The position numbers and the translations under genes were made by a program. 64,000 bases of DNA from Pseudomonadota bacterium. GTDB taxonomy: Bacteria > Pseudomonadota > Gammaproteobacteria > Xanthomonadales > SZUA-38. Location of the stretch: contig JBCCCR010000015.1 in NCBI GenBank assembly GCA_039033415.1, forward strand, positions 1 through 64,000, read 5' to 3'. A model generated the notes under the pieces. That model searched no databases. It was given only the letters and a program-made list of their open reading frames with translations, and had not been told where the DNA came from. Of the stretch, positions 1-64,000 are shown one piece after another. Position 1 is the stretch's first letter, and each line of letters begins with the position of its first letter.

Positions 1-23
1 TCTCGGACTGCGTATCGCTCTCA

Positions 24-68
24 GGTGCGTGGTGGTCATCCAAACTCACCAAACTGAGATGACGCACC
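24..68. repeat. inverted repeat abutting the integrase start
   Basis: GGTGCGT at 24-30 is the reverse complement of ACGCACC at 62-68, and the second arm touches the ATG at 69. The pair could be an operator, or an RNA hairpin limiting integrase translation. Only the two arms are seen; the role is inferred. Confidence 0.4.
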
Positions 69-935
69 ATGAAAGACCTGAACTACCAGCTAAAGAGGTT
101 ATGCCGCCAGAACCGGGACGGCAGTTATTCAACACAGGCCAATCGGTCCCGGATGTTGGACCAGATGGCCCATCAGCTTCACGAGCTGGGCTATCGACGC
201 ATGGGCGCCCGATCGATCAAGCCGAAGCACGTCAGCGCGCTCACTGACCTGTGGAAGGAACAGGGGCTGTGCATTGGCTCACAGAAGAATCGGCTGTCAG
301 CACTGCGATGGTGGGCCAGGAAAATCGGTAAGGGACACGTTATGTCGAAAGACAATGGGGAATACGGCATTGGGACAAGAACCGCCATTCCAGCGGAGTC
401 GAAAGCCCAGACGCTGACGCCGAGTCAGATCAACAGGGTCGAGGATCCTTACATTCGACTCAGTCTGAGACTCCAGCAAGAGTTCGGGCTCAGGCGCGAG
501 GAGGCAATCAAGTTTCGGCCGAGCTACGCGGTCCAGAAAGACGCCGTTCAGCTCAAGGCCAGCTGGACCAAGGGTGGAAGACCAAGGGCAATACCAGTCC
601 TGACCGAAAGACAGCGAGTTCTCTTGAGGGAGATCGAGCAGCTGGTTGGTAGCGGTGCGCTGATTCCAACCAATCTGAACTACGTTGAACAACTCAGGAA
701 GTACGAACGACAAACCCTCAAAGCAGGATTAAAGAACCTTCACGGGCTGCGCCATGGCTACGCGCAGCGGCGCTATGAGCAGCTGACGGGCTGGGAGTGT
801 CCTGCAGCGGGAGGTCCCGATCGCCACCAGCTCACCCGTGAAGCCAAGCACCTGAACCGAAAGGCTCGGCTCATCATCAGCTCAGAACTTGGTCACGCAA
901 GAGCGCAAATTTCAGCAACGTACCTCGGCAGCTGA
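69..935 (+). CDS. tyrosine recombinase / integrase
   Basis: A 288-residue protein with an N-terminal SAM-like core-binding region (about 1-110) and a catalytic domain. Visible active-site elements are the arginine in GLRREEAIKF (about 154), the lysine in WTKGGRPR, the HGLRHGYA box (about 227) and LGHARAQISATYLGS at the C terminus, which carries the last histidine and the nucleophilic tyrosine. It resembles the integrases with paired 'phage integrase N' and 'integrase_1' domains found on gammaproteobacterial genomic islands. It should catalyse site-specific integration or excision. It lies upstream of a serine recombinase in the same direction, so which enzyme moves the element is not clear. 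Confidence 0.85.
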   Translation: MKDLNYQLKRLCRQNRDGSYSTQANRSRMLDQMAHQLHELGYRRMGARSIKPKHVSALTDLWKEQGLCIGSQKNRLSALRWWARKIGKGHVMSKDNGEYGIGTRTAIPAESKAQTLTPSQINRVEDPYIRLSLRLQQEFGLRREEAIKFRPSYAVQKDAVQLKASWTKGGRPRAIPVLTERQRVLLREIEQLVGSGALIPTNLNYVEQLRKYERQTLKAGLKNLHGLRHGYAQRRYEQLTGWECPAAGGPDRHQLTREAKHLNRKARLIISSELGHARAQISATYLGS

Positions 936-937
936 GA

Positions 938-1198
938 ATGACTGGACAAAAACCAAACCCTCGCAAACAGGCCAGCCGTCGAGCAGCTATCAGAATGCTA
1001 CCATCGGTCGGTAAACCCAATGCGAAGGCCGTTGCCCGGCTCCTCGCCCCAATTCTCGCGGAGTACGCTCACCGTGAAAGAAAAAAAGGCCGTTCTATAC
1101 CTCAGATCAAGCAAAGACCGACACGACGTCAGCCTGGACTCTCAAAGGCGCGAGCTGCTCGAACTCGCCAGGGCGAAGGGTCTGCAAGTCGTCGATGA
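938..1198 (+). CDS. small basic ORF between integrase and recombinase (doubtful)
   Basis: An 86-residue arginine-rich frame begins 2 nt after the integrase stop and overlaps the serine recombinase by about 125 nt. No domain is recognised. Position favours translational coupling with the integrase, but the last third probably only shadows the recombinase gene. If real, only the first 45 or so residues are likely to be free coding sequence. Confidence 0.25.
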   Translation: MTGQKPNPRKQASRRAAIRMLPSVGKPNAKAVARLLAPILAEYAHRERKKGRSIPQIKQRPTRRQPGLSKARAARTRQGEGSASRR

Positions 1199-2588
1199 AT
1201 TTACCGATGCGGTGCAATCCGGCAAAGATGAGTTTAGACCAGGGTTCCAAAAACTCTTAGCTCAGCTCAAGAGGCGAGAGCGAAAATGGTCAACCCTTCT
1301 CTTGACAGACACCTCTCGCCTATTCCGCGGTCGATATGGCGCGCAGGCGTTTAAGCACGAATGTCGGAAACGGGGCGTAAAAATCCTTTACTCGAAAGTC
1401 CCCGAAGTTGACCCTGTCGCGAGCGTTATCCTAGATGCCGTGTTCGAGGCGATGGACGAAGTGCACTCGCTCATGTCCAAAGAAAAGGGCTTGGCTGGCA
1501 TGGCCGAGAACGTTCGATCAGGCTTCAGAGCCGGTGGCCGAGCTCCCCATGGATATCGCCTTACCAGACTCGAAACCGGGGCGTTTCGAGACGGTGCCCC
1601 GGTCACCAAGAGCAAGTTAGAACTGGATCCTGCCAAATCTGCGGTGACGAAGAAATACCTCGAACTTCGTGCCGCTGGCATGCCTCGCAAGAGAGCGGCA
1701 GAAAAGGCCGGGATAAAACTTTCGCAGTCCACTCTGGTCGGGCTCGAATGGAATGCCCTCACCTACGCCGGACATACCGTTTGGAACGTGCACCAAGAGT
1801 TCATTCGTGGGAGCGGTTATCGCGGCGGAAAAAAGCGACGTCCCCGATCGGATTGGCACATTCATCGGGACACTCACGATCGCTTGATCACTGAGGAGCA
1901 AGCAGAATCTGTCCTGGCTTCCTTAGAAAACAACCCCTGGGCGAGAGGTGGCAGGGCCGCAAGTCACCACCTGCTCACCGGACTACTCCGGACGCCGTCA
2001 GGAGCACGTTGGTATGGCGACTCCGGAAAATCGTATCGGACGAAAGGGGCGTACCTGCCACTGAAGGCCGTTGATGAGGCCGTTCTTACCCAGGTGATTG
2101 GCGATTTGTCCAGCGAGTCTTCAATCCAGGAAATGAAAAATGCCGCGCAGGCTCACCTGGACGAGCTATCCAAGGATCCGGCTGAATCGCTGCGACCGCT
2201 AATTACCCAGAAGGACCGAGATATTCAAAAGATGCTCGACCTGGGGACGAAACTTGAAGACCCAGCGCCAGTCGTTCGTCGCATCGAACAGCTGGAACAG
2301 GAACGAGCTGAGATTCAGTCTCAGATCTCAGCACTTGAGGCCGATCGACGAATAGCGGTTGAGCTTGCGCGAATTTCTGAACTAGAGGTACGGGGCTTCT
2401 TGCGGGAGGTAGTTAGAGACTTGTCAGACTCGGATCGTCTCGTCGTGCGCGACGCGCTGCGACTGATCATTGAGAGGGTAGAAGTCGATCCGGCGACTAA
2501 GGAATGCCGGGTCCACTATCGAGTGGACCCGGATCATCGCAATCATGTGGCGTCCCCAAGGGGATTCGAACCCCTGTTGCCGGCGTGA
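1074..2588 (+). CDS. large serine recombinase
   Basis: I place the start at GTG 1074, which has GGAG 10 nt upstream and begins just before the catalytic domain; an in-frame ATG at 1020 adds 18 unconserved-looking residues. The N-terminal resolvase domain has the nucleophile serine in YLRSSKD and the arginine in DTSRLFRGR. The recombinase domain follows (GGRAPHGYRL onward), then a region where the zinc ribbon normally sits (LLTGLLRTPSGARWYG) but without the usual cysteines, then a coiled coil (about residues 355-460 of this start). The last 13 codons are antisense tRNA-Glu sequence, so the C terminus is created by the integration junction. It should catalyse integration at the tRNA. Confidence 0.88.
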   Translation: MKEKKAVLYLRSSKDRHDVSLDSQRRELLELARAKGLQVVDEFTDAVQSGKDEFRPGFQKLLAQLKRRERKWSTLLLTDTSRLFRGRYGAQAFKHECRKRGVKILYSKVPEVDPVASVILDAVFEAMDEVHSLMSKEKGLAGMAENVRSGFRAGGRAPHGYRLTRLETGAFRDGAPVTKSKLELDPAKSAVTKKYLELRAAGMPRKRAAEKAGIKLSQSTLVGLEWNALTYAGHTVWNVHQEFIRGSGYRGGKKRRPRSDWHIHRDTHDRLITEEQAESVLASLENNPWARGGRAASHHLLTGLLRTPSGARWYGDSGKSYRTKGAYLPLKAVDEAVLTQVIGDLSSESSIQEMKNAAQAHLDELSKDPAESLRPLITQKDRDIQKMLDLGTKLEDPAPVVRRIEQLEQERAEIQSQISALEADRRIAVELARISELEVRGFLREVVRDLSDSDRLVVRDALRLIIERVEVDPATKECRVHYRVDPDHRNHVASPRGFEPLLPA

Positions 2589-2623
2589 AAGGCCGGAGTC
2601 CTAGGCCTCTAGACGATGGGGAC
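2548..2623 (-). tRNA. tRNA-Glu (UUC)
   Basis: The minus strand reads a full cloverleaf: acceptor GTCCCCA paired with TGGGGAC, T-loop GGTTCGAATCC, encoded CCA, and anticodon loop CTTTCAC giving UUC. It is 76 nt including CCA. The upstream element's recombinase frame ends inside it at 2588, marking it as the integration target. It is probably cotranscribed with tRNA-Ala 56 nt upstream. Confidence 0.97.
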
Positions 2624-2679
2624 AACAAAAGAGCGCGCATTGTACCGGATGTGTGCAATCGGTCAATGTGCGTCGCGAG

Positions 2680-2755
2680 TGGTGGAGCTAGGCGGGATCG
2701 AACCGCCGACCTCTACACTGCCAGTGTAGCGCTCTCCCAGCTGAGCTATAGCCCC
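2680..2755 (-). tRNA. tRNA-Ala (GGC)
   Basis: The minus strand folds as GGGGCTA acceptor, D-arm AGCTCAGCTGGGAGAGC, anticodon loop CTGGCAG (GGC), T-loop GGTTCGATCCC and encoded CCA. It is 76 nt. It precedes tRNA-Glu in the same transcription unit. Confidence 0.97.
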
Positions 2756-2771
2756 AGTCGCGAGGCGCGCA

Positions 2772-2799
2772 AGGTTATCAGAATCGCCTCAGGTGTCAA
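2772..2799 (-). promoter_or_regulatory. sigma-70 promoter of the tRNA-Ala/tRNA-Glu unit
   Basis: Read on the minus strand: -35 TTGACA (2794-2799), 16-nt spacer, -10 TAACCT (2772-2777), then a GC-rich stretch before tRNA-Ala, as is typical of stable-RNA promoters. Confidence 0.7.
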
Positions 2800-2845
2800 G
2801 ATCGTTACGGGGTGCAGCGCGCAGCGGCGGCGCCCGGCCAAGGGG

Positions 2846-3388
2846 CTAATCTCGGACCAGGTTTTTTCGTTCGAAGCGAGCCAGATCGATGTCGACCGGG
2901 GTGCTTTCCACCGGCCATTCTGCGGGGGTTGCCGTGCGCAGGGTTTCCACGCTGTGGCCTTGCTGAACCAGGAACTCTAGCCACTTATCCAGCAGTCGAT
3001 TGGTTTTCCAGCGGTGATCCACCACGTCTGCCAGCGAGGCCAGTACGCCCTTCATCGGTTCGCGGTCAGATTTGGGGTAGCAGTGGGTGGCCTCAGCCAG
3101 CTGCGCATCATGGTAGATGCGCAGGCGGGCGTCGGGGTCCGGGGTCACGCGACCCACGCTGTCCTCCAGGAAGTACGTGAGTCTCGCGACGGTTGTATAG
3201 CGATGCCGCTCCAGTACCTCGAGGTAGATCGGCAGCTCATCACGGACGCGCGAAATCATTCGATCCTGGGTCAGCAGGAGGTCATCGAACAGCAGATTCA
3301 GCTGCCGATAGTTTTCGGCGTAAATGTCCATCAGCTGCCGGAATTCCGGCGGCCTTAGGCGCGGCGTTGTTTTCTCCGAAGAGCTCAT
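2846..3388 (-). CDS. DUF1249 family protein (YqiB-like)
   Basis: A 180-residue protein with the DUF1249 signature, including YLEVLERHRYTTVARLTYFL, the DARLRIYHDAQLAEA segment, a conserved CYP and WKTNRLLDKWLEFL. The family is found in gammaproteobacteria and has no settled biochemical role. It is transcribed away from ppsR's promoter region in the same direction as ppsR, 72 nt beyond that gene's end; no operon partner is obvious. Confidence 0.8.
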   Translation of the reverse strand: MSSSEKTTPRLRPPEFRQLMDIYAENYRQLNLLFDDLLLTQDRMISRVRDELPIYLEVLERHRYTTVARLTYFLEDSVGRVTPDPDARLRIYHDAQLAEATHCYPKSDREPMKGVLASLADVVDHRWKTNRLLDKWLEFLVQQGHSVETLRTATPAEWPVESTPVDIDLARFERKNLVRD

Positions 3389-3460
3389 GATTCCGATAGT
3401 AGCACGACTGATTTGTCGCGAAGGCGCGGTTTTTGGCGGTAAGCCAAACCGGTCACAACC

Positions 3461-4288
3461 CTAGAACATGTTCCTCTCAAGATTCAGCGCCACCAGGATT
3501 TTGCTGGCGATTTCTTCGACCGATGTGTGGGTTGTGTTGAGACACGGAACGCCGTGCAGGCGAAACAATCCCTCGGCTTCCTCCACCTCAGTTCGGCACT
3601 GTTTCATGCTGGCGTACCGGCTTTCGGGGCGCCTTGCCTCGCGAATCTGGTGCAGACGCTCCGGATCGATCGTCAAGCCAAACAGCTTGTTCTTGAAAGG
3701 CCGCAGCCTCGCCGGCAGCCGGGTCTCCTCAAGGTCGTCGTCGGTGACCGGATAGTTGGCGGCTTTCACGCCGTAGTGCAGCGCGAGGTAGAGACAGGTT
3801 GGGGTTTTGCCGGACCGCGAAACGCCGACGAGAATCACGTCCGCGTTGGTGTAGTTGACGTCCCCGCCATCATCGTGTTTCAGCGCGTAGTTCGTCGCGT
3901 CCATCCGACTTTCGTAGGTGTGATAGTCGACCAGGCCGTGGGTCTGTCCGACCGCCGGCGATCGCGGCTTGCCGAACTCTTCTTCCAGACGTCCAAGGAA
4001 GGTATCGAAGACGTCCAGGACCAGCGCCTGGCTGCTATAGAGGATCTTCGAAAGCTCCTGGTTCGCGAGCGTGTTGATAACAATTGGGCGGATACCGGAG
4101 TCGGTTGCCGCCTCGTTAATACGCTGAACGGCAACGCGTGCTTTATCCGGGTCATCGACGAACGGCAGCCGCAGCTGCCGGAAGCTGATTCCCTGAAACT
4201 GGGACAGGAGGCTGTGCCCGATCGTCTCTGCCGTGATTCCCGTACCGTCAGAGACAAAAAACACCGGGCGATCTGCGGCTTGCGTCAT
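3461..4288 (-). CDS. ppsR: PEP synthase regulatory protein (kinase/pyrophosphorylase)
   Basis: A 275-residue DUF299 protein. The P-loop-like GVSRSGKTPT motif lies at about residue 153 and the N terminus has the family's FFVSDGTGITAET start. Known members inactivate PEP synthase by ADP-dependent threonine phosphorylation and reactivate it by Pi-dependent dephosphorylation. The divergent neighbour is ppsA, its expected target, about 105 nt away; the two share the intergenic control region 4289-4393. Confidence 0.95.
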   Translation of the reverse strand: MTQAADRPVFFVSDGTGITAETIGHSLLSQFQGISFRQLRLPFVDDPDKARVAVQRINEAATDSGIRPIVINTLANQELSKILYSSQALVLDVFDTFLGRLEEEFGKPRSPAVGQTHGLVDYHTYESRMDATNYALKHDDGGDVNYTNADVILVGVSRSGKTPTCLYLALHYGVKAANYPVTDDDLEETRLPARLRPFKNKLFGLTIDPERLHQIREARRPESRYASMKQCRTEVEEAEGLFRLHGVPCLNTTHTSVEEIASKILVALNLERNMF

Positions 4289-4393
4289 ATTTGAGGCCTT
4301 CTAAACAATCGTTTCCCTTGGCGCCGTCAGGTTACAGGATAGTCGTGAATCCCGTAAGATACCGCCCCTCGCAACGGGCAACAGGAACGGCAG

Positions 4394-6757
4394 TTGAGCG
4401 ACTATATTCGGTGGCTAAGTGAACTGGGGATGGATGATCTTGACCAGGTAGGAGGCAAAAACGCCTCGCTTGGCGAGATGATCAAACACCTTTCGCAGGC
4501 GGGCGTCAGCGTGCCCGGCGGTTTTGCCACGACGGCCTCAGCCTTTCGCGAATTCACCCAGCAAAGCGGGCTGGCGGATCGCGTCAGCAACCGTTTAAGT
4601 GATCTCGACGTCGATAACGTTAACGAGCTCGCCAAAGCCGGCGAGGAGATCCGCCAGTGGGTGATGGACACACCGTTCACGCCGGCGCTGCAGCAGGAGG
4701 TCGAGGACGCCTTTGCCCGCATGACCGAAGAAGCCGGCGGCGAGCTGGCGGTGGCGGTTCGATCCTCAGCCACCGCTGAGGACCTGCCGGACGCCTCCTT
4801 TGCGGGCCAGCAGGAGACGTTTCTCAACGTTACCGGGATCGATCAGGTTCTGGAGCGCATGCACGAGGTTTTTGCCTCGCTGTATAACGACCGCGCAATT
4901 GCCTATCGCGTGCATCAAGGCTTCGATCACGACGTGGTCTACCTGTCCGCCGGGGTGCAGCAGATGGTGCGCAGCGACGTCGGCGCCAGTGGCGTGATGT
5001 TTTCCTTAGACACCGAGTCAGGGTTCCGCGACGTGGTGTTTGTGACCTCAGCGTACGGCCTCGGCGAGACCGTGGTTCAGGGCGCGGTCAATCCAGACGA
5101 GTTTTACGTTCACAAACCCACCCTCGCCGACGGCAAGCGTGCGGTGCTGCGTCGCAGCTTGGGTTCCAAGGCCATCCAGATGGTCCACTCGGAAGCCGTT
5201 GAAGGGAAAAGCGGTGTGCAGACGCTGGAGGTGCCCGAACAGCAGCGCAGCCAGTTTTCCCTGAGCGACGAAGAGGTGATGGAGCTGGCGCGCCAGGCCG
5301 TAACGATCGAAGAACACTACCAGCGCCCGATGGACATCGAGTGGGCCAAAGATGGCGTTACCGGCCGCCTGTACATCGTTCAGGCTAGACCGGAAACGGT
5401 GAAAAGCCAGGGCAACGCCAACGTGATCGAGCGCTACCGGCTGCGTGGCGAGGGGCCCGTCATCACTGAGGGCCGGAGCATCGGCCAGCGGATTGGTGCA
5501 GGTACGGCAAAGGTTGTCGACGATATCTCTCAAATGGATAGGGTCGGCGCCGGCGACGTGCTGGTGACCGACATGACCGACCCTGACTGGGAACCGATCA
5601 TGAAGCGCGCTGCTGCCATCGTGACCAACCGCGGCGGACGGACCTGTCACGCGGCGATTATCGCCCGGGAGCTCGGCATTCCTGCAGTGGTGGGCTGCGG
5701 TGACGCAACGGCGGCGGTCGCCGATGGTCGGGATGTCACCGTGTCATGTGCTGAGGGTGACACCGGCTACATCTACGAGGGCAAGCTCGACTTCGATATC
5801 AACCGCGCCGACATGGCGGAGATGCCCGACATCCCGCTGAAAGTCATGATGAACGTTGGCAATCCTGATCGAGCCTTCGATTTTGCCCAGATTCCTAACG
5901 CGGGCGTCGGCCTTGCGCGGCTGGAGTTCATCATCAACCGGATGATCGGCATCCATCCTAAGGCGCTGCTGGAGTATCCACAGCAGGATCCAGACGTCAA
6001 AGCGCTGATCGATCGGCGCATTGCCGGTTACGGCGGCCCGGTAGAGTTCTACGTGAGCAAACTCGCTGAGGGCATCTCGACGCTCGGGGGTGCGTTCTAT
6101 CCGCGGCCGGTGATCGTCCGGCTGTCGGACTTCAAATCGAACGAGTACGCCAACCTGATCGGCGGCTCTCGCTACGAGCCTGACGAAGAAAATCCGATGC
6201 TCGGGTTTCGCGGCGCGTCCCGCTACGTGGATCCAGGCTTCACCGAGTGTTTTGAGCTCGAATGCCGCGCGCTGAAGCGGGTCCGCGAGGAGCAGGGTCT
6301 CACCAATATCTGGGCCATGGTGCCGTTTGTCCGCACCGTCGAAGAAGCGCAGCAGGTGATCGAGGTGATGGCACATTATGGCCTCAAGCGCGGCGAAAAC
6401 GGCCTCAAGATAGTAATGATGTGTGAGCTGCCGTCCAACGCTCTGCTGGCTGATCAATTTCTCGAATACTTCGACGGCTTCTCGATTGGCTCCAACGACC
6501 TGACGCAGCTCACGCTCGGCCTAGACCGCGACTCGGGGCTGATCGCCGAGCTGTTCGACGAGCGAAACGAAGCGGTAAAGACGCTGCTCGCCATGGCCAT
6601 CAGCGCCTGCAAGAAACAAGGCAAATACGTGGGGATCTGTGGTCAGGGCCCTTCGGATCACCCTGACCTGGCACGCTGGCTGCTGGAACAGGGCATCGAC
6701 AGCGTCTCGCTCAACCCCGATACGGTGATCGAGACCTGGATGTATCTGGCGGGCTAA
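4394..6757 (+). CDS. ppsA: phosphoenolpyruvate synthase (pyruvate, water dikinase)
   Basis: A 787-residue enzyme of usual length that makes PEP from pyruvate and ATP with release of AMP and Pi. The ATP-grasp domain (about 1-340) includes [10 protein letters not shown] and [20 protein letters not shown]. The swivelling domain has the phosphorylated histidine, about residue 419, in GGRTCHAAI. The C-terminal PEP/pyruvate barrel contains [17 protein letters not shown] and the GICGQGPSD loop. The start is TTG 4394, preceded by AGGAACGG. Divergent from its regulator ppsR. Confidence 0.97.
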
Positions 6758-6774
6758 CGCGGAGTCAGCGCCGT

Positions 6775-7323
6775 TTAGAGTCCGGACAGCGCGCCCATGT
6801 GCTGTCGGTAGTGCGCCAGCTCAGCAATCGAATCGCGAATGTCGTCCAGCGCCAGGTGGCTCGAGTCTTTCCCAAACCCCGAGGCGATCTCCGGAGACCA
6901 CCGGCGGCTAAGCTCCTTCAGCGTGCTGACGTCCAGATTTCGATAGTGGAAATAGTCTTCCAACCGAGGCATCACGCGAGCCAGAAAGCGGCGGTCCTGG
7001 CAGATGCTGTTGCCGCACATCGGTGAGTGCCCCTCCGGTACCCACTTACGCAGAAACTCCAGCGTTTGCGCCTCGGCCTGGGAGTAGTCAATGTTGCTGG
7101 CGCGAACCCGATCCCAAAGGCCCGACTGGGAATGCTGACGACTGTTCCAGTCGTCCATCTTCTGCATCACGCTCTCGGGGTGGTGAATGGCCAGCTCTGG
7201 GCCGCAGGCCAGCTCCTTCAGGTCTTTATCGGTCACAATCGTCGCGATTTCGATGACCTGGTCGCGCGCGCAGTCGAGCCCGGTCATCTCCAGATCGATC
7301 CAAATCAGATTGTCTGTCAGCAC
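6775..7323 (-). CDS. orn: oligoribonuclease
   Basis: A 182-residue DEDDh 3'-5' exonuclease that degrades 2-5 nt RNAs, including pGpG, to mononucleotides. The N-terminal DxE motif is [11 protein letters not shown], the second aspartate region is [11 protein letters not shown], and the DEDDh histidine and last aspartate are in [13 protein letters not shown]. Length fits the family. It is divergent from rsgA, as in E. coli and relatives. Confidence 0.96.
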
Positions 7324-7378
7324 GGAACGTGTCCTAAGGGCCGTTGAGAAGCATAGTAGCAGAGGCTAAATTGCCATT

Positions 7379-8299
7379 GTGTCAAAAGCGCCGCACAGTG
7401 AATCGTCCCGCCGGTTCGGTACCGTCATCATCAGCCACGGGCCTGAAGTCGTGGTCAAAGTGGAAGATGACCTCGTCGCCTGCCGTGGGCGGCGAAAACT
7501 CGGAAAGACGGTCTGCGGCGATCGCGTTTGGCTGTCCGACGACCAGCCGCCGGTGCTTGACGGCATCGCGCCTCGAGACAACGTCTTTCCGCGCTCAGAC
7601 CGGCGTGGTCGCCAGCAGATTGTGGCCGCCAACCTTGCGCGGGTGGTGATTGTCGTAGCGCCCAAGCCCGAACCCACACGAGACCTGATCAATCGCTATC
7701 TGGTGGCCTGCGAAAACCTGGAGCTGCCGGCGGTCATCTGCTTCAACAAAGCTGACCTGATCGACGCTGAGGCCCGCACGGGCTGGGACAGCCAGGCCAA
7801 ACTCTATCGCAAGCTGGGCTATCCCGTCGTCTATTCGAGCACCAAGTCCTCACCCGGGCTCGGCGAGCTCGCGAAGCTGCTGGCGGACGGCCCAAGCATT
7901 CTGGTCGGGCAGTCGGGCGTGGGAAAGTCTTCCCTGATCAATCAGCTGCTGCCCGATCTCGCGCTGAAGACGCAAGCGATCAGTACGGCCACGGCCAAGG
8001 GCAAACACACCACCACCGCAACCACCTGGTACGACCGCGAGGGCGCCGGCCCCATCATCGATTCACCCGGCGTTTGGGAGTACGGGATCTGGAAAATGCC
8101 CTGGAGCGACGTTGCGCGAGGGTTTGTTGAGTTTTCGACGTATGCCCAAGAGTGCCGGTTTTCGAACTGCCAGCACCTGTCCGAACCCGACTGCGGCGTG
8201 CAGGCGGCCGCTGACGCTGGGCGGATCGATCCCTCGCGGCTGGCCTCCTACCGGCGCATTGTTGGTGCGCTCGAACAGATTCCCGATCCGGGCGGCTAG
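7379..8299 (+). CDS. rsgA: ribosome small-subunit GTPase RsgA
   Basis: A 306-residue circularly permuted GTPase that acts in late 30S maturation. An N-terminal OB fold (about 12-75) is followed by G motifs in permuted order: NKAD (about 122), GQSGVGKSS (about 176) and DSPG (about 227). The C-terminal zinc site is CRFSNCQHLSEPDC. The start is GTG 7379. It is somewhat shorter at the N terminus than the E. coli protein. Confidence 0.96.
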   Translation: MSKAPHSESSRRFGTVIISHGPEVVVKVEDDLVACRGRRKLGKTVCGDRVWLSDDQPPVLDGIAPRDNVFPRSDRRGRQQIVAANLARVVIVVAPKPEPTRDLINRYLVACENLELPAVICFNKADLIDAEARTGWDSQAKLYRKLGYPVVYSSTKSSPGLGELAKLLADGPSILVGQSGVGKSSLINQLLPDLALKTQAISTATAKGKHTTTATTWYDREGAGPIIDSPGVWEYGIWKMPWSDVARGFVEFSTYAQECRFSNCQHLSEPDCGVQAAADAGRIDPSRLASYRRIVGALEQIPDPGG

Positions 8300-8399
8300 G
8301 TCGACGCGGTGACGACCACTCCCTCGGCGGACGGTCATTGCTGTGAGTTTCACATCAAAGCAGCGATAATGGTGGATTGCCTTTCCGGATCGATCGACC

Positions 8400-8951
8400 T
8401 TGACCAAATTTTGCAGCGAGTGCGGATCTGCCAACATTGTGCAGCGTGTGCCTGAGGGTGATGAGCACCTGCGGGCAGTCTGTGACAACTGTGGCTTTAT
8501 TCACTATGTAAACCCCAAGATTGTGGCAGGATGTTTGCTGACCTGGGACGGCAAAATCCTTCTGGCCAAGCGGGCCATCGAACCGCGAAAAGGCTACTGG
8601 ACGCTGCCCGCTGGCTTCATGGAGCTGCAGGAGAGCACCGCTGAAGCCGCAGCCCGGGAGTGCTGGGAGGAGGCGCTGGCGCGGCCTGTCGACATCGAGT
8701 TGATGGGCGTTACCAGTCTGCCTCACATCGGCCAGGTTTATATGATGTATCACGGAACGCTTGCCGACGGCGAATACGGCGTGGGCGAAGAAAGCTCGGA
8801 GGTGGAGCTGTTTGCCCCGGAAGATATTCCGTGGAAACAATTATCTTTTCCCGTTGTCCATTTCACATTGAAGCGCTATATACGTGGTGAGATGTCGGTG
8901 TACGACGAAGTAATTGACCGCCAGACTGACTGGTTGACTAAAGGAGCCTGA
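8400..8951 (+). CDS. Nudix hydrolase with N-terminal zinc ribbon
   Basis: A 183-residue protein starting at TTG 8400. Two CxxC pairs (CSEC at 5-8, CDNC about 28-31) form a zinc ribbon, followed by a Nudix fold. The Nudix box reads GFMELQES then RECWEEA; the catalytic E residues are present but the usual glycine after EE is replaced (EEALA). It resembles the NudC/YjaD-type or ADP-ribose pyrophosphatase group without their full domain set, so the substrate is not predictable. Likely cotranscribed with the next gene (2-nt gap). Confidence 0.85.
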   Translation: MTKFCSECGSANIVQRVPEGDEHLRAVCDNCGFIHYVNPKIVAGCLLTWDGKILLAKRAIEPRKGYWTLPAGFMELQESTAEAAARECWEEALARPVDIELMGVTSLPHIGQVYMMYHGTLADGEYGVGEESSEVELFAPEDIPWKQLSFPVVHFTLKRYIRGEMSVYDEVIDRQTDWLTKGA

Positions 8952-8953
8952 TT

Positions 8954-9715
8954 GTGGACCCGAATATTGCTTTGCTGCTAGCCGGCGTAGCCGGTGCTGT
9001 TGTTGGTTTTTTGCTGAGTCGGATGATGGGCGGTGGCGCTGGTCAGAACCAAGCGGTTCGCGAAGCTCAGGAAGAGCTCGAAGCATACCGAGACAAGGTG
9101 GCCGACCACTTTACTCAGACCGCTGACGCAATCGATCAGCTCACCGACAGCTATAAAGGGGTTTTCGACCAGCTGCAGACCGGCGCGCAAGGGCTGCTGG
9201 ACGAGAAGCGTCTGCAGAAGTGCCTGACCGACCGCGAAGACAAGATCATTACGCTGAATCGCCTAGGCCACACGGCCTCGCCGGCCGCCGCCGCCGTCGC
9301 CGCGGAAGCAAGCCCAGCACCGGAGACGGAGGCGGAGCCTGCTGCCGCTGATGACGCCGAGGCGACCCCGGCTGAGACCGCCGCAGAAACGACCGCTGAG
9401 GAAAACACCCCTGAGGTGGCCGAGGAGACCTCGCCGGAAACGGCCTCGGATACCAGCGTTGACGAGGAGGCGAAGGCTGAAACCGCCGCTGCCGATGAGC
9501 CGGCAGCCGACGATACGTCGGAGGAAACGAGCGAGTCTGAAACGGAGACCACCGCCGAGAGCGAAGCGGAGTCGACCGATTCGGCGGAGGAAGTTACCGA
9601 CGATAATGCTGATGAGACCACCAGCGAGGACGTATCGGATGACACCGAGGCGGCAGCTGAGGAAAGCGCTGAAGAAACCCCTGACGAAGGACCGCGGCTG
9701 CGCGCCGTCCAGTAA
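8954..9715 (+). CDS. zapG: YhcB/ZapG (DUF1043) family envelope protein with long acidic tail
   Basis: A 253-residue protein from GTG 8954. One N-terminal membrane segment (ALLLAGVAGAVVGFLLSRMM) is followed by the DUF1043 coiled coil (about 30-95, including YKGVFDQLQTGAQGLL). Known YhcB/ZapG proteins link the division machinery with envelope growth and are about 130 residues. Here the last 145 or so residues are an Ala/Glu/Thr/Asp-rich acidic tail of low complexity, a lineage-specific extension. Gene symbol given by family, with moderate certainty. Confidence 0.8.
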   Translation: MDPNIALLLAGVAGAVVGFLLSRMMGGGAGQNQAVREAQEELEAYRDKVADHFTQTADAIDQLTDSYKGVFDQLQTGAQGLLDEKRLQKCLTDREDKIITLNRLGHTASPAAAAVAAEASPAPETEAEPAAADDAEATPAETAAETTAEENTPEVAEETSPETASDTSVDEEAKAETAAADEPAADDTSEETSESETETTAESEAESTDSAEEVTDDNADETTSEDVSDDTEAAAEESAEETPDEGPRLRAVQ

Positions 9716-9724
9716 CACGTCATC

Positions 9725-9757
9725 CCCCGGGCGGCACTCGCCGTCCGGGGAGGTTTT
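9725..9757. terminator. bidirectional intrinsic terminator
   Basis: An 11-bp stem CCCCGGGCGGC (9725-9735) pairs with GCCGTCCGGGG (9740-9750) with one G-U pair, followed by GGTTTT on the plus strand. It sits between two convergent genes. Confidence 0.75.
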
Positions 9758-9759
9758 GC

Positions 9760-10242
9760 CTACCTGGCAGCGCTCGCCAGCAGATTGCCCGTCTTTCCTT
9801 CCAGCACGAGCTGTCCCTCATCGTTGACATACATCCGGGTAACGCCGGCCAAGACGGCGTAGACGGCAGTTTCCAGCACCATCGCCTCACCGGGACACAT
9901 CTTCTTCGTCCCGCCTACCGGGCCCATGGTCATCGCGTCTGCGGATCCTTCAAAGCTGGCGAAAAAGTTGTTGCAGCCGGCGTTGCCGGTAATGCGCTGA
10001 CCGGCCAAATCCACCTCGAGCCAGCCCGTGCTGCCGCCGCCCGGCGCCTTGCCGCCAACCCGCGTCAAGACCCAGCGACCCTGATCCACGCTGCCGGGCT
10101 TGGCAGCACTCATTTCAGGCTTTGACGTCATGGCATCGTTCTCGCCAGCCGTACCCGAATCGCCTGAGCCGGAGCAGCCAGCCGCCGCCAGTCCTGACGC
10201 CAATAACACCGGCAACAGCCGGCCACCCAATGACTTTTTCAT
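9760..10242 (-). CDS. META domain (HslJ-like) lipoprotein
   Basis: A 160-residue protein with a lipoprotein signal (positively charged start, hydrophobic LLPVLLASGLAAAGC, lipidated Cys about 23) and a META/HslJ fold. Signature parts are RWVLTRVGGK, the ITGNAGCNNFFASF core and a KKMCPGEAMVLE segment. Family members sit in the envelope and are linked to heat or novobiocin stress, but their action is unknown. Convergent with the zapG-like gene. Confidence 0.85.
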   Translation of the reverse strand: MKKSLGGRLLPVLLASGLAAAGCSGSGDSGTAGENDAMTSKPEMSAAKPGSVDQGRWVLTRVGGKAPGGGSTGWLEVDLAGQRITGNAGCNNFFASFEGSADAMTMGPVGGTKKMCPGEAMVLETAVYAVLAGVTRMYVNDEGQLVLEGKTGNLLASAAR

Positions 10243-10256
10243 GGATTCTCTCCCGC

Positions 10257-10601
10257 TCAGCCCGGAGGCCAGCTCAGGTTGCGACCCGCTAGAAAATGCA
10301 GGTGTATGTGAAAAACCGTCTGACCCGCCGCCTCGTTGCAGTTCATGACGACCCGATACCCATCGTCCGCCACGCCGAGCTCGCGCGCATAGGCCGCGGC
10401 AGCAATAAACAGCTCACCGACCGTTGCCGCGTTTTCGGCCGTGACGTCGTTGATCGTGCGAATCTTTTGCTTGGGGATAAACAGGACGTGATGGGGCGCC
10501 TGCGGGTTGATGTCGCGAAAGCCGAGCACCGTGTCGGTCTCGTACACGATGTCGGCCGGAATTCGGCGCTCGATAATGTCGATAAACAGCGTCTCAGACA
10601 T
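10257..10601 (-). CDS. hinT: HIT family purine nucleoside phosphoramidase
   Basis: A 114-residue histidine-triad protein. I start at ATG 10601 (MSETLFIDII); the frame is open 26 codons further upstream but nothing there resembles the family. The active-site triad is HIHLH (about residues 101-105). HinT enzymes hydrolyse AMP-NH2-type phosphoramidates and aminoacyl-adenylates. It lies 14 nt from the META gene and may be cotranscribed with it. Confidence 0.92.
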   Translation of the reverse strand: MSETLFIDIIERRIPADIVYETDTVLGFRDINPQAPHHVLFIPKQKIRTINDVTAENAATVGELFIAAAAYARELGVADDGYRVVMNCNEAAGQTVFHIHLHFLAGRNLSWPPG

Positions 10602-10650
10602 CGTTATCGTTTCCTTTGGTGTGGCGTGACGAGCTAGCCAGCTAGTCCAG

Positions 10651-11253
10651 CTAGTGTTCGACGACCCGGCGACCGGCAAACGCGTGCGCTAACGTGGACG
10701 CGTCGGTGTACTCCAGTTCACCACCGAGCGGCACTCCATGAGCGATTCGACTGGCGCTGACGCCGCAGCTGCGCGCCAGCTGGCTCAGGTACTGGGCCGT
10801 CGCCTCACCTTCGACGCTCAGGTTGGTCGCGATGATCAGCTCTTTGACGGGCTCGTTTTTCAGGCGCGCGGTCAGCTGGTCCAGCGCCAGCTCTTCCGGC
10901 CCGATACCGTCCAGCGGGGACAGCCGCCCCATCAGCACAAAATAGGTACCGCGAAAGCCGGTGGCCTGTTCCACCGCGGCGACGTCGATCGGTGACTCGA
11001 CGACACAGATGAGGCTCTGATCGCGGTTCGGATCGCTGCAGGTCTGGCATAGCGGCGTTTCTGAGAACGTCCGACACCGCTGGCACCGTCCGATCCGGGA
11101 TACCGCATCCTCCAGCGTTGAAGCCAGCCGCAGCGCACCCTCCCGGTCGTGCTCCAGCACATGGAACGCCATGCGCTGAGCGCTTTTGGGGCCAACCCCC
11201 GGCAGGCAGCGCAGGGCGTCTACCAGCTGGTTTAGCAGCGCGCTTTGCGACAT
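10651..11253 (-). CDS. recR: recombination protein RecR
   Basis: A 200-residue protein starting at ATG 11253; the frame is open upstream but that part overlaps ybaB. It has the N-terminal helix-hairpin-helix ([16 protein letters not shown]), a four-cysteine zinc finger ([16 protein letters not shown], about 57-72) and a Toprim domain with [14 protein letters not shown]. RecR works with RecF/RecO to load RecA at gaps. Third gene of the dnaX-ybaB-recR operon. Confidence 0.97.
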
Positions 11254-11263
11254 AGCCCCTGAC

Positions 11264-11587
11264 TCAGAACGGGAGTTTGAACCCGGGCGGCAGATTGAGC
11301 CCGCCAGCGAGTTCGCCCATCTGTTCCTTTTGCATGGCCGCCACCTTGTTGGTGGCGTCATTGACCGCTGCCGCAACAAGGTCTTCGAGCATGTCGGCAT
11401 CGTCTTTTAAGAGGCTCGGGTCAATCCGGATCCGACGCACTTCGTGACGACCGGTCATCACCACTTCCACCAGGCCTCCACCGGATCCACCGGTGACTTC
11501 CTGCTGCGCGAGCGCCTCCTGGGAGCGCTCCATGTCCTCTTTCATCTTCTGGGCCTGCTGCAGCAGTCCCGCGAGTGGTCCTTTCAT
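11264..11587 (-). CDS. ybaB: YbaB/EbfC nucleoid-associated protein
   Basis: A 107-residue small DNA-binding dimer of the family. Typical parts are [19 protein letters not shown] and the [19 protein letters not shown] strand. It lies between dnaX and recR, with a 10-nt gap to recR. Confidence 0.96.
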
Positions 11588-11665
11588 GATTTCTCCTCGC
11601 CGTACGCGAGTGATGACAGGGTGCCAGTTTACCTCAGGCGCGTGAAGGCGATGGTGATCGCGGGG

Positions 11666-13636
11666 CTAGCCGCTTCGGGGTCGCACCGAACCAGGAACAA
11701 TTTCGGCTCCCATCTGCTGCTGCAGCGACTTCACCAGCGGATCCTCCGCAATGGCCACTTCCGCGTCACGCTGCCGCTGATGATTGGCCTCGGTCTCCCG
11801 CTGCGCCGGCGTCTGGTCGCTCACCTCAGCCCTGGCCAGCGTCAGCCGCATATCACGACCGAAATACCGCGCCAGCCCCTCGCGAATCCGGCTCTCCGCC
11901 TGCGGTGTATGCAGGTGTTCCATTTTCTGATCGAGCGTCAGCAGGTAGCGTCCCTGCCCCTGGCGCTGGAGGACGCTGTTGCGCGCCAGCACCCCGGCGG
12001 TGCCCTTGAGCTGGAGGCTTTCGATAATCCCATCCCAGGATTCGGGCGGGACGGGAGCAGCGGGCCCGTCGTCGAGCGCGGGCTCTGCCGGCGGGGCAGC
12101 GGATTCGCTAACCGCTTCCGGCGGCGGTGGGGCCGGCTCGGTCTCCTTCGGTTCAGCGACAGTTGAGCTCAGCGCGGCGACCGGTGCCGGGCTGGGCGTG
12201 GGTGGTGCTTCCGTCAGATCAGCCGAAGGGGCTTGTGCCGGCGCAGTCTCCGCCGGCTCGGGGGAAACCGTTGGCGGCGGCTCTTCCGGGGTGCGCTGCT
12301 CGGGTATCGCTGATGGCTCGCTCCGATTGTCGGCTGAAACCTGCGGACCCCCAGGCCCCGAGGGAATGGCTGCCGCCAGCCGACGGGCCTCAGCTCGCGC
12401 CGCGTCGATATCGCCTGAAGCGGTTGGCGGCGATTCGGGCTCAGCCTCGGCTGAAGCTTTCACCGGACTGGCGGTGGGTGCCGAAACCTTGGGCTGCGCG
12501 CTCGCCGTCGAAACGACGCCACCGTCAGCCGTCTGCCCGCCGCCGGTGGGGGTTGGACCTGCAGCCATGGGCTTGAATGCCAGCATACGCAGGAGCGCCA
12601 TCTCAAAACCACAGCGGTGGTCAGGCGCCAGGTCCAGATCACGCCGACCGCGCAGGCAGATGTCGTAGTAAAGCTGCAGATCTTCTGGCGCCAGCGCCCT
12701 GGCCACCGCCTGCACCATAGGATCAGGGTCTTCCACGGAGGGCATAACCTGCACCAATGCCGCCCGGTGCAGAATCTGCGCAATCTCGCCCAGCACCCGG
12801 CCAAAATCTGGCGAATGGCTGACCATCTCCTGCGCCGCGTCCCAGAGCGCCGGGGCGTCCGCGCTACACAGAGCGGTCAGCAGCGCCTCGAGCTGGCGGG
12901 CTTGGACCGTGCCCAGCATCGCCCGGACGTCGTCAGCCCGGGCCTGCCCCCCGCCGTAAGCGACGGCCTGATCCAGCAGGCTGAGCGCGTCTCGCATGCT
13001 GCCGTCTGCCGCGTTGGCCAGCAGCTTGAGCGCATCAGGTTCAGCCTCAAAAGACTCCTGCGCGGTAATCGAGGCGAGATAATCCTCGATCTGGGCCTGC
13101 GAAATGCGTTTCAGGTTGAACTGAAGACAGCGCGACAGGACCGTCACCGGGAGCTTCTGCGGGTCGGTAGTCGCAAACAGGAACTTCACCTGCGGCGGCG
13201 GCTCCTCGAGCGTCTTGAGCAGGGCGTTGAAGCTGGAGGTCGACAACATGTGGACCTCGTCGATCAAATACACCTTAAAACGACCGCTCGTCGGCGCGTA
13301 CTGAACGTTTTCCAGCAGCTCTCGGGTGTCCTCAACCTTGGTCCGCGACGCCGCATCCACCTCAATCAGATCAAGAAAGCGGCCTTCCAGTATGTCGACG
13401 CAGGCTCGGCAAACCCCGCAGGGCGTAGAACTGACGCCCTCCTCGCAGTTCAGCGCGCGGGCGAAGATGCGCGCCACCGTGGTTTTGCCCACGCCGCGGG
13501 TACCGGTGAAAAGGAAGGCGTGGTGGACGCGGTCCTGGTCCAACGCATTAACCAGCGCCCGGACAACGTGGTCCTGGCCAACCAGATCGGCAAATGTTTT
13601 GGGGCGCCACTTGCGGGCGAGTACCTGATACGTCAT
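11666..13636 (-). CDS. dnaX: DNA polymerase III subunits gamma/tau
   Basis: A 656-residue clamp-loader ATPase. Domain I has Walker A GTRGVGKTT (about 44-52), a four-cysteine zinc module (CEEGVSSTPCGVCRAC), Walker B LIDEVHML and sensor 1 VLSRCLQF. After domain III (about 370) comes a Pro/Ala/Glu-rich linker of about 150 residues, then a tau C-terminal domain that should bind the alpha subunit. I see no A6-G slippery run like that of E. coli dnaX, so a gamma form by frameshift is not supported. First gene of dnaX-ybaB-recR. Confidence 0.96.
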   Translation of the reverse strand: MTYQVLARKWRPKTFADLVGQDHVVRALVNALDQDRVHHAFLFTGTRGVGKTTVARIFARALNCEEGVSSTPCGVCRACVDILEGRFLDLIEVDAASRTKVEDTRELLENVQYAPTSGRFKVYLIDEVHMLSTSSFNALLKTLEEPPPQVKFLFATTDPQKLPVTVLSRCLQFNLKRISQAQIEDYLASITAQESFEAEPDALKLLANAADGSMRDALSLLDQAVAYGGGQARADDVRAMLGTVQARQLEALLTALCSADAPALWDAAQEMVSHSPDFGRVLGEIAQILHRAALVQVMPSVEDPDPMVQAVARALAPEDLQLYYDICLRGRRDLDLAPDHRCGFEMALLRMLAFKPMAAGPTPTGGGQTADGGVVSTASAQPKVSAPTASPVKASAEAEPESPPTASGDIDAARAEARRLAAAIPSGPGGPQVSADNRSEPSAIPEQRTPEEPPPTVSPEPAETAPAQAPSADLTEAPPTPSPAPVAALSSTVAEPKETEPAPPPPEAVSESAAPPAEPALDDGPAAPVPPESWDGIIESLQLKGTAGVLARNSVLQRQGQGRYLLTLDQKMEHLHTPQAESRIREGLARYFGRDMRLTLARAEVSDQTPAQRETEANHQRQRDAEVAIAEDPLVKSLQQQMGAEIVPGSVRPRSG

Positions 13637-13813
13637 GGGGGACCCGTCGAAGAAGGGTTCTATTGTGCCAACTCACCCTGCAAAGGCCAAACCGCGGGCG
13701 CGTTTTTTGGGCGATGTTCAGCCGCAAACCGGGCCGATTGGCAGCAGACATCCGTCGCCAGGATTCATACACTACCCACCACCTAAGTTCCGCCGCAGAA
13801 AATTGGCTCAAAC

Positions 13814-14545
13814 GTGACGCAACATGGCACGGGCGCTGTCGAGCTGCCCTCCCACAATCCCGCCGTCGAGCTGGAGAACCTTTCGTTCTCTTACCGACCC
13901 AACGAACCCGTGCTGGCCATCCAGCAGTGGCAGGTAGCGGCCGGCGAAACCGTCTTTCTTAAGGGCCCTAGCGGCAGCGGAAAAAGCACGCTGCTCGGTC
14001 TGATCGGTGGCATTCTCGCTCCCGACAGCGGACATGTACGCGTGCTCGGCCATGAGCTCGGAGGCATGGGTCGGGGAGCCCGAGATCGCTTTCGCGCCCA
14101 GCACCTGGGCTTTGTCTTTCAGATGTTTAATCTGCTGCCGTACCTGTCGCTGCTGGAAAATATCACCCTGCCCTGCCGCTTCTCCAAGCTGCGAGCGGGG
14201 CGCGCCGGGGATCAGGGGCCGGAGGCTCGCGCCCTCACGCTGCTGGAGCAGCTCGGGCTCGATCCAGCGATCGCCGCTCGTCCAGTGACTGAACTCAGCG
14301 TTGGCCAACAGCAGCGCGTTGCCGCTGCCAGAGCGCTGATTGGCGAACCTGAGCTACTGGTCGCTGACGAGCCAACCTCGGCACTGGATGCCGATTCGCG
14401 CACGCAGTTTGTCGAGCTGCTGCTGGCGCAGTCAAAGGCGGCGGGAAGCGCGGTGCTGTTTGTCAGCCACGACGCGTCGCTGGCTCCCCTATTCGACCGG
14501 GCCGAAGCCCTCACCGACCTCAGCTCAATGGGGCCTAGCTCGTGA
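13814..14545 (+). CDS. ABC transporter ATP-binding protein (LolD/MacB type)
   Basis: A 243-residue ATPase from GTG 13814. Walker A is GPSGSGKST (about 54), Q-loop FVFQMFNLLPYLSLLEN, signature LSVGQQQR, Walker B LLVADEPTSALD and H-loop SHD. The group pairs with FtsX/MacB-like permeases and acts on envelope substrates rather than by classic import. It overlaps the permease by 4 nt (GTGA), so the two are translationally coupled. Divergent from dnaX with a 177-nt gap. Confidence 0.92.
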   Translation: MTQHGTGAVELPSHNPAVELENLSFSYRPNEPVLAIQQWQVAAGETVFLKGPSGSGKSTLLGLIGGILAPDSGHVRVLGHELGGMGRGARDRFRAQHLGFVFQMFNLLPYLSLLENITLPCRFSKLRAGRAGDQGPEARALTLLEQLGLDPAIAARPVTELSVGQQQRVAAARALIGEPELLVADEPTSALDADSRTQFVELLLAQSKAAGSAVLFVSHDASLAPLFDRAEALTDLSSMGPSS

Positions 14546-15813
14546 GCGCGCCGAGCCTCGCGGCCTCGCTCGCTATTAAAAGTCTCGGTAATCGCCGTGG
14601 AACGGCGCTGCTGACCCTGCTGTCGATCACGATCAGCGTCGCGCTGCTGATCGGCGTCAATCAGGTGCGGCAGGAAGCCCGCAGCAGCTTTACCAATACC
14701 CTCTCCGGCGCCGACCTGATCGTCGGTGCCCGCAGCGGCTCCATCAACCTGCTGCTCTACAGCATTTTCCGCATCGGAAACCCTACCGGGGCCGTGAGCT
14801 GGGACAGCTACCAGAAAATCTCCAGCCGCAGCGACGTCGCCTGGACGTTTCCCATTTCGCTCGGTGACTCGCATCGGGGTTACCGAGTGATGGGCACGGA
14901 CGAAAACTATTTCGCCTTCTACCGCTATGGCGGGGGCCGCGGCCTCGAGCTAGCGGACGGAGAATTGTTCGCGGACCATGGCGACGCCGTCATCGGGGCT
15001 GAGGTTGCTGCGAAGCTCGGATACGAGGTCGGAACCCCGATCGTGGTATCTCACGGCATTGGCGCCGGGAGCTTCGCCGAGCACGATGACAACCCGTTTC
15101 GCGTCGCCGGTATCCTGGCCCGCACCGGGACACCGGTAGACCAAACCGTGCATGTCACCCTGGAAGGCATTGAGATCATGCACGGGGCTGAGGTGGCTGA
15201 TGGAGATCATGAGCACGATGACGAGGCCGAGGACGGTCATCCAGCGCCGGCCATTGAGCCCGAGATCATCACGGCTTTTGTCGTCGGAATGAAATCGCGC
15301 GCCGCGCTGTTTGGCCTGCAGCGCATCATTAACGACTACCGCCGCGAACCGCTCTCCGCGATCATCCCTGGCGTAGCGTTGACGGAGCTTTGGGGCCTCG
15401 TCAGCACAGCCGAAACCGCGCTGCTGGTGGTTAGCGGGTTCGTCGTAGTTGCCGGCCTGCTCGGCCTGCTCACCACCCTGCTGACCAGTATGAACGAGCG
15501 ACGCCGCGAAATGGCGGTCCTGCGCTCGGTCGGCGCGGGACCCGGCATGATTTTCTCGCTGCTGATCTGCGAAGCAGCCATCTTGGCATTTCTCGCGGCC
15601 CTCGCTGGAGTGGCCATCGTGCATCTTGGGCTTTTGCTGTCGCGGGATCTGGTGCTCGAGGCGTTTGGCATTGCGCTGACCCCAGGCCTGCCGGGCATGT
15701 TCGACCTGCTGGTGGTCGGCGCCGTGACGCTGGCCGCGATGCTGATCGCTCTGGTCCCGGCCTGGCGAGGCTACCGCAACTCGCTGGCGGACGGGCTGAC
15801 CGTCAGAATCTAA
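14542..15813 (+). CDS. FtsX/MacB-type ABC permease
   Basis: A 423-residue membrane protein starting at GTG 14542. One N-terminal TM (ALLTLLSITISVALLIGV), a large periplasmic region (about 45-285) and three C-terminal TMs (about 290-415) match the MacB/FtsX layout. The periplasmic part has a His/Asp/Glu-rich stretch (HEHDDEAEDGH, about 222-232), which suggests metal binding. Similar pairs occur in zinc-regulated (Zrg-like) clusters of Vibrio, but no ZrgA-type partner is seen here, so that link is weak. Confidence 0.88.
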   Translation: MSAPSLAASLAIKSLGNRRGTALLTLLSITISVALLIGVNQVRQEARSSFTNTLSGADLIVGARSGSINLLLYSIFRIGNPTGAVSWDSYQKISSRSDVAWTFPISLGDSHRGYRVMGTDENYFAFYRYGGGRGLELADGELFADHGDAVIGAEVAAKLGYEVGTPIVVSHGIGAGSFAEHDDNPFRVAGILARTGTPVDQTVHVTLEGIEIMHGAEVADGDHEHDDEAEDGHPAPAIEPEIITAFVVGMKSRAALFGLQRIINDYRREPLSAIIPGVALTELWGLVSTAETALLVVSGFVVVAGLLGLLTTLLTSMNERRREMAVLRSVGAGPGMIFSLLICEAAILAFLAALAGVAIVHLGLLLSRDLVLEAFGIALTPGLPGMFDLLVVGAVTLAAMLIALVPAWRGYRNSLADGLTVRI

Positions 15814-15828
15814 CTGAAACCTCACGTC

Positions 15829-15857
15829 TTGAGTCCTGACAGCGGCTCGGTTAATCT
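15829..15857 (+). promoter_or_regulatory. tRNA-Ser promoter
   Basis: -35 TTGAGT (15829-15834), 17-nt spacer, -10 TAATCT (15852-15857), then a GC-rich discriminator and the tRNA start 11 nt later. Confidence 0.65.
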
Positions 15858-15868
15858 TGCGCCCCCGC

Positions 15869-15958
15869 GGAGAGATGCCGGAGTGGTTGAACGGGCTCGC
15901 CTGGAAAGCGTGTGTGCGTGAAAGCGTACCGAGGGTTCGAATCCCTCTCTCTCCGCCA
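15869..15958 (+). tRNA. tRNA-Ser (GGA)
   Basis: A 90-nt class II tRNA: acceptor GGAGAGA with TCTCTCC, anticodon loop CTGGAAA (GGA), long variable arm and encoded CCA. The anticodon stem CTCGC/GCGTG holds one U-U mismatch at the second pair, where E. coli has A-U. Prophage genes begin within 10 nt of its end, so it is a good candidate attachment site. Confidence 0.96.
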
Positions 15959-15967
15959 AATTTTCTC

Positions 15968-16237
15968 TTATAAATCAATACGTTTCGTGAAGTCGCCGGT
16001 TTCAGGGTCGATTGACGGTCGATTTGAGACGTCGATATCAAGATCCACGGTTTTGATTTTCAGTTCTTTAGGACTCAAGGCCTCGGTGATGGCGTTGAGC
16101 ATCATCCAGACTCCGTTCGACTGATCGTCGTCCAGCTCCACAGGCCCCTCCCCGAAAAGCTCCTGCAATGCCGACAGCGTTTGCCAAGCGTGCTGCCGTC
16201 GGTCGACATCCATTTCAGCGGTGAATCTCAAAGACAT
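15968..16237 (-). CDS. hypothetical protein next to tRNA-Ser
   Basis: An 89-residue acidic protein with no recognised domain. It ends 9 nt from the tRNA-Ser CCA. A 16-bp motif (16273-16288) upstream is shared with the excisionase and small HTH genes, so it is probably regulated with the integration module. An AGTTC-N4-GGACT sequence (16062-16075), one mismatch from the phage operator, lies inside it and may be chance. Confidence 0.6.
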   Translation of the reverse strand: MSLRFTAEMDVDRRQHAWQTLSALQELFGEGPVELDDDQSNGVWMMLNAITEALSPKELKIKTVDLDIDVSNRPSIDPETGDFTKRIDL

Positions 16238-16272
16238 AGCTAGGGTTCCGTCTTGGAATATGCGTTTTACGA

Positions 16273-16288
16273 TATTCGTTTATCGATA
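16273..16288. promoter_or_regulatory. operator-like motif, copy A
   Basis: The sequence TATTCGTTTATCGATA is upstream of the 89-residue gene. It differs by one base from copy B before the excisionase and matches copy C at 13 of 16 positions. Arms TATTCG and CGATA make it partly symmetric, as expected for a dimeric regulator. Confidence 0.55.
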
Positions 16289-16309
16289 TTGCTGTCAAGG
16301 ACGGAAATA

Positions 16310-16336
16310 GAAAAGCCCCCGACAAGCGGGGGCTTT
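16310..16336 (-). terminator. intrinsic terminator of the leftward DUF6502 unit
   Basis: Read on the minus strand, AAAGCCCCC and GGGGGCTTT arms (16328-16336 and 16312-16320) with a 7-nt loop are followed by TTTTC. It lies just past the 32-residue ORF. Confidence 0.8.
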
Positions 16337-16364
16337 GGTGGGGAGACAATGGGAGTGGGGAGGG

Positions 16365-16463
16365 TTAGTCGCCGTTGCCGCCGCCCTGGCTGTAGTCCTT
16401 ACGACCAAAGCCAAAAAAGTTAAAGAAATTCAGCAGATCGAACCAGAAGTTTTCGTGTTTCAT
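16365..16463 (-). CDS. 32-residue aromatic microprotein
   Basis: A short frame begins at ATG 16463 with AAAGAGG 10 nt upstream and stops at TAA 16365-16367, just before a strong terminator. The product starts MKHENFWFDLLNFFNFFGFG and ends in a Gly/Asn/Asp tail; the Phe-rich middle could be a membrane-active helix. It is 29 nt from the end of the DUF6502 gene, so the two probably share a transcript. Not recognised. Confidence 0.55.
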   Translation of the reverse strand: MKHENFWFDLLNFFNFFGFGRKDYSQGGGNGD

Positions 16464-16492
16464 GCGTGTGTAGCCTCTTTCAGGTGGTGGTT

Positions 16493-17287
16493 TTACTTAT
16501 CGGAAAGCGGCTCATAGACCTGACCCAGGAATATGGCCACGGTGTCGAGCTTTTCGCCCGGAACTCGGTGCTTATCGAACAGTTGAGATATTTCGTCGCC
16601 GTGCTTTTTGCGAAGCCATTCGCGGACACCCTTATTGACTTCGGAAGCCCGACTCGACGGAATGTTGTCGCAGATGTACATCTGCTCAAATGCTGAATTG
16701 GGATCTCGCAAGTTCTGCAAGAAGGTCACTAAGATGAGCCTGAGATTTTCTAGCGCGACCTCAAATCGCCTGTCATCCGTTGCAGCCACTGCGGTGCTTA
16801 AAAGCCGCACGGAGCCATCGGCCATTAGCTCCACGTGTCCGGTTGTCTCCAACGTCTTCACAAACGCTCGGGGGCGTATGGCGCCGGAGACGCGCTTGCA
16901 GAGCTCTGTGAAAGATCGAACCCCGGTAAACGGCAAGTCGAGATATTCACCCTTCGGTGTTCTATAGCGTTCGTCGCTCTTCCAAAGACCCAGAATCTGG
17001 GCTGAGTCATAAACGTAGGTCTGGACTTTCGGGGATCGGAAGTACTTAGCGACTAGGTTGCGATCGAGGCCGCTACGGATCGAGATTTCGCTAATGCTTG
17101 GCACTTCGCCGAACTCCTTCCGGTGGTCCTTCTTGGTCGATCGAACCAACGCCTGGCAATACGCCTGCTGGAATTCTTTGTAGTGAATGCCCTGATCCCG
17201 AAGCATCGAAGCGATCGGAACAAGCATTTCCACTAACTTTTCCCGAACGTTGTCTTCGGGATTATTTGAAGTTTTCTCTACGGCCAT
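16493..17287 (-). CDS. DUF6502 family protein
   Basis: A 264-residue protein if started at ATG 17287; the frame is open 33 codons further up. The pattern VPIASMLRDQGIHYKEFQQA, then SISEISIRSGLDRNLVAKYF, looks like the helix-turn-helix-containing N-terminal part of DUF6502 proteins, which are common in gammaproteobacteria and uncharacterised. As phage cargo it could be a regulator or a lysogenic-conversion gene. Promoter region 17339-17366 holds two direct repeats. Confidence 0.65.
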   Translation of the reverse strand: MAVEKTSNNPEDNVREKLVEMLVPIASMLRDQGIHYKEFQQAYCQALVRSTKKDHRKEFGEVPSISEISIRSGLDRNLVAKYFRSPKVQTYVYDSAQILGLWKSDERYRTPKGEYLDLPFTGVRSFTELCKRVSGAIRPRAFVKTLETTGHVELMADGSVRLLSTAVAATDDRRFEVALENLRLILVTFLQNLRDPNSAFEQMYICDNIPSSRASEVNKGVREWLRKKHGDEISQLFDKHRVPGEKLDTVAIFLGQVYEPLSDK

Positions 17288-17338
17288 TCCCGATCTTCGC
17301 TTTGCTAACCCTATTGATTTTGCGTTAAAAACTTCATT

Positions 17339-17366
17339 TGTGCAGAATTTTCTGCGCTGTGCAGAA
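17339..17366. repeat. direct repeats TGTGCAGAA at the DUF6502 promoter
   Basis: TGTGCAGAA occurs at 17339-17347 and 17358-17366, 19 nt apart, with TTCTGC between them making short inverted repeats. The pair lies 50-80 nt upstream of the DUF6502 start and could be a binding site. Confidence 0.45.
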
Positions 17367-17458
17367 AGTTTAGCACAGTTCGCCACCGGGCAAAAATTCG
17401 GGGGTATAGTCGGGCTCTATTCGATGTGTTCCGTTGAATAGTGTGTGTATTGGTGAGT

Positions 17459-17482
17459 CGCCTCGCCGCCAGTGGCGAGGCG
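17459..17482 (+). promoter_or_regulatory. hairpin over the RBS of the following ORF
   Basis: CGCCTCGCC (17459-17467) and GGCGAGGCG (17474-17482) form a perfect 9-bp stem with a 6-nt loop. The 3' arm contains the only plausible Shine-Dalgarno (GAGG) for ATG 17491. No T-run follows, so it is a poor terminator. Confidence 0.45.
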
Positions 17483-17490
17483 CTTCATCG

Positions 17491-17817
17491 ATGGGGAAAG
17501 GGAGGCAAAAACCACCAAACGGGGCGGAAACTGGAGCCGCCAAGGTCACGAGGTATATGACTATCCGGGAATTGGGTTTTGACCAGGACGATTTGCGAGA
17601 ACCCACTGAGACCCTCAGCAAGTTGACGAGCGCTATTGGTCAGTTACAGCGAGCGGTACCCCGCAACACGGCCGTGGGCAAGGAGGTCCATCTGACCCTG
17701 TTGGATGTGTCAGAGGGACTTTGTGGTGCGAGTGTATTGCTCGAGGAACTCGAGCGTCGGTTACGGCTTCAGGAGCCGCCAGACCGGGACATCAAGGCCG
17801 TCGGCAATCTTGACTAA
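17491..17817 (+). CDS. hypothetical protein
   Basis: A 108-residue protein if started at ATG 17491; the frame is open from TTG 17434, and ATG 17557 (MTIRELGFDQ, with GAGG close by) is another option. No domain is recognised; the C-terminal half is helical with heptad-like leucines (LLEELERRLRLQ). Its 3' end overlaps the convergent HTH gene by 57 nt. Confidence 0.5.
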   Translation: MGKGRQKPPNGAETGAAKVTRYMTIRELGFDQDDLREPTETLSKLTSAIGQLQRAVPRNTAVGKEVHLTLLDVSEGLCGASVLLEELERRLRLQEPPDRDIKAVGNLD

Positions 17818-17970
17818 GGTATTGAGCGTGGGACTACGTTTGAGGGCGAACGCTGAGCTAACGGTGCTTTGAGCCACGCCGGCGGCGTCCGCAATCGACT
17901 CGTCAGTTAGCAATCCTTTCTTCTTTCCGAGCCGACGGCAATTCTCGGCAAGGATTTCGTGAACGTCCAT
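17761..17970 (-). CDS. small Cro/CI-type HTH regulator
   Basis: A 69-residue protein that is essentially one XRE helix-turn-helix: DESIADAAGVAQSTVSSAFA is the HTH and TLNTLVKIADGLDVPVWRLL is the closing helical part. It lies next to integrase and could control the int/xis unit. Copy C of the shared 16-bp motif lies 18 nt upstream of its start, consistent with autoregulation. Confidence 0.8.
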   Translation of the reverse strand: MDVHEILAENCRRLGKKKGLLTDESIADAAGVAQSTVSSAFALKRSPTLNTLVKIADGLDVPVWRLLKP

Positions 17971-17987
17971 CGTTCATTCCTCAAGCG

Positions 17988-18003
17988 TATCGCTTTAAGA
18001 ATA
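17988..18003. promoter_or_regulatory. operator-like motif, copy C
   Basis: TATCGCTTTAAGAATA matches the reverse complement of copy B at 13 of 16 positions. It lies between the HTH gene start and the integrase stop. Confidence 0.45.
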
Positions 18004-18005
18004 TA

Positions 18006-19163
18006 CTATGCTCCGAACGTGGATTTCCACTGATGCTTCGCGCCGCCGTTTTTATCAATCCATCGCGCGTAGTGCTGCTGCGTGATCTCAACCGTTTTAT
18101 GGCCCAGCTGCTGGGACACGAAGAAAATGTTCTCCCCTTCGCTGAGCAGCTGAGACGCAAACGTGTGCCGCGCCTGATACGCCGCTCGGTGTCGGACCCC
18201 GGCGTGCTTTAGCACGGGCTCCCAGAGACGCAGATTCCATTGATTGTAGAAGTTGAACGGTTGTAGGGCGCGATTGAGAAACACTCGCTCGCCTCGAAAG
18301 CGACTGATTTCTCGCATGATTTTGAGCGCTTCCACGGCCTTGGGAAGGAGCTGAAGCGTCCGCTTTCCGGCGTCAGACTTGGGTCGATCTTTCAGCCGGC
18401 CGGCGGTGATGGTTCGCTCGATTCTGGCGGTAGCGTCCGGAATGCTAACGTCACCCCATTCGAGGGCGAAAAACTCGCCGGTCCTAACTCCACTAAAGAA
18501 TCGAAACAGTATTGCTGCCCTTGCAGCAGGACCGTAGAGCTCGTCAGCGGCCCGAACGACCGCGTCAATCTCTTTGCGGTCAAACGGGTCCACCTCATAG
18601 TCAGATCGCCTTTGATCGGGCGTGACCAGTCCAGTGGCGCGGACTCGGTCGGCGGGGCTAGATTCCAAGATACCGTCTTCGACGGCTCGGTTGAGGGCCA
18701 GCCGAGCGACGGTAAAAACGTTTCGAACTGACTTGGCTTTTCCGCCATGGGCTCGGATGACGCGCCGGAGGTGCTCGGGTGTGACGTCTCGGATTCGAAG
18801 TTGTCCAAGAGCGGGCCGCCAGTGGGCTCGAAGAGCACTTCGGTAGGAACGAAATGTTGAGTAACTAACCGCTCTTTCGACGTCGAGGAGCCATTCATCG
18901 AATAGCTCGTCCATAGTCTTCTGAGACGGCGCCTGGCCGAAGAGCGCGCACTTCGGGCTGTCGGGGAAGAACTCGTCATAGCGGAAAGTCCCTTTCGCAA
19001 TTTCGGCGTCAATCAGCGCCTTCTGCGTTTCAGCGAATCGAATGTTAGCCCGAGTGGGCTTAAGCCGGAGGGTTTCTTTGCACTCTACACCGCGGTAAGT
19101 AAAGGCGATTCGGATTGCCGTTTTGCCGGAAGAATACCGGCGGACCGTAACACCTCTCGCCAT
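18006..19163 (-). CDS. int: prophage integrase (tyrosine recombinase)
   Basis: A 385-residue integrase. The N-terminal arm-binding domain (about 1-65) has RYSSGKTAIRIAFTYRG followed by KETLRL, as in the DUF3596 type. A SAM-like core-binding domain follows (about 80-175), then the catalytic domain with Arg in FFSGVRTGEFFALEW, the ARHTFASQ box (about 342) and GHKTVEITQQHYARW with the nucleophilic tyrosine. Its start overlaps the xis end by 79 nt, like lambda int/xis. Confidence 0.95.
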   Translation of the reverse strand: MARGVTVRRYSSGKTAIRIAFTYRGVECKETLRLKPTRANIRFAETQKALIDAEIAKGTFRYDEFFPDSPKCALFGQAPSQKTMDELFDEWLLDVERAVSYSTFRSYRSALRAHWRPALGQLRIRDVTPEHLRRVIRAHGGKAKSVRNVFTVARLALNRAVEDGILESSPADRVRATGLVTPDQRRSDYEVDPFDRKEIDAVVRAADELYGPAARAAILFRFFSGVRTGEFFALEWGDVSIPDATARIERTITAGRLKDRPKSDAGKRTLQLLPKAVEALKIMREISRFRGERVFLNRALQPFNFYNQWNLRLWEPVLKHAGVRHRAAYQARHTFASQLLSEGENIFFVSQQLGHKTVEITQQHYARWIDKNGGAKHQWKSTFGA

Positions 19164-19348
19164 ACGTCGCCTCCCTCAACCCATTTCTGGTATGTCGCCA
19201 TGTCGATGTAGACGCAGCCTTGCCGGTGCACCCACATAACGCCTTCGAGCCAGACGCCCTTCCGCCGGTAATTGTTGATCGCTCGCTCGGTCAGACCGGT
19301 GCGCTCGACAACCTTCGAAATTCGGACCCAGTCTCGGTCGAGGATCAT
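19085..19348 (-). CDS. xis: excisionase
   Basis: An 87-residue winged-helix excisionase. SKVVERTGLTERAINNYR and a Trp-rich middle (GVWLEGVMWVHRQGCVYID) with MATYQKWVEGG match the family. It directs integrase toward excision. Copy B of the 16-bp operator motif starts 8 nt upstream of its ATG. Confidence 0.85.
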   Translation of the reverse strand: MILDRDWVRISKVVERTGLTERAINNYRRKGVWLEGVMWVHRQGCVYIDMATYQKWVEGGDVWREVLRSAGILPAKRQSESPLLTAV

Positions 19349-19355
19349 AGCAGAT

Positions 19356-19371
19356 TATTCGTTTAGCGATA
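19356..19371. promoter_or_regulatory. operator-like motif, copy B
   Basis: TATTCGTTTAGCGATA directly upstream of xis differs by one base from copy A near tRNA-Ser, about 3 kb away. Confidence 0.6.
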
Positions 19372-19611
19372 CTACTCGCCGAACGGGACGCTCATCTTTT
19401 CGACGTTGTTGATCGCAAAATACGGGATCGACAAGGTGTGCATAACCTGATGCTCGCAATAGGCCAGCGTTAGCGTAATGTGTTCTGAGGTGTCCTCGAG
19501 AACAATGCCCGCGCTGATGATTGGCTCGGCGCCAGGGTCTATGTCATCAACGTCGACCCAACCGTCTTGCCCGGAAGAATCGACCCACTCAACAATCGCG
19601 ATTTCGGCCAT
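19372..19611 (-). CDS. hypothetical protein
   Basis: A 79-residue acidic beta-rich protein starting at ATG 19611, coupled to the previous gene by a TAATG overlap. It contains ITLTLAYCEHQVMHTLSIPY. Not recognised; last gene of the leftward early operon before xis. Confidence 0.65.
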   Translation of the reverse strand: MAEIAIVEWVDSSGQDGWVDVDDIDPGAEPIISAGIVLEDTSEHITLTLAYCEHQVMHTLSIPYFAINNVEKMSVPFGE

Positions 19612-19898
19612 TATTGACTCGCTTGAGCGCGAAGCAGCAGCAGCTCGTGCAGCTTCTGCTCGCGCTCGATCAGCTTGCCCCGCAGCCTTTGTAGGCGGCA
19701 AGCCATCATGCGGTGAAGTCGATGCAAAGCGGCGATCCGCTGATTGGCCCGCTGCAGCGTCACGTCCTCCCCGCGATACTCCTGCTTTTCGCGCCATGCC
19801 AACATGATCAATCGCCGCTTGCGCTCCAACCAAGTGGGCTCCCGGGTAATGTAGCCGTTGCGGGTCGGCTCTCGTATGCGACGAAACTCTTTCATCAA
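19611..19898 (-). CDS. hypothetical basic helical protein
   Basis: A 95-residue Arg-rich coiled coil, with ANQRIAALHRLHRMM and LRGKLIEREQKLHELLLL as heptad stretches. Stop and start overlaps link it to both neighbours. Role unknown. Confidence 0.65.
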   Translation of the reverse strand: MMKEFRRIREPTRNGYITREPTWLERKRRLIMLAWREKQEYRGEDVTLQRANQRIAALHRLHRMMACRLQRLRGKLIEREQKLHELLLLRAQASQ

Positions 19899-20143
19899 AA
19901 GAATTCGGGCTTCGCGACAGCGCGGGTTAGAGCCATGATCCCTTGTTGAGGGTGGGTTCGAGCGATGCTAGCCCACCGGCTGGCCTCCGCTTCGGTCGTA
20001 CAAACCAGTTCGGAATTCGTCCGATGAACCTTATCGATCAGCTCTTGAAGCTCCTGACCTTTCGACTTGATCTCGTTCATCAGCTCGATTTCGGACTGGT
20101 TCAGATCGCGATAGCCTTTGATCATCCGATGTTGATTTTCCAT
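19895..20143 (-). CDS. Acb2/Tad1-hairpin-like anti-CBASS protein
   Basis: An 82-residue protein from ATG 20143. YRDLNQSEIELMNEIKSKG, then a helical spacer, then ASIARTHPQQGIMALTRAVA resembles the Acb2 family (phage proteins that sequester cyclic nucleotides and so block CBASS and Thoeris signalling). Members are about 90 residues and form all-helical hexamers. It lies in the leftward early operon, where phages commonly keep anti-defence genes. The assignment is from remembered family pattern, not a search. Confidence 0.75.
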   Translation of the reverse strand: MENQHRMIKGYRDLNQSEIELMNEIKSKGQELQELIDKVHRTNSELVCTTEAEASRWASIARTHPQQGIMALTRAVAKPEFF

Positions 20144-20400
20144 TAGGCCGCCTTCTCCAAGTCGATTTTGGCCGGAGCGTGAACTCGATCCACGACGGCG
20201 CCCGAGCTGTTGATTACATGAAGGGTCCCGAAATGGTCCAGATCGTCTTTGAGAACGACTTCGTCGTGCCGAAGCTTGTCCCAACGTTCGTAGTGGGAGT
20301 AATTAATGACGACGAGCCCATCCAAACGAAAATGCACGTCAAAGCTGGCGACTTCGATGAATCGGCGCTCGGTGTCAGACATAAACTTGAGGGTGTACAT
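20143..20400 (-). CDS. hypothetical protein
   Basis: An 85-residue protein with alternating beta and charged segments (FDVHFRLDGLVVINYSHYER). TAATG overlap couples it to the Acb2-like gene downstream and it abuts the helicase gene upstream. Not recognised. Confidence 0.65.
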   Translation of the reverse strand: MYTLKFMSDTERRFIEVASFDVHFRLDGLVVINYSHYERWDKLRHDEVVLKDDLDHFGTLHVINSSGAVVDRVHAPAKIDLEKAA

Positions 20401-21791
20401 TACGCAGCTCTCCTATATTCAGCGCTTAAGCGCTCTACAACTCGAATCATGAAATTCTGGTCTTCGTCCCGGTCGCGAATGCGGCGGCGCGCGTCCATAT
20501 CGACAGTGCCCTTGATCATCAAGCGATGGACGATCACTCGGCGCGTCTGCCCTGCCCGGCCGTGAAGGCGGCCAATAAACTGCTCGTATAGCTCGAGGTC
20601 GGGCAGATCCCAGAAAACGACCGTAGCGCCGCCGTACTGCATGTTGAGTCCGTGGCCCCCGCTTTTCGGGTGCATCGGCAGCAGCGGCAGCTCGCCGGCG
20701 TTCCATCGATCGATAACGCCAGGCGTGTTCAGTGTTGGCAGGTTCGGGAACACCTTCTGCAGGCGCTCCAGCGTGTGCTTGTATTGATAGGCCAGCAAGA
20801 TGGGATCGCCGGCAGCCTCGGTAACGATCTCTTTCAGAGCGTCCATCTTGAGGTCGTGGATGAACTGAACCCGCCGAGTGCCCGTCTCCTCGTCGACTAC
20901 GTAAACCGCGCCGCCGGCGAACTGCAGCAGCTTGCCGTAAAGCGCGCCTGACGAGGCGATGTCGAAGATGCCCGGCTCGAATCCGAACGTGTCCAGCACG
21001 CCGTCTCGAACGAAATTCTTATAGCTCTCGCGCTGTCGCGGCGAGAAGCTCAGCTCGTGGTTCACCTCGAGCGGCGGGTTGGCGCTATCGTCACCCTGAA
21101 GCGCAAAGCAAATGTCTGAGACGGCATCGAAAATATCTTCTTTGGCTTTGGGCCTCGGCTCCCAAAGCGGGAACTCCTGCGGCTTCGGACTCCGGTTGGT
21201 GAAGTACATCGTTCGGTAGGCCGTCACGGTTCTCCCGAGCCGCTCTCCGCCGTCCAGCAGGTAAAGCTGGCCCCACAGCTTCATGAGCGAATTCGCGGCG
21301 GGAGAGCCAGTCAGCTGCACGATGCGGTCGACCTTGTTGCGCAGCTGGCGCATCGCCTTAGCGCGGCGCGACTTCGTGCCGGCGAACAGCGAGCTCTCGT
21401 CAATGACGATCATCTCGAACGGGAACTGCCCGTAGTCGCGATACATCTGGTAGAGCCAATCGACGCAGCCCGCGGACAGCGTGACGATCTGGACGGAATC
21501 GTCGTTGATGACCTGCTTGCGTTTCAGCGGCGTACCGTACGCGGCCTTACAGGTCAGCTCGGGCGTCCATTTCTCGCACTCAGCGGGCCACACGTCCTTT
21601 GCGATCCGCTTCGTGGAGATGACCAACACGCGATGGACTTGGACCGTCCAAATGAGATCGCGGATGGCCAACAGGGTCGGGCGAGTTTTGCCCTTCCCAG
21701 GCCGCCACCACAACGCACAGTGAGTCCGGTCGAGAATCCATTTTCGACCGAGCTGCTGATAAGCGTCGTGGTAGGCGGAAACTTGCGTCAT
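20400..21791 (-). CDS. phage SNF2-type DEAD/DEAH helicase
   Basis: A 463-residue protein from ATG 21791 (an upstream in-frame ATG adds 27 residues overlapping the next gene). Motif I is WWRPGKGKTR (about 28), motif II VIDESS, motif III QLTGSPA, motif V GHGLNMQYGGATVVFWDLP, motif VI QFIGRLHGRAGQTRRV. SNF2 helicases of this kind accompany phage family A polymerases and VRR-NUC nucleases in replication-recombination modules, as here. Confidence 0.88.
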   Translation of the reverse strand: MTQVSAYHDAYQQLGRKWILDRTHCALWWRPGKGKTRPTLLAIRDLIWTVQVHRVLVISTKRIAKDVWPAECEKWTPELTCKAAYGTPLKRKQVINDDSVQIVTLSAGCVDWLYQMYRDYGQFPFEMIVIDESSLFAGTKSRRAKAMRQLRNKVDRIVQLTGSPAANSLMKLWGQLYLLDGGERLGRTVTAYRTMYFTNRSPKPQEFPLWEPRPKAKEDIFDAVSDICFALQGDDSANPPLEVNHELSFSPRQRESYKNFVRDGVLDTFGFEPGIFDIASSGALYGKLLQFAGGAVYVVDEETGTRRVQFIHDLKMDALKEIVTEAAGDPILLAYQYKHTLERLQKVFPNLPTLNTPGVIDRWNAGELPLLPMHPKSGGHGLNMQYGGATVVFWDLPDLELYEQFIGRLHGRAGQTRRVIVHRLMIKGTVDMDARRRIRDRDEDQNFMIRVVERLSAEYRRAA

Positions 21792-21796
21792 GGCCG

Positions 21797-22003
21797 CTAT
21801 CGACTTCTCATCTGTTCGATCGCCCGACCGCCGAACTTGGCTAGTACCGTGATTGGCAAAGTAACCGGCCATGCCGCCGCGTAAGCCAAAGCAATGATGG
21901 CCAGGCCTTCCGGAGGCTCGAAGTCGTCTTCAGTCCGAGTCGACGCTCGCCAAAGCGCAAAGATAAAGACGAGTAAAAGACCAATGAAATACCAAAACGT
22001 CAT
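21797..22003 (-). CDS. small membrane protein
   Basis: A 68-residue protein with two predicted TM segments (WYFIGLLLVFIFALW, and LAIIALAYAAAWPVTLPITV) joined by an acidic loop. Overlaps the next gene by 4 nt. Role unknown; superinfection exclusion is one possibility. Confidence 0.6.
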   Translation of the reverse strand: MTFWYFIGLLLVFIFALWRASTRTEDDFEPPEGLAIIALAYAAAWPVTLPITVLAKFGGRAIEQMRSR

Positions 22004-22176
22004 CGACCCAACGCCTCCCGGTTGCCCCGAACGGTGCTGTCCGTGATGCGTCGGTTCGTGTCGACGATCGGCGGCCGATCCCCGGTGCCGACTTTCGTCT
22101 CAAGGGCAAAGATGCGGCGCTTCAACGCCGCGATCTCCTGCTTCTGCTCTCGGATCTCACCCTCAAGATCATTCAT
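22000..22176 (-). CDS. small coiled-coil protein
   Basis: A 58-residue protein from ATG 22176 (MNDLEGEIREQKQEIAALKR), an N-terminal coiled coil with a disordered C-terminal half. Overlaps both neighbours. Not recognised. Confidence 0.55.
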   Translation of the reverse strand: MNDLEGEIREQKQEIAALKRRIFALETKVGTGDRPPIVDTNRRITDSTVRGNREALGR

Positions 22177-22627
22177 CGCTGCCACCTCCGGAATCACCGT
22201 CCCCGGAAGGGCCGTCCTTGGCTGAGCCGGCACCGACCTCGGGAGGTGCGGCCGATGCCGACGGGTCCATGTTCGGTTTGTTGCTTTCGTCAGGTCCGGG
22301 ATCTTTGCTGCCAGCACCCACTTCCGGTGGCGCTGTCGAGTTGTCGCCCTCCCCGCCTGCCGGGGCGGATGGGATCTCCGGCGCGACAGCATCGTCCTCG
22401 CCGTAGCCCTGCTGGAACTGTTCGACGAACGCATCAATCGCGATGATCCAGGTTTGCAAACCGTGGAGCGCCTTACACTCCACATAACGGATCTCCTTGA
22501 GCGCGTTCTCGCGAGCATTGGTGACCTGCACCGTGCCGGGCGGGCGGGAATAGTTGCCCTCGAAGCCCGGCCGAAGGGTGTAGACCTCACCTTCTTGAAT
22601 GTGCAGCGTTTCAGTTTCTTCGTTCAT
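22169..22627 (-). CDS. hypothetical protein with repeated Pro/Gly-rich tail
   Basis: A 152-residue protein. The first 80 residues look folded (YTLRPGFEGNYSRPPGTVQV). The rest is low complexity with the unit APPEVGAGS twice, suggesting an internal duplication. No function known. Confidence 0.65.
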   Translation of the reverse strand: MNEETETLHIQEGEVYTLRPGFEGNYSRPPGTVQVTNARENALKEIRYVECKALHGLQTWIIAIDAFVEQFQQGYGEDDAVAPEIPSAPAGGEGDNSTAPPEVGAGSKDPGPDESNKPNMDPSASAAPPEVGAGSAKDGPSGDGDSGGGSDE

Positions 22628-22908
22628 AACCTACCCTCATCGATTTGAGTAAAAAAGGACTCAACGTCAGCGACGCTGGCCAAAACAAGTACCGTGAAGC
22701 CCCATCGCCCCAACGTCTTGTGTACGATCTTTTGTGGTTTGCTAAGCGAGCCGACCGGCGTCTTCGTTTCGACGAAAACGACCCGGCGTTTCGGGCCGAT
22801 CACCAGCCGGTCTGGAATACCTTTCCAAAAGGAAAGCTTCAAACAAAGAAGGCCGCGAGCTCTGCACCCGTCGCGAAGCCGCGAGCCTTCGATGTGCGAT
22901 TCAAGCAT
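22624..22908 (-). CDS. VRR-NUC domain nuclease
   Basis: A 94-residue PD-(D/E)XK enzyme of the VRR-NUC family. GIPDRLVIG supplies the aspartate and FVETKTP the ExK. Single-domain VRR-NUC proteins in phages are thought to cut branched DNA and sit beside SNF2 helicases and DNA polymerases, as here. A minus-strand AGTCC-N6-ACT site (22648-22661) falls in its end. Confidence 0.85.
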   Translation of the reverse strand: MLESHIEGSRLRDGCRARGLLCLKLSFWKGIPDRLVIGPKRRVVFVETKTPVGSLSKPQKIVHKTLGRWGFTVLVLASVADVESFFTQIDEGRL

Positions 22909-23416
22909 CGCTGAACCTCAGAGATCCGAGGCGTCCTATACCGTCGAAGCCTACTCGTAGACGTTCGAGGGCCGAATCGAAATCGACTATAGAGACCTCG
23001 GTGATGCGGACATCACCAACGTACGTCAGCCCGTCGGGCTGTCGAAACAGTGCTTGGCCTGGGGTTCCCGTTCGGAAAGGGGCGTAGATCTCATCATCGT
23101 AGACAAAACACGATCCGCCCCAGGTTAGGTCTCCCCAATCGTATTGCTTCTCCAGGCCCGCCCCAATTAGATACATCTCTTGGCGCGTACGCCGAGCTTC
23201 CATCGTCAACTCCCAGATGGGAATCGAAACGGTGGGAAACGCGATGACGCCGTGAGAGCTTCGCGCCGACGGGCGTTGAGGATTGAACGGCGGCGGGGCT
23301 TTGACTTCAACGGGCGCCGGCTTTGGCGGCTCCGCCTGTGTAACCTTTGGCAGCAGCGCTGCCCCCGCGCTCGCGGCCGTCAGCCGCTTGAGAAACGATC
23401 GTCGATTAAAACCCAT
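22901..23416 (-). CDS. Tat-signal phage protein of unknown function
   Basis: A 171-residue protein starting at ATG 23416. The N terminus NRRSFLKRLTAASAGAALLP is a twin-arginine signal (RRSFLKR plus hydrophobic core), with a likely AxA site near VTQA. The mature part begins Pro-rich and continues as a beta-rich domain (GGSCFVYDDEIYAPFR). Folded export across the inner membrane is expected. No known family. It overlaps VRR-NUC by 8 nt and the zinc-ribbon gene by 11 nt, firmly inside the operon. Confidence 0.65.
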   Translation of the reverse strand: MGFNRRSFLKRLTAASAGAALLPKVTQAEPPKPAPVEVKAPPPFNPQRPSARSSHGVIAFPTVSIPIWELTMEARRTRQEMYLIGAGLEKQYDWGDLTWGGSCFVYDDEIYAPFRTGTPGQALFRQPDGLTYVGDVRITEVSIVDFDSALERLRVGFDGIGRLGSLRFSDA

Positions 23417-23543
23417 AGTCCACCTTCGTCTGTCTACAGCGCCGGCAACGCAGCACGCGCCCCGGCGTTCCAATCGGATCGCACGTCACCTCCCAGGCGT
23501 GAAATCCGATGTTGCAAAGAAATTTTCCAAACCAAGCGCGCAT
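23406..23543 (-). CDS. small zinc-ribbon-like protein
   Basis: A 45-residue protein from ATG 23543. Cys and His spacing (CNIGFHAWEVTC, then LRCRRC) resembles tiny phage zinc-binding proteins of the DUF1660 sort. Its ATG overlaps the polymerase stop. Confidence 0.55.
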   Translation of the reverse strand: MRAWFGKFLCNIGFHAWEVTCDPIGTPGRVLRCRRCRQTKVDYGF

Positions 23544-25648
23544 CAGTCCTTCCGGTAAATCGGTCCGACGTAGCCATGCGCCTCTAGTGGGGCGTCCCGG
23601 CACCAGCCAGGGTTAACGGCTAAGAGCTGTTCCAAGACCTCCCGATTTCTCGGGTCCGGATCGTTGAGGGAGATCCCTTCATCGTGAACGTGCCCGATCA
23701 AGTCGAAAGTCAGATCTTCGCATTGGTCTGCGCGCATCAGCCCCTCGGCGAGCACGTCGCGCGCGATGGCTTGAACGATGTTCTCCGTGATCTTCCCCGG
23801 GTGCGTCGAGATGCGCTTCCAGTTGTAGCCCTCGGCGCCCTCGTAGGTGATTGTCTGCTTGACCGTGGTGTGACTCTTCCCATCGCGGTCGCGATAGGTA
23901 AACGGCATCTCTCGAATGTCCGGGCGTATGTAGGTCAGGCAACGTCCCGACGGAAGTTGGATTCGAACCGTTGGGCCCTGACGGAAAAACGCAAACCGCC
24001 CGACCCAAAACTGCTCGCCGCCCTGGCTGCAGATTGCGTCGCGAAACGCCTTGTCAACGTTGTCCCAGAACTGAGGCACGCCGACATAGGTGCTGCGGTA
24101 AACGTCGACCGCGCGGAACGCATCCTTCGCCTTCAGCTGAACGCCGTATTGCTTGGCATACTCGACCAAGCCCCAGCCGCCGAGGAAGTAGCCGCAGCCA
24201 AGACTGGGCGGCTTACACAGCTGGCGCTCGGCCTTGGTGATCTCGTCGTACGGCTTTTCCAAGAACAGCGTGCCGAAGTGCTTGTATTGGTCCAGACCTT
24301 CGCGCAGGACGCCCATGAGCACGGGGCACTCTGCCGCCCATGCAAGCATGACGGTCTCGATACTGGATAAGTCCGCCACCACCAGCTCTTTGCCGGGAGG
24401 CGCGGCGACGGCCGAACGGCATAGACCCTTGAGCACTTCGCCGACCGAACCCCAGAGAAGGTTAATCGCTTCGATATCGCGCCGCTTCACGCAGCTGATC
24501 TGCTGCTGCAAAACCTCCTCGTCACTCGGTCCGCGCGGCAGGTTTTGCGGCTGGAAGATGCGGCCAGCCCAGCGCCAGGTCCGGCCGGCGCCTGCGAACT
24601 GGAACGCGCCTCGCAGGCGGCCGTCGTCGCAGGTTGCCCGCGCGAGCGCCTCGTACTTCTTCACCGACGACAAAGACACGTCCCGCCGGATCTCCAACAG
24701 ACGACGCGCGCTTGGGGACAAGTCGTCCTGGGCCAGCAGCCCAGCGACCGCGGTCTTATCAAGCGACTTTGGCTCGATGCCCTGCGTCTTCAAGAAGGCC
24801 AGCTGCTGGTCGCGGCTGTTGGGGTTATCCAAGCCCGTCAGCAGCTGAGCTTCGAGGAGCAGGTCTTCGCGGATCTGCTGGTCCAGAGAGATAGCCGCCT
24901 CGACCAGCTCCATGTCGATCGGCAAACCGTTGCGGTTGATCTTCTGATCGAGATGCCACAGAGCCCACTCGTGCTCTGGCAGGTCGAAGGCCTGCATGCG
25001 CCGGTGAATCTCGCGCTCGGCGACGACATCTTGGCGGCAGTAGTCCATAAACTGCTGCCACTTCTCCGGCTCGTGATTCACTGTCGTGCGCGTCCACGGC
25101 TTGTGCTTCGTGGGCTTGCGCGGCAGGCAGAACAGCCGGATCAGGTTCGACCCAGCCTTGTCCTTCGCCTGATCGGCTTTGAGGCCGAGCACAGCGCCCG
25201 CCTTGGCCAGCGCCCCCGGCAACGACATGCACTGCGCCATGATCATCGTGCAGCGCCACTGTGGAATCTGGAGCGGGACCTTTAGCACGTTGCTCAAGAT
25301 CTCGATCTCAAAAGCCGCGTTGTGCGCGTACTTGATGATCGCCGGATCGGTTAGCGCCTCTCGGAACCGCACCCACTCAACGCTTTGAGAGCCGGATTTA
25401 GCGGTTGTCAGATCGACGATCTGCACCGGCTCGCTGTCAAACGCCCAAGCAACCATGAGCACTTGCGTGCTCGCGTGCCGGGCGTAGTAATACCCGCCCG
25501 TCTTCCGGATGTCGGCTTCGGAGTAGGTCTCCAAGTCGATATGCAGAATTGATCGGGCGGGAGCCGGTACGTCAGCCCGCTGGGTATTTGCGCGATTCAG
25601 TCGATCATCAAGCGTCGACTGAACTGCGGTTTCGAGCACAGCATTCAT
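23543..25648 (-). CDS. family A DNA polymerase (phage type)
   Basis: A 701-residue protein from ATG 25648; the frame is open 39 codons further. An N-terminal 3'-5' exonuclease-like domain has HIDLETYSE and AHNAAFEIE. The polymerase domain has motif A ADLSSIETVMLAWAAE, motif B (a KxxxxxxxYG-type helix around RQLCKPPSLGCGY) and motif C GHVHDEG. It is the replicative polymerase of the phage module and partners the ssDNA-binding, DUF2800, VRR-NUC and SNF2 genes. Confidence 0.92.
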   Translation of the reverse strand: MNAVLETAVQSTLDDRLNRANTQRADVPAPARSILHIDLETYSEADIRKTGGYYYARHASTQVLMVAWAFDSEPVQIVDLTTAKSGSQSVEWVRFREALTDPAIIKYAHNAAFEIEILSNVLKVPLQIPQWRCTMIMAQCMSLPGALAKAGAVLGLKADQAKDKAGSNLIRLFCLPRKPTKHKPWTRTTVNHEPEKWQQFMDYCRQDVVAEREIHRRMQAFDLPEHEWALWHLDQKINRNGLPIDMELVEAAISLDQQIREDLLLEAQLLTGLDNPNSRDQQLAFLKTQGIEPKSLDKTAVAGLLAQDDLSPSARRLLEIRRDVSLSSVKKYEALARATCDDGRLRGAFQFAGAGRTWRWAGRIFQPQNLPRGPSDEEVLQQQISCVKRRDIEAINLLWGSVGEVLKGLCRSAVAAPPGKELVVADLSSIETVMLAWAAECPVLMGVLREGLDQYKHFGTLFLEKPYDEITKAERQLCKPPSLGCGYFLGGWGLVEYAKQYGVQLKAKDAFRAVDVYRSTYVGVPQFWDNVDKAFRDAICSQGGEQFWVGRFAFFRQGPTVRIQLPSGRCLTYIRPDIREMPFTYRDRDGKSHTTVKQTITYEGAEGYNWKRISTHPGKITENIVQAIARDVLAEGLMRADQCEDLTFDLIGHVHDEGISLNDPDPRNREVLEQLLAVNPGWCRDAPLEAHGYVGPIYRKD

Positions 25649-25781
25649 GCGCGGAAGTCGACGTCCTTGGGGCAATAAAATCTCAGCTCCGACCCACGGC
25701 AGGACGCCTCGTTTCTGGGACGCTTTAAGGAGGCCCCTGCCGACGCTCCCGCCCGCCTGCACCAAACACGGAGCGTGTGTC

Positions 25782-25982
25782 TCATCGGTTGAAGAGAAAG
25801 TAGAAGCCGACGCAGACAGCGACGGCTATCAACGTAAGAATGGCGCCACCCCAAAACGGAGCCGTCACCCACCACCAAGACCAGTTGATGACGCCGCACA
25901 GCTTCAGGGTCACGAAAACGACGCCAAGCAAACCGAAAACCCCGATACCGGAAGAGCGCACTTCCACTTGGCGTTCGCTCAT
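25782..25982 (-). CDS. transmembrane Fragile-X-F-type protein
   Basis: A 66-residue protein with two TM segments and the conserved core GVFGLLGVVFVTLKL then WSWWWVTAPFWGG, seen in many phages under this family name. Function unknown. Overlaps the ssDNA-binding gene by 4 nt. The 133 nt between it and the polymerase start hold nothing recognised. Confidence 0.75.
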   Translation of the reverse strand: MSERQVEVRSSGIGVFGLLGVVFVTLKLCGVINWSWWWVTAPFWGGAILTLIAVAVCVGFYFLFNR

Positions 25983-26587
25983 AGCTCAAGATCCACGTCT
26001 TCAGCACTGAATTCGGTGTTGTCGGCCGCCGCCTGAACGCCGAAGTCGTTCGCCAAGTCCTCGGGTCGCGCAACGCTTCCCAACGGGTCGCCCTTCCGGG
26101 TCTTCATCGCACCTTTCAAGACGCAGCGGACGCCCTTGTTGCCCTTGCGATCAAACGCTTTGAACGTGATCTTCAGGCGCGCGTAGTCGCCGCTGACGAA
26201 CTGGTCTGCGTTCTCAGCCTCTTTGTGATCGATGGCCGCGCCGTTGGGCCCAATGACCGCAAACTGATTCAGCTCGTAGGCTTTGGCGCTGAGGAAATAG
26301 TGCCCCTCGTACTCCTTGCCGGTCTTGTTGCCGGCCTCGAGCTCCTCGTCGCCGTCGCGCAGGGGGTACCAATGACCGACAGCCGGAAGAGACTTGATCT
26401 TGTCGAACTTCTCCTGGCTCGCCTCAAGGATGGCGGCCCGGATGCTCTTGATCGTGTCCTCAGCCTCTTTAGGAATCAGGAACGTCGTGCCGTAGCTGAT
26501 GTTCCCGTCGTCGTTGGTTTGCTCTTGGCCCTCAAATACCCGTAGGTAACTGACACGGCCCTCTTCCGTTAATACGATCTTACCCAT
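25979..26587 (-). CDS. DUF2815 ssDNA-binding protein
   Basis: A 202-residue protein from ATG 26587. It has the OB-like DUF2815 pattern (VSYLRVFEG, SYGTTFLIPKE, KAYELNQFAVIG, SGDYARLKITFKAF) and an acidic C-terminal tip (EDVDLEL) like SSB tails that recruit partners. It overlaps DUF2800 by 8 nt. Expected to coat ssDNA in replication or recombination. Confidence 0.85.
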   Translation of the reverse strand: MGKIVLTEEGRVSYLRVFEGQEQTNDDGNISYGTTFLIPKEAEDTIKSIRAAILEASQEKFDKIKSLPAVGHWYPLRDGDEELEAGNKTGKEYEGHYFLSAKAYELNQFAVIGPNGAAIDHKEAENADQFVSGDYARLKITFKAFDRKGNKGVRCVLKGAMKTRKGDPLGSVARPEDLANDFGVQAAADNTEFSAEDVDLEL

Positions 26588-27767
26588 TGAAAACTCCAAA
26601 CTCTTTGGCCAAACATGGTTCAAATGCTTCCCGCGGATCGTTGGCCAGTGCGAGCTGCGGTTTGCCTTCAGGTCGATATATCAGGGATTGAAAGTCGAGG
26701 TTCTCGCGAGCCGCCTTCGGTCCGCCGAGCAGCTTTTCCAGCTCGCCAATGCCCTTCAGTTTCTGAGTAAGAAACGCTTCGGGCGGAAACAGCGAGCGGA
26801 AAAAAGTGATCGCGGCGTCTTGGTCGGGGATGCAGCGCTTAGTGCGGCTCTCGACCATCTTGTGCGTCGGCACGGCCTCGCCGGCGGACATGCGATCGAC
26901 AAGGTGATCGTCGATGGCAGCCATCCACCGTTTGATCTCAGGAAACTTCAGCGCCAGCTCACCAAGCTCTTCGGTGCTCAGCGCGTTCTCGCCCTCGATC
27001 GGACCGGACAGCAGAATCTGCGTGGAGCGCATATTGTGCTCGGCTCGTGCCTTGCAGACTGCTTTGGCCGGGCAGTACGCGCATTGTTTCTCGCCGGGGC
27101 GCAGTCGGGGGTTCGGCCGCCTCGCTTCAATAGCAGCGTTGCGCGCCACATCCCCGAAGGCGCGTAGCTCGCTGGGTTTGTACTCCTCGACACCGATATA
27201 ACCCAACAAGGGCTGCACGATGTGCGTACGCACCTTGCGGATGTTGGGGTACATGAAATAGAAGTGCTCCAACGCCCCGAGCCCATAGAGCTTCAGCTGC
27301 GGGTTGTCCTTCGCTTCAACCAGCACGCGACCGAACTTCAGGTCGATCACGTCTAGGACACTGGGCGTCAGGATGCATACGTCAGACGTCCCGAAGCCGC
27401 CGTCAACGTAGGCGCTGTAGTCGACCTTGACCTCGACGTGCAAGATCGAGTTCTTGCCCATCTGCTCGTAGACGTAGTCCACGTAGCCGCCGAGGAGGTC
27501 GTATTCGATGTCTTCGAAGTCCTCGTAATGAGACATCCACTCAGGCGCTTGAGACTTGTCCCAACGGTACGGCGGGGTGCCGGCCATATCGCCCGGCTGC
27601 CGGTCGTTCAGCAGCAGCTCTGCGACGTAATGGCCGACAGTCCCGCGCCGGGCCTCCGGCGTCTCGGTGTCGGGGAAGTTTGCGCTCATGGGCACCGACC
27701 CTGGACAGGGGATCCAGCGGTGCGCACCCGACGGTCCGAGCTTGGAGTGGAGTGTCTCTTCGCTCAC
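26580..27767 (-). CDS. DUF2800 protein (PD-(D/E)XK nuclease-like)
   Basis: A 395-residue protein from GTG 27767. The RecB-like nuclease core shows GTVGHYVAELLL, GTSDVCILTP, VIDLKFGRVLV and QLKLYGLGAL, and a C-terminal Cys cluster (CAYCPAKAVC) suggests an iron-sulphur cluster as in AddB/Cas4 nucleases. It belongs to the standard phage module with DUF2815 and family A polymerase and probably processes ends. Confidence 0.88.
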   Translation of the reverse strand: MSEETLHSKLGPSGAHRWIPCPGSVPMSANFPDTETPEARRGTVGHYVAELLLNDRQPGDMAGTPPYRWDKSQAPEWMSHYEDFEDIEYDLLGGYVDYVYEQMGKNSILHVEVKVDYSAYVDGGFGTSDVCILTPSVLDVIDLKFGRVLVEAKDNPQLKLYGLGALEHFYFMYPNIRKVRTHIVQPLLGYIGVEEYKPSELRAFGDVARNAAIEARRPNPRLRPGEKQCAYCPAKAVCKARAEHNMRSTQILLSGPIEGENALSTEELGELALKFPEIKRWMAAIDDHLVDRMSAGEAVPTHKMVESRTKRCIPDQDAAITFFRSLFPPEAFLTQKLKGIGELEKLLGGPKAARENLDFQSLIYRPEGKPQLALANDPREAFEPCLAKEFGVFNG

Positions 27768-27774
27768 GATCAGA

Positions 27775-28131
27775 CTAGGTCAGCTCGTTCCACACTTGGG
27801 TCAAATCGAGTGCGAGGTTCTCGACGGTCTGTTGAGGCGCCTCTTTGATGCCGGCCATCAGGTCCCGAACCTCTTTGAGGAACGCCAACTTGAAGGTCTC
27901 GTTAACCGTGCCGGGACAGTCGACCATGATGCGACCCAACCGATGCAGCGAGGTGAGATGGGCGATGTGCCCCGCCTTGCGGCCATCCTTGCGCGCTTTG
28001 TCCAGCAGATGGGCAAAGAACACCAGGTCTTCGGGGTCGACGCTGTTGTCGACCTTTTCGATGTGGGTAAACGGTTGAGTTCTTAAGGACTCATCCCGGG
28101 CAAGAATCGCCTCTTCGATTTCGGGAATCAT
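27775..28131 (-). CDS. hypothetical protein
   Basis: A 118-residue, mostly helical protein with no recognised motif. It overlaps the upstream gene by 4 nt. An AGTTC-N4-GGACT operator-like sequence (28078-28091) is in its coding region. Confidence 0.65.
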   Translation of the reverse strand: MIPEIEEAILARDESLRTQPFTHIEKVDNSVDPEDLVFFAHLLDKARKDGRKAGHIAHLTSLHRLGRIMVDCPGTVNETFKLAFLKEVRDLMAGIKEAPQQTVENLALDLTQVWNELT

Positions 28132-28595
28132 GCGGCTTTGCCCTGCGCTACGCCGGTATTGCGAATACCAACGACCTCGCGATAGACCGCCATGCGGGTG
28201 TCGTCGCTGATCTCGTTGATGTTCTTAGCTGGGTTGCCCTCAGCGTCTCGGCCAAAGGTGATGACGGCGTTCTTGACCTCCGTCGTCAGGCCCATCTCGG
28301 AGCACTTGTATATGACTTTCTTTAGGTCATCCAGCGACGGCACCTTTTCGGCTTCCGGCTCGGGCTGCTCACCCAGGCCCAGGTCGACCTCCGGCTCAGC
28401 CGCATCGGGAGTGGAATCGGCGGCCGGGGCTTCGCTCGGTGCCTCAGAGTTTGAGGACCCAGGAGAGGCAACCGCCTCTGCCCCGGCGCCGACATTCGGA
28501 GTCGCGCCGCTTTCAAGAGCGACAACAAGCCGCTCAAACAGGTCACAGCCACGCGTAAAATTCTCGTTCAGTTTCTTCAGTTGTGTTTCAAGCAT
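28128..28595 (-). CDS. hypothetical protein with Pro/Glu-rich linker
   Basis: A 155-residue protein with AAGGAG upstream of ATG 28595. A short N-terminal coiled coil (LETQLKKLNENFTRGCDLF) is joined by a Pro/Ala/Glu linker (about 30-80) to a C-terminal folded segment (PSLDDLKKVIYKCSEMGL). Architecture suggests a phage recombination accessory, but no family is recognised. Confidence 0.65.
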   Translation of the reverse strand: MLETQLKKLNENFTRGCDLFERLVVALESGATPNVGAGAEAVASPGSSNSEAPSEAPAADSTPDAAEPEVDLGLGEQPEPEAEKVPSLDDLKKVIYKCSEMGLTTEVKNAVITFGRDAEGNPAKNINEISDDTRMAVYREVVGIRNTGVAQGKAA

Positions 28596-28789
28596 TGATG
28601 GTCTCCTTGGGAAATTGAGTCGTCGGTTCGGAGGCTTCCGGTTTCTACGAGATGTTGGTGCTCGACCATCACGTTGGCAGCCCTGCTTAAGAATCGGAGC
28701 TGCTCAACGTCGTCTCGCTTAACCTTGCCCGCAACCATGATCCGGCTGCGGAGAGTCTTTAGGGACTCACAAAAGTCAAGATGATTCAT
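28577..28789 (-). CDS. hypothetical protein
   Basis: A 70-residue helical protein of unknown role. Its 5' codons hold an AGTCT-N4-GGACT palindrome (28754-28767), one mismatch from the phage operator. Confidence 0.6.
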   Translation of the reverse strand: MNHLDFCESLKTLRSRIMVAGKVKRDDVEQLRFLSRAANVMVEHQHLVETGSLRTDDSISQGDHQCLKHN

Positions 28790-28945
28790 CTATTCGGTTC
28801 CTGTCCGATAAGCGACAAGCCGACCGTTGGCACGTCGCGCGAAGTAATATCGACGGTTACGTCGATCGGCGCGTTTGCGCCAGGTCATGTAGCCGAACCA
28901 AAGCCAAATGGGTACGGCTATCCAGAAAAGGTCGAGGCCGTTCAC
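28790..28945 (-). CDS. 51-residue membrane-anchored microprotein
   Basis: A frame from GTG 28945 to TAG 28790. The start LDLFWIAVPIWLWFGYMTW is one TM helix, followed by an Arg-rich cytoplasmic tail (KRADRRNRRYYFARRANGR). It overlaps the neighbour by 4 nt and its stop abuts the next ATG, so it fits the operon. Not recognised. Confidence 0.6.
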   Translation of the reverse strand: MNGLDLFWIAVPIWLWFGYMTWRKRADRRNRRYYFARRANGRLVAYRTGTE

Positions 28946-29181
28946 CGCTCGAACCCCGTCCTAAATAGCGGCTCGCGCGTCAGCTTCCCCGGCGCACACT
29001 CGATCTTGTTGCGATCAACGACAACCGCATCAAAGCAACGGATCGGGTCCTCCGTGACACAAAGGATGCTGGCTTGCGTCGGGAAGCCAGCCCCGCCGGG
29101 CAGCACTCGAACAGCTGCGGCCTCGCAAAAAGCAAGTTGCCCAGCTGCGGTGAAGACGAAATAGAAAACGAGGGCGTTCAT
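28942..29181 (-). CDS. small exported or membrane protein
   Basis: A 79-residue protein beginning with a hydrophobic segment (ALVFYFVFTAAGQLAFCEA) that reads as a signal peptide or TM. Four cysteines could form disulphides in the periplasm. Not recognised. Confidence 0.55.
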   Translation of the reverse strand: MNALVFYFVFTAAGQLAFCEAAAVRVLPGGAGFPTQASILCVTEDPIRCFDAVVVDRNKIECAPGKLTREPLFRTGFER

Positions 29182-29507
29182 ACTTCGCCCTCCGAGAAGG
29201 TACCGGGCGGGAATTCGACGCGAACGGCGTGGGCAACTTCATCGCGGGTGCGAGGCTCACTAAGAGCTAATTCCACCGTCCGATGCACCCGAAACTGAAC
29301 GCCGTTACCGTTGTGGTTGTTGTAGAAGTTAACCCACCGAACCTGCGGTTCCGGTTTAACCCGCCACTTTTGACGGGTCTTTGACAGCTGCTCAATGTCA
29401 TAGTAATCATCGATCCAGCCTTCGCGCGTATACCACTGGAGCTGTTTGCCTTCGTCCTGGGCGCGTGACAGCGCTAAGCGATCTTCCAAGTACTCAGTCA
29501 AGCTCAC
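29178..29507 (-). CDS. hypothetical protein
   Basis: A 109-residue protein taken from GTG 29507, which has AGGGGTGG upstream and overlaps the previous stop as GTGA. Many aromatic and charged residues (WVNFYNNHNGNGVQFRVHR). Not recognised. Confidence 0.6.
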   Translation of the reverse strand: MSLTEYLEDRLALSRAQDEGKQLQWYTREGWIDDYYDIEQLSKTRQKWRVKPEPQVRWVNFYNNHNGNGVQFRVHRTVELALSEPRTRDEVAHAVRVEFPPGTFSEGEV

Positions 29508-29623
29508 GGCGCCACCCCTAGACACACGGCCACGATGGTGAAGCAGGTCACTGACGTGAGAAACGCGATACCGCACCGCTTGTTCCACCACTCAAAGGGG
29601 GGATCTTCGTCGTGATCGTTCAT
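29504..29623 (-). CDS. 39-residue membrane microprotein
   Basis: A frame from ATG 29623 to TGA 29504. An acidic aromatic start (MNDHDEDPPFEWWNKR) is followed by one TM (GIAFLTSVTCFTIVAVCLGV). ATGA overlap upstream and GTGA overlap downstream strongly support translation. Confidence 0.65.
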   Translation of the reverse strand: MNDHDEDPPFEWWNKRCGIAFLTSVTCFTIVAVCLGVAP

Positions 29624-30063
29624 AGCCCGACCTCCCGAAAATCCGCCGCCATGGCACGCATGGCTTTCTTAAATCCCTCGGGGTCTCCGTCGTAACCCGG
29701 AACATACATGTACGCGTCCAGAGATTCGAAGAGCAAATTCATCTGCGTTAATCCCGAAAAAACGTACCCGGATCTAAACTGGTCTAGCGCGGTGAGTTTT
29801 GCGCCGGTTTCTCGTTCAAAGTCAGCAGGGTCTGTGTAAAGGCCAACCGGCGCCTGCAGACTCTTAGCCATAACAGATCCGGCCAAGCAAACCGAGCAGT
29901 GACCTCTATCACTTGGCTCGTGCCAGTCGGACATATCGACCTCGTACCGAGAGTCGGCTTCGCATTTTTCCAGATCTTCCAGAGCAAGAGTTATCAAAGC
30001 GCTCGGCTTGTCCGGCAACTGGTGTGAATCGGGTCGTGTTTGCGTCACTGGATGGGTCCTCAC
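29620..30063 (-). CDS. first gene of the leftward early operon, hypothetical
   Basis: A 147-residue protein with no recognised family. It is the first gene after promoter PL, where phages often place N-like antiterminators or anti-defence genes, but no Arg-rich N-type motif is seen. Two Cys near CSVCLAG may bind metal. Confidence 0.65.
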   Translation of the reverse strand: MRTHPVTQTRPDSHQLPDKPSALITLALEDLEKCEADSRYEVDMSDWHEPSDRGHCSVCLAGSVMAKSLQAPVGLYTDPADFERETGAKLTALDQFRSGYVFSGLTQMNLLFESLDAYMYVPGYDGDPEGFKKAMRAMAADFREVGL

Positions 30064-30082
30064 AAATCGAATGACGGAACCA

Positions 30083-30124
30083 ACCTAATCCAGAAATCTG
30101 ACGAACGTCAAGTCTTTTGTGACT
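30083..30124 (-). promoter_or_regulatory. promoter PL with operator
   Basis: On the minus strand: operator AGTCACAAAAGACT (30111-30124), -35 TTGACG (30106-30111), 17-nt spacer, -10 TTAGGT (30083-30088), 20 nt before the first gene. Operator and -35 overlap, so repressor binding should block transcription. Confidence 0.65.
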
Positions 30125-30178
30125 CGTCAAGCGCGAAAACGGGTCAATATTCGCAAAAAGATATTGCGGGTCAGTGAG

Positions 30179-30550
30179 TTATTTAAGTTTCACTTTTTTC
30201 GCCGGCTTGTGCTTTTCCGGACGCTGAAAGTCGGGAGTTGCCATGCGCATGTTCTCGCGCATGATGTTTCGGGTCTTCGGATCTGCCTGGGCGTAGCGCG
30301 CAGCAAACTCATCAATGATGTCGGTGTGGTCTTGGAAATACTTCGGCGCCAACAGGGCCCAGGTGTCAAGCTTCAGCGCGTACGCATAGCCATCCAGGCT
30401 ATCGATCTGTGCCGCCTTCTCCGCGTTTACTGCTCGCGACACCGACTTCTGAACGACGCCAGACATGCGACCCATCGTGTGTTGCGAGTACTCCCGATCG
30501 GACATGTAGTGCCGCAGGTTCGCTGCTAAGAGATCTAGGATTTTAGTCAT
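30179..30550 (-). CDS. phage repressor, CI/Cro-type HTH
   Basis: A 123-residue protein. HTH: SQHTMGRMSGVVQKSVSRAV, then a helical closing part (IDSLDGYAYALKLDTWALL). It resembles short phage repressors without a LexA-type cleavage domain (no Ala-Gly/Ser-Lys pair visible). The gene lies between PL and PR, each overlapping a related palindrome, so it is the best candidate for the lysogeny repressor. Confidence 0.82.
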   Translation of the reverse strand: MTKILDLLAANLRHYMSDREYSQHTMGRMSGVVQKSVSRAVNAEKAAQIDSLDGYAYALKLDTWALLAPKYFQDHTDIIDEFAARYAQADPKTRNIMRENMRMATPDFQRPEKHKPAKKVKLK

Positions 30551-30599
30551 AAAGGTTTCACCCGCTCATAGGACCCGAGCAATTTTATCGGGCTTGATG

Positions 30600-30650
30600 A
30601 GTCCCAAGGGACTATTTTGTGTTGACATCGAGTCATTTGTGACTTAGGGT
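30600..30650 (+). promoter_or_regulatory. promoter PR with two operators
   Basis: Operator 1, AGTCCCAAGGGACT (30600-30613), is a perfect palindrome. Operator 2, AGTCATTTGTGACT (30631-30644), lies in the spacer between -35 TTGACA (30622-30627) and -10 TAGGGT (30645-30650), 17 nt apart. The first rightward gene starts at 30713. Operator 1 also lies 50 nt upstream of the repressor ATG, so it may control the repressor itself. Confidence 0.75.
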
Positions 30651-30712
30651 TTTTCGCGAGGACCCCACTCCCTGGCTGTCATTTTTCAAATTAACCAGAG
30701 GAGGAGTAAACG

Positions 30713-30904
30713 ATGCGAACAACCCACGATTTCATCGTACGAGTACGCATTTCTAAAGCCGATCACGAGTTGCTTGATGCGATTTCGAGGCGGCGCGGGA
30801 TACCCCGAGCCACGTTGGCAAGGAGTTTCCTGAGACAAGTATTGGAGGAGGTTAGCCATGCCGGCAGTTTACGGCGGGACACCAACGTTGGAAGGGTCGC
30901 ATAA
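30713..30904 (+). CDS. ribbon-helix-helix-like small regulator
   Basis: A 63-residue protein with a very strong RBS (AGAGGAGGAGTAAACG). VRVRISKADHELLDAISRR then GIPRATLARSFLRQVLEE looks like the strand-helix-helix of RHH (Arc/MetJ) DNA-binding proteins. As first gene from PR it takes the place of Cro. A strong terminator follows at 30973. Confidence 0.7.
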   Translation: MRTTHDFIVRVRISKADHELLDAISRRRGIPRATLARSFLRQVLEEVSHAGSLRRDTNVGRVA

Positions 30905-30972
30905 GGCCCCATCAGCGACTGACCAGGCCCCCTTCAATCTGAAAAGGCAACCAAATCAATACCCTAGCTGTG

Positions 30973-31004
30973 GCCTCTCCGGTTTTCCGGAGGGGCTTTT
31001 TTTT
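30973..31004 (+). terminator. intrinsic terminator tR after the first rightward gene
   Basis: GCCTCTCCGG (30973-30982), TTTT loop, CCGGAGGGGC (30987-30996) and eight T. Genes downstream must be reached by readthrough, antitermination or another promoter. Confidence 0.9.
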
Positions 31005-31093
31005 GCGAGGCCAAGTGCCGATGCCCGGATGGTACCCGGGGACTTCTGATCGTCGGCATTTCGCCTCGCTCCTATCTGAGAGGACCCGACCTA

Positions 31094-31459
31094 ATGGCGA
31101 ATCTATTTGCTAAAGAAGAAAGCGTTGTTCGGCGCTTGAAGAAGTGCCAGTCGATCACAGCGCTGCAGTTGCGAGACCAGACCGACTGGCCGCTGAGGAG
31201 CTGTTGCGGACTCCTCGACAATCTGGCGTCCCGCGGCCTGATCGAATCACCGCAGGCCGCAATCCTTGATGCCAATGCGCCGTTCACGCTGACCGAGGAG
31301 GACCCGGACCTTGAGCTGAAGAAGGTCAGACCTCTAGTTCGAAAGGCCTCGGCACCAGAGCCCCATGCACCGCAGCTGATGGGCAACTATCGCCGGTATG
31401 AACCCGGTCGGAAATTCTACAACGGCGCCGACATGGTTCGCATAGGGGTTTTGGGGTGA
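31094..31459 (+). CDS. probable winged-helix DNA-binding protein
   Basis: A 121-residue protein. SITALQLRDQTDWPLRSCCG then LLDNLASRGLIES has the look of a winged-helix recognition region. The rest is loop-rich. Sits after terminator tR. Function not known. Confidence 0.55.
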   Translation: MANLFAKEESVVRRLKKCQSITALQLRDQTDWPLRSCCGLLDNLASRGLIESPQAAILDANAPFTLTEEDPDLELKKVRPLVRKASAPEPHAPQLMGNYRRYEPGRKFYNGADMVRIGVLG

Positions 31460-31689
31460 CCGTCGACGAGCTCAACGCTATGTCGCCCGAGGCCCGCAAA
31501 GAGGCGTTCCAGTTCCGTCGCGAATGGGTGCTCAGCCAGCTCGCCAAGGCCATCCGCCGACGGCATCTGCGGATGTGGGCGCAGGCGAAGCGGGAGCGCG
31601 AAAAAGGCGCGATTCTCGAGTACTCCGACCGCAACTACCGCGTTGACCAAAACGGCAGCTTACGGCGCGTCGTGGTGACGCAATCATGA
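31456..31689 (+). CDS. hypothetical basic protein
   Basis: A 77-residue Arg-rich helical protein from GTG 31456, overlapping the previous gene by 4 nt. Not recognised. Confidence 0.6.
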   Translation: MTVDELNAMSPEARKEAFQFRREWVLSQLAKAIRRRHLRMWAQAKREREKGAILEYSDRNYRVDQNGSLRRVVVTQS

Positions 31690-31949
31690 GCGGAAAGAAA
31701 ATCGACGGCCCGCTCGCCTTGATGCTTTGCATGCTCGCGATCGTCCTGGCGCCCATAGGCATGGTGGCCGCAGGCTACATTGAGCTCATGATCATGGACC
31801 AAGAACCGAATCTTGGCGAGATCCTAGAAGTGGCCACGTTGGCATTCCAAGCGATGTGGCTATGCGGCTGCATCGCCGTTCTCTTTTTCATACCCCCGGC
31901 GGCCGACTGGACTAACTGGAATCGGTGGCGCAGCTGGTGGTCGGAATGA
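31686..31949 (+). CDS. membrane protein
   Basis: An 87-residue protein with two TM segments (ALMLCMLAIVLAPIGMVAAG, and AMWLCGCIAVLFFIPPAA) and a Trp-rich tail. Overlaps the preceding gene by 4 nt. Unknown. Confidence 0.6.
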   Translation: MSGKKIDGPLALMLCMLAIVLAPIGMVAAGYIELMIMDQEPNLGEILEVATLAFQAMWLCGCIAVLFFIPPAADWTNWNRWRSWWSE

Positions 31950-32041
31950 CGCTAGAGCAGTGGAAAGAGCTGATCGAGCCCATCTTTTGGTGCATCGTCG
32001 TCCTGGGCGGGCTCTACGCGTTCTTTATCAAGGACAGCTGA
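31946..32041 (+). CDS. 31-residue membrane microprotein
   Basis: A frame from ATG 31946 to TGA 32041, coupled by ATGA to the previous stop. One TM (IFWCIVVLGGLYAFFI) after an amphipathic start (TLEQWKELIEP). Not recognised. Confidence 0.55.
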   Translation: MTLEQWKELIEPIFWCIVVLGGLYAFFIKDS

Positions 32042-32042
32042 C

Positions 32043-32330
32043 GTGATCGCTATCCCCGACGTCCAATACATCATGCCCGGCCTGCAAGCAACGCTGATCG
32101 ACCCGCACCGGGTCGCCTACGACCAGCCGCATGCGTCCGCAGTGATGTTCCTAAAAGCGAGCACCGCTATCCGCTACGACTACCTGATCGAGTCCTTGGG
32201 TATGTACAAGATGTTCACCAGCACCCATCGCTCCGGAGACGGTCGGCAGCATGCCGTGGAAGCGGTCGACTGCATCATCGAATTTTTTCAAGAGACCCAA
32301 CGGCGGGAGCGGAAGCGAGTAAATGACTGA
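32043..32330 (+). CDS. hypothetical protein
   Basis: A 95-residue protein from GTG 32043, 1 nt after the previous stop. Helical C-terminal half (AVDCIIEFFQETQRRERKR). Not recognised. Confidence 0.55.
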   Translation: MIAIPDVQYIMPGLQATLIDPHRVAYDQPHASAVMFLKASTAIRYDYLIESLGMYKMFTSTHRSGDGRQHAVEAVDCIIEFFQETQRRERKRVND

Positions 32331-32541
32331 CATTGGCGACTACGTTGGCCGCGCAATGGCCGAGCACCATCGAAAGCCGATCGTGATGGGAATTACCCGT
32401 TTTATCGAGCAGAGATACGACCCGGAGCCGGACGGTTTTCGGGCCCAGATTCGCAATGAACTGCTTCTCGAGCTGGCCGAGGAGCTACGAAAACTCACCG
32501 TGGCCGAGGAGCGTTCCGAAGAGGCGGAGGCCTCACCATGA
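32323..32541 (+). CDS. hypothetical protein
   Basis: A 72-residue, acidic, helical protein (LLLELAEELRKLTVAEE). Overlaps both neighbours. Not recognised. Confidence 0.6.
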   Translation: MTDIGDYVGRAMAEHHRKPIVMGITRFIEQRYDPEPDGFRAQIRNELLLELAEELRKLTVAEERSEEAEASP

Positions 32542-32792
32542 TCGATCATAGCTCGGTCGCTATGCCAATTTGCGACGACCCGAAACCGCCGACTCCGCGA
32601 GATCTCGTTTGGTACCCGCTTAGTTCTTACCTGCCCGCCAAGCGCGGTGAATACTGGCTCGGTCATCGGCATTCGTGGCTCTGTTTGACCGCGTATTGGG
32701 ACGGTTCAACGTGGAAGGAATCTGACGAGCCTTTTTCCATCCCGCTACACATTGATCAGTTTGCCTTTTTCGCAGAGATGGCCAAGCCATGA
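32538..32792 (+). CDS. hypothetical protein
   Basis: An 84-residue Trp-rich protein. The pattern LSSYLPAKRGEYWLGHRHSW with a later FAEMAKP end is that of small phage proteins of the DUF551 sort, but the match is weak. Overlaps neighbours by 4 nt. Confidence 0.55.
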   Translation: MIDHSSVAMPICDDPKPPTPRDLVWYPLSSYLPAKRGEYWLGHRHSWLCLTAYWDGSTWKESDEPFSIPLHIDQFAFFAEMAKP

Positions 32793-33028
32793 AAACACCC
32801 GATGAAATAAAAGAACACCAAAGCCGCTTTCGCGATGGCGCCTGGAAGTGGTACGCCCCGGACGAGCTGGCCAGCTGGGTGATCCTATTAGGCAAGCGCG
32901 CGACGCATCGCACCGAACCTGAGAAGGCCGCCAAAGACATCACTGATGCCCAAAACTATTTGGCGATGCTAGAGGCCTGGCTGCACGCCCAAGCGGGCTG
33001 CCTGACCCCGCCGGAGAGCGAATCATGA
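32789..33028 (+). CDS. hypothetical protein
   Basis: A 79-residue helical protein; YAPDELASWVILLGKRATHR and AAKDITDAQNYLAMLEAWL suggest a phage accessory related to dATP/dUTP-type small proteins, but no family can be named. Confidence 0.55.
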   Translation: MKTPDEIKEHQSRFRDGAWKWYAPDELASWVILLGKRATHRTEPEKAAKDITDAQNYLAMLEAWLHAQAGCLTPPESES

Positions 33029-33225
33029 AAGTGTTCGAAGCTGAGATAGAAGTCACTCGCCTGTATTGCGTCAAGTTCCGGGCGGAAAGCCTTGAGCGGG
33101 CTGCTGACGAAGCAAGAAAGATTGCCCTTACAGCGGCAAGCGTCGAAGAGATAGGCGAGAGCACCGACTTCGAGACCAATCTCGTGGGCGTAAGCCGTCA
33201 GGTCGGCCGGAAGATGTACCAATGA
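33025..33225 (+). CDS. hypothetical protein
   Basis: A 66-residue protein with a beta-alpha start (FEAEIEVTRLYCVKFRAESL). ATGA overlap with the previous gene. Not recognised. Confidence 0.6.
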   Translation: MKVFEAEIEVTRLYCVKFRAESLERAADEARKIALTAASVEEIGESTDFETNLVGVSRQVGRKMYQ

Positions 33226-33440
33226 GCGAACACGAGTCTGAAGCCGAACAGCTGCTAAAGCGGATCTGGAACACCTCATGGGCCAAACAGCCCCAGCGAG
33301 GCATGAACGACATGACTGAGATCTTCCAGCAGGCGCCCGTGCCTCGAGAGGTGCGGCAGCAAGTCGCTGGGCTGATGTTCGATCACCGGTACGATCCAGA
33401 GCGCGCGCTGGCGGCACTGCAGAGGCGCACCGCTGAGTGA
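33222..33440 (+). CDS. hypothetical protein
   Basis: A 72-residue helical protein directly before the primase-helicase gene and overlapping it by 4 nt, which suggests a replication accessory role. Not recognised. Confidence 0.6.
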   Translation: MSEHESEAEQLLKRIWNTSWAKQPQRGMNDMTEIFQQAPVPREVRQQVAGLMFDHRYDPERALAALQRRTAE

Positions 33441-35890
33441 GCATCCGACAAGTCGCCCTTCAACTGGGCGCTCAGGGCTACAAGGTCGTCCCGGTCAAAG
33501 GGAAGCGACCGCTCGGTAAGCAGTGGCAGAAACGGGCCTCGGCTGCAGCCAGCGACATCCAGAAAATGGACTGGGCTGCGGCCGACGGCGTTGGCATCAT
33601 GGGCGCCGCCGTCGATGTCGACGCACCGCACGGAGAATTGGCAAAGGCCTACTATGGCTACCTGCGGCAGCGGCTGGGGAGCCAGTTCAGCTACCGGATG
33701 GGCCTCAAGCCCAAGTTCTTGGTGCCTGTACGCCTATCTTCCGCGTTCAAGCGTACAACGTCGGCTAAGTTCGCCGATCCTGCAGGCAAAACGAACCAAC
33801 TTGAGCTTCTGGTCGGGACGGGCCAGTGGGTCCACACCGGCATTCACCCTAAGGCGGGGCCCTACGAATGGTTCGGTGACGATTGCACGAAGACAGCAAT
33901 TAACGACCTGATCGAGATCAATGAATCCCTATTCGTCGAACTTATCGACAAGTTTGAAGAGCTGGCGGAATCGTTTGGGTTCACGCGCCAGAGGGCAGCA
34001 AAGCGCCCTCGCAGTCCGGGAGGGTCCCCTGCCCTGGCTGACGACCCGGGCCCGGTGCCGGGCTATGACGCCAAGCGCGTGCAGTCAGAGGTCCTGTCCT
34101 ACTTGGACCCAGACTCCGAATACAGCCGGTGGGTCGAAATCGGCATGGCCCTGCACCATCAGTTCCGCGGAGCCGATGACGGCAAAGCGCTCTTCATAGA
34201 GTGGTCATCCCAAGGCAGCAAATTTGATCCATCAGAAGATCTCGAAGCCAAGTGGCGCTCCTTTAATGAAGCGACCTACGCCGATCAGCCGGTTACCCTC
34301 CGGTCTCTTATCAATGAGGTCGAAGAGGAACGTGCGGCAGCTGCGGCGCTAGAGGCGCAGGGGCTGTGCGATCGTATTGACGCCTGCCTTGCGCTTGAGG
34401 AGCTCAACGAGGACATCATTCCCGACATCCGGTCTGCAGGGCTGGACATCAGCGACGTCGACCGGGCCCGCATCGTCGGCCGCGTCCAGCAGGCCTACCA
34501 CAGATTGGACGGTACGAAGGTACCTGTAGAGAGTCTCAGGAAACGGCTATGGGTACGCGCTGCGCAAGATGGCCGGGCAGACTGGCTGACCAACTGGGTC
34601 TGGGACTGCAACGCCGATCGGTACATCGACCTGACTAAGCCGACCGTCGAGCTCAAGGAGCGGGCCTTCGACGTCATCCACAACGCTGAGATGAAGCGAC
34701 TGCTGGGGGATGGCAACAAAGGCCTGGCTTCTATATCTGCACACCAGTACGCCGCGGATCACGATTTGATTACGCGCGTGGATGGGCGCCGATACCTCCC
34801 CGGGGAAGACCAGATCGCGGACGACAGCGGCCATCGGTTCTTGAACACCTACAGCAGCTTCTCTATTCCGCTGGCGCCCTCCGCCTACAGCCCGGAAGAT
34901 CTAGCGGCCATTGCACTGATCGAGCGGCACTTGGAGCTGCTGCTGGGCAGCGCGCTGCAAGCCCACCAGCTGGCGGCCTGGGTGGCTTTCCGGGTCCAAG
35001 AGGTGGCCCAGATGCCCAACTGGGCAGTCATCATCCAGGGTGCCAAGGGAATCGGAAAGTCTTTCCTATCGCGAATGGCGGGCTGCGCGCTAGGGCCCGA
35101 GAACGTGGCGTTGGTATCCCCGGCGACGGTCCAGGGCAGCTTCACCAGCTGGGCTTACAACCGCATCCTCATCATCTTGGAGGAGCTCTTCCTACCCGGG
35201 CAGAACCGGTTGGTGACGCTCAACCAGATGAAGCCCTACATCACCGAGCGGATGGTCGAGATCCACGCTAAGGGCAAAGACCCGTTTATCGCCAAGAACT
35301 TCCTGTCGGTGCTGGCGCTGACCAACTACCGGAACGCCATACCCATTGATCGAGACGACCGGCGTTACATGGTGGTGATGTCGCCGCTGCAGACTGACGA
35401 TCAGGTCAAGGCGCTGGAGAGCAATCAGCCGGGGTACTTCAACCGGCTGTTCGGGACGCTCGAGCATGCGGGCGCCATCCGGAAATGGTTGGCGGAGATG
35501 GACTTAGGCAGTGTGGCGGGGTTCGATCCGCTGGGGAAGGCGCCCGCGACCACCGGCAAAGTGGAGATGGCGGACGCCGCCAAAGACCCGATTCAGCTGG
35601 AAATCGAGGAAATTATCGCCGCGGGAGACTCTCCGCTGATCACCAACACGTTCCTTTCCGCGACAGAATTGCTGAAATTCATCGATATCGGCGCCGGCGG
35701 CATGCAGAAAATCCACTTCAAGATGCTGAATATGGGGTGGGTCAGCGTGGGGCGGCGGCGGATCGGAGGCGTTCGACATCGAATTTGGCGTCGAGCAGAT
35801 GTGTCGGAGCACGGAATCGAGTGGTCAGAATTCGAAATTAACGCAGAAATTGCGATGGAAAATCTGGAGGGCGACGGTTTTGCCGCGTAA
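33437..35890 (+). CDS. phage primase-helicase (prim-pol, PriCT-2, SF3-like ATPase)
   Basis: An 817-residue protein from GTG 33437. The prim-pol domain (about 1-180) has YKVVPVKGKRPLGK, the metal-binding GAAVDVDAPHG and a GTGQWVHTGIHPKAG loop. A PriCT-2 segment follows (about 215-295; SEYSRWVEIGMALHHQF). The C-terminal ATPase has Walker A QGAKGIGKSF (about 534) and Walker B IILEELF, of the DUF5906/VapE-like type. It should prime and unwind at the origin; the iteron array just downstream is its likely site of action. Confidence 0.9.
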   Translation: MSIRQVALQLGAQGYKVVPVKGKRPLGKQWQKRASAAASDIQKMDWAAADGVGIMGAAVDVDAPHGELAKAYYGYLRQRLGSQFSYRMGLKPKFLVPVRLSSAFKRTTSAKFADPAGKTNQLELLVGTGQWVHTGIHPKAGPYEWFGDDCTKTAINDLIEINESLFVELIDKFEELAESFGFTRQRAAKRPRSPGGSPALADDPGPVPGYDAKRVQSEVLSYLDPDSEYSRWVEIGMALHHQFRGADDGKALFIEWSSQGSKFDPSEDLEAKWRSFNEATYADQPVTLRSLINEVEEERAAAAALEAQGLCDRIDACLALEELNEDIIPDIRSAGLDISDVDRARIVGRVQQAYHRLDGTKVPVESLRKRLWVRAAQDGRADWLTNWVWDCNADRYIDLTKPTVELKERAFDVIHNAEMKRLLGDGNKGLASISAHQYAADHDLITRVDGRRYLPGEDQIADDSGHRFLNTYSSFSIPLAPSAYSPEDLAAIALIERHLELLLGSALQAHQLAAWVAFRVQEVAQMPNWAVIIQGAKGIGKSFLSRMAGCALGPENVALVSPATVQGSFTSWAYNRILIILEELFLPGQNRLVTLNQMKPYITERMVEIHAKGKDPFIAKNFLSVLALTNYRNAIPIDRDDRRYMVVMSPLQTDDQVKALESNQPGYFNRLFGTLEHAGAIRKWLAEMDLGSVAGFDPLGKAPATTGKVEMADAAKDPIQLEIEEIIAAGDSPLITNTFLSATELLKFIDIGAGGMQKIHFKMLNMGWVSVGRRRIGGVRHRIWRRADVSEHGIEWSEFEINAEIAMENLEGDGFAA

Positions 35891-36074
35891 TCCGAGCATG
35901 GACAAGATAAAGAAAGAAAATACGGTTTTCGGCTGCAAGCCTATGAATCGTAAAGAGGTACGAGGGAAAGTGGGATTTGGGGAGGTTAGGGCTGTGAGCA
36001 GCGAAAATGCAACTTTGCGGCGTAAACCTCTGAATTCAAAAGAAGGAACTGAAAAAGCCGACTTATGCCCACTG

Positions 36075-36485
36075 CTGTCCCAACTCGGGGCTCTGTCCCA
36101 ACTCCAGAGCGTCCGATTTAGAGTTGGGACAGAGAGTTGGGACAGGCTCTTTTTATTTTCTCTTTATATTTTTCAATTACTTAGAAGTACAAGAGGTATA
36201 GAGAAAATGGCTGTCCCAACTGTCCCAACTAAATCGAAAGTTCCTATGGAGAAGAGAAACATCGAAAACGGAATAATTCCCGAATCGATGTTACATTTCC
36301 TATATAGGCTTTTTCTCGGGGGTAGAGTTGGGACAGCGACGAGCATAAATCGACTTTCGCTCGTAAGCGCTTGAATCTGAAAGGGGGAAATTGAAAAGTG
36401 CCTGTCCCAACTACCTGTCCCAACTCGTTTTTCTGTCCCAACTAGTTGGGACAGCCTTTAAAATCAATAACTTAAGTTGGGACAG
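36075..36485. repeat. iteron array, probable phage replication origin
   Basis: The 11-mer CTGTCCCAACT occurs at 36075, 36093, 36211, 36220, 36402, 36415 and 36433, and its reverse complement at 36122, 36135, 36326, 36444 and 36475: twelve copies in 411 bp. Copies at 36433 and 36444 abut as a perfect 22-bp palindrome, and those at 36075-36145 form a large inverted repeat. An AT-rich stretch (about 36146-36185) lies within. It follows the primase-helicase gene. The region 35891-36629 has no other convincing gene. Confidence 0.8.
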
Positions 36486-36539
36486 CAAATTGGGCGTTTT
36501 ATCTGGTGATTTGGCCCTGCTTTTCTTGGACGAAAAGCG

Positions 36540-36615
36540 AGTCCTAAAGTACTCTGTAGGCCCGCCTTTGGCAAGCCTGCTGTTTTGTTTTGCCTTAGAC
36601 GAGTCCTTTGGGACT
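36540..36615. promoter_or_regulatory. two operator-like palindromes before the dNMP kinase
   Basis: AGTCCTAAAGTACT (36540-36553) is one mismatch from a palindrome. AGTCCTTTGGGACT (36602-36615) is perfect and is the exact reverse complement of the site at 63586. The second lies 14 nt before ATG 36630. Confidence 0.6.
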
Positions 36616-36629
36616 CTTGGAGAGATGAT

Positions 36630-37169
36630 ATGCGATTGATCGGCATTACCGGAAAGGCCCGCTCGGGCAAAGACACTGTGGCGGCCTACTTGGCCCAGCG
36701 CCACGGCTTTCGTCATCTGAGTTTCGCGGGTCCGTTAAAGGCCGCTTGTGCTGCCGCCCTCGGGATCGACCTGGATACGTTCCTCAGCCTACCCAAGGAG
36801 GAGCTGATCGAAGGTCGATCTTTTAGCCCTCGCGTCATGATGCAGCGGATGGGTACTGAAGGGTTTCGCCACCAGCTGGACGATCGGTTTTGGCTCGACA
36901 CGATGGAACTGCATCTGGCTTGCTACGTTCCTGCGAGCGCGACCGGCGTGGTGATATCCGACGTTCGTTTCGACAATGAAGCGGATTGGATTCGAGAGCG
37001 CGGCGGCGAGGTCTGGCACCTCTACAGACCGGATGCCGCCTCCGTGGCGGCGCATGCCTCTGAGCTCGGCGTCAGGTTTGCTGCTGGCGATACTGAGATT
37101 CAGAACTCTCGCACAGTCGAGGCTTTGTACGAGGCTGCCGACGCCTGTTTGGCGGAAGGCCGGGCATGA
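36630..37169 (+). CDS. deoxynucleoside monophosphate kinase
   Basis: A 179-residue P-loop kinase from ATG 36630 with GGAGAG upstream. Walker A GKARSGKDTVAA (about 8-19), an LSFAGPLK lid-like segment and VVISDVRFDNEADWI match phage dNMP kinases. It would raise dNDP supply for phage DNA synthesis. Confidence 0.85.
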   Translation: MRLIGITGKARSGKDTVAAYLAQRHGFRHLSFAGPLKAACAAALGIDLDTFLSLPKEELIEGRSFSPRVMMQRMGTEGFRHQLDDRFWLDTMELHLACYVPASATGVVISDVRFDNEADWIRERGGEVWHLYRPDAASVAAHASELGVRFAAGDTEIQNSRTVEALYEAADACLAEGRA

Positions 37170-37492
37170 TCGTCGATCTACTCACATTGGCCGCTCTCGT
37201 CGCCCTCCAGCAGGCGGGCCACGTTTGGAGCTCGCGGTCTCGCAATAGCGGCAACCCTCGCCACCACCGGTTCGCAGCCTACTGGTCCAATCTGACTTGG
37301 ATTTGTAGCTATGGCTATTTCACTTCGCTGCTGATTCAGCTCAACGGAGACGAGAAAGGCCTGGCGAGCTTTTTCGCGCTCGCTGTTGTTTACACGATCT
37401 CGGCTGCTGAATCGTCCGTAGCTGCGATGAGTTTCCTACTTAGGCGCGAAAAGGGGAGCAACCGCGTCGGGGCATACCCTGGAGAGAAGTGA
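37166..37492 (+). CDS. membrane protein of unknown function
   Basis: A 108-residue protein with three hydrophobic stretches (LLTLAALVALQQAG; SNLTWICSYGYFTSLLIQL; FFALAVVYTISAAESSVAAM). Overlaps the kinase by 4 nt. Similar small membrane proteins occur next to A1-like genes in other phages; not named. Confidence 0.6.
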   Translation: MIVDLLTLAALVALQQAGHVWSSRSRNSGNPRHHRFAAYWSNLTWICSYGYFTSLLIQLNGDEKGLASFFALAVVYTISAAESSVAAMSFLLRREKGSNRVGAYPGEK

Positions 37493-39054
37493 TGGCATTT
37501 CAGAAGCAAATTGAAAACCGCCCCGTATGTTGCGGCCGGGAAATGGGATTGGGCCGCGGCAAAGCTGAGTCAGGTCGAGCCCGCTTCACGTGCTCTCAGT
37601 GTGGGCGCAGTACCACCGGCTCTGGCGATGCAGAGCTGGGCTACGATGCGGCTGAAGCGAAGGCCTACGCCAAGACTTTCCGAAAGCAGAAACGGCAACG
37701 CGTGATCGTGACGAGCGCCGTGAACAACTGCGCCCCCAACTGGCCAGCCTGGCGGTCGCTTCTCGCGCTCGCTGAAGACGTCGGTGCCCAGGTTATGGTC
37801 ATCCCGATCCACTACAAGAATATCAGCCTGTACACCGCCGGCCAGCAATACAAGAAATGGTGGCACGAAGCCTTTAAGCCGCACCTGATGGGGTCGGATG
37901 TTGCTTTGGGGGCAAACGTCAGGGTCAGGGGTGATTGGAAGGTTCAGGCTACCGCTCTCGACCCCTTGAGAGGGAAGCATAGCGTTACGGGGACCACGTG
38001 GTCGATCTTTGGTCATCCGCAAATCGGCATGGAGCCGGTCGCCACTCCGGCGACCAAACGTCCCGGGCGGATGTACTCAACTGGTGCGATGACTGTGAAG
38101 TCGTACTCTGACACCGACAAAGGCAAGAAAGCTGCACACCACCACTCGACTGGCGCGTTGTTGATCGAGATTGATGGCGATCGGGCGTTTGCCTGGAATC
38201 TGAACGCGGATAGCGTCGGTCGGATTTACTGGCTGTCGAACTGCTACTACGAAGATCAGATCCTGAGAGATCGTCGAATCTTGAGCTTGACGATGGGCGA
38301 CGAGCACGTGAAGTGGATGAAGCCCGGCGTAAAGCGGGCGACATTCACGGCGGAAGATTCCATCGTGAACACTCTCCAACCCGAGTATTTGGTTCGGCAT
38401 GACGTTCTCGATTGGTTTGCTGGCTCCCACCACCATGACAAGAAGTGGGCTACGGAATACGCCAAACATGTCCGCGGGCACAACGACGGCCGTAAGGAGC
38501 TCAATCAAGCGGTAGACCATATCAACGCGACTACACCCGATAACTGCTGCTCGCTAATCGTGTCATCGAACCACCATGACCATTTATCGAAATGGCTAGA
38601 TCGGGTTGATTCGAAACGCGACCATGTGAACGGCGCCTTGGCGGACGAACTCCGAATGATGTGCCGCCAGTGGGTGGATGAAAACCCGTCTGGTACGCCC
38701 GATATGTTCCGGGTCTACTGCGAACAAAAGCTGACTTGCAAGTTCGATTTCCTCGACCCCTCGGTGCCTTTTATCTTGGCCGGCGTGTCGATGGAGAATC
38801 ATGGTCACGTGGGCGTCAGTGGTGCACGAGGCTCAGCTAAGTCGTTTGCCAAGTCCGCCTACAAAGCTAATTTAGGGCACGCCCATTCAGCGAGGATATG
38901 CCGAGGCGTCTATCAGTCGGGCAAGTCAACGGGGATTCTGGAATACGAACAGGGCCTTTCTGAGTCTTCGAATACCCACATCATCCAGTATGAGAACGGT
39001 AAGCGGACGCTAGTTGATATCCACGGGCAGCAATGGAGAGGTCGAGATGCCTAG
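37492..39054 (+). CDS. T5 A1-like protein (metallophosphoesterase-like)
   Basis: A 520-residue protein from ATG 37492 (GTG 37489 also in frame). It has an N-terminal zinc ribbon-like part (CCGREMGLG, FTCSQCGRST), then VIPIHYKN, a central metal-site candidate NHHDHLSKWLDR and, near the end, SMENHGHVGVSGARGS and LGHAHSARICRGVYQSG. This matches my memory of the T5 early protein A1 group, needed for host DNA breakdown and second-step transfer. A1 homologues in temperate phages are known but uncharacterised. Assignment tentative. Confidence 0.65.
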   Translation: MAFQKQIENRPVCCGREMGLGRGKAESGRARFTCSQCGRSTTGSGDAELGYDAAEAKAYAKTFRKQKRQRVIVTSAVNNCAPNWPAWRSLLALAEDVGAQVMVIPIHYKNISLYTAGQQYKKWWHEAFKPHLMGSDVALGANVRVRGDWKVQATALDPLRGKHSVTGTTWSIFGHPQIGMEPVATPATKRPGRMYSTGAMTVKSYSDTDKGKKAAHHHSTGALLIEIDGDRAFAWNLNADSVGRIYWLSNCYYEDQILRDRRILSLTMGDEHVKWMKPGVKRATFTAEDSIVNTLQPEYLVRHDVLDWFAGSHHHDKKWATEYAKHVRGHNDGRKELNQAVDHINATTPDNCCSLIVSSNHHDHLSKWLDRVDSKRDHVNGALADELRMMCRQWVDENPSGTPDMFRVYCEQKLTCKFDFLDPSVPFILAGVSMENHGHVGVSGARGSAKSFAKSAYKANLGHAHSARICRGVYQSGKSTGILEYEQGLSESSNTHIIQYENGKRTLVDIHGQQWRGRDA

Positions 39055-39514
39055 ACCAAAGCGATCAGAGATGCCCTCCTGGGAACGATACATCGATCGG
39101 AGACTGAAAGCGTGGGGTCGGTGGCTTCACGGTCAGGATCAGACCGGGGTCGGGTTCGACTCCCAGAGTGTGATTTTTAAGATGATGAAGCTCAAAGGCA
39201 GGGCTACTGTACGGGCTATAAGGGACTGCCAAGCGGAGGAGCGCATCGACGCTACGGTGGTTTTTCTTGGGACGCTGCGCCCAACACTGGCCCACACGCT
39301 GAGGGCCTGGTACTACTTCGATCCATTGGAGGGCCCGCCCAGATACGAACTTAGGCATGCCAGAATGGAGTCGCTTATCGGGCGCCCTTTTCAACGACGC
39401 TGGTTCTATTCTCGCCTATCTGAAGCACGAACGCTGGTCCACGGGTTTCTATGGGCCTACCTTGCAGAGGACGACTTAGAGCTGCGAGAGATGGGTCGGC
39501 TGACCCAAGAGTAG
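39047..39514 (+). CDS. Q-like late transcription regulator (probable)
   Basis: A 155-residue protein from ATG 39047, overlapping the previous gene by 8 nt. MPSWERYIDRRLKAWGRWLH, then a helical core and LSEARTLVHGFLWAYL, fits the phage antiterminator Q/RinA-like group in size and helix pattern. Its place directly before the late operon supports this. Sequence match is weak. Confidence 0.5.
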   Translation: MPRPKRSEMPSWERYIDRRLKAWGRWLHGQDQTGVGFDSQSVIFKMMKLKGRATVRAIRDCQAEERIDATVVFLGTLRPTLAHTLRAWYYFDPLEGPPRYELRHARMESLIGRPFQRRWFYSRLSEARTLVHGFLWAYLAEDDLELREMGRLTQE

Positions 39515-39891
39515 GGGCTGCCTGGGGTGGATACTCAGCGGCGGCCAGGCCTACTCCTGAAGCGTTGGAGTGCAATTGGTATTTGACTTTATGGCCATTA
39601 ATGCCTACCGTATTCAGGCATCGTGCCATCAGTGCGCGTAAGTCGTCTCAACCAGCCATCACTATCGATAGTGTTCTTCTATCGATCAAGCCCTCTCCAT
39701 AGAAAGGAAAGACTTGACACACAGCCACATCTGTGAGTCATGGGACCCTGGGATATAGGCCCGGAGACGGGTATTGATGGGCACCGATTTCGGCTAATTT
39801 TTGAGATTTCAACTGTACCACCACAAAAGCTTACTTTTCAGTAACTTAGCGCGCTAAAGCGATTTCGGGCCATGGAAAGGCCTGCACGAAA
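39515..39891 (+). promoter_or_regulatory. late control region, possible cos
   Basis: A 377-nt gap without a gene. It holds a perfect 14-bp palindrome CACTATCGATAGTG (39660-39673), a TTGACA box (39714-39719) with no well-spaced -10, and an ACACAG...CTGTG inverted repeat (39719-39735). Lambda-like phages with gpA terminases keep cos just before the small terminase, so cos may be here, but no cohesive end can be read from sequence alone. Confidence 0.45.
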
Positions 39892-40404
39892 ATGCGCATG
39901 GAGCGCCAGATGCCGCGGAAGAAAACAGCCGAAGCCCCAAAGGCGCCGGACGGTCGAGAGTTGTATTCAATTTCCCGATTGGCAGCCGAAGCCGGCTTGG
40001 ATCGGCGCACCGTCACCGGTCGCCTGAAGCAGGTCGACTCTGACGGCGAAATTCGTAATCACGGCGCCTACACGCTGAAGACTGCCGGGCCGCATTTATG
40101 GGGCGGACTCAAAGCTTCCAGCGACGGGACGGTCCCTACCGATCCGGCGGCGCGGAAAACCTTCTACCAATCCGAAGAAGCGCGCCTCAAAGTCGAGGCG
40201 GCGATCGGTAATCTCATTCCGGCGGAAGAAGTGCGCGAAGGCGTGGCCGAGGTGTTCAAACTGATCGCTTTGAAAATCGATACTTTGGCGGACACCTTGG
40301 AGAGAGACATCGGTCTCACACCCGACCAAATGACAACTGCGCGTGTTCGCATCTTGTCGATTAAAGACTCGCTTTACAGCGAACTGACCTCAAAAGGCGA
40401 GTAA
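39892..40404 (+). CDS. terminase small subunit (DUF1441-like)
   Basis: A 170-residue protein; ATG 39910 is an alternative start. The N-terminal winged HTH is LYSISRLAAEAGLDRRTVTG followed by RLKQVDSDGEI. The C-terminal part is helical (AEEVREGVAEVFKLIALKID). This is the Nu1/DUF1441 layout: cos recognition and recruitment of the large subunit. The large subunit lies about 14 kb downstream, which is unusual. Confidence 0.75.
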   Translation: MRMERQMPRKKTAEAPKAPDGRELYSISRLAAEAGLDRRTVTGRLKQVDSDGEIRNHGAYTLKTAGPHLWGGLKASSDGTVPTDPAARKTFYQSEEARLKVEAAIGNLIPAEEVREGVAEVFKLIALKIDTLADTLERDIGLTPDQMTTARVRILSIKDSLYSELTSKGE

Positions 40405-40679
40405 TGAATCTTAACGACGTCGAGTCGATCGTCATGATTTTTGCAGTGGTGACGGCTGCTTTCGGCTGGGTGTGGACGAAAGTGTCGACTCAGCAGCGAT
40501 CGCTTGACGAGTTCAAGACGTTCGTCGCCCAACAGTATGTTCCGCGCTCGGAGATCAAGGAAGACATGAAGCAGATCTCGGAAAAGCTGGACCGACTTCA
40601 CGATTTGTTTATGGCCTTTCAACTTGGAGCTCGGTCGTTGACAACGGATGGCGCGATCAAGTGGCCTGATGGGGACTGA
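40404..40679 (+). CDS. small membrane protein with coiled coil
   Basis: A 91-residue protein; one N-terminal TM (IVMIFAVVTAAFGWVW), then a coiled coil (EIKEDMKQISEKLDRLHDLF). The XhlA-like layout and the place at the head of the lysis cassette suggest a lysis accessory. TAATG overlap with terminase small. Confidence 0.6.
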   Translation: MNLNDVESIVMIFAVVTAAFGWVWTKVSTQQRSLDEFKTFVAQQYVPRSEIKEDMKQISEKLDRLHDLFMAFQLGARSLTTDGAIKWPDGD

Positions 40680-41172
40680 GAACGCGGCCGCGCTGAACAA
40701 GGCGAACTACACCGCCCTGTGGAATCAGCTGATCTATCACGAAGATCTACGGCTGCACTCCTACCCTGATACCGAAGGCATCTGGACAATCGGCGTTGGC
40801 CATACGAAAAACGTTCATCCGGGGCAAACCTGCACCCGAGAACAGGCGCTGAAGTGGTTTGACGAAGACTTGAACCTCGCAGTCTTTGACGCTCGCAACG
40901 TCGTACCCAATTTTCTCCGCATGGGCGAGATTCGCCGAGCGGCATTTATCAATCTCCTTTTCAACCTGGGCGCTACGCGATTTCTCGGATTCGAGAGACT
41001 TCGTCTAGCCCTGGAAGAGCTCAATTGGCGCCGAGTGGCGGCCGAGATGGTGGACAGCAAATGGATGACCCAAGTCGGACGCCGCGCAGGCGATCTAGTA
41101 CTTCAGGTCGTCAACGATTCTTGGTGGGTAACCGAAAAGCGATTGCCGCCGCGGCCATTCTACTTGGGCTAG
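40648..41172 (+). CDS. endolysin, T4-type lysozyme (GH24)
   Basis: A 174-residue muramidase. The catalytic triad has exact T4 spacing: Glu in YHED, Asp 9 residues on in SYPD, Thr 15 residues on in WTIGVGHT. ATG 40669 (MGTENAAAL) is another possible start. No signal or SAR helix is seen, so release depends on the holin downstream. Confidence 0.92.
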   Translation: MARSSGLMGTENAAALNKANYTALWNQLIYHEDLRLHSYPDTEGIWTIGVGHTKNVHPGQTCTREQALKWFDEDLNLAVFDARNVVPNFLRMGEIRRAAFINLLFNLGATRFLGFERLRLALEELNWRRVAAEMVDSKWMTQVGRRAGDLVLQVVNDSWWVTEKRLPPRPFYLG

Positions 41173-41378
41173 TTAGCTGCGCAGTAATTGACTCCTCAGA
41201 GGACTATCGCGTCGAAACTCGACAGCTCCCTTCCTGGGACACCCCTGTGGTGTGCGGAATAAACGAAGTGGTGTTTTGCCCCAATGCTCGTAGACCCATT
41301 CGCAACCCGACTTACAAAGACTGTCGATGCGCAGATCGGCGTGAGATGCAGCGAGCCATACGGAGGCTCTGGCAATGA
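41124..41378 (+). CDS. lipoprotein-like small protein in the lysis cassette
   Basis: I start it at GTG 41124, inside the endolysin 3' end in another frame. The 84-residue product has a lipoprotein signal (KAIAAAAILLGLVSC) and a Cys-rich mature part (VVCGINEVVFC, CRC). Role unknown; Rz1-like function is unlikely because a better Rz1 exists at 41950. Confidence 0.55.
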   Translation: MGNRKAIAAAAILLGLVSCAVIDSSEDYRVETRQLPSWDTPVVCGINEVVFCPNARRPIRNPTYKDCRCADRREMQRAIRRLWQ

Positions 41379-41602
41379 AAAAGTGGTTACAGCAACAGAT
41401 CGAGAAAATTGGTCTGCTGCGTTTCATCGTGGGCGTCTGGGTGATGGTCCTGCTGACGATGGGTGTTTCGGCCTCCGTTGCGGATGTCACTAAGCTCACG
41501 CCGAGCAACGCAGCGGTCCTGATCGGTATCTTCGGACTACTGGCGACCGCCCTGCCCTTCACCGTGGGGAAGCGGAAAGACGATGATCGCGACGATTCTT
41601 AG
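41375..41602 (+). CDS. holin
   Basis: A 75-residue protein with two TM segments (FIVGVWVMVLLTMGVSASV; AAVLIGIFGLLATALPFTV) and a short Lys/Asp-rich C-terminal tail (GKRKDDDRDDS): class II holin layout. Lies between endolysin and spanin genes. Confidence 0.75.
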   Translation: MKKWLQQQIEKIGLLRFIVGVWVMVLLTMGVSASVADVTKLTPSNAAVLIGIFGLLATALPFTVGKRKDDDRDDS

Positions 41603-42050
41603 CGCGATCGGCCCTGCTAAAACGCTTTTTCTTCGCCACTGGCAGCTCGGACTCTCCGTCATCCTGGCAGCGTTTATGGGCTGGCAGACGTGGTCAAAGA
41701 GCTCGCTAAAAGACGAGCTAGCTGATGAACAGCTGGCTCGGCGAACCGCGGTAGAAGCCAACAAGACACTTCGCGAAACGATTCGCACGCAGCAGGAGGC
41801 CGCTGTGGCGAATCAGCTTCGCGCACAACGAATTCGAGAAGAAGCCGAGTTGCTTCGGAAGTTGACGCAGGAACAGCGCGAATACGTGACGTTCCTGCGA
41901 GGCCAAATACGGACGGCCGCTCGCGAGAGGATCTCGGAGGTAATCGACAATGAACCTGACTGCCAAGACTTTGGCGCTATGCCTGTTTGCCCTGCCCTGG
42001 ATCGCCGCTTGCGGCTCCTCGCAGCCACTGGTCAGAACGGAGACGGTTGA
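41583..42050 (+). CDS. i-spanin Rz-like
   Basis: A 155-residue protein with one N-terminal TM (HWQLGLSVILAAFMGWQTW) followed by a long periplasmic coiled coil (about 40-115). The next gene is nested in its end in another frame, the standard Rz/Rz1 arrangement. Confidence 0.85.
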   Translation: MIATILSAIGPAKTLFLRHWQLGLSVILAAFMGWQTWSKSSLKDELADEQLARRTAVEANKTLRETIRTQQEAAVANQLRAQRIREEAELLRKLTQEQREYVTFLRGQIRTAARERISEVIDNEPDCQDFGAMPVCPALDRRLRLLAATGQNGDG

Positions 42051-42285
42051 AGTTCCGATTGAAGTCTACGCCGAAGTTCCCGGCGAGTTCACGGACCCTA
42101 TTCCATATCCGTCGCCGCCACTCCCGATGGAGTCTGGCGCCGACATGGCGGCTGCGTTTGAGGCCTACATCTGCGAAGCCCGATTACTGATTCGTCAAGC
42201 GAATCAAGACCGGGCAATCGTGAAAGGCCTTACCAGCGGAAAGTTTGTTCCGTTGCTCGCGGCCGCCGGTGATTTGGAATGCTAA
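41950..42285 (+). CDS. o-spanin Rz1-like lipoprotein
   Basis: A 111-residue lipoprotein (signal LALCLFALPWIAAC; lipobox IAAC) with a Pro-rich segment (PIPYPSPPLP), overlapping Rz by 101 nt in another frame. With Rz it should disrupt the outer membrane at the end of lysis. Confidence 0.85.
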   Translation: MNLTAKTLALCLFALPWIAACGSSQPLVRTETVEVPIEVYAEVPGEFTDPIPYPSPPLPMESGADMAAAFEAYICEARLLIRQANQDRAIVKGLTSGKFVPLLAAAGDLEC

Positions 42286-42349
42286 TCGCGTTGCTTGTGG
42301 CCTGTTTGGCCACAGTTTCGAACGGTGAGTTTACAAAGGATTTCTGTTA

Positions 42350-44269
42350 ATGAGAACCAAACAAGGCTTGATTTTTGCGCTTCTCGCGCTGTTGATTGGA
42401 GGTGGTAGTAGCGCGCAGATCCAACTCGCTCCAGGGCAGTCGGAAACGCTCCAATGTGTCGTCCAGACCTGCCCGCCGCCGGTTGACTGTGACTCTTGCT
42501 GCCCTGTTTGCCCGCCTCCGCCTGATCCGGTAGAGGTCAACGTCCCAGACTGTCGAGACGGCATCGACAACAACGGGGATGGCGAGACTGATTTCCCGGC
42601 AGATATCGGATGCACCGACAGTGATGATCCGATGGAGTGGGTGCAAGATGTGCCGCCCGAGCCAGATCCCGATCCTGACCCCGTTCCGCCGCCGGCGCCC
42701 GCACCCTCTGGCACGATCGCATTTGAAGAACAGACGCAATACACCTGGCCAGCGGGGCTGACGGTGTGGCGAGCGAGCTTCGCCGATTTCAATCAGGACG
42801 GCTGTTATGACATCGCCTACGGGTCTCACTCTGATGGCCAGTTTCGCCCGCTGTTCAGTCATGACGTAGCGGCAGGCTGTTCAGAGACGTGGACCCAGGT
42901 GAACAACGACGATGCACAGTACGTGCAGGCATCACCCCAGATCCCGCGTATTACCTCAAACGATCGCTACTACGACTGGACTGGCAACGGCCTGCTGGAT
43001 ATCAACGGCGACGACAGCGATGGCAGCGCGCCGGCTTTTTATCCGAGCGTCGGTCCATTCCTCTGGGGCACAAAATACAAAGTGCCGGGCGCGATGGACG
43101 GCAAGCCGCTGGTCATGCCTTTCGACGCGAACGGTGACGGCGTCATGGATGCGCTGTCCTATCTCCGAACGACTGGTGAGGTGCGCGTCACCAATGCCAT
43201 GACAGGCGACCTGCTGTGGTCGGACACCAACCCGATCAACTTCCCCTACGTGATCTTTGACGTAGACGGCGACACCTGGCCCGACCTGGTGCCGCTGAGC
43301 AACCGCCAGGCCATCACGGGCACCGATAGCTACTACAAGAGCGATCAGGACGGCACGTTTACCTGGACGGCCGGTTTCACCCCGTGGGATGGCGTGCAGA
43401 CATTCACCGCAGGCCAGTCTGAGGGCGTGCTGGGCGGCATGACGTTCGTTCAGGATTTCGATCTGGACGGCGATCTGGATCTGCTGATCGGCGAAGGTGC
43501 TCGAGACGCCAGCCCCAATCAGTACTGCATCACCCTTCAGCGAAACAACGGGGATGGGACCTACACGAAAGACGAATCGGCCATCGGCTGCCTGCGCAAC
43601 GTGCTGAACCAGTCAACGGTGCCCTATGCCAAGTCCCTCATGGCTGACTTCGATAACAACGGCTATCCGGACATCCTGTACAACCTGGGCAGTACAGCCA
43701 ACAGCGGCAGCGTTAAGAACTACTATTTCTTTCTGAACTCCGGTGGTGTGTTCACCGAATCAACAGACGATATCCGCTTTGGTGGTGGGCAAGGCGGCCG
43801 AGGTGTCGCGCCGGGTGTTGCCGACTATGACGGTGACGGTGATCTGGACATCGTGAAGCCCAAGCGCGGCGGCAGCATTCACGTCTGGAAAAACACTGCC
43901 AGCAACGGCAACTGGCTGTCGCTGAAGGTTCGGGGGCTGGAGAACAACGGGCTCCACGTTGATATTCAGGCGTTCAAGCCAGGCACCAATGAGTTGGTGG
44001 CCCACCACTACAAGGCGATCACCAACGCCTCGCAGGCGGTTCAGGACCATCACTTAGGTCTGGCGGACAACGCGAGCGTCGACGTGCGGGTGCAGTTCCC
44101 CCACGGCGGCCCGGTGTACACGTTCCCGGCAGTGGCAGCGAATCAGGTTCTAGTGGTTTGCCATGATGGCGCCCTGACGCAGGGTTACACCCCAGGCACA
44201 CCGATTGCTTGCACCCAACAGCAGGCGGGTGAACCGCCGGGAAAGATGACGGCCCGCCTAGCACCCTAA
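42350..44269 (+). CDS. secreted FG-GAP/VCBS-repeat protein with UnbV-like end
   Basis: A 639-residue protein with a Sec signal peptide (GLIFALLALLIGGGSSAQ). A Cys/Pro-rich region (residues about 30-65) precedes a CRDGIDNNGDGETDFP motif of the kind common in bacterial secreted proteins, then a Pro/Asp linker. The rest carries Ca-binding FG-GAP/VCBS motifs: DFNQDGCYDIA, DVDGDTWPDLV, DFDLDGDLDLL, DFDNNGYPDIL, DYDGDGDLDIV. The C terminus (LSLKVRGLENNG, DVRVQFPHGG) looks like the ASPIC/UnbV domain. Unexpected in a phage; it may be a host-binding tail component or a lysogen surface protein. See the frameshift signal at 44239. Confidence 0.8.
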   Translation: MRTKQGLIFALLALLIGGGSSAQIQLAPGQSETLQCVVQTCPPPVDCDSCCPVCPPPPDPVEVNVPDCRDGIDNNGDGETDFPADIGCTDSDDPMEWVQDVPPEPDPDPDPVPPPAPAPSGTIAFEEQTQYTWPAGLTVWRASFADFNQDGCYDIAYGSHSDGQFRPLFSHDVAAGCSETWTQVNNDDAQYVQASPQIPRITSNDRYYDWTGNGLLDINGDDSDGSAPAFYPSVGPFLWGTKYKVPGAMDGKPLVMPFDANGDGVMDALSYLRTTGEVRVTNAMTGDLLWSDTNPINFPYVIFDVDGDTWPDLVPLSNRQAITGTDSYYKSDQDGTFTWTAGFTPWDGVQTFTAGQSEGVLGGMTFVQDFDLDGDLDLLIGEGARDASPNQYCITLQRNNGDGTYTKDESAIGCLRNVLNQSTVPYAKSLMADFDNNGYPDILYNLGSTANSGSVKNYYFFLNSGGVFTESTDDIRFGGGQGGRGVAPGVADYDGDGDLDIVKPKRGGSIHVWKNTASNGNWLSLKVRGLENNGLHVDIQAFKPGTNELVAHHYKAITNASQAVQDHHLGLADNASVDVRVQFPHGGPVYTFPAVAANQVLVVCHDGALTQGYTPGTPIACTQQQAGEPPGKMTARLAP

Positions 44270-44282
44270 GTGCTGAGCGGGC
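44239..44282 (+). promoter_or_regulatory. candidate -1 programmed ribosomal frameshift signal
   Basis: Heptamer GGGAAAG (44239-44245) lies in the correct phase (G GGA AAG in the VCBS frame). After a 6-nt spacer comes a two-part hairpin: GCCCGC (44252-44257) with GCGGGC (44277-44282), and AGCAC (44260-44264) with GTGCT (44270-44274). The zero-frame stop TAA (44267-44269) is in the loop. A -1 shift enters a frame open to 45195 and would give a 948-residue fusion. The same heptamer is used by lambda G/GT. Confidence 0.65.
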
Positions 44283-44445
44283 AGCGCTGCTAGCCTGGCA
44301 AATACCCAACGTCACAGCGCAGGCTAATGACGCCGAGGTCAACACCGTTGGGTATGCTCAGTTAGATAGGGCACAACTGCTTTGTCGTTACGCGCAGCAG
44401 GACACTACGTGGCGTGATGAGTGCATTCGATCCGCTCAGCTCTAT

Positions 44446-45195
44446 TTGACGGAAACCCAGTCGGGTGAAGGCCAAAGGCCAAACTGCGGTACGGGCTGGA
44501 CGGGAAAGGACCCCGACGATCCCTGCGATCTGAAGTATGCCTACGCGGCTTCTGCGTGGTACTGGCTGGATCTAAACGGTCAAGCACAGCACTCGGCAGA
44601 CGACTTACAGCGCCACCATGACCTACTGCATGACCTAATGCGGTTTTTCCCGGTCACGGACAGCTCGTGGATGACGGAGCGGCACGCAGGGATTGTTTTG
44701 AATGGGCTGGTCTACCTGAACCAACTGGGCCACGACACAACCGCAGACATCGCCCATATGGTGTTTCATCTTGGCAACCGCCAGGCCGAAAAGGGGAGCG
44801 GTTGGATTCTGCATAGCCTGCAGCGCCATGAGGGCATCGGAGAGTTTGGCCACGCCCAGTGCGCGAGCCCTTGGATGTCGAACATCTTGCATTACGCGCT
44901 GACCCGAGCCGCAGCCATCAATTCCGATGCTCAGGCAGTGGCGAACGCGCTGAGGGCGGCAAACGGCGCCGTGGGTGAGCCCAGAGGCACCGGCGACGTG
45001 GTTCGATACTTCGTGTGCCCGGAAGATCCGCAGGCCCAAGCTTGGGTCGATGCGAGGTTCTGGGGAACCGATCAACATCTGCCCGACATGGTGAGTCTCA
45101 CCGGCGATGCATCGCTATGGGGCCTGCTCACAGATTCGGATTGGCGCAGAGACCATCCAAGACTGGTGAACTGGCAGCATTACGGCGTCTGGTAA
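44446..45195 (+). CDS. downstream ORF, probable frameshift extension
   Basis: The frame is open from 44234 to 45195 but offers no ATG or GTG; the first usual start is TTG 44446 (249 residues). Upstream codons read as good protein (TLSAERAALLAWQIPNVTAQ), so the true entry may be a -1 frameshift from the VCBS gene. The product is mainly helical with many His and Trp (GWILHSLQRHEGIGEFGHAQ) and four to five Cys. No family is recognised. Either a separate protein or the C-terminal part of the upstream one. Confidence 0.6.
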   Translation: MTETQSGEGQRPNCGTGWTGKDPDDPCDLKYAYAASAWYWLDLNGQAQHSADDLQRHHDLLHDLMRFFPVTDSSWMTERHAGIVLNGLVYLNQLGHDTTADIAHMVFHLGNRQAEKGSGWILHSLQRHEGIGEFGHAQCASPWMSNILHYALTRAAAINSDAQAVANALRAANGAVGEPRGTGDVVRYFVCPEDPQAQAWVDARFWGTDQHLPDMVSLTGDASLWGLLTDSDWRRDHPRLVNWQHYGVW

Positions 45196-46554
45196 ATGGC
45201 TGCCACAGTCCAGGAGGCCTTTGCTGACAATTTCGCACCAGAGGTAGGCTTCTCTGCGAACATCGCGACCGGGCTGGACATCTCCGGCAGTGACCGCAAA
45301 GCCATCTGCATTGTCTGGGGCAACATGCGATCGACCGTTGGCGAGGGGGTTACGCTCGGCGGCGTCGCGATGACTGAAATCGTGGATCTGCGCTCAAGCG
45401 ATAGCAGCTTCCGCCCTCACATTTTCGTGTACGAACTGCTAGACGCGAACTTTCCGGCTGGGGCAACAGCGGATTGCGTCATGGACTTCAGCGCTGGGTC
45501 TGGCAATGCAAACGCCACCGTGGCGATTCTTACCGGCGCGACTCAGTCATTAAGCACCTTGCTGGATTCGAACAACGACGGAACGACGACAGGCAGCAGC
45601 ACCAGCCTGACTGGCACAACGACGAGTGGCTCCGATGCGTTGCTGATCGGCCTGCTTTCCATAGAAGGCACGGACGGGGACCCCAGCATCGTTAGCGGTG
45701 CGGGTCAGACACGCCGAATCACGCTAAACCGCGCTTCTAACTCCATCGTTCTCGACGATGAAGAAGTCACGGGTGGCTCGTCAGAGACGCACAGCTGGAC
45801 ATACGACGCCGGGTGCAAGGGCGTTGCCGCGCTTCTGCAGGTGCTTTCGCCCAGTGGCGGCGGAGGCGGGACCAACTACGATGTTTCGTTGGCAGCGTCT
45901 GGTTCGGCGACAACTGTGCAATTAGGCGGTGCCGAGGCGAACGCATCCCAAGTCTCTGCCGCATCGGGAGTGACGGTTGATGTTGCGCTGAGCCAAGCCT
46001 TCGCCGACGAAATTTCCGACGCTTCAGCGGCAACTTTGCAGGCGGCTGTAAAATCCGCTGCGGAAGGCGTGGTAGTCCAAGCCGATTCGCTGTCAACGCA
46101 GGACGGCCAAGCGGAGTTTGCCGCGACTGTGGCCGCTCTGGCTACCGGCCTTACAACGCAGCTTGCATCTACAACTGGCAACCCATCGGTGGTGCTAACG
46201 GTCGCCGCCTCCGCGTCAGCGGTGTTCGACGCCGAGGTGGAAGTCGACGGCAACCTGGTATCTACGGCGGACGCTGCAACTTCGATTGCTTCGGCTGCGG
46301 CTCGTGCTGCGTTTCAGCTTTCCGGCGGCGCCGCGTCGACGCAGCAACAGGCGCTTGTAGACGCGTCGGGGCAAACCGCAGTCCCGGCTGTTGCCACAGC
46401 GATTCAGATCGGGTTCGTTCCCTCGGACGAGCCTATCAACGTCCCAAGCGAAAACGAATTTGTGATCTCGGCCGAGGTGCGTGCGAGCGCGCTCGACGGC
46501 GAGACCCGCGACTACACGATCCCCGGCGAAGGTCGGAGCACAACAATAAATTGA
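45196..46554 (+). CDS. structural or tail-adhesin protein, Ala-rich
   Basis: A 452-residue protein starting at the base after the previous stop. About 1-220 is a beta-sandwich-like domain (ITLNRASNSIVLDDEEV, THSWTYDAGCKG). A Ser-Pro-Gly hinge leads to an Ala/Ser/Val-rich segment that may form a fibre stalk, and a short C-terminal domain. Same general N-terminal fold type as the gene at 49277. Likely virion tail part. Confidence 0.6.
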   Translation: MAATVQEAFADNFAPEVGFSANIATGLDISGSDRKAICIVWGNMRSTVGEGVTLGGVAMTEIVDLRSSDSSFRPHIFVYELLDANFPAGATADCVMDFSAGSGNANATVAILTGATQSLSTLLDSNNDGTTTGSSTSLTGTTTSGSDALLIGLLSIEGTDGDPSIVSGAGQTRRITLNRASNSIVLDDEEVTGGSSETHSWTYDAGCKGVAALLQVLSPSGGGGGTNYDVSLAASGSATTVQLGGAEANASQVSAASGVTVDVALSQAFADEISDASAATLQAAVKSAAEGVVVQADSLSTQDGQAEFAATVAALATGLTTQLASTTGNPSVVLTVAASASAVFDAEVEVDGNLVSTADAATSIASAAARAAFQLSGGAASTQQQALVDASGQTAVPAVATAIQIGFVPSDEPINVPSENEFVISAEVRASALDGETRDYTIPGEGRSTTIN

Positions 46555-46567
46555 TCGAGAGATGCGT

Positions 46568-47131
46568 ATGCACACCGAAAACGTAGCGGCAGCCGACCGA
46601 AACGCGGCGTCCGTCCAGTCGAACGCGAGCGTGGTAGCGCAAGCGGTGGCCAAGCAAGTCTACGGCGTTGTAGCGCGAAACGCCCGCGGCGAGGTTTTGT
46701 GGGAAGACAAGGTCTTCAACCTAATCACCACTGTTGGTCTCACCGATCTTCTCGAACAGTACTTCCGCGGATCAGGGTACACCGCTTCTCACTTCATGGG
46801 CTTGACCGATGGGACGCCGACTGTTGCTGCTGGGGATACGATGGCGAGTCATGCGGGTTGGGTTGAAGTCACCGACTACGCGAATGCCACGCGCCGAGCT
46901 ATGACCTTTGCCGCCGCGTCTGCGGCGAGCATCAGCAATACGGGCTTTGAAGTAGTTTTCACGATCAACGCTACCGTCACTGTCGGCGGTCTGTTTATCA
47001 CCACGTCCAACGTCAAAGGCGGGACGGCCGGCATTTTGTACGCGGGCGGCCCTTTCTCAGGCGGCGACCGTTCACTCGTGAACCTCGACACCGTGACTTG
47101 TACCTTCACCAACAACATGAGTAGCAGCTAA
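46568..47131 (+). CDS. phage structural protein
   Basis: A 187-residue protein from ATG 46568 (GAGAG 6 nt upstream; ATG 46562 is also in frame). A helical N terminus is followed by VARNARGEVLWEDKVFNLIT and beta-rich sequence ending FTNNMSSS. The last base overlaps the next start. Similar proteins lie between fibre genes in phages; function unknown. Confidence 0.6.
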   Translation: MHTENVAAADRNAASVQSNASVVAQAVAKQVYGVVARNARGEVLWEDKVFNLITTVGLTDLLEQYFRGSGYTASHFMGLTDGTPTVAAGDTMASHAGWVEVTDYANATRRAMTFAAASAASISNTGFEVVFTINATVTVGGLFITTSNVKGGTAGILYAGGPFSGGDRSLVNLDTVTCTFTNNMSSS

Positions 47132-47754
47132 TGGACCAGCTCAACGAGATTGTCGAAGCGCTCAAAGCAGCGTTTCAACCACAGTTCGATGCCCTCCACA
47201 CGCGATTGGACGCGCTGGATATCGGCACCGCCCCCGTCGACCCGGACAACCCTCGTACCGGTGGCGACCCTTTAGCGATTGCCATGGTTCACGAAGAAAC
47301 CGGCGCGGTCGCTTATCAAGGCGCCCTGGCGTATCAGGCGCTCAAGAGTCAGGAGTTTCGAGACAACCCGCAGGTTGTCGAGGCCATCAATTCAGTGACG
47401 CCGTACGTGGTCCACGAAGGCTTGAGCGAAGAGCTGGATCTGCAGGCAAAGGCCAACAACGGTCAGCGAGAAGCATTGCTGAGCGTGTTCCTCGACAAAG
47501 ATGACGTCTTCATCACCGTTTACGACCGTTTTGATTTTCCCGAAGGCGGGACCCCTGTGGCGGTGAAACGCTACGACGGCAAGAACAGTAGCGATCGGAT
47601 CGGCGTGTTCTACACCAGTCCGGTTCAGACTGATGCCGCGTTGCCTACTGAGGTTGCTGTCGTGACCGAGTACAAATCCGTCGTCGATCGGAAGATCGCT
47701 TGGGTTCTGGCGAGGCAAGAAGAAGACCGGCTGCGCGCGGCGCGTCAAGAGTAA
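47131..47754 (+). CDS. hypothetical late protein
   Basis: A 207-residue protein with a coiled-coil start (LNEIVEALKAAFQPQFDALH) and a folded C-terminal domain (VFITVYDRFDFPEGGTPVAV). TAATG overlap. Not recognised. Confidence 0.6.
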   Translation: MDQLNEIVEALKAAFQPQFDALHTRLDALDIGTAPVDPDNPRTGGDPLAIAMVHEETGAVAYQGALAYQALKSQEFRDNPQVVEAINSVTPYVVHEGLSEELDLQAKANNGQREALLSVFLDKDDVFITVYDRFDFPEGGTPVAVKRYDGKNSSDRIGVFYTSPVQTDAALPTEVAVVTEYKSVVDRKIAWVLARQEEDRLRAARQE

Positions 47755-47759
47755 AGTGA

Positions 47760-48059
47760 ATGGCAGTCGCGCTCGCATCGAAAGATCCTGACGCCGATCT
47801 GCCGTACACGATCGACGCGTCTCCGTGGCTAAACGGCGGTAACCTCACGGCAGCAGATTTTGTCGGCTTCCCGGTCGGGTTAACGCTCTACTCAAAAGTC
47901 TTTGAGTCGACCGGCCTGATCACTTTCTGGTTGGGCGGCGGGACCGTCGGCCAGAACTATCAGTGGGTTTTGCGGTTGACCACCGACGTGCAAGATCCGG
48001 TCTCTCTGCAATTTCTGAAAGACGATCGAACGGTTACGATTTCTGTAGCGGAGAAGTAA
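47760..48059 (+). CDS. probable fibre-tail adaptor-type protein
   Basis: A 99-residue beta-rich protein (GLITFWLGGGTVGQNYQWVL, TVTISVAEK end) that resembles small phage proteins placed before fibre genes. It ends directly before the next ATG. Confidence 0.5.
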   Translation: MAVALASKDPDADLPYTIDASPWLNGGNLTAADFVGFPVGLTLYSKVFESTGLITFWLGGGTVGQNYQWVLRLTTDVQDPVSLQFLKDDRTVTISVAEK

Positions 48060-49277
48060 ATGCCGTACGGGAGCGATCTGGCGACGTTCCTGGGATCGGA
48101 CTATCGGTTCCCGTTGGACGGCAACGCCAACGAGACCGAGCAAGGTCTAAACGGTGCGAATAGCGGCGGGATCTTTACCCGCCCGGGCATTTGCCTAGAC
48201 GTCACCAACTGCTACTCGACCAACGGCACGGCCGATCGAATTGTTATCCCGGCAACGGGAACTATCGACGCTGCTGCGGGTGAGTTCGGTTTCTGCGGCT
48301 GGGTGCAGCTGACAGACGCCCAGCTGCCGTTTTGCCGAGTCTTCGGCTTAGGCAACGCGACGAACAATCGATCGGTCGTTCTGGGACCCGGAAATTCGGT
48401 CATTTGGGAGTGTGATAACAGCAGCTTTGTTGCACAGCGCTATGCCGATCGAAACCTTGCTGCCAACCGACCGTATCACTTTTTTTGGCGATGGACTGCG
48501 TCAGGTCTTCAGGCGTACCTGGATGGCGTAGAACAAACGCTGGGGTCGGACTTCGCTCAAGCTAGCGTCACGCTTAACGCGGCGACTCCGATTGAGGTCG
48601 GCGACCCGGCGGGTACGGTGGCGCTGGGAGGCGGCACAGTCGTACTGGTCGCCCCGGTCACGTGCGACTACAACGAGCTGCAATTTGTCAGCGGCGCGAT
48701 TGTTACCAATCTCACGGATCAACAGATCTTCGATGAGATGGTTGTCAAAGGCGCCCTCGCAGGCGTCACAATTACCGATCAGGCGGGCCTGGATGCGCTC
48801 GCAGATTCGGTTCGTCCTGACGAGCCGTTGAACATCCGAGTCGACGTCGCGGGCAGCATCAGTCTGTCGGCGGATAACGTGACTCACAGCCCTTTGGCCA
48901 CTTGCCACGTCCACTACACCGGTACCGGCACGTTGACGTGGACGAACACCAATGGCTCGAACGCCAGTATCGGTTCGGCGCCCGACGGCAACATCGTCTT
49001 CGTTAACCCGGCGACGTTAACTATCGAGGGGCTGATCTCGGGCGCGGAAGTCCGGATCTACGAAGACGACGGGGTCAACAGTCAAGATTTCGGAACCGAG
49101 CTTGCCGGTACTGAAACCCTGGCAGGTACCACGTTCAACTATCCGCACTCGGGCGCGGCGAACACAATCGTGGTGCAGATGATCGCTTCTGGCTACGAAG
49201 AGTTTCTTCGGCGCGTCGAACTGGGCGCGTCTGACCAGACGCTCACGGTCACCCCCGAACTAGACGAGAATCTCTGA
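48060..49277 (+). CDS. LamG-like tail or adhesin protein
   Basis: A 405-residue protein. A concanavalin/LamG-like domain (about 10-225) includes SDYRFPLDGNANET, FGFCGWVQL and YHFFWRWTASGLQAYLDGV. The C-terminal module (about 320-405) matches the end of the next protein: SGAEVRIYEDDG, GTELAGTETLAGTTF, SGAANTIVVQMIA. Likely a carbohydrate-binding virion surface protein. Confidence 0.7.
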   Translation: MPYGSDLATFLGSDYRFPLDGNANETEQGLNGANSGGIFTRPGICLDVTNCYSTNGTADRIVIPATGTIDAAAGEFGFCGWVQLTDAQLPFCRVFGLGNATNNRSVVLGPGNSVIWECDNSSFVAQRYADRNLAANRPYHFFWRWTASGLQAYLDGVEQTLGSDFAQASVTLNAATPIEVGDPAGTVALGGGTVVLVAPVTCDYNELQFVSGAIVTNLTDQQIFDEMVVKGALAGVTITDQAGLDALADSVRPDEPLNIRVDVAGSISLSADNVTHSPLATCHVHYTGTGTLTWTNTNGSNASIGSAPDGNIVFVNPATLTIEGLISGAEVRIYEDDGVNSQDFGTELAGTETLAGTTFNYPHSGAANTIVVQMIASGYEEFLRRVELGASDQTLTVTPELDENL

Positions 49278-51532
49278 TGCCAGTTTCGCGCGTTGGCTTT
49301 TCGTCGAACAACACCAACAATGTAAGCAGTATGTCAGTGCCAGTCCCTGCCGGGACTGTAAACGGTCACGTCATGCTGCTTCTCATGCAGTGCGACGGAA
49401 ACGGCTTTGCGCTTCCTGCGGGCTGGAATGAGATTGGATCAGAGGCGACGCACGGATCAAGTCGGTCTCGTATCGCTTGGCGCGTAGCTAACAACGAGCC
49501 TGCCAGCTACACGATAACTACGAACAGCGGTAACGAGCGCGGCATTGCGTTTATCGTTACCTACCGAGACGTAGCCAACGCCGGTCCGATCGACAACTTC
49601 TCGATCAACAATCAGGCGTCAAACCAAGCGTCTCCGGCGAATTTTGCTGCGATGACGCCGACGCAAGACGATTGTATGGTCGTCGCGTTTCTTGCCACTG
49701 AATCGGGCAACAACGGCAACAGTTTTGTAACAAGCTGGCCGGCGAATTTCATTGAGGCGGCCGATAACACCAACGGGCCGCCCGGAACTGGGTCAGGTTC
49801 CGCTGGAGGCGCTTTTGCCGAGTGGAACCAAACGACCGCGGCCCAAGCTAGCGGCAATGCCGCGCACTCAACCGGCAGCACGGCCTACGCGGCCTACTTC
49901 ATCTCGCTGGTTTTTGAAGTGCCGGTCATCGGCATCGATGACCAGGGAGACGAGCAGCTTGACGCAGGCGATGTCAACGAGCTGATCGACGGCTTTGGGT
50001 TCGGAGCAGTTCAAGGCACCGGGAAAGTTGAAATCGGCGACAGCGCCGACTACGGCACCGCGACACTAGTCGAGCAGACGGTAACCGCTTGGGCAGACGA
50101 TCAGATAACTTACGATCTGGTCTCGACCGGGTTTACCAACGGCGCCAAGTTCGTTTTTGTAACGAACGACAAAGGCGATCGAACTTCCGGCTATCAGGTA
50201 AATTTCGGGAGGCTGCCGTATGGCGAAATCCTGCAGGCCCTCGACTTCGACATCATTCATTCGTTCGATGGGAATTTCGACGATACCGGGGCCCGAGCCG
50301 GCGGGTACGCGGCAAACGGTCAAGTAGACACAGCGCCGAATAGTTTCAAATCGGAAGCGGGAATCCCAGGCGGCAATACTCAGTGCTGGGGCCCGGATAG
50401 CGTCACCGCCAAGATTGAAATGGCGGACACGCCGTGGACCAACGTTACCAACACGCATCAGCGTCGCGAGATCATGGGCTGGATTCAGTTGCCCGCGACG
50501 CCGTACAAACGAGCAACAGTTCTTTGGGAAGAAGGCGGTGGCGTAAACAACCACTATTTCGCCTTGGGCCCGGGGAACGCATTGTTTTTCAACGTTGCAG
50601 ACTCTAACGGGTCTCCAGCGTTTAAGGCTCAAGCGTTTGCGGATTTCCCGCTGACGCCGCTGCGGTGGTACCACATCCACGGCATCATGGAATGCGGTGT
50701 CGGGATTCAAGGTGTTCAGTTGAACATCGACGGGTTAGCGGCCCAGGTTACCGCAGGCGATCTTCCGATCACCGATACAACGTTCTCTACGCATTCGGGC
50801 GACTACACCTACGGGGGTGGAGACGGATCGCTCGACACGGGCGACGTCGACATAACCTACGCCAGCTCCGACGGAACAAAGTTCGCGTGGTGGGCTACCA
50901 TGTCGAACAGCGGGGGCGGTGCGCCACTTACTGCCGATGAACGGCGGCAACAGTGTTTCGCGCTGTCATGCCCATTCGAACTCGATCTAGGTTCTGATAC
51001 CGAAGCTAACATGCAGGTCGCGATTGATGCGGAAGCGCCAGTCGCGTACTCCAACGTGCCCGGCGCCATACGAATCAGCAGACCCGCAGGCGGCGGGGAC
51101 CTTCGAATCGAGCTGAACGATGTCACGTTCGATAGTGCGGTTTCGCTGCAAGTGTATTGGGACGGGAACGCCGGGGAAACGCTGACGCTCGTTAACAACG
51201 GCACCAGTAACGTCGACGCAAACATGTGCATCGCAACTTTCGGCGGCCCCATTGTCGTCGAGAACCCAGCGACCTTAACCGTCGCCGGCCTTATCGCCGG
51301 CGCCGAGATCCGAATCTATGACGACGACGTCGGCGGGAGCAACTTGGGCACCGAGCTTGCCGGCATCGAAACGCTGGCGGGCACGACATTCCAATATAGC
51401 CATTCGGGAGCGGCCAACACGATCATCGTTCAGATGATCGCTGACGGTTTCGAAGAAGTGCTCGAGACGTTCCAGCTGGCCGCCCAAGATCAGACTTTGA
51501 CCGTTAACCCAATTGTGGAAACCAACGTATGA
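49277..51532 (+). CDS. large LamG-like tail or adhesin protein
   Basis: A 751-residue protein. An N-terminal beta domain (about 1-215), a linker, a LamG-like domain (about 320-560; SFDGNFDDTGARAGGYAANG, WYHIHGIMECGVG) and a C-terminal module paralogous to that of the preceding gene (GAEIRIYDDDVGG, SGAANTIIVQMIADG). Start overlaps the previous stop by 1 nt. Likely the main adhesin. Confidence 0.7.
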   Translation: MPVSRVGFSSNNTNNVSSMSVPVPAGTVNGHVMLLLMQCDGNGFALPAGWNEIGSEATHGSSRSRIAWRVANNEPASYTITTNSGNERGIAFIVTYRDVANAGPIDNFSINNQASNQASPANFAAMTPTQDDCMVVAFLATESGNNGNSFVTSWPANFIEAADNTNGPPGTGSGSAGGAFAEWNQTTAAQASGNAAHSTGSTAYAAYFISLVFEVPVIGIDDQGDEQLDAGDVNELIDGFGFGAVQGTGKVEIGDSADYGTATLVEQTVTAWADDQITYDLVSTGFTNGAKFVFVTNDKGDRTSGYQVNFGRLPYGEILQALDFDIIHSFDGNFDDTGARAGGYAANGQVDTAPNSFKSEAGIPGGNTQCWGPDSVTAKIEMADTPWTNVTNTHQRREIMGWIQLPATPYKRATVLWEEGGGVNNHYFALGPGNALFFNVADSNGSPAFKAQAFADFPLTPLRWYHIHGIMECGVGIQGVQLNIDGLAAQVTAGDLPITDTTFSTHSGDYTYGGGDGSLDTGDVDITYASSDGTKFAWWATMSNSGGGAPLTADERRQQCFALSCPFELDLGSDTEANMQVAIDAEAPVAYSNVPGAIRISRPAGGGDLRIELNDVTFDSAVSLQVYWDGNAGETLTLVNNGTSNVDANMCIATFGGPIVVENPATLTVAGLIAGAEIRIYDDDVGGSNLGTELAGIETLAGTTFQYSHSGAANTIIVQMIADGFEEVLETFQLAAQDQTLTVNPIVETNV

Positions 51533-51852
51533 ATGTTCGACTCGAGCTGGCCTACGCGACGGCTCAATGGGCGCTGGGATCGAATGACGACGATTGGGTT
51601 GTAGTAAGCGAAACCGGTGAACATCTTTGGCAGCTGCCCGGCAAGTTAAGCGACCGAGAGATTATGTCCGCCGTTCGCATGGGCCGAGAGTTTGAGCTGA
51701 AGGCGTTCAACATCGGCATCGAGTTTGGGAAAAAACAAGAAAAAGAGCTCAGCGAGCGACGTATCGCACATCTGGAGGGCCAGATTCGAACGCTTGAAGC
51801 AATGAATAGCGAGCTGAGCGCCCACCTTGAAAGGCATATTGGAGGCGAATAG
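51529..51852 (+). CDS. hypothetical protein with C-terminal coiled coil
   Basis: A 107-residue protein overlapping the previous gene by 4 nt. The second half is a coiled coil (ISEGQIRTLEAMNSE-like heptads). May be a chaperone or trimerisation helper for the fibre; inferred from place only. Confidence 0.55.
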   Translation: MNVRLELAYATAQWALGSNDDDWVVVSETGEHLWQLPGKLSDREIMSAVRMGREFELKAFNIGIEFGKKQEKELSERRIAHLEGQIRTLEAMNSELSAHLERHIGGE

Positions 51853-51854
51853 CA

Positions 51855-53363
51855 GTGGCAACCCCGCAACTTATTGATCTGAGTAACTACAGCACGCTGC
51901 TTGTTCAGTCGACTCAAAGTCGGGCGGGATCTCCCGACGGCAATTTCTTCTTCGACGTGGCCAACGGCCGAGTGGAGATCATCACGGCGGAGGAGTTGGC
52001 TCAGGTAGATTTGGGGAGCGGTCTCGAAGCCAACCCGCTAACGCAGGATCTCGGCATTAAGATGGAAGCCTGTTATGCGTTTGAACGGCAGGAGCGGCGA
52101 GTCGACGAGGAGCTTCGAAAATACGACCCGTTCTTTGACGGCGTGTTTAAGTTCGGGGGTGCGTATAACGCAATCAACGGTCGCAAGTTTGACGATGCAT
52201 CTGGCTCCGGCACCTCGCTTACGGGAGACGACCGCGCCAAACTGCGCGGCTCCGGCTGGAGGGAACTCGCCGCTGACGGTTCGATTGACCGAATTTATTA
52301 CGGTGCGTTTTCCCTGAGCCCGATTTTGGCTCTGTCACAGCCTTACTATCAGCTGTCTAACGGCGGCGCTCCGGTAGATTTCAACAAGGACGGCCCGATC
52401 GACGAAGCGATTCAGGTTTTCGGTACCACGGCGAACGGCGACGCGGGAGCGGGGAACTTCGATACTCGGACGTTCTTGTCACTAAAGGTTCGGACCTACG
52501 GTCAGAACTACGACGAAAAGCAACTAGCGGACTCTGGTGTAACGGAGATGGGCGGCTACGCGACCGGTTTCGCTATCGGGGAGACGCCCCACCTCACGAG
52601 CGGCGCCTTTGCGCTGGCCGATGTCTATGGCGGCGCTCAGATCTCGCCTTGGACTGGCATGACGCTCGAGCAGCTGGCGGCCCCGCAGGTTGAGTCCGGT
52701 TTCAACGAAGCGGACGGCAACTTTACCTGGGTTCTGAACAACGACAACAACGGGAGCCTATACGAAGCTGTTGCGTTTCTCGACGCGCTGGCTCAGACAG
52801 ACGACGATATTGATTCCGGAGCTATCTCAGTTACCAACGGGAAACGAGTCGGAACGTGGTACGCCTACGATGCGCAGGGCCGCATCGTCACCAACTCGCC
52901 GTTCTCGAGCCAAGGACTCTTTATCGAGAACGTTCCGACAGCAGACGAACAGCTGGTTGTCTTCACTGATGACGCGGGAGGCACCAAGACTCGACCGTTC
53001 CAAGTCTCGATCCAGGTGACTGTCGGCCCCAACGCTGTGGCCGATACAAACGCTTGGTATCACGCCTTCTATCTGGACGGCCCGGGCGGTAGTGATTTCA
53101 ACACCGTTAACGCATTGACTATCCAAGACTCGACGGCTACCGAGGTCAAAGGGAACGTGGCGACCGATCAGGTATCGAATCGTATTGACTTCGCTTTCGA
53201 CTACGATGGCGACACGATTGGCGGACCTGCTGGTACGGACAAAGACGGGGTCTTTCAATGTGAAGGAGACGGCGGGGTCACCGCAGCCAAGACTGTCTTC
53301 ACAATATCGCGTACGACCACGATCGCCGTCTCCTGCGTGCCGGGTGTTGAGACCAATGTCTGA
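51855..53363 (+). CDS. tail or baseplate-associated structural protein
   Basis: A 502-residue protein from GTG 51855. No named domain; segments such as FFDVANGRVEIITAEELAQV and FLSLKVRTYGQNYDEKQL recur in phage tail-associated proteins of this layout. It ends in a beta module with GVETNV, like the end of the 49277 product (VETNV). Confidence 0.6.
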   Translation: MATPQLIDLSNYSTLLVQSTQSRAGSPDGNFFFDVANGRVEIITAEELAQVDLGSGLEANPLTQDLGIKMEACYAFERQERRVDEELRKYDPFFDGVFKFGGAYNAINGRKFDDASGSGTSLTGDDRAKLRGSGWRELAADGSIDRIYYGAFSLSPILALSQPYYQLSNGGAPVDFNKDGPIDEAIQVFGTTANGDAGAGNFDTRTFLSLKVRTYGQNYDEKQLADSGVTEMGGYATGFAIGETPHLTSGAFALADVYGGAQISPWTGMTLEQLAAPQVESGFNEADGNFTWVLNNDNNGSLYEAVAFLDALAQTDDDIDSGAISVTNGKRVGTWYAYDAQGRIVTNSPFSSQGLFIENVPTADEQLVVFTDDAGGTKTRPFQVSIQVTVGPNAVADTNAWYHAFYLDGPGGSDFNTVNALTIQDSTATEVKGNVATDQVSNRIDFAFDYDGDTIGGPAGTDKDGVFQCEGDGGVTAAKTVFTISRTTTIAVSCVPGVETNV

Positions 53364-53944
53364 TGGCTCAGATTGCCTCCGAGGATTACGTCAACCTGCG
53401 GATTTATCTGCACGCTGACACGGTAAGCCAGGGTTTCGACCCCGCTGCAATGCAGCGAGAGCATCGAGCGCTTCGCCGCCTAGACGCGAACGGAGAGCGC
53501 GCCTTTGACCCGATGGTGTCGTTCTCCGGCAACGAATCGAAGGGCGGCGGCAACTTCACCGCGGGCTTGACTATTCTGCGCTCGGGCGTTCGGATCGTTC
53601 CGTTCGACGCAAACCACTCGCTCGATCTGTTGAATGAGATCGTCAACATCGACGACGCGATCTCTGACCGCGACGTGTTCGATCGATCGTTGATCACGTC
53701 GAGCGTTGACATCGACCCGGTCTATTCACCGGTGGAGATCCGCGAGGTCTCATCGGGAAGTGGATTGAGCGTGGATGAACAAGCTCAGCTGCTTTTGGTC
53801 AGCCGAATCATTCAGGCCGACATGTATTTCGACAAGACGGCCGGATTGCTGCACTACTACGACCCCGGCACGACTATCGACATCATTCCGCCGAAGCAGG
53901 TGTCGGGGGAAGAAGTCGCCGGCACGGTTCAGTTGACGACGTAA
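53363..53944 (+). CDS. phage structural protein
   Basis: A 193-residue protein (GLTILRSGVRIVPFDANHSL, IIQADMYFDKTAGLLHYYDP), coupled by 1-nt overlaps at both ends. Not named; virion-associated by position. Confidence 0.55.
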   Translation: MAQIASEDYVNLRIYLHADTVSQGFDPAAMQREHRALRRLDANGERAFDPMVSFSGNESKGGGNFTAGLTILRSGVRIVPFDANHSLDLLNEIVNIDDAISDRDVFDRSLITSSVDIDPVYSPVEIREVSSGSGLSVDEQAQLLLVSRIIQADMYFDKTAGLLHYYDPGTTIDIIPPKQVSGEEVAGTVQLTT

Positions 53945-54174
53945 TGATCCAGGGACTTTTACTTTTCTCGGGCACTGCCGGCAGCGGCGGCTCGCCCGTC
54001 GTCGTGTCAGCGCCCCTAATTGCTACGGCAGGCGGCGGCGCCACCGTGGCGCAACTGGATCGCGCCGGTTCGATTGCAACGGCTGCGGACGCAGGCTTGG
54101 TTGCGCAGGCTTCTAACGAGTCTCTCCGCGCCGTAATAGGCGGCGGGGCACTGATTGCGGAGGTTCAAAGCTGA
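53944..54174 (+). CDS. small hypothetical protein
   Basis: A 76-residue Ala/Gly-rich protein with a Gly-Ser hinge near residue 15. Overlaps neighbours by 1 nt each. Not recognised. Confidence 0.5.
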   Translation: MIQGLLLFSGTAGSGGSPVVVSAPLIATAGGGATVAQLDRAGSIATAADAGLVAQASNESLRAVIGGGALIAEVQS

Positions 54175-54551
54175 TGGCCATCGAGCTCCCTTACATTTAC
54201 AGCGGCTATCAGTTCTCGCGACTCATCACGTTGCAGTCGGTCAACGCCAGCAACCAAGCAATCGCCTACCCGCTGGACCCCGGAACGGACGTCGTGACTG
54301 TCGCCGTCGTAAGTGAAGACGGTGATTGCGAGTACACAGACTTTGTCGCTTCGGAGTCGACAGACACCGGCGCGGACTGGCTGAACGGCGTGGTCGCCGT
54401 AAACGTCCCGGGATCGGAGACTGCAAAGCTGGCAGACCGTCACGGAGAGCAAGTTCAAGTTTGGATTCGGGTGAGTAAGGACGGCGAGCTTCAGCCGTTT
54501 CATATCATCGCGGAGGTTCGCAAAGGACCCGGCGGAGCCAGCGCTACCTAA
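54174..54551 (+). CDS. hypothetical protein
   Basis: A 125-residue beta-rich protein (YIYSGYQFSRLITLQSVNA, VQVWIRVSKDGELQPFHII). Last gene before the large terminase. May be a fibre-associated domain; not recognised. Confidence 0.55.
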   Translation: MAIELPYIYSGYQFSRLITLQSVNASNQAIAYPLDPGTDVVTVAVVSEDGDCEYTDFVASESTDTGADWLNGVVAVNVPGSETAKLADRHGEQVQVWIRVSKDGELQPFHIIAEVRKGPGGASAT

Positions 54552-54564
54552 CACGGAAGACTAA

Positions 54565-56598
54565 ATGGACAACTATCTATCGCTAAGGACAGTGATAGAG
54601 GATTGCGCCGAGGTATTTAAACCGGTTCGCGATATCTCAATCGCGGACTTCGCCGCTGAAAAGCTGCCGAACTTCAATCCCGAAGTGACGCACTTGATGG
54701 CAAAGCCGGCTGAGTGCCTGCGGGACAACATCCACCGCGAAGTGGTCGTTGTCGCACCGGCGCGGACCGGTAAGACCCAGATGTTGATCGACAACTGGAT
54801 CTTGCACGGAATTCTCAACGATCCGGCAGATATGAAGGTGTTTTGCCCGGACGAGAAGTTCGCCCGCTGGTTCTCGAAGAAGCGGATCGATGTCGAGCTC
54901 ATGGGTGCGGTCCCCGAGCTTAGAAGCCAGATTCGCCCGGGCGCCCACAACGACAACGTCTACGACAAGATCTTTCGCAATGGCGTGATGCTGTCGATCG
55001 GCTGGCCGTCAAAGTCTCAGCTGGCCGGTCGTGACTTAACCCGGGTTGCGTTTACAGACTACGACCGCGGCGTGGAAAGCGTCGGCGGCGAAGGTAGCCA
55101 GTTCGAGCTCGGCGCCAAGCGAACGGAGGCGGCCCTTTCCCGAGCCAAGGTGCTCGCGGAGAGCTCGCCCGGTAAAGCAGTCTACGACCCGAAGTGGAAG
55201 CCGCGCAGCCTTCACGACGCGCCGCCTACGACCGGCATCCTGGGTCTGTATCGCGATGGCGATCGGCATCGGGTCTACGGCAAGTGCCCGCACTGCAAAG
55301 AGTACTTCATGCCGGAAGCCGGGCCCGAAGCGCTCAGCATTCCGGCGGAAGGAACAAACGAAGAGCGCGCACTGGCGGCGTCTCTCGTCTGCACCAATTG
55401 CGGCAGCGAAATCGATCAGACGCAAGAACGCGAGTTTCGTCGGTCGGGGGAGTGGGTCGGCGAAGGCCAGACCATCCACTCGGACGGCACGATCGAAGGC
55501 GAGGTTCGACAGACCAACCGAGCAAGCTTTTGGATGCCCGGTTGGTTCGCAGGTTTTCAAACCTGGGCCGGCATCGCGCTGCGCTATTTGCGCGGCCTTG
55601 AGAGCTATAACGAGACAGGCGACGAAGAGCCCCTTCGCGTCTGCTACAACACCGACATGGGCGCCCCGTACATCGAGATGGGGCGTCGATCGGACGAAGA
55701 CCATGCGACCGCCATGCAGGACCGAAAGGTCCCGTTGGAACGCTACCAGCTCCCTGAGTGGACGCGGTGCGTATTGGCGTCCGTTGATGTTCAGGGCGGC
55801 GCCAAGTCGCGATTCGAAGTTCTGTTCTTGGCAGTCGGTGAGCATCGAAAGCAGGCCGTCATCGATCGGAAAAGCATCCGGCTTTCTGCTCGAAAACTCA
55901 CAAATGGCGAGTATGACAAGTTGCGTCCGGCCCAGTATGTCGAGGACTGGCGTCTGATCGAGCAGCAGGTGATCAACACCACCTACAAGCTGCCTAATGG
56001 TCGTGAGATGCGAGTTCTCCGAGCCGGTGTTGACACGGGCGGCGAGGACGGCGTTACGAACAACGCCTATGCGTGGTACCGCGAGCTCCGTGAGCGGGGG
56101 CTGCACCAGCGGGTCGTCCTGGTCAAGGGTATGGGCCCGAACCCGCCGTATCGAACCAAGGTCTCGTACCCAGACGACAAATCGAACGCCAACGGCGAAA
56201 TCCCGGTACTGCTGTTGAACACCAACGCGCTGAAAGACGCGGTTTGGGGCGACATCACTCGGCACGACCCAGGCCCCGGCTACGTGTACTACCCGCAGTG
56301 GTTAAAGGACTGGTTCTTTCAGGAGCTGTGCGCCGAGCAGCGAATGCCGAAGGGCTGGGAGCGAATCGGCGCCAAACCCAACGAATCTTTTGACTTGTTC
56401 GTCTACATCCGCGGCATGTGGATCGATATGGGCGGCGACCGGGTGGACTGGAGCAATCCACCGATTTGGCTTCGCAGCTGGGACTTGAATCCGGAGGTTA
56501 TGGCTCCGCAAGCCCGGCGAGAAATGCAGCGATCCACACAGGCCGCAGTGGCAGCTACGCCCGCGCGCCCTACGCGCTTCAGATACAGGAGTAGGTGA
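54565..56598 (+). CDS. terminase large subunit (gpA family)
   Basis: A 677-residue packaging motor. Walker A APARTGKT (about 64-71), a VAFTDYDRG segment, a zinc pair CPHC ... CTNC (about 238-280) and a C-terminal nuclease part (GVDTGGEDGVTNNAYAW) are the gpA marks. It cuts concatemers at cos and pumps DNA into the prohead. The small subunit is about 14 kb upstream, before the lysis and fibre genes. Confidence 0.93.
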   Translation: MDNYLSLRTVIEDCAEVFKPVRDISIADFAAEKLPNFNPEVTHLMAKPAECLRDNIHREVVVVAPARTGKTQMLIDNWILHGILNDPADMKVFCPDEKFARWFSKKRIDVELMGAVPELRSQIRPGAHNDNVYDKIFRNGVMLSIGWPSKSQLAGRDLTRVAFTDYDRGVESVGGEGSQFELGAKRTEAALSRAKVLAESSPGKAVYDPKWKPRSLHDAPPTTGILGLYRDGDRHRVYGKCPHCKEYFMPEAGPEALSIPAEGTNEERALAASLVCTNCGSEIDQTQEREFRRSGEWVGEGQTIHSDGTIEGEVRQTNRASFWMPGWFAGFQTWAGIALRYLRGLESYNETGDEEPLRVCYNTDMGAPYIEMGRRSDEDHATAMQDRKVPLERYQLPEWTRCVLASVDVQGGAKSRFEVLFLAVGEHRKQAVIDRKSIRLSARKLTNGEYDKLRPAQYVEDWRLIEQQVINTTYKLPNGREMRVLRAGVDTGGEDGVTNNAYAWYRELRERGLHQRVVLVKGMGPNPPYRTKVSYPDDKSNANGEIPVLLLNTNALKDAVWGDITRHDPGPGYVYYPQWLKDWFFQELCAEQRMPKGWERIGAKPNESFDLFVYIRGMWIDMGGDRVDWSNPPIWLRSWDLNPEVMAPQARREMQRSTQAAVAATPARPTRFRYRSR

Positions 56599-56834
56599 TG
56601 GCCACTACAGCCGAACAAAAGATCAAGGCCTTGCAGTCCAAGATTGAAGACCTGGAGGACGCGCTGGGCTCTGGAGAGAAAGTTGTGAAGTTCACCGACG
56701 GAACTCTCACCGAGTACCGATCGGTAGAGGAGATCAAGGCGGCGGTGCAGTACTTCACCGATCAGATCACCAGGCTGAACGAAGAAGTACCCCATCGAGC
56801 GTACACGGTTCGGGTGAACCAAGGCTATGTCTGA
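56598..56834 (+). CDS. gpW-like head-tail joining protein
   Basis: A 78-residue protein from ATG 56598, inside the terminase stop (TGATG) with AGGAG upstream. A helix-rich N terminus (EQKIKALQSKIEDLEDALGS) and VEEIKAAVQYFTDQI fit gpW. Place between terminase and portal is standard. Confidence 0.8.
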   Translation: MATTAEQKIKALQSKIEDLEDALGSGEKVVKFTDGTLTEYRSVEEIKAAVQYFTDQITRLNEEVPHRAYTVRVNQGYV

Positions 56835-58374
56835 ACAGAATTGCCGAATCGGCAAGGTTGAGCCGGCATACAAAGCCGCCGGTGTCGGACCGAGAATCGT
56901 TAATTGGATTGGGACGAGCCGCGGACCGCAGTCGACGATCCAAGGCAGCCTGACCAACCTCCGGAACCGCAGCCGGCAGGAGCATCGGAACAACCCGTGG
57001 GTCCGCAAAGCGCTGACCTCTCTTGTCGCCAACGAAGTTGGAACCGGCGTAAGCCCCGCTTCATTGGCACTAGACGTCGGTCATCGGGAAGCGATCGACG
57101 ACCTGTGGAAGATTTCTCACGAACAAATCGACGCGGACCACGCCACGAACTTCTATGGCCTGGAGGCCATGATCGTGGGGGCGCGCCGACAGTCCGGAGA
57201 GTGCTTTGTTCGGCGTCGACCGCGGCGAGTCGGTACACCGGACCTGGCGGTACCGCTTCAGATTCAGGTTCTCGAAGGGGATTTCTGTCCGCATAGCAAA
57301 GACGAAGATCTCTCGAACGGCAACCGAATTCGATCAGGCATCGAGTTCAATCGCCGCGGGCAACGCGTGGCGTACCACATGTACCCGGAGCATCCTGGCG
57401 ATCGAAGCACCGTTTTCTTGCGGACTGTCGACACGATCCGGATTCCGGCGAGCCAAATCATCCATCACTTTATCCCGAATCGGCCAGGTCAGATCCGCGG
57501 TGAGGTTGACTCAGCGACTAGCTTGCTGGCGGCCAAGAATTTTCACGAGTACTCGGATACGGAGCTGGAGAGGAAGAAAGCGCGCGCACCGTTTACCGGC
57601 TTCCTGGCGCGCGAGAAGGTAGACGGCTGGGCATACAACCCGATTACGGGTTCGGAGATCAACTCCGAAACGAATCAAGGCAAGAGCGTAGAGCCTCCGC
57701 CAGTTGATTTTTACCCCGGCGCGATCCTTACCGGGCTTCCGGGCGAGTCTCTTGATCTCTTCAATGCCGACGACAACGGCAAAGGGTACGCCGACTACAT
57801 GCGCTGGCAGCTGCTCACTGTGGCTGCGGGCTACGGCCTTCCTTATGAATTGCTTTCTGGCGACTGGAGCAAGGTCAACGACCGCTTGGTCCGCGCGATT
57901 CTTAACGAGTTTCACCGGCTGATTGAGATGAACCGGGAGCACTATTTGGTGCACCAGGTTTGTCGCGTTGTCCGTCGTTGGTGGATGGATTGGGCCGTAT
58001 TCACTGGTGCGCTGACGCTCCCTGGCTATGACCAAAACCGGTCCGATTATCTCGCCACGATCTGGCAGCCGCAGGCCTGGCCGTACGTGAATCCCGAGAC
58101 CGATATTAAAGCGGCCATTCTTGCGGCGAATCACGACCTGTCCAGCATCCCGGACGAAGCGCAGAAGCGCGGCGGCAACGCCGCGGCAAACGCAGAAAAG
58201 AATGCGGAGTACCGAAAAGACCGGGAAGAGTCTTTCGCCGAAGCCGGCGTGCCGGCTCCGCCTTTGGAGCCCCAGCCAGGTGCTGGGGCTTCCCCTTCTA
58301 ACGAGGACGACGATGTTCCAGAAGATGATGAAAACGATCCGGCGACTGGGTCCGCACAGCAGTCTAGCGGCTGA
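56827..58374 (+). CDS. portal protein (lambda gpB family)
   Basis: A 515-residue protein. NRSRQEHRNNPWVRKALTSL, the RPGQIRGEVDSATSLLAAKN stretch and PYELLSGDWSKVNDRLVRA identify the family. It forms the dodecameric gateway for DNA. A 9-bp inverted repeat (58268-58290) lies near its end; the protease gene starts inside it. Confidence 0.93.
   Translation: MSEQNCRIGKVEPAYKAAGVGPRIVNWIGTSRGPQSTIQGSLTNLRNRSRQEHRNNPWVRKALTSLVANEVGTGVSPASLALDVGHREAIDDLWKISHEQIDADHATNFYGLEAMIVGARRQSGECFVRRRPRRVGTPDLAVPLQIQVLEGDFCPHSKDEDLSNGNRIRSGIEFNRRGQRVAYHMYPEHPGDRSTVFLRTVDTIRIPASQIIHHFIPNRPGQIRGEVDSATSLLAAKNFHEYSDTELERKKARAPFTGFLAREKVDGWAYNPITGSEINSETNQGKSVEPPPVDFYPGAILTGLPGESLDLFNADDNGKGYADYMRWQLLTVAAGYGLPYELLSGDWSKVNDRLVRAILNEFHRLIEMNREHYLVHQVCRVVRRWWMDWAVFTGALTLPGYDQNRSDYLATIWQPQAWPYVNPETDIKAAILAANHDLSSIPDEAQKRGGNAAANAEKNAEYRKDREESFAEAGVPAPPLEPQPGAGASPSNEDDDVPEDDENDPATGSAQQSSG
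58268..58290. repeat. inverted repeat in the end of the portal gene
   Basis: AGCCCCAGC (58268-58276) and GCTGGGGCT (58282-58290) form a perfect 9-bp stem with a 5-nt loop, 23 nt before the protease ATG. It could fold in mRNA and modulate the protease's translation. Confidence 0.4.
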
Positions 58375-59650
58375 GGTCCACGCCAATCTCTATGGCCAAG
58401 TTCTGGCTATCGAAGAGACCCATCTGAACGCGTACTTGACGCACGTATTCGCCAATCAAGAGATGCTGGCCGCTGGCCCCTCTATGGTCAGTTCATCGCC
58501 GATCGTTAGTGAATCGGGCGTTGCCGTGCTGAACATCTCCGGACCACTGCTTGCGCGCGAGGTGGGCTTCTGCAGTCCGCTGTCGTACGACGCGATCCGC
58601 GGGTCAATCGAGACCGCGCTGGAAGATCCCCGGGTCAATCAGATTGTGCTGCGGATGGACACTCCAGGCGGCCACGCCAGTGGCGCGTTCGAGTTGGCCG
58701 AGTTCATTTTCGAATCGCGGGGCAAGAAGCCCATCGTTGCTGCCGTCGACCCACTAGCAGCTTCTGCCGGCTATCTGATCGCAGCCTCGGCCGATCGAGT
58801 TTATCTGGGGCCCACAGGGCAAGTTGGAAGTATCGGAACGGCCTGGATGCATGAGTCCATCGCTGGAATGAACGAACAAATGGGAAGGGAGGTGACCACA
58901 GTCTACTTCGGTGCTCACAAGGTCGATGGGAATCGAAATTTTCCCTTGAGTGAGCAAGCTCGGGCTCGCGCACAGTCCGAGGTGGATCAGTTGGGCAATG
59001 AGTTCGTAGCGGCCGTGGCTCGCTACCGAGGTCTGACGCCCGACGCCGTGGCGGCTACCGAAGCGCTGGTTTATCGCGGCCAAGAGGCCATCAATCTGGG
59101 CTTGGCCGACGAATTGGCCGACTTTGACACCGTATTGGAGAACGCAATGCCGAAAGAACAATCTGTAACCCTGGGCACTGGTGCCCCTTCAGTGTCTGCG
59201 GAGGCAGACCCGAATCAGCCGATCGCTGCAACCGAACCGACTACTGAGCCTCAACAGCCAGCCGCTCCGGCAGCGCCCGCGGCAATGGACGCCGGCTCCG
59301 TGCTCAATGCGGTTGTGCAAGCCGGCTTCGCAGAGCAGACCGCAGTCCAACTGGTAACCCAGGAATGGCAGCTGGAATCGCTCACTGCAAAGCTCGCTGA
59401 GCTGACCGAACTCCGAGAACACTTTGGAAGCCTTGGTCTTGATGCAGACAGCGTCGTCGCTGCGTATCTGCGAAGCCCGGTCGAAGGCTTCCGAATGGCT
59501 ATGTCGTCTCGAGAAGAAGACCTCGATCCGGACATTTCTAACACCCCGCCCGCTCCGCGTACCGAGGAAGAAATCGCCGAGGAACGGTCGACCGCTATGT
59601 GGGACAAGGCGCAAACCGCCGAATCCTCCGACTCCAAGATCTGGGGCTAA
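58313..59650 (+). CDS. head maturation protease (S49/gpC-like)
   Basis: A 445-residue protein from ATG 58313 (GAGGA upstream), overlapping the portal gene by 62 nt. The S49 core has RMDTPGGHASG, the nucleophile Ser in LAASAGYLIAA (about 152) and the general-base Lys in YFGAHKVDGNRN (about 203). The part after about 285 is a Pro/Ala-rich linker and a helical region that probably acts as scaffold (lambda Nu3-like) after internal cleavage. Confidence 0.9.
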   Translation: MFQKMMKTIRRLGPHSSLAAEVHANLYGQVLAIEETHLNAYLTHVFANQEMLAAGPSMVSSSPIVSESGVAVLNISGPLLAREVGFCSPLSYDAIRGSIETALEDPRVNQIVLRMDTPGGHASGAFELAEFIFESRGKKPIVAAVDPLAASAGYLIAASADRVYLGPTGQVGSIGTAWMHESIAGMNEQMGREVTTVYFGAHKVDGNRNFPLSEQARARAQSEVDQLGNEFVAAVARYRGLTPDAVAATEALVYRGQEAINLGLADELADFDTVLENAMPKEQSVTLGTGAPSVSAEADPNQPIAATEPTTEPQQPAAPAAPAAMDAGSVLNAVVQAGFAEQTAVQLVTQEWQLESLTAKLAELTELREHFGSLGLDADSVVAAYLRSPVEGFRMAMSSREEDLDPDISNTPPAPRTEEEIAEERSTAMWDKAQTAESSDSKIWG

Positions 59651-59700
59651 CGCCGGCTGACTTGGTTAAACCCTAACGGCAACAACAAGAGGTAACAACA

Positions 59701-60066
59701 ATGCCGAGCATTACTGAAACGCGACACGCTGGCGAGTTTCTCCTGGGCGAGTGGGATGCCATCTATTCCCAGGATGCCGCCATTCTTTTTAACGGCGAAG
59801 GCGCGCTGCTTCCCGGCGCAGTCTTGGGTAAGCGAACTGCCGACGGCAAGTACGTGGCTCTGAACCCGGGCGGTTCGGGCGGCGCCGAAGTTGCCGCAGG
59901 AATTTTGTTCGAGGCCGCCGACTCCTCAACCGGGGATGCAGTCTGCGTCGTCGTGGCACGTGACGCCATGGTGAACGGAAAGCTGCTGGATTGGGGCGCC
60001 GCATCCGCACCGCAGATCGTAACCGCTACCGCTGAGCTTCTGGCGGCTGGCATCAAAGTCATTTAA
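59701..60066 (+). CDS. head decoration protein (gpD/HDPD-like)
   Basis: A 121-residue protein. The layout EWDAIYSQDAAILFNGEGALL, GAVLGKRTADGKYVALNPGG and AGIKVI end matches the lambda gpD/HDPD family, which stabilises the expanded head. It lies between protease and capsid, as in lambda. Confidence 0.88.
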   Translation: MPSITETRHAGEFLLGEWDAIYSQDAAILFNGEGALLPGAVLGKRTADGKYVALNPGGSGGAEVAAGILFEAADSSTGDAVCVVVARDAMVNGKLLDWGAASAPQIVTATAELLAAGIKVI

Positions 60067-60079
60067 TCGGAGGTAGCTC

Positions 60080-61102
60080 ATGAGTTTGCTTGATATTTTC
60101 GCTGCGGATGGGTTCACCACCGCGAGCATGATTACGCCCATCGATCGAGTCCAAACGGTACCCGGTCAAATTGGGAGTCTGGGGATCTTCGTTTCCACCC
60201 CGGTGCGAGACATCACGGTTCACATTGAAGAGCGCGCTGGAGAGATTCAGCTGATCCCAACGTCTCAGCGTGGCGCCGAGCCGACCACGAAAGACAAAGA
60301 GAAGCGCACCGTTCGCTCCCTCGAGATCCCTCGCATCGCAGTGATGGATCGGATTAACGCGTCTGAGCTGCAGTTCTTGCGCGCCTTCGGCGAAGAGCAA
60401 CAGCAGGTTGAGGCTGCGGCCGAAATCAATAAGCGGTGGTCCGGTCCGAACGGTCTGATGTCCGACATTGAGATGACTTGGGAGCACATGCGCCTCGGCG
60501 CCCTGCGCACTCAGCTTCTGGATGCCGACGGCAGTACCGTGCTGTATGACTACGCCACCGAGTTCGGTGTGGCCTCACCGACCTTTAACCCCAACTCGGC
60601 GCTTACCGGCGGCCAGTTCCGGTCCAGTATCGAGAACAACGTTACTCGCTACATGCGGCGAACGGCCAAAGGCGCCAACATCTCCGCTGGTGTGGTTGCG
60701 CTTTGTGCTGAGGGTGCTTGGGATAAGCTGATGCAGAACGCCGAGATTCGGGAGACCTTCCTGAATTATGAGGCGGCGGCTCAGCTTCGCGAGAACACGG
60801 TTGGCAGCTCGTTCAACTTCGCGGGCGTTCAGTTCCAGGAGTACTTTGGTACTGATGACAACAATACTGTGGCTCTCACTGGCGATGACATCGTGTTCTT
60901 CCCGGCGGGCCAGTCTGGTGCCTTCGAGGTTTGCTGGGCGCCAGGTGAGGGATTCGATGATGTCGGCTCTCTCGGTCGTCCCACTTATCCGTTCCTGACT
61001 CGTGACGAGAAACGAAACCGGTACGTGGATGTTGAGATCTACAGCTACCCTCTGTACATCTGCCGACGCCCGGATCTGGTGATCCGCGGGACCATGTCCT
61101 AA
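60080..61102 (+). CDS. major capsid protein (gpE family)
   Basis: A 340-residue protein with GGAGGT upstream. The family pattern SMITPIDRVQTVPGQIGSLG, IEERAGEIQLIPTSQRG and WEHMRLGALRTQLLDADGS is clear. Followed by a strong hairpin. Confidence 0.93.
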   Translation: MSLLDIFAADGFTTASMITPIDRVQTVPGQIGSLGIFVSTPVRDITVHIEERAGEIQLIPTSQRGAEPTTKDKEKRTVRSLEIPRIAVMDRINASELQFLRAFGEEQQQVEAAAEINKRWSGPNGLMSDIEMTWEHMRLGALRTQLLDADGSTVLYDYATEFGVASPTFNPNSALTGGQFRSSIENNVTRYMRRTAKGANISAGVVALCAEGAWDKLMQNAEIRETFLNYEAAAQLRENTVGSSFNFAGVQFQEYFGTDDNNTVALTGDDIVFFPAGQSGAFEVCWAPGEGFDDVGSLGRPTYPFLTRDEKRNRYVDVEIYSYPLYICRRPDLVIRGTMS

Positions 61103-61112
61103 GGCGGCAAAC

Positions 61113-61135
61113 GGGCCCCCTTTTTTAGGGGGCCC
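61113..61135 (+). promoter_or_regulatory. strong hairpin after the capsid gene
   Basis: GGGCCCCC (61113-61120), loop TTTTTTA, GGGGGCCC (61128-61135): perfect 8-bp GC stem. No T-run follows, so it may be a partial terminator or an mRNA 3'-end stabiliser that lowers downstream expression. Its 3' arm also holds the only G-rich RBS-like sequence for ATG 61145. Confidence 0.6.
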
Positions 61136-61144
61136 AAGTCCTAT

Positions 61145-61450
61145 ATGGCTCAGGCAAAACACATTCGACTGTTTCGGGCGACGTTCCGTCACCACGGCGA
61201 GGACTACCCGTACCGTTTCCAAAACGGGCAGGAAAGAACCGTCCGGGCGGTCGTTCGATTTGGTCACCAAGTTATCGACTCCGACAACAACGTCGTCGCG
61301 GATTCTGCAGACGTGGTTTACCTCCAAAAATCGGAGGTGCCCAAACCTAGTCAGGGCGACCGAATCATTATCGACGGGGATGGGTACGTCCTGGGTCAGC
61401 GCCTAGACCAAACCGGCTTTTACGGCGCGTATCTGATTCAAAATGACTAG
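61145..61450 (+). CDS. head completion or connector protein
   Basis: A 101-residue beta-rich protein (FRATFRHHGEDYPYRFQNG, RIIIDGDGYVLGQRL). Size and place fit a gpFII or head-tail connector, but no family is certain. Its end overlaps the next gene by 8 nt. Confidence 0.6.
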   Translation: MAQAKHIRLFRATFRHHGEDYPYRFQNGQERTVRAVVRFGHQVIDSDNNVVADSADVVYLQKSEVPKPSQGDRIIIDGDGYVLGQRLDQTGFYGAYLIQND

Positions 61451-62054
61451 CATCGCGCTCACTCTGACCGGGCAGCAGGCGCTGATAAACGGCACGGACC
61501 CTCGAGTCCTTCGGCGAGCGATGAACCGTGCTCAGCGACGAACAGAGGCGCGGGTGAAGACGGTCGTTCGGCGTGCCGTATCTCGGCGATACACGGTCAC
61601 TCAGAATCGCGTCTCGAAGGCCTTCCGAGTAGGTCAGCGGCGCTCTAACAACTTCGTCGTATCCGCGCTTCTGCTCTATCAAGGGCGCCGGCTGAATCTC
61701 AAAGCCTTTTCTACCGGGCGGCGCACAGTCCGAACGCGTCGAGGCAAGCGGGTCCAGGCGACCGTGAAGGTGCTCCGAAGCGGACGGAAGTCCCCGGTAG
61801 ACGGCACATACGGCGGCTTTCATGCCACCGGGCGAAACAACAACGAGCTCATCTTAGAGCGGACCGGTGTTGTGCGTAGCGCACCACGCTACGCCGGCGA
61901 CGAGAAGCTTCGCTCACTCACAGGTCCGGCGATCGCTCAAATGGTTCGATCCGCGCAAGTGCTGGATCAAGTGAACCAACTCATGGAAGAGGTCTACCCA
62001 ACCGAGTTCTTTCGTCAGCTCAGGCTGGGTCAGCGTCAAAGCGGAAGGAGATAA
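61443..62054 (+). CDS. minor tail protein Z-like (gpZ)
   Basis: A 203-residue very basic protein. RVLRRAMNRAQRRTEARVKT, then SRRYTVTQNRVSKAFRV, match the prophage gpZ family, which works in tail completion. Confidence 0.8.
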   Translation: MTSIALTLTGQQALINGTDPRVLRRAMNRAQRRTEARVKTVVRRAVSRRYTVTQNRVSKAFRVGQRRSNNFVVSALLLYQGRRLNLKAFSTGRRTVRTRRGKRVQATVKVLRSGRKSPVDGTYGGFHATGRNNNELILERTGVVRSAPRYAGDEKLRSLTGPAIAQMVRSAQVLDQVNQLMEEVYPTEFFRQLRLGQRQSGRR

Positions 62055-62057
62055 GCA

Positions 62058-62492
62058 ATGTCGGACCCAGTCGGTGCACTAGATGTTATTCCGCTCGTGG
62101 CTCACGTCGACCAAAACAAAACGGATCTGATCAAACGGGTATTGCTGGCTAATACAGCCGATGCGCTTTCTGACTACGAAGCGGATGCGCCCACGGTTCA
62201 GATCTACGCCAGCATGTTTGACGCAAACGATCAGCCTGAAGGCGAGATGCGTTGCCACCAAGGTTTCTACTCACTGTTCCACGTTGACTACGTCTGCGAC
62301 GTCGCGGACCTCAACGCGGTAACGGCCGAAGTTCGAAAAATCGTATTCCCCTATTCGTTTGGAGAAATGTTCGGCGATATCGCCTTTGCCTTTCCGCCGC
62401 GCGCCGGCGGAGTTAGCGGCGGCGTTCTCGACATGAAAGGCAAATACGTTCACTGGCAGGACCGCTTCCAGGTCCTGCATCACACCCCTTAG
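62058..62492 (+). CDS. tail terminator-like protein (gpU position)
   Basis: A 144-residue protein with GGAGATAAGCA before the ATG. Placed between gpZ and the tail tube, where lambda has gpU. IYASMFDANDQPEGEM and HVDYVCDVADLNAVTAEVRK are consistent, but similarity is not strong. Confidence 0.55.
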   Translation: MSDPVGALDVIPLVAHVDQNKTDLIKRVLLANTADALSDYEADAPTVQIYASMFDANDQPEGEMRCHQGFYSLFHVDYVCDVADLNAVTAEVRKIVFPYSFGEMFGDIAFAFPPRAGGVSGGVLDMKGKYVHWQDRFQVLHHTP

Positions 62493-62504
62493 CAGGAGAC
62501 CCTC

Positions 62505-62666
62505 ATGGTTCGATCCGGCGGGCGGTACGAAGTCCGGGACGGCGAGCGCGTGCTCGTCGATTGGGGCGGCGTACCCGTAGAAGAAAAACAAGAAACCCAA
62601 CCTGAAACCGCCCCGGCGGACGATGACTACGTGGAGGTAGAAGACGATGCTGTTCTTTCGAAGTAA
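62505..62666 (+). CDS. 53-residue acidic small protein
   Basis: A frame from ATG 62505 (AGGAG 6 nt upstream) to TAA 62666, overlapping the tail tube start by 20 nt. Basic start then acidic C terminus (DDDYVEVEDDAVL). Common in this position in related phages; role unknown. Confidence 0.7.
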   Translation: MVRSGGRYEVRDGERVLVDWGGVPVEEKQETQPETAPADDDYVEVEDDAVLSK

Positions 62667-63582
62667 GACCCTTTTTGCCAAGCTTCAGCCGACGGCGCTG
62701 ACCGACTCTGTACCGATCGCGACCGACGCCGTTCAGGTGTTTGATCTGGAGATCGACCCGTACGAAGGTGACACCGTCGAAGAGACGGTCGAGCGGGAGC
62801 AGTTCGGCAACTACCTGCAGTTCAACACCTCCCCGACAACCACGATGCGCTTTAAGGTTTACTTGAAGGGTACGGGTTCCGCCGGTGACGCTGCTTTCTT
62901 CGGTCCGCTTCTGCGCGGTTGCGGTTTCGCCGAGACGCTGAACGCCAGCACCGATGCGACCTACGATCTCGTTTCGACGGGTCAAGAGATGCTGACCCTC
63001 AAATACGTGCTGAGCGGCAACCAGGTGCACGCGGCACTCGATTGTCGCGGAACGGTTCGGCTCGAGTTCACTCGCGGCGGCCTGCCCTACCTGCAGTTCG
63101 AGTTCACCGGCGCCTACGTGGAGCCTGTTACGTCTGCACTGGCCGCCGACATCTCTGCCTGGGAAGCCATTACCACGCTGCCGGTCAACCGGGCCAACAC
63201 GGTGTTCACGCTGGACAGCACGACCCCGTGCCTTGAGCAGCTCGTCGCTGACGTTGCTAACGAAGTGGTCTCTCGCGACCTCCCGAACTGCTATAGCACG
63301 AGCATCGTCGACCGCTCGCCGAACGGCAACTGCAACTTCGAGGCGCCAACGCTGGCGACGAAGGATTGGTTCGATGTTCTGGAGTCGCACAACGGCGTAA
63401 CGACTGTTGCAGGCAGCATCGTTCACGGCTCGACGGCCGGGAACATCATTGAGGTACAGATGCCCCGGGTTCAACTGGCCGGCATCAGCTTCGAAAACAG
63501 CGACGGCATTCTGGTCTACAACACCAACGCCCGGTTCATCCCGGTAGCGGGTAACGACGAGATCCAGATTATCGTGCGCTAA
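62647..63582 (+). CDS. major tail (tube) protein
   Basis: A 311-residue protein. SVPIATDAVQVFDLEIDPYE, EQFGNYLQFNTSPTTTMRF and QLAGISFENSDGILVYNT fit the tail tube group of gpA-type siphophages. Two-domain build (tube fold plus Ig-like end) is likely. Confidence 0.85.
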   Translation: MLFFRSKTLFAKLQPTALTDSVPIATDAVQVFDLEIDPYEGDTVEETVEREQFGNYLQFNTSPTTTMRFKVYLKGTGSAGDAAFFGPLLRGCGFAETLNASTDATYDLVSTGQEMLTLKYVLSGNQVHAALDCRGTVRLEFTRGGLPYLQFEFTGAYVEPVTSALAADISAWEAITTLPVNRANTVFTLDSTTPCLEQLVADVANEVVSRDLPNCYSTSIVDRSPNGNCNFEAPTLATKDWFDVLESHNGVTTVAGSIVHGSTAGNIIEVQMPRVQLAGISFENSDGILVYNTNARFIPVAGNDEIQIIVR

Positions 63583-63585
63583 CTG

Positions 63586-63599
63586 AGTCCCAAAGGACT
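63586..63599. promoter_or_regulatory. operator-like palindrome after the tail tube gene
   Basis: AGTCCCAAAGGACT, 4 nt past the tail tube stop, is the exact reverse complement of the site at 36602; the match extends to 16 bp (flanking G and C). Repressor binding here could silence the late region in the lysogen. Confidence 0.6.
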
Positions 63600-63615
63600 C
63601 TTAAAGGTTGCAACC

Positions 63616-63657
63616 GCTGTCCCGGGGTTGGGTCGTTCCCCCGGGGCAGCACCTTTT
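63616..63657 (+). terminator. intrinsic terminator between tail tube and next tail gene
   Basis: GCTGTCCCGGGG (63616-63627) pairs with CCCCGGGGCAGC (63639-63650) with one G-U pair, then ACCTTTTT. An outer AAAGGT/ACCTTT pair extends the stem. Confidence 0.8.
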
Positions 63658-63691
63658 TCTGACGACCCGAAAACGACTGAGGTTAATGGAT

Positions 63692-64000
63692 ATGACCGCA
63701 TTTAAAGGCGCTAAGAATCAGTACACCGAAGAGTGTCTGGCGAAGTTTCAAGACGGCACTGTGGTGCCGTTCAAGGCCACTTTCAAAAAGCTCAAGCGCA
63801 GCGAATCCAAAGCGCTGCTGAAGCACCAAGGTGTTTCGATGGGTCGCGCTACCGCGATCAGTAAAGGCGACGCCAACGAAGAAAGTCTCAAGTTCTTCGA
63901 AGACGACTATATGGTCGAGCAGACGCTGAAAAATCTCGTGGGTTGGGAGATGCCGTCGCCGGAAGAAGGCGTTGAATGGATTCCGTTTACGCCCGAGAAC
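63692..64000 (+). CDS. probable tail assembly chaperone (partial)
   Basis: The frame is open to the window edge (103 codons). ATG 63692 has GAGG 9 nt upstream; ATG 63686 is less well placed. The product starts MTAFKGAKNQYTEECLAKF and is helix-rich and acidic. Place after the tail tube gene fits a gpG-like chaperone; its frameshift site, if any, is off the edge. Confidence 0.6.
   Translation, partial: MTAFKGAKNQYTEECLAKFQDGTVVPFKATFKKLKRSESKALLKHQGVSMGRATAISKGDANEESLKFFEDDYMVEQTLKNLVGWEMPSPEEGVEWIPFTPEN

Follow-up and report, generated by a model that had tools for sequence, protein, structure and literature searches.

A candidate programmed −1 ribosomal frameshift cassette extending an exported FG-GAP protein of a siphovirus-type prophage with a predicted (alpha/alpha)-toroid domain

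Introduction

Expression of the lambda G/GT tail chaperones depends on a −1 frameshift at the slippery heptamer G_GGA_AAG. This sequence is highly shift-prone in E. coli, and Shine-Dalgarno (SD)-like stimulators of −1 frameshifting have been placed within a range of 9–14 nt upstream of the shift site (PMC5009743). Phages also employ programmed frameshifting to equip virion proteins with additional C-terminal domains of Ig-like or carbohydrate-binding type, the coat protein of phage T3, the SPP1 tail protein and TpeX of the 936 phages being examples (PMC5009743, PMC6669499). It was further suggested in a review, with regard to phage Ig-like domains, that mobile domains inserted out of frame are retained through frameshifting (PMC5009743).

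The locus described here, located in a window of 64,000 nt (the whole stretch of DNA that was analysed), is a variant of this known phage use of frameshifting and not a new category. As in the Ig-like and carbohydrate-binding extensions, an accessory C-terminal domain would be placed on a fraction of the copies of a phage protein; however, the base protein carries a signal peptide and FG-GAP repeats, and the added domain is predicted to be (alpha/alpha)-toroid-like, with no placement in the virion implied. With the lambda-type G/GT system it shares the heptamer, the direction of the predicted shift (−1) and a short zero-frame tail, but the site is not upstream of a tape-measure gene and the protein is not a chaperone. 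The arrangement of SD-like stimulator, heptamer, short spacer and 11–12 bp stem-loop resembles that of E. coli dnaX, in which, in contrast, the shift yields the shorter product, whereas here it would yield the longer one. A homologous toroid-like region is found in PcRGLX/YetA-like secreted proteins, from which the phage copy differs in lacking the N-terminal RIFT domain and in being joined to FG-GAP repeats instead. A sequence-only reading of this DNA had considered the use of such a signal on a secreted or adhesin protein to be new; phages already extend virion proteins in this way (PMC5009743, PMC6669499), and what stands of that claim is that our literature search found no report of a frameshift extension on an exported protein of the FG-GAP type.

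Results

The window contains a siphovirus-type prophage, apparently intact, in which replication genes and lysis genes (an endolysin and the overlapping Rz/Rz1-like ORFs 41583 and 41950) are followed by the FG-GAP gene and its extension. Next come closely packed genes (45196-53944), which are probably tail-fibre or host-recognition genes, and then the terminase, portal, protease, head and tail genes. Protein and profile searches of annotated phages and IMG/VR retrieved no relatives of either the FG-GAP part or the extension, and no further copy of the locus itself; likewise, a pattern scan with the next gene and the terminase gave no viral relatives, and Rfam gave no match. Elsewhere in the prophage, a 751-aa ORF (window 49277-51532) has a nearly full-length relative (33%) in Maribacter phage Panino (PP540027.1), which has a Bacteroidota host.

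The zero-frame ORF (42350..44269, on the forward strand, as are all features of the locus given below) encodes an exported FG-GAP repeat protein of 639 aa, whose N-terminus, MRTKQGLIFALLALLIGGGSSAQ, is signal-peptide-like when read by eye and which scored 77.3 bits against Pfam FG-GAP_3 (cut-off 26.9, E=1.3e-21). Contig C25 of this genome encodes two FG-GAP paralogues that share 57% and 53% identity with it, and both terminate roughly at the position of the heptamer in the phage protein, which indicates that the short form is full-length for its family and not truncated. These paralogues reside in a surface-polysaccharide-like host gene cluster (L007:3798-14194, G000:C25), along with two apparently secreted proteins related to the extension domain, the second of which is in L018:5809-7809.

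Beginning at 44233, six bases upstream of the heptamer, the −1 frame stays open as far as the TAA at 45193-45195. Counted from the GGG at 44239, the extension (44239..45195) spans 318 codons and not 316 as had been stated, while the reported absence of ATG and GTG holds for the whole −1 frame; its earliest TTG, at 44446, lies within the conserved domain. The fusion amounts to 948 aa, the length given earlier, with the junction peptide EPPGK-DDGPP. Windowed codon preference switches from frame 0 to frame −1 at ~44210-44240, and the codon-position G+C of the extension (0.65/0.47/0.67) matches the pattern of the phage; its codon fit was 0.07, versus ~0.2 for neighbouring genes. The ATG of the next gene (45196..46554) abuts the stop codon of the extension without overlap (TAAATG, at 45196) and is preceded by a weak SD (−1.7 kcal/mol), which suggests that this gene is reached by ribosomes translating the −1 frame, although several neighbouring genes are SD-poor too and the coupling argument is thus a supportive one.

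We defined a −1 cassette by an in-phase X_XXY_YYZ heptamer within the frame overlap, a stable RNA structure 5–9 nt downstream and, optionally, an SD-like stimulator 9–14 nt upstream, and found all three at the locus, the last one post hoc. The heptamer GGGAAAG (44239..44245) is in phase with ORF 42350-44269, reading ccG GGA AAG ATG, and a 6-nt spacer (44246-44251) separates it from a putative stimulatory hairpin of 31 nt (44252..44282), which consists of 6 bp, a 1x1 mismatch and a further 6 bp (12 bp in total) closed by a 5-nt loop, CCTAA, that contains the zero-frame stop TAA (44267..44269). The three-part signal described in the sequence-only reading was hence recovered as such. By itself, the hairpin has a folding energy of −20.7 kcal/mol; compared with shuffles of its own G+C-rich 60-nt stretch it is only moderately unusual (z = −2.0), and in a competing fold the bases around the heptamer pair with downstream sequence. 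The SD-like stretch AGGCGGGTGA (44223..44232), which contains GGTGA, lies ~9 nt upstream of the shift site in the anti-SD register, with a predicted duplex of −9.9 kcal/mol; a match this good occurs at 2.5% of host codon positions, in a test made after the sequence had been seen. An inverted repeat, GGCGG-GTGAA-CCGCC (window 44225-44238), overlaps this stretch and touches the heptamer, and it could mask the SD-like element or attenuate slippage.

The background was taken from 113,033 in-phase codon positions in 400 kb of two host contigs. In-phase XXXAAAN or XXXTTTN heptamers were present at 146 of them (0.13%), and GGGAAAG or AAAAAAG at six (0.005%). A hairpin of −20.7 kcal/mol or below, 4–9 nt downstream, was seen at 1% of 1,500 sampled host positions, whereas none of 138 host heptamers was followed by one this strong and none of 153 by a −1 extension of more than 70 codons. 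An in-phase heptamer would be expected in ~1.5% of random 36-nt frame overlaps, which, multiplied by the 1% for the hairpin, gives ~1.5e-4 by our own combined arithmetic, without counting the SD-like element.

Across the prophage, 20 in-phase slippery heptamers were found in 13,890 in-phase codon positions, among which the site at 44239 ranks first both for hairpin strength and for length of the −1 extension (309 codons). At 44502 there is a second in-phase GGGAAAG, which is followed by next to no hairpin and by no extension. The only other heptamer with a long −1 extension (145 codons) is A_AAA_AAC at 64090, which is followed by a 7-nt spacer and a hairpin within the tail-chaperone G/GT region (contig 63692-64536, L040:3692-4536, spanning the window end) and comes directly before the tape-measure ORF (64533-69806). 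By its sequence arrangement, this is the canonical tail-chaperone site, and we used it as an internal positive control: −1 frameshifting is evidently employed at another place in this prophage, and the 44239 site is closer to the 64090 site than to the background. We also considered whether 44239 might itself be a tail assembly chaperone G/GT site, which was ruled out by its position, not just upstream of the tape-measure gene, and by the assignment of the G/GT of this prophage to 63692-64536.

The nearest relative of the extension, 43% identical, is encoded on JANQOZ010000109.1, a Lysobacterales MAG representing another genome of the same genus, where the domain is fused in a single frame to a protein that has a signal peptide and other FG-GAP repeats. 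This single-frame homologue, of the kind that had been proposed as a check, was the one FG-GAP fusion found among the genome relatives of the extension, and all others examined are stand-alone. The distant relatives are mostly stand-alone proteins as well, several with signal-peptide-like starts and often near glycan genes; they include those on C25 of the same genome, on JAAYXJ010000189.1 and in G485, the one on JAAYXJ010000189.1 being directly 5' of an FG-GAP gene that belongs to the same family as the phage protein. In a seven-sequence alignment of the family, the extension retains all of the invariant residues.

With regard to known families, the extension matched none in Pfam, PHROG, NCBIfam or PADLOC, a PDB sequence search with the domain family gave no match, and Foldseek returned nothing under E=0.001. 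The low-confidence model of the extension (pLDDT 58) is an all-helical toroid that aligns to AGE/cellobiose epimerases with Z up to 15, near the chance level for helical folds, and also to GH88/105 and GH76 folds. We regard an (alpha/alpha) toroid as the likely fold and a glycan-related function as probable. Some distant relatives carry the PcRGLX_1st N-terminal domain, one of them above the cut-off. The extension was ruled out as a full member of the PcRGLX-like lyases, since the protein encoded in the window lacks the N-terminal RIFT barrel domain (PF19501) that occurs in distant relatives. Two neighbouring paralogues in opposite orientations, each with a PcRGLX-like N-terminal domain, lie beside glycosyltransferase-like genes in another genome from the same class (L019:5085-9271).

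Discussion

Taken together, a complete short form, the invariant residues kept in the extension, the lack of any other start and a signal far above chance make programmed −1 frameshifting the best explanation. From the sequence, we assign a probability of roughly 0.77 to the locus being a programmed −1 ribosomal frameshift cassette that gives two exported isoforms, the long one being minor. The majority of ribosomes would stop at TAA 44267-44269 and release the complete 639-aa exported FG-GAP protein, while a few, paused by the hairpin and aided by the SD-like sequence, would slip from G_GGA_AAG to GGG_AAA and read on to 45195, yielding the 948-aa protein, which ends in the predicted (alpha/alpha)-toroid domain and would be made in a constant, minor proportion relative to the short form. 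We infer both the slippage at this heptamer and the export of the two forms. Other members of the family of the added domain are secreted proteins, several being encoded in gene clusters for surface polysaccharides. Since the added domain has neither a start nor a signal peptide of its own, frameshifting is the only evident route by which it could be made and exported.

Both an indel and an assembly error had been kept open by the sequence-only reading, and we retain them as rivals. A recent indel in a formerly single-frame fusion gene, in which the extension would be a young pseudogene and the signal would be coincidental in both heptamer and hairpin or allow leaky rescue only, is the main one, given that the searches yielded no further copy of the locus by which conservation of the signal could be shown; even so, we regard it as improbable. 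The same-genus fusion of an FG-GAP protein to the domain in a single frame is what would be expected had the phage gene once been one frame, the frame change could have occurred anywhere in 44233-44269, and the extension has a slightly low codon fit. On the other hand, a heptamer and hairpin this good would arise in a 36-nt overlap with a chance of only ~1.5e-4, the −1 frame is unbroken over 318 codons with all family-invariant residues kept, and the short form terminates where the paralogues do. This last point also speaks against a single-frame gene having been disrupted by an error of sequencing or assembly, which we hold to be very improbable: the source is apparently an unfinished assembly of 62 contigs, but long homopolymers are absent from 44233-44269 and an error would not produce the spacing and the hairpin.

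It is just as improbable that the second ORF is a separate gene, with an unusual start codon and translational coupling at the FG-GAP stop. The domain is indeed its own gene in other genomes, and a weak SD (−4.3) precedes a CTG at 44287, but no ATG, GTG or TTG occurs before 44446, a start at that position would lose conserved residues, the product would be without a signal peptide, which stand-alone relatives seem to possess, and the heptamer would be left unexplained. The sequence-only reading had named separate genes with proper starts as the finding that would speak against it; the domain is in fact usually a separate secreted gene, although the one same-genus relative is fused in frame to FG-GAP repeats. 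Its proposal of a lambda-type −1 signal joining a secreted FG-GAP protein to the next ORF, which we would rather call lambda/dnaX-type, is well supported by sequence and statistics with regard to the signal, and partly as a whole.

Beyond the programmed −1 frameshift itself, we tentatively propose, at somewhat less than even odds, that a temperate phage uses programmed −1 frameshifting to control how many copies of an exported surface protein of host origin carry a glycan-active domain, with two exported isoforms made in lysogeny or late infection and a second, independent −1 site serving its tail chaperone. If true, programmed frameshifting in phages would extend past tail chaperones and Ig-like or carbohydrate-binding decorations to an exported FG-GAP protein with a carbohydrate-enzyme-like domain, in a cassette that would be easy to assay. 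It would also show how phages combine captured host surface-polysaccharide modules, with an out-of-frame module kept functional by frameshifting.
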